This document shows positions 1-32,926 of a stretch of 32,926 nt of DNA, piece after piece; the first letter of the stretch is position 1, and the number at the start of each line of letters is the position of its first letter. This stretch comes from Methanothermococcus okinawensis (GTDB lineage Archaea; AGJL01; Methanococci; Methanococcales; Methanococcaceae): NCBI GenBank assembly GCA_015662355.1, contig DQUI01000063.1:1-32926 (forward strand), given 5' to 3'. The notes under the pieces were generated by a model, which saw only the letters and a list, made by a program, of their open reading frames with translations, had not been told where the DNA came from and did no database searches. A program made the position numbers and the translations under genes.

Positions 1-1580
1 CTTACCTCTAAGTTTTTTACAATCTCTTCATCAAGTATTTTAAATCCATACTGATACTGGAGCATCCTGTCTATTCTTATAATATCTCTGTCTATCTTCT
101 CTTTACTCTCCCTAGAGTTGTAGTAGCTGATATAGTAGTTGTAGGTAACAATATCCATAATCTTCTCTCTGTATCTCTCCATAAACTCCTTTACAAACTT
201 CTTATTGTGCTCCCTCTCAACATCGTAAAGTTCAGGTATCTCACTCTGTAGTAGGGGATAGATAATATCTATGTTCAGTGGTATCAGCCCAAATACGTCA
301 TCCTTTACAAGGACATCTACGTCACTTGGAGGGATGTTAAGGTTCTCACTGTAAGGTTTCTCCACATCTTTAGACACTGTAGTTATAAATATCTTCTCAA
401 ATTTTATCCTGTGTATCCTCTCCTTATGCCTTATAACCTCAGGTCTAAAGAGGCTCTCGTATCCCCCGTAGAAAAACCCAGACTTCTTAGTGACAGGATC
501 GAACTTCTCTATGAACTCCACATACTTTAAAGCCTGTCTGTAGGCCTCTAACAACCTTGGATGACATCTACACCTTAACTCCACCAACTCCCAGAGGGAA
601 CCTTCCCTGATAGCCTCCTTTACCCTACTCATCTCCTCGAAACTTACATAGAGGTTATGTTCTGCCAGTAACTTCTCCCTCTCCCTCTTCTCCATGTTGT
701 ATAACTCCCTTGGGGAGTACTCACTACATACAGGGCAGGAGCATGGGAACTGTTTAAGATCCTTTAAATCCTCTAGATAGTAAGTACCGTACTCTGTTAG
801 ATATCTGTCGTCCTTGGCGTAGAGTGCATAGGCGGCACTGTCAAATAGATCACATCCCAGGAGAACAGAGAGGGCAAAGAGTGTAGGGTGGCCACATCCA
901 AAGAGATGGACAGGTTTGTTAGTGGGCAGTCCCATTTTTGTGTTTAGGATAACCTCTACAAGGGTCTTATAGTCGTACTTCTCCAGGAGGGGCACAACTG
1001 CACCTATAGGGTATATGTCAAAGTCCATACTACCCATAACCTCTGCACATCTTCTCCTTAGATCCATGTATGTGGACCCCTGAATAGTTCCATTTAGGAG
1101 CATCCTATAATTCTTCCTCTTTTTCAACTCAAGGGCCTCTTTACCTCTTCTTATAGTTTCCTCTACATCTCTTTCAGCAACTTCCCTATCTACATAGGGA
1201 GGTGTAGGGATATCCAGTATAGTTCCCACGTCTACCCCTATCTGCTCCTGGAACTCTACTATCTCCAGGGGTTCCACGTCTATATCTCCGTATACACTAA
1301 GTTGGAAGGAGCCACTGTCTGTGACCACTACTTTGTCAAATCCTATAAGACTATGGACCCCTTTCTCCTGGGCAGCCTTTCTAAGTTCTGGATTAGAGTA
1401 TATAATATAGGAGTTTGTAATCACCACATCTGCAAGTTTTTTAATCTTCTCCATAGGGACAAGTTGTTTCTCTGGATTTGGATGTATAACAGGCATTAGT
1501 GTTGGAGTTTCAACTGTTTTACCCCTTATCTCTAACTTCCCAATCTTTCCCAACCCATCTCTCGCCTTTATCTGGAACAT
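1..1580 (-). CDS. tgtA: Archaeosine tRNA-guanine transglycosylase TgtA, 3' end beyond window
   Basis: Seen: an open frame of about 526 codons running off the left edge, so it is missing from the ORF track. It contains TDSGSFQ near residue 88 (the TGT active-site region), a Zn-type CxCxxC followed by a His (FPCSCPVC ... AEH), and a typical (beta/alpha)8 TGT layout. Known: archaeal TgtA swaps G15 of tRNA for preQ0, the first tRNA-level step to archaeosine. Family members are about 600-650 aa with a C-terminal PUA domain, so that part lies outside the window. The start is fixed by AGGTGACTCT just before the ATG. It lies 40 bases after the upstream gene and has a possible TATA (TTTTTTATAACG), so it may be read both from the operon and from its own promoter. 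Confidence 0.93.
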   Translation of the reverse strand, partial: MFQIKARDGLGKIGKLEIRGKTVETPTLMPVIHPNPEKQLVPMEKIKKLADVVITNSYIIYSNPELRKAAQEKGVHSLIGFDKVVVTDSGSFQLSVYGDIDVEPLEIVEFQEQIGVDVGTILDIPTPPYVDREVAERDVEETIRRGKEALELKKRKNYRMLLNGTIQGSTYMDLRRRCAEVMGSMDFDIYPIGAVVPLLEKYDYKTLVEVILNTKMGLPTNKPVHLFGCGHPTLFALSVLLGCDLFDSAAYALYAKDDRYLTEYGTYYLEDLKDLKQFPCSCPVCSEYSPRELYNMEKREREKLLAEHNLYVSFEEMSRVKEAIREGSLWELVELRCRCHPRLLEAYRQALKYVEFIEKFDPVTKKSGFFYGGYESLFRPEVIRHKERIHRIKFEKIFITTVSKDVEKPYSENLNIPPSDVDVLVKDDVFGLIPLNIDIIYPLLQSEIPELYDVEREHNKKFVKEFMERYREKIMDIVTYNYYISYYNSRESKEKIDRDIIRIDRMLQYQYGFKILDEEIVKNLEV

Positions 1581-1620
1581 AGAGTCACCTTTCCCTACTT
1601 CTGTTAACGTTATAAAAAAG

Positions 1621-2427
1621 TTACATCTCTTCAATCTCCCTTATAATGTCCATAACCTCTTTATCCTTCCTCTTTATGGCGATATCCTTAATCTTCTTGA
1701 GAATATTCAAGTTCTTGTTAAAGAGTCTCTTGTACTCCCTACAGTACTCTAAAATATCCCTGTAGAACTCCTCCAATATCTTCCTGTTGTAGGCTGACAA
1801 CTGATAGGCTATAACACCCTTTAAAACACTCTCACTGGAGAAGAGGTAGAGGGGATGTATCCATATGATAGTCATATCCCCGTCTCTCTCTACAATATTT
1901 TCCACAATATCTAAATCCATGAATATATCTGTGTATACGATAAAGTTGTAGTTCTCCATCCCCTCTACCTCCCTTAACTCCTCACTTATTCTCTCCACAA
2001 TATCGTAGAACCTGTCAAGTTTTTTATCTAGCTCCTCCTCAGAGAGTTCGTTCCACTTCAATATTCTCTCCCTATGCTCGTATGTGATGTCCCTGTTAGG
2101 TCCAATAACCTTGTAGTTCCTGTCTACCTTGAAGGAGTACTCCCTAGATATCTCCGAAGATAGAAGTATCTCCAAGGTGTCGTTGTGGACATCCTCTAGA
2201 TTAACACCTTTGAGGGTATACCTCCTATCCTCCACCTTGAAGGACGGTAGTGATTCACAGTCCTCTAGAGATTCTACAGATCTCCTCTCCCCTGTATCCC
2301 TATCTACTAGGAGTAAACCTTGGAACTTTACATGATAGTTACAGGCCCTTATAAGGTCTTTAGAGTACTCGTCTAAATTTTTATAGATGTCTATAAGTAG
2401 CCTTCTTATAAGTCTTTTAGACTCCAT
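1621..2427 (-). CDS. Unrecognised conserved-looking protein, possible degenerate metallopeptidase fold
   Basis: I do not recognise the family. The ORF track starts it at 2481, but that start overlaps the upstream gene and begins with an unlikely peptide. The ATG at 2427 (MESKRL) has AGTGAT at good spacing, giving about 268 aa. The protein is charged and mostly helical, with no signal peptide or membrane segment. Near the C-terminus, SESVLKGVIAYQLSAYNRK resembles the helix of gluzincin metallopeptidases (GVIAHELAHY-like), but the HExxH positions read YQLSA, so no zinc site is expected there. That comparison is my inference. It sits between the Nip7-like gene and tgtA, probably in one transcript. 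Confidence 0.75.
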   Translation of the reverse strand: MESKRLIRRLLIDIYKNLDEYSKDLIRACNYHVKFQGLLLVDRDTGERRSVESLEDCESLPSFKVEDRRYTLKGVNLEDVHNDTLEILLSSEISREYSFKVDRNYKVIGPNRDITYEHRERILKWNELSEEELDKKLDRFYDIVERISEELREVEGMENYNFIVYTDIFMDLDIVENIVERDGDMTIIWIHPLYLFSSESVLKGVIAYQLSAYNRKILEEFYRDILEYCREYKRLFNKNLNILKKIKDIAIKRKDKEVMDIIREIEEM

Positions 2428-2456
2428 AGTATCACTGAAAAAATTTTTACAGTAAT

Positions 2457-2957
2457 TTACCCCCCTTCCCTTAAATACCATCCTTTATCTATAACGTTCT
2501 TAATGATCTTTCCTCCTCCGTAGTTACCAATACCGAGAAACTCCCTATCTACGTTAAATATAGCCAGTCTTCCCCCACCTTTCAACTCTAAAACAGAGGA
2601 TAAAAATATATCCCTACCGTATAGGAAGAGAGTCTCTCCCTTCCTATTTACTACGGCGTAGTTTTTAACGATGTCCTTAGATATAAGATCCATCCCCTCT
2701 AGGGATAGTGTAAATTTAACCTTGTTTTTATCTCTCTTAAAATTTCCAAATATTAGCCCTGCCCCGTAGATACTGTTAAACAGGTGAAGATTTTTTAAAA
2801 CATCCTCGGTGGCGTAGATAACGTTGTATCTATCTCTATCGTATAGGAGGTATAGATGCTGGAATTTAAAATTTTCTATATCCTCCCTACTGAGGTAATA
2901 ACTTAAGGTGTTTTTTATACTTTCTATCTCCTCTCTATTTAACGCCCTATACTTCAT
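2457..2957 (-). CDS. Nip7-like PUA-domain protein
   Basis: A protein of about 166 aa. The N-terminal half has the alpha/beta look of the Nip7/UPF0113 pre-PUA domain. The second half resembles the Nip7 PUA region: GETLFLYGRDIFLSSVLEL followed by FNVDREFLGIGNYG, comparable to SFLYGNHVLKSGL and LGFGVAAKS in eukaryotic Nip7. Known: Nip7 acts in ribosome biogenesis by binding pre-rRNA through its PUA domain. The track begins at a GTG (2966) inside the overlap with the upstream stop. The ATG at 2957, with GTGAG upstream, is the better start. It lies between a glycosyltransferase gene and an unknown gene plus tgtA. Family assignment is by remembered motif, not by search. Confidence 0.72.
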   Translation of the reverse strand: MKYRALNREEIESIKNTLSYYLSREDIENFKFQHLYLLYDRDRYNVIYATEDVLKNLHLFNSIYGAGLIFGNFKRDKNKVKFTLSLEGMDLISKDIVKNYAVVNRKGETLFLYGRDIFLSSVLELKGGGRLAIFNVDREFLGIGNYGGGKIIKNVIDKGWYLREGG

Positions 2958-2962
2958 TAATC

Positions 2963-3715
2963 TCACTGTTTTACTTTATCTTTAACTATCCTATCTCCCT
3001 TAAAGAATGACTTAACATCTGACATAATATATTTTAACACATCCACCATAACGTCAACTATCTTTCTGGTAGTAATATGGGAGTGGGCCTCTGGATGATA
3101 CTCCACATCGATGTACTCCTCCAATATCTTTGCCCCTTTTTTAGCTAGCTGTATAGCGATTAAATGCTCTACACTGTATCCTTCACCGAAGTATATATCC
3201 CTAAGGAGATCAGCCCTTATAATCCTGAAGCCACACTGGATATCCCTGAAGAGGTAGGGCCTACCTACGTAGAGGGATATAAGAATAGACATAAAAACAC
3301 TTGCTAGGAAGTTGGATATCTGCCTGTGGATAGGAATGGAGGAGTACTTCCTTATACCGAAAACAGCATCCCCTCCACATTCCCTCAGTTTTTTAAGCAT
3401 CTTTGGAATGTCCTTAGGCTTGTGCTGATAGTCCCCATCCATAAATAGAATGTAGTTGTATCCTAACTTTAGGGCTAACTCTGTCCCACTTTTAAGGGCC
3501 TTTGACTTACCTTCATTCCTCTCCTTGAATATGGTGTATATCCTGTTCCTATGTTCCCCTCTACTAAGATACTCCTGAATAACCTTTTTAGTGTTATCTG
3601 TACTTCCATCATCTACAACTAGTACATCTACAGGGATAGTGTTTAAATCCTTTAAAACCTTTAAAATATTTTTCTCCTCGTTGTAGGTTGGAATTATTAC
3701 TACAGTTCTCTCCAT
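2963..3715 (-). CDS. Family 2 glycosyltransferase (dolichyl-phosphate sugar synthase type)
   Basis: 250 aa with the GT-A fold signature: VVIIPTYNEE at the N-terminus, VVDDGSTDNT for nucleotide binding, FMDGDYQH as the DxD-like metal site near residue 93, and QCGFRIIRADLL in the acceptor region. The length fits DPM1-like enzymes without a membrane domain. Known: this family moves a sugar from a nucleotide sugar to dolichyl phosphate or a related acceptor; the sugar cannot be told from sequence. It is the first gene of the leftward operon and diverges from hypF across 94 bases. GAGGAAAC precedes its ATG. Its link to the RNA-related genes downstream is not obvious. Confidence 0.88.
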   Translation of the reverse strand: MERTVVIIPTYNEEKNILKVLKDLNTIPVDVLVVDDGSTDNTKKVIQEYLSRGEHRNRIYTIFKERNEGKSKALKSGTELALKLGYNYILFMDGDYQHKPKDIPKMLKKLRECGGDAVFGIRKYSSIPIHRQISNFLASVFMSILISLYVGRPYLFRDIQCGFRIIRADLLRDIYFGEGYSVEHLIAIQLAKKGAKILEEYIDVEYHPEAHSHITTRKIVDVMVDVLKYIMSDVKSFFKGDRIVKDKVKQ

Positions 3716-3809
3716 ATAGTTTCCTCATAAAATAGGTTATAAAAATAGTAAAAAAAGTTTAAGATTATTATTTTTATACTTTACCTATTATATTAGTTAG
3801 GGATAGATT
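3716..3809. promoter_or_regulatory. Divergent promoter region, glycosyltransferase operon / hypF
   Basis: An AT-rich 94-base gap between divergent start codons. TATTTTTATAC at about 3769-3779 is a plausible TATA box for hypF. On the other strand TATTTTTATAA (plus 3737-3747) is a candidate for the leftward operon, though it sits close to the ATG. AGGGATAGATT before the hypF ATG is its ribosome binding site. TATA positions are judged by eye. Confidence 0.5.
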
Positions 3810-6125
3810 ATGAAAAAGAGGATAGTTGTAAAGGGTATAGTCCAGGGGGTTGGATTCAGGCCTTTCATCTACAGGATAGCCAGGGAGAACAACTTGAAAG
3901 GTTATGTAAAGAACATGGGAAATTACGTTGAGATAGTAGTAGATGGGAATGAGAAAGATATAGAGAACTTTTTAAGGGATATAAGGGATAAAAAACCCCC
4001 TCTAGCCTCTATAGAGGAAATAGAGATAGGGGACTACAACCTCCCCCTCCATTACAGAGGTTTTACTATAGAGGGAAGTGGTGGAGGGGGAGAAGGTGTT
4101 GGCACAGTACCTCCAGATGTATCTATATGTGAGGAGTGTTTAAGGGAGATGTGGGACAGGGGGAACAGGAGATACAGATATCCCTTTATAGCATGTACAA
4201 ACTGTGGCCCTAGATTTACTATAGTAAAGAGACTACCTTACGACAGGGATAACACCTCCATGGCCCAGTTCCCCCTATGTGAGGAGTGTCTAAGGGAGTA
4301 CACTAACCCCCTAGATAGGAGGTTCCACGCCCAGGCGACCTGCTGTCCAAGATGTGGGCCGAAGGTGTATTTGCTAGACAGTGATGGAAATATACTGTAT
4401 CAGGGGGACGATGCTATAGTTGAGGGGGTGAAACTTCTAAATGAAGGTAATATCCTAGCTGTGAAAGGTATTGGAGGTACCCATCTTGCCTGTAGATGTG
4501 ATAGAGATGACGTTGTCTTAAAACTTAGAAGGAATCTAAATAGACCTACTCAACCTTTTGCAGTAATGGCTAAGGAGGAAGATGTTGAACTCTTTGCAGA
4601 GATAGAGGAAGAGTGGGCGCTTCTAAAGTCTCCAAGGAGACCTATTGTAGTAGTTAAGAAGGGAAAGGATTATAGTAGTTACTTCTCAAGATACGTCTCC
4701 AACTTAGATACAGTAGGGGTCATGCTACCTTACTCTGGGTTACACTACCTCCTCTTGGAGTCTTCAGAGGCCCTGGCCTACGTGATGACCTCTGCAAATT
4801 TCCCTGGACATCCTATGGTCAAAGACAACAGGGAGATAGTTCAGAAGTTGAAAGGTGTTAGTGATTACTTTTTAATCCACGACAGGGAGATTGTAAATAG
4901 ATGTGACGACAGTGTAGTGAAGAAGGTGAACAGTAGAAAGGTGTTCCTCAGAAGGTCTAGGGGATACGTCCCAGAACCTGTTGTAGTATTAAATCACAGG
5001 GATATTAGGGAAAACAGGGAGAACATAATTGCAGTAGGTCCTGAGATGAATTCAACGGCATGTTTAGTAAAGGGTAACAGATTCTATCTATCTCAGCACA
5101 TTGGCAATACCTCAAAGTACGAGACGTTTAAATTCCTGAGAGAGGGGATAGAAAACCTACTGAGGATTACGGACACTAGAGATATCCACGGGGTTGTATG
5201 TGATCTACACCCAGGTTATAACTCTACAAGGCTGGCTAAGGAGTTGGCAGAGAGATTTGATGCAGAACTCTACAGCATACAACACCACAAGGCCCACACC
5301 TACTCCCTCCTTGGAGACGAGGACAACTTTCAGGAATCTATAGTTATTGCAGTAGACGGTATAGGTTATGGAGAGGATAATAAGATCTGGGGTGGTGAGG
5401 TCTTCATATACAGGGACAACACTATAGAGAGGCTAGGGCACCTGGAGGAGCAGTACATGCCTGGTGGAGATTTATGTACAGAGTATCCCCTTAGGATGCT
5501 AATGGCTATACTCTACAAGAGACTAAACAGGGAGGAGTTGCTAGAGTTTATAGGGAGCTATAACATCTTGGATTATAGGACCTTGGAACTTATACTCTTC
5601 CAGCTAGATAGGGGGATAAACGTTATAGAGACTACATCCTGTGGTAGAGTACTAGACGCTATATCTGCCATGCTCTCCATCTGTCATAGAAAAACCTACG
5701 ATGGGGAACCTGCTATAAGGTTGGAGAGTTTTGTAAGATCTAGAGGTTATGGAGACAGGGAGTATAGGAGATGTCTAGAGATAGTAAGAGAGGATATAAA
5801 GATAAAGAACAGTAGACTTATTACCAGCGACCTAGTTTACAGGGCCTACAACATGCTGTTAGAGGGGTATGAGAGGGAATTCATAGGGCTCTATATCCAT
5901 CTAGCTATAGGTGAGGGTCTCTCCTCCATGGCTGTAGAGTTTGGGGAGAGGGAGGGTGTAGAGTATATAGGTCTCACTGGAGGAGTATCCTACAACAGTA
6001 TAATCTCTCAGGTGGTGAAAAGGAGAGTTGAAGAGGAGGGTTTTAAATTCCTCTATCACAGTAGGGTGCCAAATGGAGACGGAGGTATAAGTTTCGGCCA
6101 AGCTATAGGATATATTTTAAAGTAA
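3810..6125 (+). CDS. hypF: Carbamoyltransferase HypF, [NiFe] hydrogenase maturation
   Basis: 771 aa with the full HypF domain order. An acylphosphatase domain (VQGVGFRPF, residues 11-19) is followed by two zinc fingers (C107xxC110/C129xxC132 and C157xxC160/C179xxC182), a YrdC-like domain (about 200-385), and a Kae1-like domain with HHKAH at 492-496, GLTGGVSYN near 721 and NGDGGISFGQ near 755. Known: HypF makes carbamoyl adenylate from carbamoyl phosphate and ATP and passes the carbamoyl group to the HypE C-terminal Cys, on the way to the cyanide ligands of [NiFe] hydrogenases. All signature residues I looked for are present, so it should be active. No hydrogenase or other hyp gene is in the window. 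A PurM-superfamily gene follows after 50 bases. Confidence 0.96.
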   Translation: MKKRIVVKGIVQGVGFRPFIYRIARENNLKGYVKNMGNYVEIVVDGNEKDIENFLRDIRDKKPPLASIEEIEIGDYNLPLHYRGFTIEGSGGGGEGVGTVPPDVSICEECLREMWDRGNRRYRYPFIACTNCGPRFTIVKRLPYDRDNTSMAQFPLCEECLREYTNPLDRRFHAQATCCPRCGPKVYLLDSDGNILYQGDDAIVEGVKLLNEGNILAVKGIGGTHLACRCDRDDVVLKLRRNLNRPTQPFAVMAKEEDVELFAEIEEEWALLKSPRRPIVVVKKGKDYSSYFSRYVSNLDTVGVMLPYSGLHYLLLESSEALAYVMTSANFPGHPMVKDNREIVQKLKGVSDYFLIHDREIVNRCDDSVVKKVNSRKVFLRRSRGYVPEPVVVLNHRDIRENRENIIAVGPEMNSTACLVKGNRFYLSQHIGNTSKYETFKFLREGIENLLRITDTRDIHGVVCDLHPGYNSTRLAKELAERFDAELYSIQHHKAHTYSLLGDEDNFQESIVIAVDGIGYGEDNKIWGGEVFIYRDNTIERLGHLEEQYMPGGDLCTEYPLRMLMAILYKRLNREELLEFIGSYNILDYRTLELILFQLDRGINVIETTSCGRVLDAISAMLSICHRKTYDGEPAIRLESFVRSRGYGDREYRRCLEIVREDIKIKNSRLITSDLVYRAYNMLLEGYEREFIGLYIHLAIGEGLSSMAVEFGEREGVEYIGLTGGVSYNSIISQVVKRRVEEEGFKFLYHSRVPNGDGGISFGQAIGYILK

Positions 6126-6143
6126 CACCTTACCAGTAGATAA

Positions 6144-6170
6144 CCTCCCCCGAGAGCTTTTAGGGGTAGG
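6144..6170 (+). promoter_or_regulatory. Hairpin covering the ribosome binding site of the downstream gene
   Basis: CCT-C-CCCC (6144-6151 with one extra C) can pair with GGGG-T-AGG (6163-6170): seven G-C or A-U pairs, one C/U mismatch and an 11-base loop. The 3' arm GGGGTAGG is the likely Shine-Dalgarno of the ATG at 6176, so folding would hide it. It stands out as a GC-rich element in an otherwise AT-rich gap. A regulatory role is inference. Confidence 0.4.
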
Positions 6171-6175
6171 ATAAC

Positions 6176-7057
6176 ATGGAACGAATAGAGTACGAGATAA
6201 AGCACGCCATAAAACACATGATGGAGACCCACTATCCTAGAAAAAAATTATGGGATATGGATCTTAAGGTAAAGGATCTAGTAAGGGGTATTAGGGCAGG
6301 GGATGACAGCGTAGTTATAGGTAGGAAGGTAATAAACATGGAGGGACCATATCCCTTAAAGTTAGGTTCAAAAACTGCCCTTATACATACATCCTGTGAT
6401 GTTGTAGCCATGGGGGCAAGACCTCTCTACGCCTTAAATGCAATACAGGCCCAGAGTGAGGAAGAGATAAAGATGGCTATAGAGGGTCTGAGGAGACAGT
6501 CCTTAGGTTTGGACATTCCAATCCTTGGGGGAAACACCCAGAGTGAAGAAGGTTTAAACTCCTGTATATCTGTAGTAGTATTTGGTGAGTTAGTAGGGGA
6601 TAGGGTAATTACAGATGGAGGTGCCCAGGTTGGAGATGTTGTACTTATGCTAGGACATCCTGTAGAGGGGGATATTGGGGAGAGAATCCAGAGGGCTAAA
6701 AACAAGTATTGTACATTTTTACGTATAGTGGAGGAGGGCATTGAAGTTAACGCCTGTAAGGATGCCTCCAGAGGAGGTTGGCTATGTAACATACTTGAGA
6801 TGATAGTAAAGGCCAAGGTAGGGGTTGAAATAACTGCCCTACCTTATCCCCGCTCTACTAGATATTTAGGGACTTATATCCTATGTACTAGGGAGGAGAA
6901 CCTAAAGGACATCCTAGATATATGTGTAGAGAAGAGATGCCCAGTTATCCCCTTTGGGAGAATTATGGAGAGGAAGGTATTTAAGATAGGGAAGAGGGAG
7001 TACATCACTGAAGAGGATTTCATGGATATTGTTGCCAAGTTTCCCTATAAACCATAG
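6176..7057 (+). CDS. AIR synthase/SelD/ThiL-superfamily protein, possibly methanogenesis marker 2
   Basis: 293 aa with the PurM-superfamily pattern: GDDSVVIG near residue 42, LHTSCDVVAMGA-like SCDVVAMGARPLYA near 93, a mid-protein GGNTQSEEG loop, and DASRGGWLCNILEM in the C-terminal half. Known: the superfamily (PurM, SelD, HypE, ThiL) binds ATP and phosphorylates or activates small substrates. It is not HypE, because the C-terminus ends AKFPYKP and lacks the PRxC tail that HypE carbamoylates. It best fits the selenophosphate synthetase-related archaeal group that includes the protein called methanogenesis marker 2; that assignment is from memory. It follows hypF by 50 bases and may be co-transcribed, but its ribosome binding site lies in a hairpin. 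Confidence 0.72.
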   Translation: MERIEYEIKHAIKHMMETHYPRKKLWDMDLKVKDLVRGIRAGDDSVVIGRKVINMEGPYPLKLGSKTALIHTSCDVVAMGARPLYALNAIQAQSEEEIKMAIEGLRRQSLGLDIPILGGNTQSEEGLNSCISVVVFGELVGDRVITDGGAQVGDVVLMLGHPVEGDIGERIQRAKNKYCTFLRIVEEGIEVNACKDASRGGWLCNILEMIVKAKVGVEITALPYPRSTRYLGTYILCTREENLKDILDICVEKRCPVIPFGRIMERKVFKIGKREYITEEDFMDIVAKFPYKP

Positions 7058-7075
7058 TTAGTCCTATTTTTAAGG

Positions 7076-7090
7076 AAAAATTATATATAG
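7076..7090 (+). promoter_or_regulatory. TATA-box promoter of the DUF505 gene
   Basis: AAAAATTATATATAG is a good archaeal BRE/TATA match in the 76-base gap. Transcription should begin near 7110, leaving a short leader before AGGTGGTGGA and the ATG at 7134. Confidence 0.55.
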
Positions 7091-7133
7091 AACCTTAATG
7101 TGGACAAATTTAAAAATTTAAAAAGGTGGTGGA

Positions 7134-8861
7134 ATGTTTCTAAAGAAGAGGCATCTAGAGATACTGAAACTTATGAAGGATGTAAGTAAAAGGGAGGAGT
7201 TAAAAAGTAAACTACCTGAAGAGTTCGAGGTAAGAATAGCAGAACTGTTTATTCTAGGATTTATCGAGATATCTGGGGGGGACATTACCTTTACAGATGT
7301 GGGAAGGAGAATGTTAGAGTTAATCGACAAGATACCTATAGAGGAGATACCTGATGTATACATAAACTCTGAGATAATCAAGATTATGGAACTCCTGGAC
7401 AAAACAGGTTATGTCCCAGAGAGTTGGAACAGTTTACTATTAGAGAGATATCTGGCAGACTCTGAAGGATTAACTGAAGTGGGAAAGGAGATACTTAATA
7501 TCTACAGGGAATCCCATCCAGTTGTATACTTAACCCCAGACATACTGAACTTTGTAAAGGGTATGCCAAAGATTGGTCTCTACGATGAACTTATAACTTA
7601 CAAGAACACCAAGAAACAGGGGGACAATATATTAAATGCACTTCAGGCTATGAGGCTACTGAGCATATCCCCTACTACTGAAGCAGGTAAGGCCTTCGCC
7701 ACAACAGTGGCACTTAAGGAGGTATTGAAGATAGCCTCCATGGTCCCTAAATTAACTAGGGCGTTAATTTTGAGGAAGGAAGATTTCGATGCAATGAGGA
7801 GAGGGGATTTCAGTGAAGAGATGGTAGACAGTGGTTTCTGTGAAAAGGGGGAAATTACAGCGTTAGGACAGTCCATGTTAAACACCTACAATGAGATAGG
7901 TAAAACCTATCAGGAGATAACACCTGTCTATGTACTGGAGGAGGAGATTACAGTTTTAAAAACTATCGAGATTATCAAGGAGAAGTATGAGACCAACCCA
8001 GAGGTGCTACCTACATACAAGGAGATAAGAAAGAGAAGTGGTATTGAAGACCTGGGAGAGATCCTCCACACTTTAGAGTTCAAGGAACTGATAAGGAGAG
8101 AGGTTATAAAGAATAAGGACACCTACTGGATGACAGAGTTTGGTGAAAAAATTAAGGACTTAGGAACAGTAACTACAGATGGGATGAAGGCTATTACCTA
8201 CCCTGAACACAACGATACCCCTATTGCTGAGTGGGTATTAAAGGGTAAGGAGGAGAATGTAGTAGACAGGGGTATTACAGACAAAGGTAGTTTCCTACTG
8301 AAGTTCACAAGATCTATTAAGAGGAAACCTTATCTAACTAAGTACGATATATCTGCCTTAATAAACATGCCTGTAAAGAGGTATATCCACAGGGACGAAC
8401 TTGTTGAGCTTATACAGAAACATGTTGGTGGTGAGGAGGAGGCAATTATTAAGGCCTTAAATGAGGCAGAGTCTAAAGGGTTGATAAGAGAGCTACAGAA
8501 TAAGATGCTTATCTTAACAGAACTTGGAGAGGGTGTAAAAAAGGCTGTGGAGATGGGGAAGGTACAGGAACTTCTATCTACAAAGTTTGCAATAACTCCC
8601 ACTACCTTCAATATACTACTGGCTATATACAACAACAGGAAAGAGTTTGACAGGGTATGGAGGGAAAAAAGCGAGATTGGAGCACATAAGGAGAACGAGA
8701 TCATACTCCTAGCTAAATTGCTCCCATTAACTATAGACGAAATAAAGAAAAGTTTAGTTATTTTGAAAAACGTAGGATTAATTGGTAAGAAAGGTCTTAC
8801 AGATGCAGGAGTTAAACTGGTAGAGTCATACCTCAACTTCTGGAGAGGTATGAACACTTAA
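7134..8861 (+). CDS. DUF505-family protein made of repeated winged-helix-like units
   Basis: 575 aa. The architecture and phrasing match the archaeal DUF505 family as I remember it; function unknown. Seen: a short motif, hydrophobic-T-(D/E/A)-x-G, recurs eight times, with its Gly at residues 57, 117, 185, 245, 337, 385, 465 and 559 (FTDVG, LTEVG, TTEAG, ITALG, MTEFG, ITDKG, LTELG, LTDAG). Each copy closes a mostly helical unit of about 50-95 residues and is followed by a helix. This is the wing-and-last-helix pattern of winged-helix domains, as in the opening KKRHLEILKLMKDVSKREEL. No catalytic motif, signal peptide or membrane segment is visible. It has its own promoter and a strong ribosome binding site, and ends head-on with purS. 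Confidence 0.8.
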   Translation: MFLKKRHLEILKLMKDVSKREELKSKLPEEFEVRIAELFILGFIEISGGDITFTDVGRRMLELIDKIPIEEIPDVYINSEIIKIMELLDKTGYVPESWNSLLLERYLADSEGLTEVGKEILNIYRESHPVVYLTPDILNFVKGMPKIGLYDELITYKNTKKQGDNILNALQAMRLLSISPTTEAGKAFATTVALKEVLKIASMVPKLTRALILRKEDFDAMRRGDFSEEMVDSGFCEKGEITALGQSMLNTYNEIGKTYQEITPVYVLEEEITVLKTIEIIKEKYETNPEVLPTYKEIRKRSGIEDLGEILHTLEFKELIRREVIKNKDTYWMTEFGEKIKDLGTVTTDGMKAITYPEHNDTPIAEWVLKGKEENVVDRGITDKGSFLLKFTRSIKRKPYLTKYDISALINMPVKRYIHRDELVELIQKHVGGEEEAIIKALNEAESKGLIRELQNKMLILTELGEGVKKAVEMGKVQELLSTKFAITPTTFNILLAIYNNRKEFDRVWREKSEIGAHKENEIILLAKLLPLTIDEIKKSLVILKNVGLIGKKGLTDAGVKLVESYLNFWRGMNT

Positions 8862-8866
8862 AATTT

Positions 8867-9121
8867 TTATTGATCTATTTTCTCCACTTCAATATAGTAG
8901 TCGTGGATAACAGGGTTGGCAAGTAATCTCCTACACATCTCCTCAACCCTCTCCCTTATCTTATCCTTATCATCCCCTTCAACAAGGAGCTCTATACACT
9001 TGAAGGTGTCCACATCCTTAACCTCTTTATAACCAAGAAAGTTTAAGGCCCTCAGGATAGTCCTACCCTCTGGATTCAACACCCCTCTTTTTAATCTTAT
9101 AGTTATTACAGCCCTGTACAT
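8867..9121 (-). CDS. purS: Phosphoribosylformylglycinamidine synthase subunit PurS
   Basis: 84 aa, the normal PurS size, with the family pattern of an N-terminal strand (YRAVITIRLKRGVLNPEG), ALNFLGY, and a C-terminal CRRLLANPVIHDYYIEVE. Known: PurS bridges PurL and PurQ in the FGAM synthase complex, the fourth step of purine synthesis. It lies 23 bases after purC on the same strand, a common archaeal and Gram-positive arrangement. purQ and purL are not in the window. GGGAGTTAT precedes the ATG. Confidence 0.94.
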   Translation of the reverse strand: MYRAVITIRLKRGVLNPEGRTILRALNFLGYKEVKDVDTFKCIELLVEGDDKDKIRERVEEMCRRLLANPVIHDYYIEVEKIDQ

Positions 9122-9144
9122 TATAACTCCCTAGTTATATTTTT

Positions 9145-9873
9145 TTATATACACCCTATCCTCTTTGCCACGATCTCGTACTTACTTAGAACATCCCCCA
9201 TATCTTTTCTAAATACGTCCTTGTCCAACACATCCCTAGTCTCCTTATCCCACAACCTCATAGTATCTGGGCTTATCTCATCAGCTACTACAAGTTTCCC
9301 ATCCCTTGTCCTTCCCACCTCAATCTTAAAGTCTACAAGTATTATCCCCCTCTCATCGAAGAACCTCTTAAGTACGTCATTTACTTTCAGGGCCAACTCC
9401 CTCAACTTCTTCAACTCCTCCTCAGTAGCTATACCTAGGGCAACGGCAATATCCTCGTTTAACATAGGATCTCCATACTGGTCACTCTTGTAGTCAAACT
9501 CTACAATAGGTCTTTTTAACTCCTCCCCCTCTTTGAAGGGATATCTCCTACATAGACTTCCCGCTGCAATATTTCTTACAATCACCTCTATAGGTATAAT
9601 GTCCACCTTCTTTGCAACTATGTATACAGGATCTATATAGCCTAGATAGTGGGTAGGTATACCCTCCTTCTCCAGCACCTCAAACAACTTTGAGGATATA
9701 AGGGCGTTAAGGTGCCCCTTTCCCTTCTTTACATCTCTCTTTTTTCCATCCCCTGCAGTTATATCGTCTCTAAACTCTATAAGTACTCTATCTTCGTCTA
9801 TCTCGTATATAGATTTAGCCTTACCACTGTAGATAGGTTCCTTTTTAACTATTTCCTTAACGTCTATATCCAT
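9145..9873 (-). CDS. purC: SAICAR synthetase (phosphoribosylaminoimidazole-succinocarboxamide synthase)
   Basis: 242 aa, the usual length. Family motifs are all present: SGKAKSIYE near residue 16 (nucleotide loop), EVIVRNIAAGS, DPMLNED, LVDFKIEVGR and VADEISPDTMRLWD. Known: it joins aspartate to CAIR using ATP to make SAICAR. The start is set by AGGTGAGACA before the ATG. First gene of purC-purS, divergent from dnaG. purE, which makes its substrate, lies about 9 kb away in the same window on the same strand. Confidence 0.96.
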   Translation of the reverse strand: MDIDVKEIVKKEPIYSGKAKSIYEIDEDRVLIEFRDDITAGDGKKRDVKKGKGHLNALISSKLFEVLEKEGIPTHYLGYIDPVYIVAKKVDIIPIEVIVRNIAAGSLCRRYPFKEGEELKRPIVEFDYKSDQYGDPMLNEDIAVALGIATEEELKKLRELALKVNDVLKRFFDERGIILVDFKIEVGRTRDGKLVVADEISPDTMRLWDKETRDVLDKDVFRKDMGDVLSKYEIVAKRIGCI

Positions 9874-10031
9874 TGTCTCACCTTATTTTTCTAATACTAT
9901 ATTTAAAAGACTATAAATATATTGTTTTTTAATAATTAGCTAAATCCTTGAGATTTTATTAAAATTTAAATAGATTATAGTACTATCAATATATAAAGCG
10001 AGATTTGTGGGCATCACGGAGGGATGATAAT
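9874..10031. promoter_or_regulatory. Divergent purC / dnaG promoter region
   Basis: 158 bases, very AT-rich. Rightward TATA candidates are TTTAAATA (about 9965-9972) and ATATATAA (about 9990-9997); the first leaves a more usual leader for dnaG. Leftward, ATATTTATAG (complement of about 9910-9919) suits purC. I saw no guide RNA or open frame in it. Confidence 0.5.
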
Positions 10032-11267
10032 ATGGATTTTGGCACTACCAAGTACGTCATATATGCTGAACTTGTTGCAGATGGATACGTGGAAAAAAAT
10101 GATATAATCGGTGCAATATTTGGTCAAACTGAGGGATTACTCGGTGGGGATCTAGATCTAAGGGATCTTCAGAAGAGTGGTAGAATTGGACGTATCGACG
10201 TGGAGGTTATCAACGACAACGACGGAAAATCTTATGCAAAGATAATCCTCCCCTCTAGTTTAGACAGAATCGAGACAGCTATTATTGCCGCTACCTTAGA
10301 GACTGTAGATAGGGTAGGCCCCTGTGCAGCTAGGATAGAGGTAAGGGATATAAGAGATATTAGGGCTGAGAAACGTCAGTATATCACTAACAGGGCAAAG
10401 GAGCTTTTAGAAACACTTATGAACAGTATGACTGATATCCAGGACATAGCTGAGGAGATAAGGGAGTATATTAGAACTAGGGAGATAGTGGAATACGGTG
10501 AAGAGAAGTTACCTGCAGGTCCCAATATAGACAGTTCAGACAGTATAATAGTAGTAGAGGGAAGGGCAGATGTTCTAAATCTACTAAGGTGTGGGATTAA
10601 AAATGTAATAGCAGTTGGAGGCACCTCTATACCTAAGACTATAGTGGAGTTATCCAGGAAGAAGATCACCACTATATTTATCGATGGTGACAGAGGAGGG
10701 GAACTTATACTGAAGGAGTCCCTTCAGCGGTGTGATATAGACTATATAGCAAGGGCTCCTAAGGGCAGGGAGGTGGAGGAACTCTCCAAGAAGGAGGTAC
10801 TGAAGTATTTAAGGTTGAGGGTGCCAGTGGAACAGTATCTCCAACAGATACATACAGGGATGGATATCCCTAGGGGAGAGGATGGAGATGCTCCCTTAGA
10901 GGTGATAAAAGATAGTTTAAACAATAACGGCAACTCTACTAAGGAGTTGTTAACCTTCAAGGTATTCAAAAGTGGAGATCAGGATTTACAGTTAAAATAT
11001 ATCCAGCTGTCTATTAAGGAGATAGAGGGAACTAATAAGATAAAACTGATATCTCCAACCTTTGAAAAGATACTATCTATAGAGGAGTTGTCAGAGGATC
11101 TACTTCCTGAGGTATCCTTCCTCATCTCCGATGCCCCTATAACCCAGAGGATAATAGATAGATTTTTCAACGGTCTAAACTCTAATTTAGTTATAATTGG
11201 GAGGGAAATATACGTAACTAAAAAACCCTCTAACTTGAAGATCTTAAGGTATGAGGATGTGATGTGA
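10032..11267 (+). CDS. dnaG: Archaeal DnaG (TOPRIM primase-like, exosome-associated)
   Basis: 411 aa from ATG 10032, which is preceded by GGAGGGATGAT; the track's TTG start at 10005 is rejected. The archaeal DnaG N-terminus (TTKYVIYAELVADGYVEKND) leads to a TOPRIM domain at about 168-260: IIVVEGRADVLNLL holds the catalytic Glu and FIDGDRGGEL the Asp pair. Known: archaeal DnaG has weak primase activity in vitro and is a stable subunit of the RNA exosome, where it helps bind poly(A). The bacterial zinc-binding and DnaB-binding domains are absent, as usual in archaea. The next gene starts 30 bases after its stop and its long ORF overlaps the stop, so co-transcription is likely. Confidence 0.96.
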   Translation: MDFGTTKYVIYAELVADGYVEKNDIIGAIFGQTEGLLGGDLDLRDLQKSGRIGRIDVEVINDNDGKSYAKIILPSSLDRIETAIIAATLETVDRVGPCAARIEVRDIRDIRAEKRQYITNRAKELLETLMNSMTDIQDIAEEIREYIRTREIVEYGEEKLPAGPNIDSSDSIIVVEGRADVLNLLRCGIKNVIAVGGTSIPKTIVELSRKKITTIFIDGDRGGELILKESLQRCDIDYIARAPKGREVEELSKKEVLKYLRLRVPVEQYLQQIHTGMDIPRGEDGDAPLEVIKDSLNNNGNSTKELLTFKVFKSGDQDLQLKYIQLSIKEIEGTNKIKLISPTFEKILSIEELSEDLLPEVSFLISDAPITQRIIDRFFNGLNSNLVIIGREIYVTKKPSNLKILRYEDVM

Positions 11268-11296
11268 TTAGCTCTATTTTTTATTTAGGTGATGAT

Positions 11297-11614
11297 ATGC
11301 ATAAAGATGAGCTTATACAACTTCATCAACTTTTAGTATACATGAGGAAGGTATTGAAAAAGAAGTATGGAGATGCTATCGACAAGTATTTTACAACCTA
11401 CGACCAGTTAAAAATATACCCCCACCATATACATAGAACTAAGTCAGAACATACCTATGCCATATTCCTACTGGCAAGTGGTATAGCAAAGGTGTTGTCT
11501 GAGTATGGAAACGTTCCAAGGAGTGTATCCAGTAGGTTAAAGAGTACAGGTGAAAAAATAGAGAGGGAACTTATTAGGCAGAGGAGATTAAACAGTAAAG
11601 TTAAAAAGTTATAG
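11297..11614 (+). CDS. UPF0058-family small protein
   Basis: 105 aa from ATG 11297, chosen because AGGTGATGAT sits right before it; the track start at 11264 lies inside dnaG. The family is recognised from MHKDELIQLHQLLVYMRK and YPHHIHRTKSEHTYAIFLLA. It is helical and basic, with a His-rich centre (HHIH) that could bind metal. Function unknown. Between dnaG and the UPF0179 gene with gaps of 29 and under 12 bases, so probably one operon. Confidence 0.82.
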   Translation: MHKDELIQLHQLLVYMRKVLKKKYGDAIDKYFTTYDQLKIYPHHIHRTKSEHTYAIFLLASGIAKVLSEYGNVPRSVSSRLKSTGEKIERELIRQRRLNSKVKKL

Positions 11615-11624
11615 GGAGATGGAC

Positions 11625-12062
11625 ATGGAGAAGAAGATTACACTTATTGGTAGTAAATTGGCGAAGACCGGTAATGAGTTTATCTATTACGGAATGTTAA
11701 AGGAGTGTGAAAGTTGTAAGTCTAAGAAGATATGCCACGAGGGTATGGTTGTAGGGAGGAGGTACAGGATCCTCGGTGTTAGATCTGCAGATCATCCCTG
11801 TGGCGTCCACGAAGGGGGAGTTAAAGTTGTAGAGATTCAACTGTCCCAGGAGATACCTATGCTGATAGAATCTAGGAAGGCGTTAGAGGGTTTAACCCTA
11901 TCTGACAGTATAAGATGTAACAACATAGTCTGTGAGAACTACTTCCTATGTAATCCAGAGGGTTTAACTGAGAAGTACAGGATTATAAAGGTATTTAAAG
12001 ATAAGATATCCTGCTCAAAAGGGTACTCCCTGAGAAAAGTGATAGTATCTCCAGTGGATTGA
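11625..12062 (+). CDS. UPF0179-family cysteine-rich protein
   Basis: 145-147 aa; ATG codons at 11619 and 11625 are both possible, and GGGAGATGG favours 11625. The family is recognised from GxEFxYYG and CESCKSKKICH. Eight Cys occur (track residues 30, 33, 39, 61, 100, 105, 111, 132), seven of them in two clusters, CxxCx5C and Cx4Cx5C, plus HPCGVHEGG. This looks like a metal or Fe-S protein, which is inference. Function unknown. It ends the dnaG operon and runs toward the oppositely oriented sRNA. Confidence 0.83.
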   Translation: MEKKITLIGSKLAKTGNEFIYYGMLKECESCKSKKICHEGMVVGRRYRILGVRSADHPCGVHEGGVKVVEIQLSQEIPMLIESRKALEGLTLSDSIRCNNIVCENYFLCNPEGLTEKYRIIKVFKDKISCSKGYSLRKVIVSPVD

Positions 12063-12073
12063 AAGATATTTAT

Positions 12074-12078
12074 AAAAA
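12074..12078 (-). terminator. U-run terminator of the C/D box sRNA
   Basis: Read on the minus strand, CTCTTTTTATA begins about ten bases after the sRNA terminal stem. Oligo-U runs end transcripts in Methanococcales. Confidence 0.4.
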
Positions 12079-12090
12079 GAGTGAAATATA

Positions 12091-12150
12091 ACTGCTCAGC
12101 TGTCCCCGATGTCATCACAGATCAGTGAAGTCGGCACTCATCATTGCAGT
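12091..12150 (-). ncRNA. C/D box sRNA, predicted double guide for 2'-O-methylation
   Basis: Seen on the minus strand, in order: ACTGC (terminal stem), A, C box ATGATGA (12138-12144), 12-nt guide GTGCCGACTTCA, D' box CTGA (12122-12125), 3-nt spacer, C' box GTGATGA (12112-12118), 12-nt guide CATCGGGGACAG, D box CTGA (12096-12099), then GCAGT, which pairs with ACTGC over 5 bp. Box identity, two 12-nt guides and a short D'-C' spacer are the canonical archaeal design. It is GC-rich in an AT-rich gap. A TATA box about 24 bases upstream fits a start at 12150. Known: L7Ae, Nop5 and fibrillarin assemble on such RNAs and methylate the target base paired to the fifth nucleotide before D or D'. Predicted targets contain CUGUCCCCGAUG and UGAAGUCGGCAC; I could not place them in an RNA from memory. 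Confidence 0.9.
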
Positions 12151-12172
12151 GCAACGTTATAGATGTAGTTCC

Positions 12173-12187
12173 CTATATAAATATTTA
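12173..12187. promoter_or_regulatory. Shared divergent TATA region for the sRNA and the marker 15 gene
   Basis: CTATATAAATATTTA reads as TATATAAATA rightward and TAAATATTTATATA leftward. Leftward, 24 bases lead to the sRNA 5' end at 12150. Rightward, transcription would start near 12198-12200, just before GGTGATAAT and the GTG at 12205, giving an almost leaderless mRNA. Confidence 0.55.
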
Positions 12188-12204
12188 TCATCTACGGTGA
12201 TAAT

Positions 12205-13440
12205 GTGACAGTGAAGATAGCAGAGTTAACCTGTGGCCCTGAGTACAGTGGAGTTCAAGGGGAAATTGAAAAGGCTGCAAGGGAGGTTGGAGGGGAGATA
12301 ATATTCCCTGAAGTAGATCTAGATTATATAGAGAGGGTCAATAGGGAGTTAGGTTTTGATGTAGCCTCTACAAATTTAAAACTTATGCTTGCAAGGGCCA
12401 TGTCCATTATAGAGGGGAACACAGATGCAGATGCTGTATTTGTAGCCACATGTTTCAGATGTGCAGAGGGTGCCCTTGTGAGAAATGAGGTTAGAAAACT
12501 TATTCAGCAGTACACAGATCTTCCTGTTGTTATGTACTCCTTTACAGAGAGGACCAAGGCATCAGAGCTGTTAACAAGGATGGAGGCCCTAGTGACTGTA
12601 GTGGAGAGAAAGGCACTGTTAGTTAGAAAGAGACAGGAGGGTATTAGCCTAGGTATAGACAGTGGATCTACAACTACAAAGGCTATAGTTATGAAGGATA
12701 ACGAGATCGTTGGAAAGGGATGGGTTTATACCAGGGACGTTATAGAGTCTGCAAAGGAGGCTGTAGATGAGGCGCTGAAGGAGGCAGGGTTAAAGATGGA
12801 GGATATTGAAACTATAGGAACTACAGGTTATGGAAGACACACAGTAGGGGAGTACTTCAAGGCAGATCTTATACAGGAGGAGCTAACTGTAAACTCCAAA
12901 GGCGCTGCCTTCCTAGCAGATAAACAGGAGGGGGAGGCAACAGTTATAGATATAGGAGGTATGGACAACAAGGCTATCTCCCTTAACAACGCCATACCTG
13001 ACAGTTTCACCATGGGAGGTATCTGTGCAGGTGCCAGTGGAAGGTTCTTCGAGATCACTGCAAGGAGGTTAGGGGTGTCCCTTCAGGAGTTAGGAGAGAT
13101 GGCTGCAGAGGGAGACTGGAGAAAGATTAAGATGAACAGTTACTGTATAGTCTTTGGTATCCAGGACCTAGTTACAGCTCTGGCAGAGGGTGCCGATCCA
13201 AAAGATGTGGCAGCTGCAGCTGCCCACTCAGTTGCAGAACAGATATACGAGCAGCAACTTCAGGAGGTAGATGTAAGGGATCCTGTAATACTTGTAGGAG
13301 GTAGTAGTCTCCTTAGAGGTATGGTACTGGCATTGGAGGAGATACTAGGTAGAAAGATAGTAGTACCCCCTTACTCCCAGCATATAGGTGCAGTAGGTGC
13401 AGCAATTCTAGCCTCTGGATACAAGTACTTCAAGGAGTAG
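12205..13440 (+). CDS. BadF/BadG/HgdC-type ATPase, methanogenesis marker 15
   Basis: 411 aa from a GTG with GGTGATAAT before it. Residues 1-140 form an extension with C10 and C83xxC86. From about 147 comes an ASKHA ATPase domain: [13 protein letters not shown] (phosphate 1), [12 protein letters not shown] (phosphate 2) and ILVGGSSLL (adenosine). C274 ([11 protein letters not shown]) and C314 ([10 protein letters not shown]) match the two Cys of HgdC that hold a [4Fe-4S] cluster between subunits. Known: HgdC-type proteins use ATP to push low-potential electrons into a partner; in methanogens this member is a conserved marker of methanogenesis. A role in a reductive activation, for example of a methanogenic enzyme, is inference. 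No partner dehydratase-like gene is adjacent. Confidence 0.88.
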
Positions 13441-13452
13441 ATAATCTAGTTT

Positions 13453-15651
13453 TTATTCCCCCTTATACCTCTCAGTGAGTACCTCTTTTATCTTCCTTGC
13501 AGTTGCCTTACCTATACCCTCTACCTCCATAAGCTCCTCCTCAGATGCGTTAACTATGTTCTCTATAGTTCCAAAATTTAGTAGTAGATTCTCTGCAGTT
13601 ACAGGACCAACATCTGGAAAGCTCTCAACTATAAACCTCTGCCTCTCCCTTAAGGACATAGGTCTCTTTCCAGTTCTAATCTCCACAGGCCTCTTATTCT
13701 TAAGTTGTTCCCTCTCTGCTAACTTTAACAGTATATCTGCAGTTTCCTCTGGATCCCTGGAAAAGAGCACTGGGATGTGATAGTCTAACACTATAGAGAG
13801 AATAGCTCCTTTTATTACATTCTCCTCAAGTCTCTCAAATCTATCTCCCTCGATAATTAAAATAGGTTTTTCATAATTCTTCAACTCCTTTAACTGTTTA
13901 AAGAGTCTCCCATCTATTATAGAGTTTTCAAAGTCCTCAGAGGTCTTCCTCTCTACAACAACCCTGTCACTGAGTACATAATCTCCAAACTCTAAATTTT
14001 TAAACTCTAACTCTGCCCTTCCAAATAGAAGTTTTCCAATAGTTCTCTCCCTGTGATCAATCACTATCTTAGGTTTTTTCTCCTCCTCTAACTTAGTGGT
14101 ATCTTCCCCCTTTATATAGAGGTCCAAGGGACCCCTGTACTCCTCTACCTTTTTCTCCCTCAACTTTTTATTTAAGGTCTTCACCATCTCCCTTAGTATC
14201 CTCTTCATATTCCTCTCCTTCTGTATTGCAGACCAGTAGTACACCTCATCTCTAGTGTTCTCAGTTATAAGGATTATACACTCTCCCCCTTCACCCCTTG
14301 AGGCCCTACCTTTTCTCTGGATAAATCTAATCTCAGAGGGTACTGGTTCGTAGAATATTACGTAGTTAACACTGCTAATGTCTATACCCTCCTCTGATAC
14401 ACTGGTGGATACTAAGACATTTATATCCTCATCTTCCCTGAACCTCTCCAAGGTTTTTATCTGTTCCTTCTGAGACATCCCCTTACCTCCCCTGTTAGAC
14501 TGACCCATAAAGGGAAGTGCTCCAATGTTGTTCTCCCTGAGGAGGTTAACGATCTTCTCCACAGTATCCCTGTACTGGGCAAATAGGATAATCTTCTCCC
14601 CTCTATTTTTAGTTAAGATATTCTTTACTATCTCAAGGAGTTTGTTCAACTTTGGATGATCTATATCTAAGGTTCTCAACTTGTACACTGCCTTAAGCAC
14701 CTTGGTGTCCCTAACGATCTCCCTGGCAGATCTTGTATTCTGCCTACCTAGTTTTTCGAAGTAGTTTAGAAATGCCTCCTTCCCCTGGCACTCCAATATC
14801 TCCAATGCGTAATCTAACTTTATAGCCTCAGACACTATCCTCATCAACTGATACTTGGAGTCGTCCCCTATCTCCATAACCTTCCTCTGTAAAGCTAGAA
14901 GTTCCGATCTATTTATCAGTGTAGAGTGTATCAGTTTAGCGTCCCTTAGTATCCTCAACCTCTCCTTAAGGGCACTTCTAATTAGACTTATACACTCTAG
15001 ATACTCCTTAGGTAGTTTTACCTTTACAGTTTTTATCTTTACAGTTTTAATATACTTCTTAACATCTAGGTCCTCAGGGGTTCTTATCTCCACGTGCTCA
15101 ATTCCAAGGTTCTCACACACCTCTAGGACCTTGTCTATATCAGACCCTGGGGAGGCAGTTAATCCAAGAACCCTTACCTTACCTTTAAACTTAGAGGCTA
15201 CAAAGGTATAGGAGTGATTACCTGTTGTATGGTGGGCCTCGTCTACTATAAGGAGGACGAAGTCATCGATAACTACCCTTCCTGCCACTATATCATTTTC
15301 AACTATCTGGGGTGTTGCTATAAATATCTTCCCTGTCTTCCAGAGTTTTTTCCTCTTTTCAGGGGGTATCTTTCCAGTTAAAACTACTATCTCCTCTTCT
15401 GGGATGTTTAAAAAATTCTTTAAACTGTTGTAGTGCTGCTCCACCAAGGGACGGGAGGGGGCTATAATTAGCACCTTCCCATCTCTCTTAGATAGTACTC
15501 CTGCAATTGTCAACGTGGCAATAACTGTTTTCCCAAGACCTGTACCTAGGACACATAGGGTGTTCTTCTCCAGGGCCTTGGCAACAATTAACTCCTGATA
15601 GGTTCTAGACTCTAAGGTGTTAGGTTTTATAAGAGGGTGATTTACATACAT
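13453..15651 (-). CDS. hef: Hef helicase-nuclease (XPF/FANCM family)
   Basis: About 732 aa. The GTG used by the track (15660) is part of the AAGGTGAG ribosome binding site, so ATG 15651 is preferred. Helicase motifs, in track numbering: GTGLGKT 39-45, DEAH 140-143, LTASPG, and QRKGRASRGE (motif VI). The XPF nuclease follows: GDYVLSDRVVVERKTSEDF with the ERK at 570-572 and a downstream IIDGRLFKQ. A tandem helix-hairpin-helix lies at about 681-730 (FPDVGPVTAENLL, VEGIGKATARKI). Both enzymatic halves look intact. Known: archaeal Hef unwinds and cuts stalled forks and branched DNA, working with PCNA. Last of hmgA-hef on the minus strand, 47 bases after hmgA. Confidence 0.95.
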   Translation of the reverse strand: MYVNHPLIKPNTLESRTYQELIVAKALEKNTLCVLGTGLGKTVIATLTIAGVLSKRDGKVLIIAPSRPLVEQHYNSLKNFLNIPEEEIVVLTGKIPPEKRKKLWKTGKIFIATPQIVENDIVAGRVVIDDFVLLIVDEAHHTTGNHSYTFVASKFKGKVRVLGLTASPGSDIDKVLEVCENLGIEHVEIRTPEDLDVKKYIKTVKIKTVKVKLPKEYLECISLIRSALKERLRILRDAKLIHSTLINRSELLALQRKVMEIGDDSKYQLMRIVSEAIKLDYALEILECQGKEAFLNYFEKLGRQNTRSAREIVRDTKVLKAVYKLRTLDIDHPKLNKLLEIVKNILTKNRGEKIILFAQYRDTVEKIVNLLRENNIGALPFMGQSNRGGKGMSQKEQIKTLERFREDEDINVLVSTSVSEEGIDISSVNYVIFYEPVPSEIRFIQRKGRASRGEGGECIILITENTRDEVYYWSAIQKERNMKRILREMVKTLNKKLREKKVEEYRGPLDLYIKGEDTTKLEEEKKPKIVIDHRERTIGKLLFGRAELEFKNLEFGDYVLSDRVVVERKTSEDFENSIIDGRLFKQLKELKNYEKPILIIEGDRFERLEENVIKGAILSIVLDYHIPVLFSRDPEETADILLKLAEREQLKNKRPVEIRTGKRPMSLRERQRFIVESFPDVGPVTAENLLLNFGTIENIVNASEEELMEVEGIGKATARKIKEVLTERYKGE

Positions 15652-15698
15652 GGGACTCACCTTAAATAAAAATATTTAAAAAAGAGTAAAAATAGGAA

Positions 15699-16931
15699 CT
15701 ATCTACCTAACTGGGCATGGGCTCTAGCTAAATGTCCAGAGGCTAGAGCTCCAAGGAGGGACAACTCTCCAGCTAAAACTGCCCCTCCAACAATCTCTGC
15801 AAATTTAAGGGCCTTGCCACTACCACTACATCCTAACATCTCTAGGCACTCCCTCTGTGTCTCCACCCTTGTACCTCCTCCCACTGTACCTAGAGGTACA
15901 TCTGGTAGAGTAACTGAAAAGTACAACCCATCCTCCTCAGCCTCTGCAACAGTTATACCTATGCTTCCCTCTACAATGTGGGCCTCATCCTGTCCAGTTG
16001 CAAGGAATATAGCCCCTATGATGTTGGCGTAGTGGGCGTTGAATCCCATGGAGTTAGAGGCTGCTGAACCTATAAGATTTTTATAGAGGTTAACCTGCTC
16101 TATTGCCTTTGAGGTGGTTTTTAAGTATCTCCTTATCTCCTCCTCCTTTAAAAACACCTCTGCAACTATAGATTTACCTCTCCCCTCTATCATGTTCATA
16201 CCACTGGCCTTCTTATCTACACATAGGTTACCACTTAGGGCCACTGTATGTACCTTTATACCTCCGTTCTCCTCCTTGGCCATCTCCTCCTCTATAAATT
16301 TACAGGCCTTCTCTGTTGCAATTGTTACCATGTTCATACCCATAGCATCTCCAGTGTTATAGGCAAATCTTGGATACACATACCTCCCAACTACAACTAT
16401 AGGATGAATAGAGATTAACTTACCATGTCTCGTTGTACTCTCTGCAACCTCCTTTATTCTGTGGAAGTTTTCCAATATCCAATTTTTTAGCTTTATAGCC
16501 TCTACTACAGAGGATGTTTTAAATACTGGAGCCCTTGTCATCTTGTCATCGATTACCCTAACTGTACATCCCCCACAGCTGTTTATAACCTTACAACCTC
16601 TGTTAACTGAGGCTACAAGGGCACCCTCTGTAGTAGAGAGAGGTATGTAAAACTCCCCCTTGGCATGTTCCCCTCTTATCTTCAAAGGTCCTGCAAAACC
16701 TAGGGGTATCTGGATAGCACCTATCATATTTTCGATGTTCTTCTTTATAGCCTCCCTCTCATCTATGGAGTATTTTCCCAGGTGCTCAAACTTTACCCCA
16801 GTAATCTCTTCAATATATCTCCTTCTAACCTCTACAGCATCCCTTGGATCTACTATATCCTCAAGTTGATAAGGTTTGATCTCCCCTTTTTTTAACTTCT
16901 CCAGGATCTCTTCTATATTTTTCTTATTCAT
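15699..16931 (-). CDS. hmgA: 3-hydroxy-3-methylglutaryl-CoA reductase
   Basis: 410 aa, a class I archaeal HMGR without membrane anchor. The catalytic set is present: E102 in STTEGAL, the Lys in DKKASGMN (240-241), D315 in TGQDEAH and the C-terminal His in LASGHLARAH (400 or 405). The cofactor loop DAMGMNM (195-201) and GTVGGGTR (349-355) indicate an NAD(P)H-dependent reductase. Known: it makes mevalonate, the committed step to archaeal isoprenoid ether lipids. It follows cbiT by about two bases. An aconitase X gene acting later in the same archaeal pathway lies at 24735-25955. Confidence 0.97.
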   Translation of the reverse strand: MNKKNIEEILEKLKKGEIKPYQLEDIVDPRDAVEVRRRYIEEITGVKFEHLGKYSIDEREAIKKNIENMIGAIQIPLGFAGPLKIRGEHAKGEFYIPLSTTEGALVASVNRGCKVINSCGGCTVRVIDDKMTRAPVFKTSSVVEAIKLKNWILENFHRIKEVAESTTRHGKLISIHPIVVVGRYVYPRFAYNTGDAMGMNMVTIATEKACKFIEEEMAKEENGGIKVHTVALSGNLCVDKKASGMNMIEGRGKSIVAEVFLKEEEIRRYLKTTSKAIEQVNLYKNLIGSAASNSMGFNAHYANIIGAIFLATGQDEAHIVEGSIGITVAEAEEDGLYFSVTLPDVPLGTVGGGTRVETQRECLEMLGCSGSGKALKFAEIVGGAVLAGELSLLGALASGHLARAHAQLGR

Positions 16932-16933
16932 GG

Positions 16934-17488
16934 CTATCCCCTTTTTAGCCTACAGGTGATTATATTTACAGGGTTTCTAGCGAGCATCATATGGCCGTTT
17001 TTTATCTTTTTCCCATAACTTACTACAACGTTTACAACCTCTGTATCGTATCTCTCTATGTCCTGGAGGTAGTTCAATATCTTTGCAGTATTTTCAAGGA
17101 CTATAGTGTTTATCACTATAACCTCTGTATTCCTCTCTGTGAGAATATCTAGAATTTTATATATATTCTTTGTACCTCCCACAAAGGCCTTGTTAAAATC
17201 TAAGGACTTTAAAACCTCCTCCCCTCTCCCCTTTATCAACTTACAGTTTTTAACGTTGAAGAGTTCCAAGTTTCTCCTGGTAGTCTTTATAGCATCTTCA
17301 CAGTAGTCTATGGCGTATAGGAACTTACACCTTCTAGCTATCTCTACAGTCATACCTCCGCTACCACATCCAATATCCACTACAACGTCATCAGGCTCTA
17401 AACGTAATTTAGCAATACTTATAGCTCTAATCTCCTCCTTGGTAAGGGGAACACCCTCTGTTCTAAAAAAATCCTCGTCTCTAATCAT
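16934..17488 (-). CDS. cbiT: Cobalt-precorrin C15-methyltransferase (decarboxylating) CbiT
   Basis: 184 aa from ATG 17488, chosen for AAAGGAGGGGAAGAT before it; the track's earlier start adds a region that is really the radA/cbiT promoter. SAM-binding motif I is [16 protein letters not shown] near residue 40, followed by [15 protein letters not shown] and a conserved FVGGTKN. Known: CbiT methylates C15 and removes the C12 acetate carboxyl group in anaerobic cobalamin synthesis; methanogens need corrinoids for methyl-H4MPT:CoM methyltransferase. First gene of cbiT-hmgA-hef, divergent from radA. Confidence 0.92.
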
Positions 17489-17523
17489 ATCTTCCCCTCC
17501 TTTATATACTGCAAAAATTATAA

Positions 17524-17539
17524 ATAGGGATGTCCCTAT
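17524..17539. promoter_or_regulatory. Perfect inverted repeat in the cbiT/radA divergent promoter
   Basis: ATAGGGA-TG-TCCCTAT: two 7-bp arms with a 2-base spacer. It lies just after TTATAAATA and before the expected radA start of transcription, a position where a bound dimer could block or guide polymerase. The operator role is inference. Confidence 0.45.
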
Positions 17540-17588
17540 AGTTATCCTACCCTCTTTTATTCTAATCATGGTTATAGGTGATCCTTCA

Positions 17589-18557
17589 ATGGCAGATAAA
17601 TTAACTGATATACCTGGAGTTGGCCCTTCAATTGCAGAGAAACTTATTGAGGCTGGATATACTGATTTTATGAAAATAGCAACAGCCTCTATCGGTGAAC
17701 TTGCGGAGATCGACGGTATAAGTGAGAAGGCGGCAGCTAAGATAATAGCCCATGCAAGGGAGCTGTGTGACCTAGGATTTAAAAGTGGTATGGATCTTCT
17801 GAACCAGAGGAGAACAGTATGGAAGTTATCTACAGGTAGTAAAGAGTTAGACAGGATATTAAACGGTGGATTGGAGAGCCAATCTACTACAGAGTTTGCA
17901 GGTATGTTTGGAAGTGGTAAAACCCAGATTGTACATCAGGCCTGTGTAAATCTCCAGTGTGACGATATGATAACTGCAGATAAAGAGGTACTCAGTGAGA
18001 AGGAGTTGGAGGATAGAAAGGCAGTATATATAGATACTGAAGGTACATTTAGGCCTGAGAGGATTATACAGATGGCTGAGGCCCTAGGGATGGAGGGTCA
18101 GGAGGTCCTTGACAGCATCCTTGTTGCAAGGGCATACAACTCAGACATGCAGATGCTCTACGCAGAGAAGGTAGAGGAGCTGATAAGATCAGGGCACAAC
18201 ATAAAACTAGTTGTTGTAGACTCCCTTACAAGTACCTTTAGAAGTGAATATGCAGGGATGGGTAAACTTGCAGAGAGACAGCAGAAACTTGCGAGACATA
18301 TGGCAACCTTAAACAAGTTGGCAGACCTATACAACTGTGTAGTACTTGTAACTAATCAAGTTGCAGCAAAGTTAGATACCTTCTATGGACCTTCAGAGCA
18401 GCCTATAGGTGGACACATTGTAGGTCACGCTGCAACCTTCAGATTCTTCCTCAGAAAGAGTAAAGGGGATAAGAGGGTAGCTAAGTTGTACGACTCCCCA
18501 TATCTCCCAGACTCTGAGGCAGTATTTAGAATAACTGAGAAGGGAATCCACGACTAA
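17589..18557 (+). CDS. radA: DNA recombinase RadA
   Basis: 322 aa from ATG 17589, preceded by AGGTGATCC, an almost complete anti-16S match; the 279 extra bases in the track ORF are rejected. N-terminal helix-hairpin-helix ([16 protein letters not shown]), Walker [10 protein letters not shown] near 107, a QMLYAEK region, Walker [10 protein letters not shown], and the C-terminal [15 protein letters not shown] with an ATP cap. Known: RadA is the archaeal RecA/Rad51, forming filaments for strand exchange. Length and sequence closely follow the M. voltae protein as I recall it. No intein interrupts Walker A. Convergent with purE, 3 bases apart. Confidence 0.97.
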
Positions 18558-18560
18558 ACG

Positions 18561-19034
18561 TTATTTATAAAGTTCCCTAACTCTTCTATCTCCCTCTATA
18601 ACTTTCTCCCTCTGTTTTTTTCTGTACTCCTCTAACTTCCTGGATAACTCCTGGTCAGAGAGTGCTAGAATCTCCAGGGCTAAAAGTGCCCCGTTGTCCC
18701 CTCTATCTATCCCTACAGTTGCAGTTGGTACACCTGGAGGCATCTGAACACAACTTAGAAGGGCGTCCATCCCATCTAACTTACTCTCTACAGGAACTGC
18801 TATTACAGGCTTTGTTGTTAAAGATGCTACAACCCCTGGAAGATGTGCTGCAAGTCCTGCAATAGCTATAAATACTTTAGCGTTACTGTTCTTCACTATC
18901 TCCTCAACTAGGTCTGGGCTCCTGTGGGCAGAGGCAACCCTAACTTCAAACTCCACTCCAAACTCCTTTAAAATAGATATACCCTTTTCAGCTATTTTTA
19001 AGTCACTTTCACTACCCATTATTATACATATCAT
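18561..19034 (-). CDS. purE: PurE, N5-CAIR mutase / AIR carboxylase
   Basis: 157 aa. Motifs: MGSESDL at the N-terminus, [12 protein letters not shown] with the catalytic His, and [12 protein letters not shown] with the substrate loop. Known: it makes CAIR, the substrate of PurC, either from N5-CAIR or directly from AIR; sequence alone does not decide, and no purK is in the window. The start is set by AAGGTGATACT. The helical C-terminal tail ([19 protein letters not shown]) is usual for the octamer-forming enzyme. Single gene. Confidence 0.94.
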
Positions 19035-19047
19035 AGTATCACCTTAG

Positions 19048-19058
19048 TTTTTATATAG
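19048..19058 (+). promoter_or_regulatory. TATA box of ndk
   Basis: TTTTTATATAG lies 55-65 bases before the GTG start. Transcription should begin near 19083. The opposite strand holds AATAATAAATA, a candidate for purE. Confidence 0.5.
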
Positions 19059-19112
19059 AAGTTATCTATTAGAGGTATTTATTATTTTTTAAAAAAAGAA
19101 AAGGGGGAGATA

Positions 19113-19520
19113 GTGAAAGAGAGAACCTTTGTAATGATAAAACCAGACGCTGTAAAGAGGAAGTTAATAGGAAGAATTATCCAGCGTTTTGAAGATAAAG
19201 GGCTGGACATAGTGAAGATGAAGATGCTAAAGATACCTAGGGAGTTGGCAGAGAAACTCTACGAAGAGCACAGGGATAAGGACTTTTTTGAGGAGTTAGT
19301 TGATTTCATCACCTCACATAGAGTTGTTGCCATGGTAATAGAGGGGGAAGAGGCTATATCTGTAGTTAGGAAGATGATAGGAAAAACCAACCCCTTAGAG
19401 GCAGATATGGGGACTATAAGGGGGGACTTTGGATACTCTGTACCTGATAACCTAGTACACGCCTCAGACTCTGAGGAAAATGCTAAGAGAGAGATTCAGC
19501 TGTTCTTTGGAGAATATTAA
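19113..19520 (+). CDS. ndk: Nucleoside diphosphate kinase
   Basis: 135 aa, starting at GTG with AAGGGGGAGATA upstream. [13 protein letters not shown] at the N-terminus and [16 protein letters not shown] at the C-terminus hold the phosphate-binding Lys and the phosphorylated His. Known: it equalises NTP pools by phosphotransfer through that His. In many archaea ndk sits with eS28, eL24 and IF2 genes; here it stands alone. A T-run (19525-19532) follows the stop. Confidence 0.96.
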
Positions 19521-19524
19521 TACT

Positions 19525-19532
19525 ATTTTTTT
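19525..19532 (+). terminator. T-run terminator after ndk
   Basis: ATTTTTTT directly after the ndk stop, without a convincing hairpin, as is usual for archaeal termination. Confidence 0.45.
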
Positions 19533-19533
19533 A

Positions 19534-19581
19534 ATTCATATTTTGTGAATAAAAGTTCTCATATAGAAAACTTTATATAAC
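19534..19581 (+). promoter_or_regulatory. Promoter and possible operator of the alkaline phosphatase gene
   Basis: AAAACTTTATATAAC (19567-19581) is a strong BRE/TATA match, predicting a start near 19605. Upstream, ATTCA-N7-TGAAT (19534-19550) is a short inverted repeat that could bind a dimeric regulator. Phosphate control is a guess. Confidence 0.5.
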
Positions 19582-19626
19582 TTTTTAAGATTACCCTCTA
19601 ATGTCAAAAATTTTTGAGGTGATTAG

Positions 19627-21144
19627 ATGAATAAAAAAATAGGGTTGTTAGGAGCCCTATTTGTTATATCTCTTCTCCTCGCCTTCCAGATAGGTGTGGC
19701 GAAGAGCTACAGTGGAGAAAACCTACCTATTAAAGCTAGAGGGGTAAAGAATGTTATAATACTCATTGGAGATGGAATGGGTGTTGGTCAGGTGGAGATA
19801 ACAAGACTTTGTCATGGGCATCTCCACATGGAAGACATGAGCTATGGAGGTTATGAACTTACAGGTTCCTTAAGTGGTCCAGTTACAGATTCTGCAGCTG
19901 CAGGAACTGCCATAGCAACTGGATTTAAGACGTACAACAAGATGATATCTACGGTAAAGGTAGGAGGTAAGGTTGTAAATGTAACTACCCTTTTAGAGCT
20001 GGCAAATTACAGTGGTAAATCTACAGGTTTAGTAAGTACTACAAGGATAACCCACGCTACTCCAGCAGTATTTGCGTCCCATATAGATAACAGGGACAAG
20101 GAGAAGGAGATTGCAAAACAACTAATAGAGCATAAGGTTAACGTGTTATTTGGAGGAGGTAAGAGGGAATTTGACAGCGAAACCTTAGAGTTGGCAAGGA
20201 AGAGAGGATATGAGATAGTATACACTAAAGATGAATTGAAGAATGTAGATGGAGATCACGTGTTAGGTTTATTCTCTGACAGTCACATACCCTACGTATT
20301 AGACAGGGACAACGATACTGTAGGATTACTGGACATGACAAAGAAGGCTATAGAGTTGTTGGAGAAGGATCCAGATGGATTCTTCCTCATGGTTGAAGGT
20401 GGAAGAATAGATCACGTATGTCATGCCAACGACGTTCCATCTGTTGTAGCAGAGACTAAAGAGTTTGACGACGTTGTAGGTTACTGTCTCGATTACGCAA
20501 GGAAAAATGGGGATACCCTTGTAGTAGTTCTAGCAGACCATGAAACTGGTGGACTGGGAGTAGGAACAGATTACGGAGATCCAATAGATGAGGATAGAAT
20601 ACTCAGTGTCAACGCATCTGTAGATAAGATGGCTAAGGAGATAAAGAATGGGGGAAATCCAAGGGAGGTTATAAAGAAATACACTGGATTGGATTTAACA
20701 GAGGAAGAGGTTAAAAGGATCAAAGAGGCTATGAACTCTGACAACAAGTACGCCCTTGGAAACGCCATAGGAGAGATCCTCAGTGAGAGGGTAGGGGTAA
20801 GATTCATATCCCACAAGCACACTGGGAACCCAGTTCCTATACTGGCATACGGTCCTGGAAAGGAGTACTTCAAAGGATTTAGACACCATGTAGATACAAG
20901 TAGGGAAATTGCAGATATAATGTTATTTGGTGGAGAGAGGTACGTAAATGTCAATGGAATAGGGGTAATAAAGGGAGATGCAGATGGAGATTATAGAATA
21001 GACCTAGATGACGCCTATATAACACTTAACTACTACGTAGGTAAAACAGCGTTAAACAGTGACGAGAAGAGATTAGATATGGATGACAACGGAATAATTG
21101 ACTACATGGACGTAGTAAAGATAATGGAGTTGGTAGAATCCTAA
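19627..21144 (+). CDS. Secreted alkaline phosphatase with C-terminal dockerin domain
   Basis: 505 aa. Residues 1-25 are a Sec signal peptide (KK, then GLLGALFVISLLLAF, cleavage near GVA-KS). The alkaline phosphatase fold follows: GDGMG with D49, nucleophile S89 in TDSAAAGTA, THATPA 142-147, EGGRIDHVCHAND with E257, D262 and H266, ADHETGG with D304/H305, and KHTG with H399 region. All metal-site motifs are intact. After a short linker, residues 450-505 hold two EF-hand-like loops, DADGDYRIDLDD (451-462) and DMDDNGIIDYMD (484-495), spaced as in type I dockerins. Known: dockerins bind cohesins in a calcium-dependent way. The enzyme should work outside the cell, tethered to a cohesin protein not in this window. 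GAGGTGATTAG sets the start. Confidence 0.9.
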   Translation: MNKKIGLLGALFVISLLLAFQIGVAKSYSGENLPIKARGVKNVIILIGDGMGVGQVEITRLCHGHLHMEDMSYGGYELTGSLSGPVTDSAAAGTAIATGFKTYNKMISTVKVGGKVVNVTTLLELANYSGKSTGLVSTTRITHATPAVFASHIDNRDKEKEIAKQLIEHKVNVLFGGGKREFDSETLELARKRGYEIVYTKDELKNVDGDHVLGLFSDSHIPYVLDRDNDTVGLLDMTKKAIELLEKDPDGFFLMVEGGRIDHVCHANDVPSVVAETKEFDDVVGYCLDYARKNGDTLVVVLADHETGGLGVGTDYGDPIDEDRILSVNASVDKMAKEIKNGGNPREVIKKYTGLDLTEEEVKRIKEAMNSDNKYALGNAIGEILSERVGVRFISHKHTGNPVPILAYGPGKEYFKGFRHHVDTSREIADIMLFGGERYVNVNGIGVIKGDADGDYRIDLDDAYITLNYYVGKTALNSDEKRLDMDDNGIIDYMDVVKIMELVES

Positions 21145-21150
21145 AATAAC

Positions 21151-21164
21151 TTTTTTATTTTTTT
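21151..21164 (+). terminator. T-run terminator after the phosphatase gene
   Basis: TTTTTTATTTTTTT follows the stop by a few bases and overlaps the 3' end of the convergent arcS. Confidence 0.5.
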
Positions 21165-22828
21165 ATATGTCTGATATTTACTAACTTCCCCTTTTCAGCT
21201 CTTTTCATCTCAGAACCACTGAGTATAGCTCTTCCCACTCCCACTACTTCATTTTCATAGATAACTACTACCTCGTCCCTTACAGAGATACTTTCATCAC
21301 AGTCCACAAATCCTGGGGGAAATAGGGACCCCTTTTTTACTTCAAAGTTAACCTCTATCCAATTTACCTTTCCAAGTAATTTACCTCCCTCGTACGTTAG
21401 GATATAGAGGCCAGTCTCTGGATTTATAGAGCATATCTGAATTAATCTATTATCCCTCTTTATAAAGAACTTTTTAACATCTCCTTTAACTATTACATCA
21501 TCGGGGATAAAGTTCTTTCTAAATTGGAACTTTGAAAGCTCCCTGTAGTGGTGAAGTTCCTCCATCCTCCTTAAATTTCTCACCTCCCTTTCCCTTATGT
21601 TGTACTTCTCCTTTAACGCTAGGAGGGTATTCTTTAAGGTTTTCAAGGACTCTGGAGATGTGGGATCTCCTTTAGATGTTACTATAAGATCTCCGTATCT
21701 CTCACAGGTGTCCCTTAATATCTCCAGGTAGTGATCAGGTAGATGGGCCACTATCTTTAAATGCTGAAACTTCTCCCTCCCCCTTCTCAAGAGGTTGTCT
21801 AACTCCCTGTTGATAAACTCTATCTCCTCCAAGGACCACCTACCTGTAACTGGGATGTCGTAGTTTACTACACCTTCTAGAGCCCTGGGAACTACTCCAT
21901 AGGGGGAGGTAATAATAACCTCCTCCACTGGGAGACCTGCAGAAGTTATAGCCTTTATAAAGTAGCTGTGGGACTTAGATTGGGAGTAAGGTTTCCTGGA
22001 GGAGCACGGTAGTAAAACTACAGTATCTGTAAATAATTCGTAGTTCCTAGCCCTCTCAATATACTTCTTTACCTCAGGTACCTCTGTCTCATCTATGGTA
22101 ACTATTATCCTCTTCCCCTTAGATAGGGGGATATTTCTCAGGTCTGGCTCATACCTCCTATAGTTTGCCCGGAGATAGGGATCTGATACACTGGTCTCCT
22201 CAACTAAATTCCTGAGCATCCCCTCTCTTATACAGTATCTAGCCTCCATGAGCACCTGGGAGATAACCTCTATATTGTGCTTTACTATCTCCTCTCTATC
22301 TCCCCCTGTAGGTATCATTCTGTTCTTAGTAAAGTAGTATCCAAGGGATCCGTAGTAGTAGGCAGAGGAGTAATCGAAATAATCCACCCCTAGATATATC
22401 AGTAGAGGGATCTCCCAGGGTAGGGCAGTTGGGAAGTAGATAGCAGTGTTTGGAGAGATAGAGGCCCTTATCCCTTGAATCAGTTGTACTAACTCCTTCC
22501 TCTTTATAAGTCTCCTGGCGTCCCCTACTATCACTAGATCTAGGTTGTCTTTTAATATACTGTCAAGGATGTCTAGGTGTTTCCCCACGTTAACTAAGAG
22601 ATATCTAATAGTACAATCCTCCAGTTCAACAGTGCCCTGGAGTTTATCCCTGTTTATACTAAGTAGATGCTCTGCCACCTCCCTTGGAGAATCAAAGGGT
22701 ATCTTTAACAGGGGAGGTTTTATACCCTTAACTATATCCCTGTCTATTATCTTTGGAGTATAACTTCCCTCTTTTCTATAACTCTCCTTACACATCCTAC
22801 CTATGTCGTAGTGTACAGGTTCTAACAT
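21155..22828 (-). CDS. arcS: Archaeosine synthase ArcS
   Basis: 557 aa. The N-terminal half (to about 235) is TGT-like but lacks the zinc CxCxxC and the nucleophile context of TgtA. The central domain carries PCSSRKPYSQSKSH (274-287), the ArcS hallmark. The C-terminal 80 residues form a PUA domain (FFIKRDNRLIQICS ... GVGRAILSGSEM). Known: ArcS, in many archaea with a radical SAM partner (RaSEA), converts preQ0 at tRNA position 15 to archaeosine through attachment of lysine. It completes the pathway begun by TgtA at the left edge. TAGGAGGATAAC precedes the ATG. The partner gene is not seen here. Confidence 0.92.
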   Translation of the reverse strand: MLEPVHYDIGRMCKESYRKEGSYTPKIIDRDIVKGIKPPLLKIPFDSPREVAEHLLSINRDKLQGTVELEDCTIRYLLVNVGKHLDILDSILKDNLDLVIVGDARRLIKRKELVQLIQGIRASISPNTAIYFPTALPWEIPLLIYLGVDYFDYSSAYYYGSLGYYFTKNRMIPTGGDREEIVKHNIEVISQVLMEARYCIREGMLRNLVEETSVSDPYLRANYRRYEPDLRNIPLSKGKRIIVTIDETEVPEVKKYIERARNYELFTDTVVLLPCSSRKPYSQSKSHSYFIKAITSAGLPVEEVIITSPYGVVPRALEGVVNYDIPVTGRWSLEEIEFINRELDNLLRRGREKFQHLKIVAHLPDHYLEILRDTCERYGDLIVTSKGDPTSPESLKTLKNTLLALKEKYNIREREVRNLRRMEELHHYRELSKFQFRKNFIPDDVIVKGDVKKFFIKRDNRLIQICSINPETGLYILTYEGGKLLGKVNWIEVNFEVKKGSLFPPGFVDCDESISVRDEVVVIYENEVVGVGRAILSGSEMKRAEKGKLVNIRHIKK

Positions 22829-22897
22829 GTTATCCTCCTATAGTATAAAAAATAATTATTATATTATCAAATTACAATAAATACCCTTGGTGAAACA

Positions 22898-24070
22898 ATG
22901 CGTCATGTGAGAATAAATAACGGTCATAACAGTTGTGATATCTATATCCTAGGTACAGCCCATGTTTCAGAGGACAGTATAAAAGAGGTAGAAGAGGCTG
23001 TAAAGGAGATAGACCCTGATATAATAGCAGTTGAGTTAGACAGTGAGAGGTTCCTTGCCCTAGTAAATAGAGAGGGGGGCAGGGATTTAAAGGATGTTAA
23101 CATATGGGAGATGTTAAAAAGTGGAGATATTGGATTATTCCTACTTCATACGATCCTTGCAAGTTTTCAGCGGGACATAGGGGAGAGGTTCAACGTTAAA
23201 CCTGGTAGTGAGATGAAGAGAGCTATAGAGTTAGCTAAACTATACAAAAAACCTCTCTTTCTAATAGATAGGCCTATACATGTTACACTTAAGCGGGCAT
23301 TGAATATTATGCCCTTTAAGGAGAAGATAAAATTACTCTTTTACTTATTTGAAGGGGATGAAAGTAGTAGCAGGTTAGACAGGGGAGTTATAAGGGAGAT
23401 GATAGATAACGCCGAGAAGTTAGTGGAGATATTGAGGGATATATCTCCTACCCTTTACAAGGTTTTTGTAGATGAGAGAGATAGATACATGGCAAAGAAC
23501 ATCTTTGACAACAGTATTGGAAGGGAAAAGATACTAGTTGTAGTTGGGGCAGGTCACGTTAAGGGAATAGAGGGTTATCTGAAGAAGCTGGAGAGAGGGG
23601 AGATAGATATGGATCTAAATGAACTTATGGAGATTAAGAAGGGGAGGAGTTATCTAAAAATAGTATTCTCCGTGGTGTTAATGGGGATAGTGCTCTACGG
23701 GATATATATACTATCCTCCAACCCTGAGGTTTTGAAAAAATTTACAATAGAGTGGATAGTGATAAACGGCACCTTGTCTGCCTTAGGGGTAATTCTTGCA
23801 AGGGGTAAGTTGCCCTCTGTTATCTCTGCATTCCTTGTGGCCCCTATAACCTCCCTGATACCTGTTATTGGAGCAGGTTATATTGTAGGGTTGGTAGAGT
23901 TAAAGTGTAGAGGTATAACCCAGGAGGATATTCAACATCTACTTAGATGTGAGAGATTAGAGGAGTTGATGGATAACAACCTTATGAGGGTATTGATGGT
24001 GGCAGCCCTCTCCAGCCTAGGAAGTGCCATAGGTACCTTCTACTTTATACCTAGGTTCTTAGGACTTTAA
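22898..24070 (+). CDS. TraB-family protein with C-terminal membrane domain
   Basis: 390 aa. The N-terminal soluble part (1-230) has the TraB/PrgY hallmarks: [11 protein letters not shown] (GxxH), [11 protein letters not shown] (E in the second strand), a central [14 protein letters not shown], and [11 protein letters not shown]. Four hydrophobic stretches follow, at about 250-270, 282-300, 306-335 and 362-388. Known: TraB in enterococci lowers pheromone activity, and the fold is proposed to be a metal-dependent peptidase; its archaeal role is unknown. TTGGTGAAACA sets the start. Its last 12 bases overlap the convergent aroD. Confidence 0.86.
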
Positions 24071-24721
24071 AAGAATCCTGTATATATTCTTTAAATCTTC
24101 TATATCTATCTGTCCAGGTGCAGAGGATTTACTATTCATAGAGGCAAAGGTTAGTATACTTCCAAAGTAAGTTCCAAGTATCCTCGTTAACTTACCCTTC
24201 TCCCCCATTCCTATACCTATAACCCTCCCTTCAAACTCCTGTATAGCCATTAAAATTTTTAGAATATCTCTTTTAGTATTAACCATAGTGGCAAATTTAC
24301 CTATATCACCAATACGAAGTTCTTTATCTACAATATCTAGAAGAGTTGTATAAGAAGGGGTCTCTTCAAAGTTGTGATAGGATAGGATGATTTTGGTCTT
24401 TCCACCTATCTCATCTCTAAAATTAACAAGTTCTATATTCTTCCTTTCACTTAACTCTATATCAATATACTTTGCACTGTTTTCAATGGCTAACCTGTAT
24501 AACTCTATCCTTCTGTTATAACTTCCTCTGTATCTACCTCCCTCCCAGTGAGCTCTTATAGTAATAATAGAGGGGTATTTAGCCATCTCTACAATATCTT
24601 CCTCCTTTATCTCTCTCAGGTAATCCACCCTAAACTCTACAATATCTGCAACCTCTAGGGCTCTCTCTGCACTAACTAGGGCGTCCCTAATATTGCCCTC
24701 TACTATGGGAATACATATCAT
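24059..24721 (-). CDS. aroD: 3-dehydroquinate dehydratase, type I
   Basis: 220 aa, the normal type I size. EFRVDYL (E29, R31) binds substrate, SYHNFEETP holds catalytic H116, GKFATMV the Schiff-base K142, GKLTRILG the substrate Arg 180, and SSAPGQI closes the barrel. Known: it dehydrates 3-dehydroquinate in the shikimate pathway. Third gene of a leftward set with AMP phosphorylase and aconitase X, 13 bases after the latter. Overlaps the traB-like gene tail to tail by 12 bases. Confidence 0.95.
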
Positions 24722-24734
24722 ATTTTTCCCTCTA

Positions 24735-25955
24735 CTACAATCCCTTCTTTAATACCTCCCAGGTACTATCGAATATAACGTTACTACTACAGAAGTTAGG
24801 GAGATATACAGCAGCCTTGCCTGAATTTGTTGCAACATTTCTATAACCTATCTCCTCAATAGGGGCTACAACCATACAGGTGTCACATACAACCTTACCT
24901 CCAGCCCTCTCAATAATTGTAGTATATCCCATCCTGTCTGCAATAGCCTTGATATGTATACAGGTGCATACCCATAGGTCGCACTTAAATCCTGTCCTCC
25001 CTAGGTTGTTCTTCACTATAAAGTCTACAACCTCTTTTATCTCCCCTAAACTACAGTGGGGGCATCCTATACATATAAGGTCAGGTCTCTCCTCTGTAGT
25101 GTTTAATCTGTAATACTCCTCCTCTATATCTTCTCTACCTATACTTATCCTCTCAGAGGTGTCTATCTCTATCCTGCCCATTTTACACTCTGGAGTAATG
25201 CCCTCAACGTGATAGAGGGCCACCCCACCACTGGCAGCGAGGGAGGCGCCCAGTGCCTTCAACTTCGTATACTTATCCCTGGAGATAGGACTTTTAAATA
25301 TAAAGTATGGGACTTCATTCTTTACTATTCTTCCAACTAAAGATCCTAGGGCTCCATAGTGGGATATATCCTTTAACTCTGTTTCCACCTCCACAGTATA
25401 ACTTGGCATCCTGTTCTCATCTAGGTGATATCCGTATAGAGGTGTCTTTCCAATTAATGCAGAGGCTAAGGCAGAGGGACCTCCCTCTCTATTTGTCCTA
25501 GCTCCAATAACAGAATTTGCATAAGATACAGCAGAGGATTCTGCCCAGGCTATATGATCCCCGTAGATAGGGACGTTACCAGATAGATAGGGGGTACAGG
25601 TGCACCCTATCTCAACACCTATCTTTTTAAAACACTCTATTATCTCCAGTTGCCTCTCTACAAAATCCCTTGGGAAGTTAAGTTCCTCGTATCTAGAGAG
25701 GTCCATACCTGCAGGGTTTAAGGTTGTAGGTACTGCCACCTTAACGTCCCCCTTGGAGATGTCCTTTAAGAAGTTTAACCCCTCCTCTCCTATAGTCTTA
25801 TAGGAGACCCCAGAGACCTGGGCTGAGGATATCTCTACAAGTCTCTCTGCCCCGTATATCTCTCCAAGGGATACTAAGAGGTTCATAGCTACCTCTAGAA
25901 CCTCCCCGTATTCTCCGTTGTATATCCGTTCCTCCTCCCTTGTTAAATACAACAT
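24735..25955 (-). CDS. Aconitase X, probable phosphomevalonate dehydratase large subunit
   Basis: About 406 aa. The start is uncertain: GTG 25961, ATG 25955 or TTG 25952 all lie around AAAGGTGAT. AcnX motifs: [12 protein letters not shown] (Cys 120, 122), [18 protein letters not shown] near 154-170, CIGCPHCS (297, 300, 303), WVCTCIH (332, 334) and CDTCMVVAP (359, 362), supplying Fe-S ligands. Known: in archaea the AcnX large and small subunits dehydrate mevalonate 5-phosphate to trans-anhydromevalonate phosphate in the modified mevalonate pathway; bacterial relatives act on hydroxyproline. The archaeal setting and the HMGR gene in this window favour the first role. The small-subunit (DUF126) gene is not in the window. 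8 bases after AMP phosphorylase. Confidence 0.88.
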
Positions 25956-25963
25956 TATCACCT

Positions 25964-27475
25964 TTAGAATTTATTGACCCTTTTAATAACCATACCTTCA
26001 ACCCTTACTGGATGTATCCTCCTAGCTAGTTTAACTGCAGATTTTAACCTCTCCTTAGAACTGGAGTATAACCTGTAGAGTGTATCTCCCCTGTTAACCT
26101 TAAAACCTCTTTTCACGTGGAGTAGTACTCCAGCCTTTTTATCCCTGGGAGCACCAGCCTCTTTAGCTATATCTGTTATTCCCCTGTTAGATACAGATAT
26201 AACATATCCATCCTTTGGAGAGGGGATGTCCTCGAAGTATCTTCCTAACTCCACATCCTCAGAGTTTGTTATACCTCCCCCCTGCTCAATCACTATCTCC
26301 TTAAATTTCTCCAGGGCCTTTCCAGAGTAGAGGATATCTTTGGCCACATCTACCCCAGAACCTATCTGTGCCACACCTCCTAACTCTAGGAGTATAGCTG
26401 CGAGAGATAGGGATTTCTCAATTAAACTCTTTGGAGCAGATTCAGGATCCTCAAGAGCCATAAGTGCCTCCCTGGCCTCAAGGGCAGGTCCCACAGCCCT
26501 ACCTATTGGCTGCCCACCGTAGGTGATAGCACACTCTACGTCTATACCTATCCTCTCACCTAGTTCTATAAACTTCCTTGCAAGGGCGTAACCTTCCCTC
26601 TCATTTTTTATCTTAGTCCCTGATCCAACAGGTATGTCAATTACTGTATAGTTAATACCTGCTGCAATCTTTTTAGCCATAACACTGGATAGTAGTTGAG
26701 GTTGAGGATCTATAGAGAGGGGTCTCTCTACGTTTATAATTATATCATCTGCAGGGGCTAGATTTACACTTCCTCCCCAGACTAAACATCCGTTGGTAGC
26801 TTCCACTACCCTCTTCATCTCCTGGGCATCTAAATCCACCCTTGTAAGTACCTCCATCACATCTGCTGTCCCAGCTGCAGAGGTTATCGCCCTAGAGGAT
26901 GTTTTAGGGATAACTATACCTGCAGAGGCTACAATAGGTACAGTGATTAAGGCGTACTTGTTCCCAGGAACCCCTCCAATACTGTGAACATCTACCACTG
27001 GATGCCTCTCCCACTGAAGTCTCTCACCAGTTTCCCCCATCCTCTTAGTCATCTCCACAATCTCCCCCATCTCCATCCCATGTATATAGGTAGAAACTAT
27101 AAAACTTGTTAACTCTATGTTGGAAAGTTTCTCCTGAACTATCTCATCTACTATAGTATGTATCTCATAGGGTTTCAACACCTGGCCATCCATCTTCTTC
27201 TTTATATACTTTAGGGACTTTGGTCTAGGGGCATGTCTTAACCTTACCTCCTCTCCATCCTCAATACCCTCTATAATATCTCTACTGATACCTAGTTCCC
27301 CCTCGTTAACCATCTTTTTTGTGGTGTATAACACTCCGATAAAGGACCCCTTTGAACTCTCCACTAACACCCTATCCTGTGGATAGTACTCTGTCCCCAC
27401 TATGTCCCTCTCATTTACTATTACGCCGTTGTTTCCCAGATCTATATCCAGGAGTCTTGCCTTGAGGAACAACAT
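25964..27475 (-). CDS. deoA: AMP phosphorylase
   Basis: 503 aa, the archaeal AMPpase length, longer than bacterial thymidine phosphorylase by an N-terminal domain of about 85 residues. Core motifs: VVDVHSIGGVPGNKYALI, IPKTSSRAITSAAGTADVMEVL (phosphate and substrate loop) and NYTVIDIPVGSGTKI. Known: it phosphorolyses AMP, CMP and UMP to ribose 1,5-bisphosphate, which feeds R15P isomerase and type III RubisCO. Those two genes are not in the window. First gene of deoA-acnX-aroD; AAAGGTGGATAACT precedes the ATG. Confidence 0.94.
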   Translation of the reverse strand: MLFLKARLLDIDLGNNGVIVNERDIVGTEYYPQDRVLVESSKGSFIGVLYTTKKMVNEGELGISRDIIEGIEDGEEVRLRHAPRPKSLKYIKKKMDGQVLKPYEIHTIVDEIVQEKLSNIELTSFIVSTYIHGMEMGEIVEMTKRMGETGERLQWERHPVVDVHSIGGVPGNKYALITVPIVASAGIVIPKTSSRAITSAAGTADVMEVLTRVDLDAQEMKRVVEATNGCLVWGGSVNLAPADDIIINVERPLSIDPQPQLLSSVMAKKIAAGINYTVIDIPVGSGTKIKNEREGYALARKFIELGERIGIDVECAITYGGQPIGRAVGPALEAREALMALEDPESAPKSLIEKSLSLAAILLELGGVAQIGSGVDVAKDILYSGKALEKFKEIVIEQGGGITNSEDVELGRYFEDIPSPKDGYVISVSNRGITDIAKEAGAPRDKKAGVLLHVKRGFKVNRGDTLYRLYSSSKERLKSAVKLARRIHPVRVEGMVIKRVNKF

Positions 27476-27578
27476 AGTTATCCACCTTTCTCCATTACTA
27501 TCTAACTAGTATACATAGTTATAAATAAAATTATCAGGATTCTATTCACTCTCATAACTTTATTAACAAGGTGATTCT
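27476..27578. promoter_or_regulatory. Divergent deoA / rqc2-like promoter region
   Basis: 103 bases. TTATAAATAAAATT (about 27514-27528) can act as TATA rightward, and its complement ATTTTATTTATAA leftward. CAAGGTGATTCT is the rightward ribosome binding site. Confidence 0.45.
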
Positions 27579-29618
27579 ATGAAAAAGGATCTGACAAATG
27601 TGGACATATACGCTATAGTGGAGGAACTTCAAGGGGAGATAGTTAATGGTCTCTTAGATAAGGCATTTCTACTAGACTCTCAAGGGGGGAAGGAGTTAAT
27701 ACTTAAGGTGCACGTTCCAGATGAAGGTGCAAAGGAGATAGCCATAGGTGTAGGATCTTACAAGTATATCACCTTAACAGAGTACAACAGGGAGAAACCT
27801 AAAAATCCCCCCTCCTTTGCAATGCTACTTAGAAAGTACTTGAAGAACAGGAGGATAGTAAATGTGGAGCAGCACAACTTCGACAGAATAGTCAAGATAA
27901 CATTCCAGTGGAAGGAGAGTATCTACAAACTTATTGTGGAACTCTTCGGTGAGGGAAATGTAATACTACTAGACAAGGAGGATAGAATCATTCTACCACT
28001 AAAGATGGAGCGATGGAGTAGTAGGGAGATCATATCAAAGAGGGTATACAAATATCCACCTCAGAGGGATCTTACACCTTTTAACCTGGAGCACTCCTAC
28101 GGGATATTTAGGAGTAAGTTCCAGGAGGAGAGGTATAGAGGGATAGAGTGTGTAAGGGTTATTTCAAGGATCTTCGGTCTAGCAGGGATATACGCAGAGG
28201 AGATATGTTACATTGCAGGGGTAGATAAAAAAACTGTAAATCCCTCTGAGGAGGAGATAGAGAAACTGTATAGGGGGTGTATAGAGTTCTTCAACAAACT
28301 GTTTCAAGATAGAAAACCTCATATAGTGTTAAAGGATGGGGAGTACGTGGACCTGTCTCCAGTGGAACTGATAAAGTACAGGGATTTTGAGAAGAAGTAC
28401 TACGAGAGATTTAACAACGCAGTGGACGACTACTTCTCCTGTTATATATCAAAGAGGATAGGGGAGGAGGTGGAAAGTAAAATACAGAAGATGATAAAGA
28501 GACAGGAGAGGATACTTGAGAGTCAGATAGAGACGTTGGAGAAGTACGAAAAAATGGCCCAGGAGAATCAGATAAAGGGAGATCTCATATACGCCAACTT
28601 TAACATAGTGGATGAGATTCTAAAGGCCCTTAGAGAGGCAAGGGAGAGGATAGATTGGGAGGACATAAAAAGGATAATTAAGGAGAACAGGGATAACCCC
28701 CTTCTCAGTAGGATAACCTCTATAAGGGAGAAAAGTGGGGAGGTTGTACTGAGACTATCTGCTGAGTACGGGGAGGAGGTTTTAGAGAGGGATATTACAC
28801 TGGACATAAGGAAGAACGCCTTTGAAAATGCAGAGGAGTACTACAGTAAATCCAAGAAGTTTAAAGGTAAAATGGAAGGGGTTAAGAAGGCTATAGAGAT
28901 AAGTAGGGAGAAACTTGAGAGGCTAAAGAGGGAGGAGGGGGAACAGGAGTTGATGAAGGACAGGGAGAAAAAAGCCCCTGTAAAGAAGAAGAGGAAAAAG
29001 AGGAAGTGGTACGAGAAGTTTAAATGGACAGTTATTGAAGGTTATTTAATACTCGCTGGAAAGGATGCAACAACAAATGAGATACTTATAAAGAAGTACA
29101 CAGACAGTAGAGATATAGTACTCCATACACAGATGGAAGGTGCACCATTTACAGTGATTAAGATGGATAGGGATATAGAGGAGTTGGAGGGGGGGAAAAG
29201 GGAGAGGTTACTTATGGAAACTGCAAAATTTGCAGCATCCCATTCAAAGGCCTGGAAGTTAGGATTAGGTAGTACAGATGTCTACTGGGTAAGACCTGAG
29301 CAGATCTCCAAAACTGCAGAGAGTGGAGAATATCTTAAGAAGGGGGCCTTTATGGTAAGGGGGAGGAGGAACTTTATAAGGGGTGTACCTCTAGGACTTG
29401 GCATAGGTATTCTAGAGTATGAGGGGGAGAAGAAGTTAACTACAGCACCTCCAGGGAGTGTGAAAAACTTTGAGAAGTATGTAATGTTAAAACCTGCCAA
29501 GAGGAAGAAGGGAGAGCTTATAAAAGAGCTCAAAGGGATATTCAAGGATTACCACATAGATGACGAGGACGTCCTCAGGGTCCTACCTCCAGGGGAGAGT
29601 GATATAGTTAGAAAATAG
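27579..29618 (+). CDS. Rqc2/RqcH-type ribosome quality control protein (NFACT family)
   Basis: 679 aa with NFACT order: an N-terminal NFACT-N lobe (1-190, with NPPSFAMLLRKYLKN), a helix-hairpin-helix region, a long coiled coil (about 285-450), a Lys/Arg-rich linker (KKKRKKRKWYEKF) and an NFACT-R domain (about 490-610, WTVIEGYLILAGKDATTNEIL and HTQMEGAPFTVIK). The Asp-Arg pair needed for tail synthesis in bacterial and yeast homologues is present as NFDRIVKI (D102, R103). Known: these proteins bind stalled large subunits and recruit tRNA to add a C-terminal tail. Activity in archaea is inferred. tRNA-Ser lies 52 bases downstream with its own promoter. Confidence 0.9.
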   Translation: MKKDLTNVDIYAIVEELQGEIVNGLLDKAFLLDSQGGKELILKVHVPDEGAKEIAIGVGSYKYITLTEYNREKPKNPPSFAMLLRKYLKNRRIVNVEQHNFDRIVKITFQWKESIYKLIVELFGEGNVILLDKEDRIILPLKMERWSSREIISKRVYKYPPQRDLTPFNLEHSYGIFRSKFQEERYRGIECVRVISRIFGLAGIYAEEICYIAGVDKKTVNPSEEEIEKLYRGCIEFFNKLFQDRKPHIVLKDGEYVDLSPVELIKYRDFEKKYYERFNNAVDDYFSCYISKRIGEEVESKIQKMIKRQERILESQIETLEKYEKMAQENQIKGDLIYANFNIVDEILKALREARERIDWEDIKRIIKENRDNPLLSRITSIREKSGEVVLRLSAEYGEEVLERDITLDIRKNAFENAEEYYSKSKKFKGKMEGVKKAIEISREKLERLKREEGEQELMKDREKKAPVKKKRKKRKWYEKFKWTVIEGYLILAGKDATTNEILIKKYTDSRDIVLHTQMEGAPFTVIKMDRDIEELEGGKRERLLMETAKFAASHSKAWKLGLGSTDVYWVRPEQISKTAESGEYLKKGAFMVRGRRNFIRGVPLGLGIGILEYEGEKKLTTAPPGSVKNFEKYVMLKPAKRKKGELIKELKGIFKDYHIDDEDVLRVLPPGESDIVRK

Positions 29619-29623
29619 TATCG

Positions 29624-29637
29624 AAAAGTTTATATAG
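29624..29637 (+). promoter_or_regulatory. Promoter of tRNA-Ser(GCU)
   Basis: AAAAGTTTATATAG, a typical methanococcal BRE plus TTTATATA box, lies about 35-40 bases before the mature tRNA 5' end, allowing a short precursor leader. Confidence 0.7.
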
Positions 29638-29670
29638 CAGTAGTGCATCTTTAATATATTGGATTTAGGT

Positions 29671-29760
29671 GCGGAGGTGGCCCAGCCTGGTACGGCGCGG
29701 GACTGCTAATCCCGTTGGGCGTTATGCCCATCCCGAGTTCAAATCTCGGCCTCCGCGCCA
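29671..29760 (+). tRNA. tRNA-Ser (GCU), CCA encoded
   Basis: Acceptor GCGGAGG pairs with CCTCCGC over 7 bp, followed by discriminator G and an encoded CCA. Anticodon stem CGGGA/TCCCG with loop CTGCTAA gives anticodon GCT (29705-29707), reading AGC and AGU. T arm CCGAG-TTCAAAT-CTCGG. The long variable arm (TTGGGCGTTATGCCCAT, stem GGGC/GCCC) is the class II form expected for serine. No intron. It is the most GC-rich segment here, as expected for a thermophile. Confidence 0.98.
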
Positions 29761-29766
29761 TCTCTA

Positions 29767-29773
29767 TTTTTTT
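29767..29773 (+). terminator. T-run terminator after tRNA-Ser
   Basis: ATTTTTTT within ten bases of the CCA end. Confidence 0.5.
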
Positions 29774-29795
29774 AACGTTAGTTATATTAATATTT

Positions 29796-30824
29796 TTAAA
29801 TATTCGAATTATCTTCATACCTCTCCTCTAGTTTTATCCTAAATATAGCATCGAAGGCCCCAATAACTAAAGGTCCTATTGCAAAACCTCCTAACCCCAA
29901 GGTTAGAGGGCCCATTAAAAAGGCTATTAGAACTAGGGCTGGATGGATACTACTCTCATTTTTTACTATTAGGGGTCTTACTAGGAAGTCAGGTAGAAGG
30001 GTTAAGAATATTAAACCGAAGATCAGAACCCCTATTCCCTTCCACACCTCCCCTAAGAGGATGTAGTAGAGGGCTAGAGGTATATAGACAGTCCAACTAC
30101 CTACAACAGGGAGTAGTGCAAATATACCTGTTAAAATTGCCAGTATGAAGGCATTAGGTATTTCCAATATATAGAACCCTATAGCAGCTATAATACCTAT
30201 AACTACAGATGTTAAGGCACTCCCTATAAAGAGATTTTTATAGGACTGATTTAATTTATTTAAAAACAACTCTGTTGCCCTATAGTACTCCCTAGGGACG
30301 TAGGAGAGTATCACCTTTTTTACAGCCTCCCCATCCTTTAGGAAGTAATAAGTTAAAAATATAATTACAAGTACCTTGAGGAATATAATTGGAAGGGCCA
30401 TGATCTGCAGGGCTATACTCCTTATATGAGGCTCTAGATAGCCCCAGATTAAAAGTATATGTTGTATCAACCTGTCCTCTTCTATACGGAACTTATAACC
30501 TATCTGTTTAGATATCTCATTTAGGATGCTGTTTAAAGAGTTTATTATACTTTGAATATCCAGTTGGAGTATAAAAACTGCTAAATCCCTTAACACTACA
30601 ATACCTACTACTACAGTGGGAAGGATAAAGATAAGGAGACATATCAGTGCAGACAGGGATCTCCCAAAGTATCTCTTAAGCCCGTCGTATATAGGTTTGC
30701 CCATATAGGCAAATGCACAGGAGAGGGCTATAGCGTCTATAAAGGGGTGTACTAAGTATAAAACCAGTAGAAATACAGACACTACAAAGATCCTAGTTAA
30801 TATCTTGAACTCTGTACTGTCCAT
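29796..30824 (-). CDS. AI-2E family (PerM/UPF0118) membrane transporter
   Basis: 342 aa with about eight hydrophobic segments: a paired helix at the N-terminus (FVVSVFLLVLYLVHPFIDA), LSALICLLIFILPTVVVG near 60, a soluble amphipathic middle (about 90-140), then helices at about 145-165, 205-265 and 270-325. The family signature is the PVVGSWTVYIPLALYYILLG and LLPDFLVRPLIV region. Known: members export small molecules or act in ion antiport; substrates vary and cannot be told here. Convergent with the tRNA, divergent from gatD, apparently a single gene. Confidence 0.88.
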   Translation of the reverse strand: MDSTEFKILTRIFVVSVFLLVLYLVHPFIDAIALSCAFAYMGKPIYDGLKRYFGRSLSALICLLIFILPTVVVGIVVLRDLAVFILQLDIQSIINSLNSILNEISKQIGYKFRIEEDRLIQHILLIWGYLEPHIRSIALQIMALPIIFLKVLVIIFLTYYFLKDGEAVKKVILSYVPREYYRATELFLNKLNQSYKNLFIGSALTSVVIGIIAAIGFYILEIPNAFILAILTGIFALLPVVGSWTVYIPLALYYILLGEVWKGIGVLIFGLIFLTLLPDFLVRPLIVKNESSIHPALVLIAFLMGPLTLGLGGFAIGPLVIGAFDAIFRIKLEERYEDNSNI

Positions 30825-30899
30825 CTCTATCCCATCTTTTAATATAGGTTGTTAACATCTATCTCAGTAATATCTATTAAAGTTATGCCTGGTGAAAAG

Positions 30900-32165
30900 A
30901 TGGAGAACTATCAAGTTGGAGATCTTGTATATGTAAAAACAAAAGATACCCAATACAGAGGTATAGTTATGCCCTCCTTAGAGGAGGATATGCTAGTTAT
31001 CAAGATGGAGAACGGATACAACGTAGGTATCTCCAAGGAACGTATAGTATCTATAGAGAAGATAGATAGGGGAGAAACTCCAAGATATAAAAAAGTGGGG
31101 ATAACTCCAAAGAGGAGGGAGGATCTAAAGAATATCTCCATCTTATCCACTGGGGGTACTGTTGCATCTAGGGTGGATTACAACACTGGAGCAGTTCACC
31201 CTGCATTTACTGCAGAGGATTTAATAAGTACATTTCCAGAGTTGTTAGAGATAGGTAATATATCAGCTAGACCGCTGATGAACATACTCAGTGAGAACGT
31301 CCTCCCCCTTCACTGGAAGAGGATAGCAGAGGAGATAAAGAAAGAGGTGGATAGGGGAGCTGAAGGGGTTGTTATAACCCATGGCACAGATACTATGCAT
31401 TACACCGCAGCTGCATTATCCTTTATGTTAGATACAAACATCCCTGTTGTACTTGTAGGTGCCCAGAGAAGTAGTGACAGGCCCTCCTCAGACGCCCCCT
31501 TGAATCTCATCTCTGCAGTGATAGCTGCCAGTGAGCCTATAAAGGGTGTCTACGTGGTGATGCACGGAGAGAGTGGAGATACCTTCACCTATCTCCACGA
31601 GGGGGTAAAGGTTAGGAAGTGCCACACCTCTAGAAGGGACGCCTTTAGATCTATAAACACAATACCCCTTGCAAAGATATATCCCACTTCAGGGAGGATA
31701 GAGTATCTAAGGGATGTAGATAGATTAGAGGGGGAAGATCCTAAAGTTGAGATAAACACTAACTTAGAGGAGAAAGTAGCCCTAATAAAGATATACCCAG
31801 GGATAGATGGGGAGATAATAAACTACTATATAGATAGGGGATATAGAGGTATTCTACTAGAGGGTACTGGCTTGGGACATGCCCCAGAGGCTATCTTCCC
31901 TAATATAAGATACGCCTTAGACAGTGGCCTCTTAGTAGCCATGGCATCCCAGTGTATAAATGGAAGGGTAAATATGAACGTGTACTCCAACGGTAGAAAA
32001 CTTCTAGAGTTAGGGGTAATACCCTGTGAGGATATGCACCCTGAAGTGGCACTAGTTAAGATGATGTATCTCCTTGGAAACTATCCCCTAGAGGAGGCCA
32101 AGAGACTACTAACTGTGAATCTTAAAGGGGAGATAAAGAAGTCTACAAGGTTCGACTGTTACTAG
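30900..32165 (+). CDS. gatD: Glu-tRNA(Gln) amidotransferase subunit D
   Basis: 421 aa from ATG 30900 ([12 protein letters not shown]), preceded by GGTGAAAAG; the track start at 30849 adds leader sequence. An N-terminal small barrel (1-70) precedes an asparaginase domain: [14 protein letters not shown] (first catalytic Thr), [17 protein letters not shown] (Thr-Asp pair), and [15 protein letters not shown]. Known: GatD frees ammonia from asparagine or glutamine for GatE, which amidates Glu-tRNA(Gln); archaea use this instead of a glutaminyl-tRNA synthetase. gatE is not adjacent. Confidence 0.96.
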
Positions 32166-32180
32166 CTATCAAAGGGACAA

Positions 32181-32194
32181 AAGTTTTATATATC
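32181..32194 (+). promoter_or_regulatory. Promoter of the eS6 gene
   Basis: AAGTTTTATATATC lies about 110 bases before the TTG start, so transcription should begin near 32212 and leave an unusually long leader of nearly 90 bases. Confidence 0.55.
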
Positions 32195-32215
32195 AATATC
32201 TCCAATAGAGCTTGA

Positions 32216-32277
32216 GTAAGAAAAGTATAAAAATAATTTTTGGATTTTAATTATTTTCTTACTTTTTTATTTTTTAA
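32216..32277 (+). promoter_or_regulatory. Hairpin and T-tract in the eS6 leader, possible attenuator
   Basis: GTAAG (32216-32220) pairs with CTTAC (32258-32262), and inside it AAAATAATT (32230-32238) pairs perfectly with AATTATTTT (32249-32257), with a one-sided bulge and a 10-base loop. TTTTTTATTTTTT follows at once. This is terminator-like, yet lies between promoter and start codon. It may be an attenuator, or the TATAAAAATAAT inside it may be a second promoter. Confidence 0.4.
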
Positions 32278-32299
32278 AAAACTAATTTTAGGTGATAGA

Positions 32300-32671
32300 T
32301 TGCCTAAGTTTAAAGTAGTAGTATCTGAGGACAGTGGTAAAACCTATCAGTTAGAGGTTGAAACATCTGCATTGATCGGTAAAAAAATAGGAGATGTTAT
32401 AGAGGGATCCCTTATAGGTCTAGAGGGGTACAAGTTAAAGATTACTGGGGGATCTGACAAATGTGGTTTCCCAATGAGACCTGATATCCCTGGTACAGGT
32501 GTTAAAAGAGTACTACTTAGTAAAGGTCCTGGATACAGACCTAGGGAGAAAGGTATTAGGAAGAGAAAAAGTGTTAGAGGTAACACAATTTCCGAGGATA
32601 TCGTCCAGGTGAATACTAAAATTGTAGAGTACGGGGATAAACCTGTTGGAGAGTTGATTGGACAGGGATAA
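32300..32671 (+). CDS. rps6e: 30S ribosomal protein eS6
   Basis: 123 aa from a TTG at 32300, chosen because AGGTGATAGA precedes it and the protein then begins with the family's PKFKVVVSEDSG; the track's ATG adds 20 residues from the leader. Core motifs: LKITGGSDKCGFPMRPD and PGTGVKRVLLSKGPGYRP, then a basic REKGIRKRKSVRGNTIS. Known: it binds 16S rRNA in the small subunit. It lacks the long phosphorylated eukaryotic tail, as expected in archaea. Confidence 0.96.
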   Translation: MPKFKVVVSEDSGKTYQLEVETSALIGKKIGDVIEGSLIGLEGYKLKITGGSDKCGFPMRPDIPGTGVKRVLLSKGPGYRPREKGIRKRKSVRGNTISEDIVQVNTKIVEYGDKPVGELIGQG

Positions 32672-32711
32672 GCTAACTTTTTTATATTAAAAGATTTTTG
32701 GGGGTGAGAGG

Positions 32712-32926
32712 GTGTTTAAACCTAAGAAAGTTAGCCCAGAGGAGAAGTTAAAACAGATAGCCCAGATGTTAGACAACATAATAAACGACACAACAGTTCC
32801 AAGAAACATAAGGGCTGCAGCACAGAATGCAAAGGAGGCTATTCTAAATGAGAAGGAGGAGTACATAGTAAGAAGTGCCACTGCAATACAGTACCTGGAC
32901 GATATAAGTGACGATCCAAATATGCC
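32712..32926 (+). CDS. UPF0147-family protein, 3' end beyond window
   Basis: An open frame of 71 codons running off the right edge, starting at GTG 32712 after GGGGGTGAGAG; not in the ORF track on this strand. The peptide begins MFKPKKVSPEEKLKQIAQML and continues with NDTTVPRNIRAAAQNAKE and SDDPNMP, the pattern of the small archaeal UPF0147 proteins (about 85-95 aa, all helical). Function unknown. 40 bases after eS6, where a T-run and TATATTAAAAG suggest it may have its own promoter. Confidence 0.88.
   Translation, partial: MFKPKKVSPEEKLKQIAQMLDNIINDTTVPRNIRAAAQNAKEAILNEKEEYIVRSATAIQYLDDISDDPNM

Follow-up and report, generated by a model that had tools for sequence, protein, structure and literature searches.

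An open reading frame in the window (the whole stretch of 32,926 nucleotides that was analysed) was confirmed, at the level of its sequence, as the gene of a presumptively secreted PhoA-type alkaline phosphatase (AP) carrying a two-loop F-hand module at its C-terminus. The C-terminal module is probably a surface anchor that docks to a cohesin, a reading to which we give a probability of about 0.6. The positions of the features are listed in Table 1.

Table 1. Features of the alkaline phosphatase gene, in positions of the window.
Feature	Position	Strand	Evidence
Secreted alkaline phosphatase with C-terminal dockerin-like module, 505 aa (predicted)	19627..21144	+	Pfam Alk_phosphatase, 8.6e-81
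Signal peptide, residues ~1-26, no lipobox Cys	19627..19704	+	Inspection; compared with 16 further tailed APs and with four tail-less APs that have a lipobox
Alkaline phosphatase catalytic domain, residues 41-429	19747..20913	+	Pfam Alk_phosphatase
Dockerin_1-like module, residues 449-498	20971..21120	+	Pfam, 18.4 bits; orthologues up to 29.6; PDB dockerins best
First F-hand calcium loop DADGDYRIDLDD, residues 451-462	20977..21012	+	Asp at 1 and 12 invariant, 18 orthologues
Second F-hand calcium loop DMDDNGIIDYMD, residues 484-495	21076..21111	+	Positions 1, 3, 5, 9 and 12 invariant, 18 orthologues

The reading frame was complete and started with ATG. The N-terminus, MNKKIGLLGALFVISLLLAFQIGVAKS, was recognized by inspection as a type I signal peptide in which Cys is absent, in agreement with the signal peptide proposed in the initial annotation of this DNA. 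The intact AP core proposed there was likewise found: PF00245 gave a whole-domain match of 272.5 bits (cut-off 24.4), and the metal and nucleophile motifs D49, S89, H143/T145, E257, D262/H263, H266, D304/H305 and H398 were all there, the nucleophile Ser and the two-metal ligands being presumed by motif from knowledge of the family. In the AlphaFold model the pLDDT of the core was mostly 85-99, and the closest PDB folds, 3a52 and 2x98, are both alkaline phosphatases. The genome had been described as Methanococcales-like, which is right, since the closest named relatives are from Methanothermococcus. Phosphate-transport genes do not adjoin the AP gene in the window. Elsewhere in the window, the listed 415-aa RadA frame (17310-18557) begins too early; the alignment of relatives gives 322 aa.

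Both loops of the tail follow the 12-residue F-hand pattern D1, D/N3, D/N5, D/N9, D12. The offset from loop 1 to loop 2 is 33 residues and was unchanged in 18 of 18 orthologues from Methanococcales and Thermococcaceae, all of which also have Asp at positions 1 and 12 of both loops. Conserved to this extent, the loops are not a product of chance. Asp instead of the usual Glu at loop position 12 is a dockerin trait. The earlier description of two C-terminal EF-hand-like repeats with type I dockerin spacing was therefore accurate, the corresponding offset being 34 in the dockerin of xylanase Y. This clostridial dockerin (PDB 1ohz/2ccl) and that of 2y3n share with the AP tail the two F-hand loops, Asp at positions 1 and 12 and a C-terminal location on a secreted enzyme. 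The AP tail differs from them in that its loops are not near-identical repeats and in the residues found at positions 10/11.

Among Pfam models, Dockerin_1 (PF00404) was the best for the window tail, with an E-value of 0.0024 and ahead of EF-hand_6 at 15.9 bits, but its 18.4 bits stayed under the cut-off of 22.9. The Pfam comparison suggested for the tail thus gave the expected model at a score short of the threshold in the window copy. All 12 aligned orthologous tails matched Dockerin_1, and three of them, each scanned singly, passed the cut-off (23.7, 27.4 and 29.6 bits). A profile of the tail searched against the PDB placed cellulosomal dockerins on top (2y3n_B, E 2e-5; 2ccl_B, 3.8e-5; 1ohz_B, 6.6e-5). 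AlphaFold gave no confident model of the tail, the pLDDT being 46 on average when the tail was modelled alone and about 30 within the whole protein. Based on the Dockerin_1 matches, the leading PDB dockerins, the conserved loop spacing and Asp 1/12, the tail is accepted as dockerin-like, a cautious wording given that the window copy is sub-threshold and the structural model of low confidence. The sub-threshold score would also fit a generic EF-hand pair with a spurious likeness to dockerins. Such a reading is highly improbable in view of the orthologues above the cut-off, the leading place of dockerins in the PDB profile search, the Asp found at loop position 12 throughout the orthologues, in loop 1 and loop 2 alike, and the higher scores of Dockerin_1 over EF-hand models in every tail table inspected individually. 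On these grounds, a dockerin is favoured over a generic EF-hand.

Orthologues of the window AP are 57-87% identical to it along the full length. Tailed full-length APs were found in Methanothermococcus and G025; of 94 Thermococcaceae, about 10 had one, G082 among them. We take G082 to be P. abyssi, G025 M. infernus, G028 M. jannaschii and G011 M. okinawensis. A tree built from the phosphatase domain placed the tailed APs in a single group with a support of 1.0; every member of this clade has the tail, and it is found in no other AP, tail-less Methanococcales APs included. The patchy presence of tailed APs across two distant orders suggests transfer. The linker, residues 432-446, is the most variable part of the protein (27-47% identity to distant orthologues), and positions 10/11 of loop 1, the putative contact residues, differ among species (LD, SD, KD, KE, ER, AK, EK, RR and PE). 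The P. abyssi AP, a PhoA-type enzyme of a hyperthermophilic archaeon, is a direct orthologue with 64% identity, tail included. In the presumed P. abyssi genome, unlike in the window, the tailed AP lies inside a phosphate-transport operon in the order pstS-AP-...-pstCAB, the Pst proteins being assigned by domain type and order. This setting fits phosphate acquisition.

Some tailed AP genes showed irregularities. One of the ten from Thermococcaceae, in G129 (L182, L185; g31, a Pyrococcus-like genus), is interrupted by stops and changes of frame. L036 and contigs C188 and C196 of G205, a metagenome-assembled genome labelled Thermococcus paralvinellae (SZUA-1476), contain two AP fragments that share 90% and 79% identity with the window protein; these are probably mis-binned Methanothermococcus contigs. 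An essentially identical block of the AP gene and a gene for a 378-aa protein is present in different surroundings in G009 and G012 (L170, L171), which are assigned to different genera, suggesting recent transfer or rearrangement.

The reading of the tail as an anchor is based on proteins that have a lipobox in its place. In the Methanocaldococcus-type genomes G028, G024 and G027 (L187, L188 and L189), orthologous binding proteins of FecCD-type transporters carry a lipobox, for example MSGC, LPGC or LSGC, and no dockerin. This applies to SBP1 in all three genomes and to SBP2 in G027 and G028. No cohesin was found in these three genomes. In the cohesin-bearing relatives (L111-L130), the same binding proteins have an N-terminal dockerin instead of the lipobox. 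A binding-protein dockerin and a cohesin were both present in 22 cases, a dockerin only in 3, a cohesin only in 0 and neither in 6 (Fisher 1e-4, phylogeny not corrected); the tally was made by hand, and G024, G027 and G028 were the only genomes in which the binding-protein lipobox was read. One of the three dockerin-only exceptions, G026, has a diverged cohesin. A parallel distribution was seen in the APs. The lipobox is absent from the signal peptide of 17 of 17 tailed APs whose N-terminus could be read, and the signal peptides of the tail-less Methanococcales APs end in a GC-type lipobox in 4 of 4 cases (IICGC, LCGC, IICGC and TAGC), read by eye since a strict pattern did not flag them. Being one clade against another, the alternation in the APs counts as a single event. 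These sequence patterns are most simply read as two alternative ways of anchoring a protein to the surface, by dockerin or by lipobox. Since a lipobox replaces the dockerin in sister binding proteins and in tail-less APs, the AP tail is read as a non-covalent surface anchor. Compared to the lipobox-anchored surface proteins of archaea, the dockerin versions would use protein-protein docking instead of a lipid anchor.

Candidate partners were found in the genomes of relatives, where Pfam detected PF00963 cohesins over the cut-off in G001, G003, G005-G009, G011, G012 and others. These cohesins sit on S_layer_C/CARDB proteins or on membrane-anchored proteins, and are encoded in a conserved cluster. 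One arm of the cluster encodes a single-cohesin protein of ~190 aa, a membrane protein of ~290 aa and a membrane-anchored cohesin protein of ~700 aa; the single example of the last that was scanned has a PKD domain. The second arm encodes a Peripla_BP_2 binding protein, whose N-terminal dockerin is near-perfectly duplicated, and a large cohesin/CARDB/S_layer_C protein. FecCD permeases adjoin the cluster in several genomes, and in G008 a distance of about 6 kb separates it from the gene of the tailed AP. Because cohesins are near-universal in Methanococcales, their co-occurrence with the AP is uninformative and was dropped as evidence. A 184-aa protein of G010 and a 181-aa protein of G026 are homologous to the single-cohesin family, yet have no PF00963 match. 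G011 also encodes, near an S_layer_C protein, a 1751-aa CARDB/PKD/TED protein (L123:5145-10400) whose C-terminal dockerin is canonical (33 bits); this protein is possibly a further client of the cohesin system.

A Pfam search of the whole genome to which the window belongs (G000) gave no cohesin and no dockerin match; the known AP tail was missed too, so this result was not read as absence. When the cluster contig of G006 (L114) was aligned to this genome, contig C25 (4,526 bp) corresponded to the left flank and stopped within the FecCD gene, and C32 (20,778 bp) corresponded to the right flank. At the syntenic position, the end of C32 encodes AGSDRWGTKAAVEYFKTLEDLPKEPIFVEWRNERAVKIEKP, the C-terminus (last 41 codons) of an S_layer_C protein. 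The end of contig C45 is near-identical to that of C32, which indicates an assembly break at a repeated sequence. Since C25 and C32 end where the syntenic cluster should be, the missing cohesin cluster is most simply an assembly gap, and the cohesin part of the gene remains putative. The cohesin-bearing surface protein implied by the initial annotation was found in close relatives, and the assembly that contains the window breaks at the site where it would be expected. Remnants of a second dockerin-bearing binding protein were seen in this genome (C12:30655-30771) and in its nearest relative (G010:C93, L117:3571-4144); these short coding fragments are gene decay.

In the proposed mechanism, the AP is secreted and would be kept at the cell surface through its C-terminal dockerin module, which would dock to a cohesin in a calcium-dependent manner. 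The cohesins on the S-layer-domain (S_layer_C/CARDB) and membrane-anchored proteins would be the candidate partners in Methanococcales, and the binding proteins of FecCD-type transporters that bear a dockerin probably dock to them too. The AP dockerin would take the role that the lipobox, a membrane lipid anchor, has in the sister proteins, and phosphate would be released at the cell surface. We infer binding of the tail to one of these cohesins, the choice of cohesin and the benefit for phosphate capture.

A shared cohesin partner for the AP tail and the binding-protein dockerins is not assumed. The HMM of the co-encoded binding-protein dockerins does not recognize the window tail, which scored -1.1 bits, i.e. 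at the level of shuffled sequence, and hhalign gave a probability of only 45% between the two; the AP tail would on these values need another cohesin specificity. The two also differ at the putative contact residues. In G082 and G102, the tail-bearing Thermococcaceae searched with PF00963, no credible cohesin was found, the model matching either nothing or short fragments of other proteins. Weak cohesin matches in G062 and G082 were read by eye as CARDB/transglutaminase-like proteins. Either an unrecognized partner or an additional cohesin-independent role could explain the tail in G082 and G102. The extracellular phosphate-scavenging complex that had been proposed from the window stays putative, as the tail is unlike the co-encoded binding-protein dockerins and its orthologues persist in Thermococcaceae, two genomes of which were searched without a credible cohesin.

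In such a cohesin-independent role, the tail would be a dockerin-fold calcium-binding domain that has lost the ability to dock, or never had it, and that makes the AP, its dimer or its C-terminal end more stable at high temperature. The invariant Ca-ligand positions are kept in the Thermococcaceae without a credible cohesin match, the putative contact positions of loop 1 vary between species, and all tail carriers belong to what are, from general knowledge, presumably thermophile or hyperthermophile lineages. Nevertheless, we hold this to be unlikely. Methanococcales APs without the tail exist, the variable linker is unlike a tightly packed extension, the tail is not packed on the core in the AlphaFold model, where its confidence is low, and such a role would not explain why tailed APs have lost the lipobox. 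Less probable still is that the tail binds some other partner, a diverged cohesin-like or other surface protein, in Methanococcales and Thermococcaceae alike. The different class of the AP tail and the family members missed by Pfam in G010 and G026 speak for such a partner, but no candidate was found, and the several cohesin types of Methanothermococcus make a new one needless there.

Docking to a cohesin thus stays the preferred reading, and its anchoring principle is already published for ANME archaea (Chadwick et al. 2022, PMC9012536). As described in the part of that account dealing with dockerins and cohesins, ANME archaea have dockerin-bearing ABC-transporter binding proteins and cohesins, for which S-layer-linked attachment was proposed. 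Both systems are archaeal and non-cellulosomal, with dockerins on nutrient-acquisition proteins. The reported carriers of the dockerin there are binding proteins and, in ANME-2c, also S-layer proteins, whereas in the present case a phosphatase carries it and an S_layer_C protein bears the cohesin; lipobox alternation is unmentioned in that part of the account (PMC9012536). A full-text literature search for dockerins in Methanococcales and Methanothermococcus gave the ANME paper alone as relevant, the non-cellulosomal dockerins surveyed by Peer et al. (2009) lying outside its scope. Compared to the clostridial cellulosomes, the enzyme here is a phosphatase, and no sign was seen of a cellulosome, with its cellulose-binding scaffoldin and dockerin-bearing glycoside hydrolases.

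The odds are about even that Methanococcales have a general platform of cohesins on the surface layer for the docking of nutrient-acquisition proteins, with dockerin and lipobox interchangeable and the AP one of several clients. If true, this would be a cellulosome-like 'nutrient-gathering' assembly outside cellulose degradation, not described for Methanococcales in the literature searched. Culturable Methanococcales offer test systems, in which the thermostable phosphatase is an easily assayed client. The alternation of lipobox and dockerin on orthologous proteins would give cohesins and dockerins a concrete, testable role in non-cellulolytic archaea, namely the surface anchoring of nutrient-gathering proteins.
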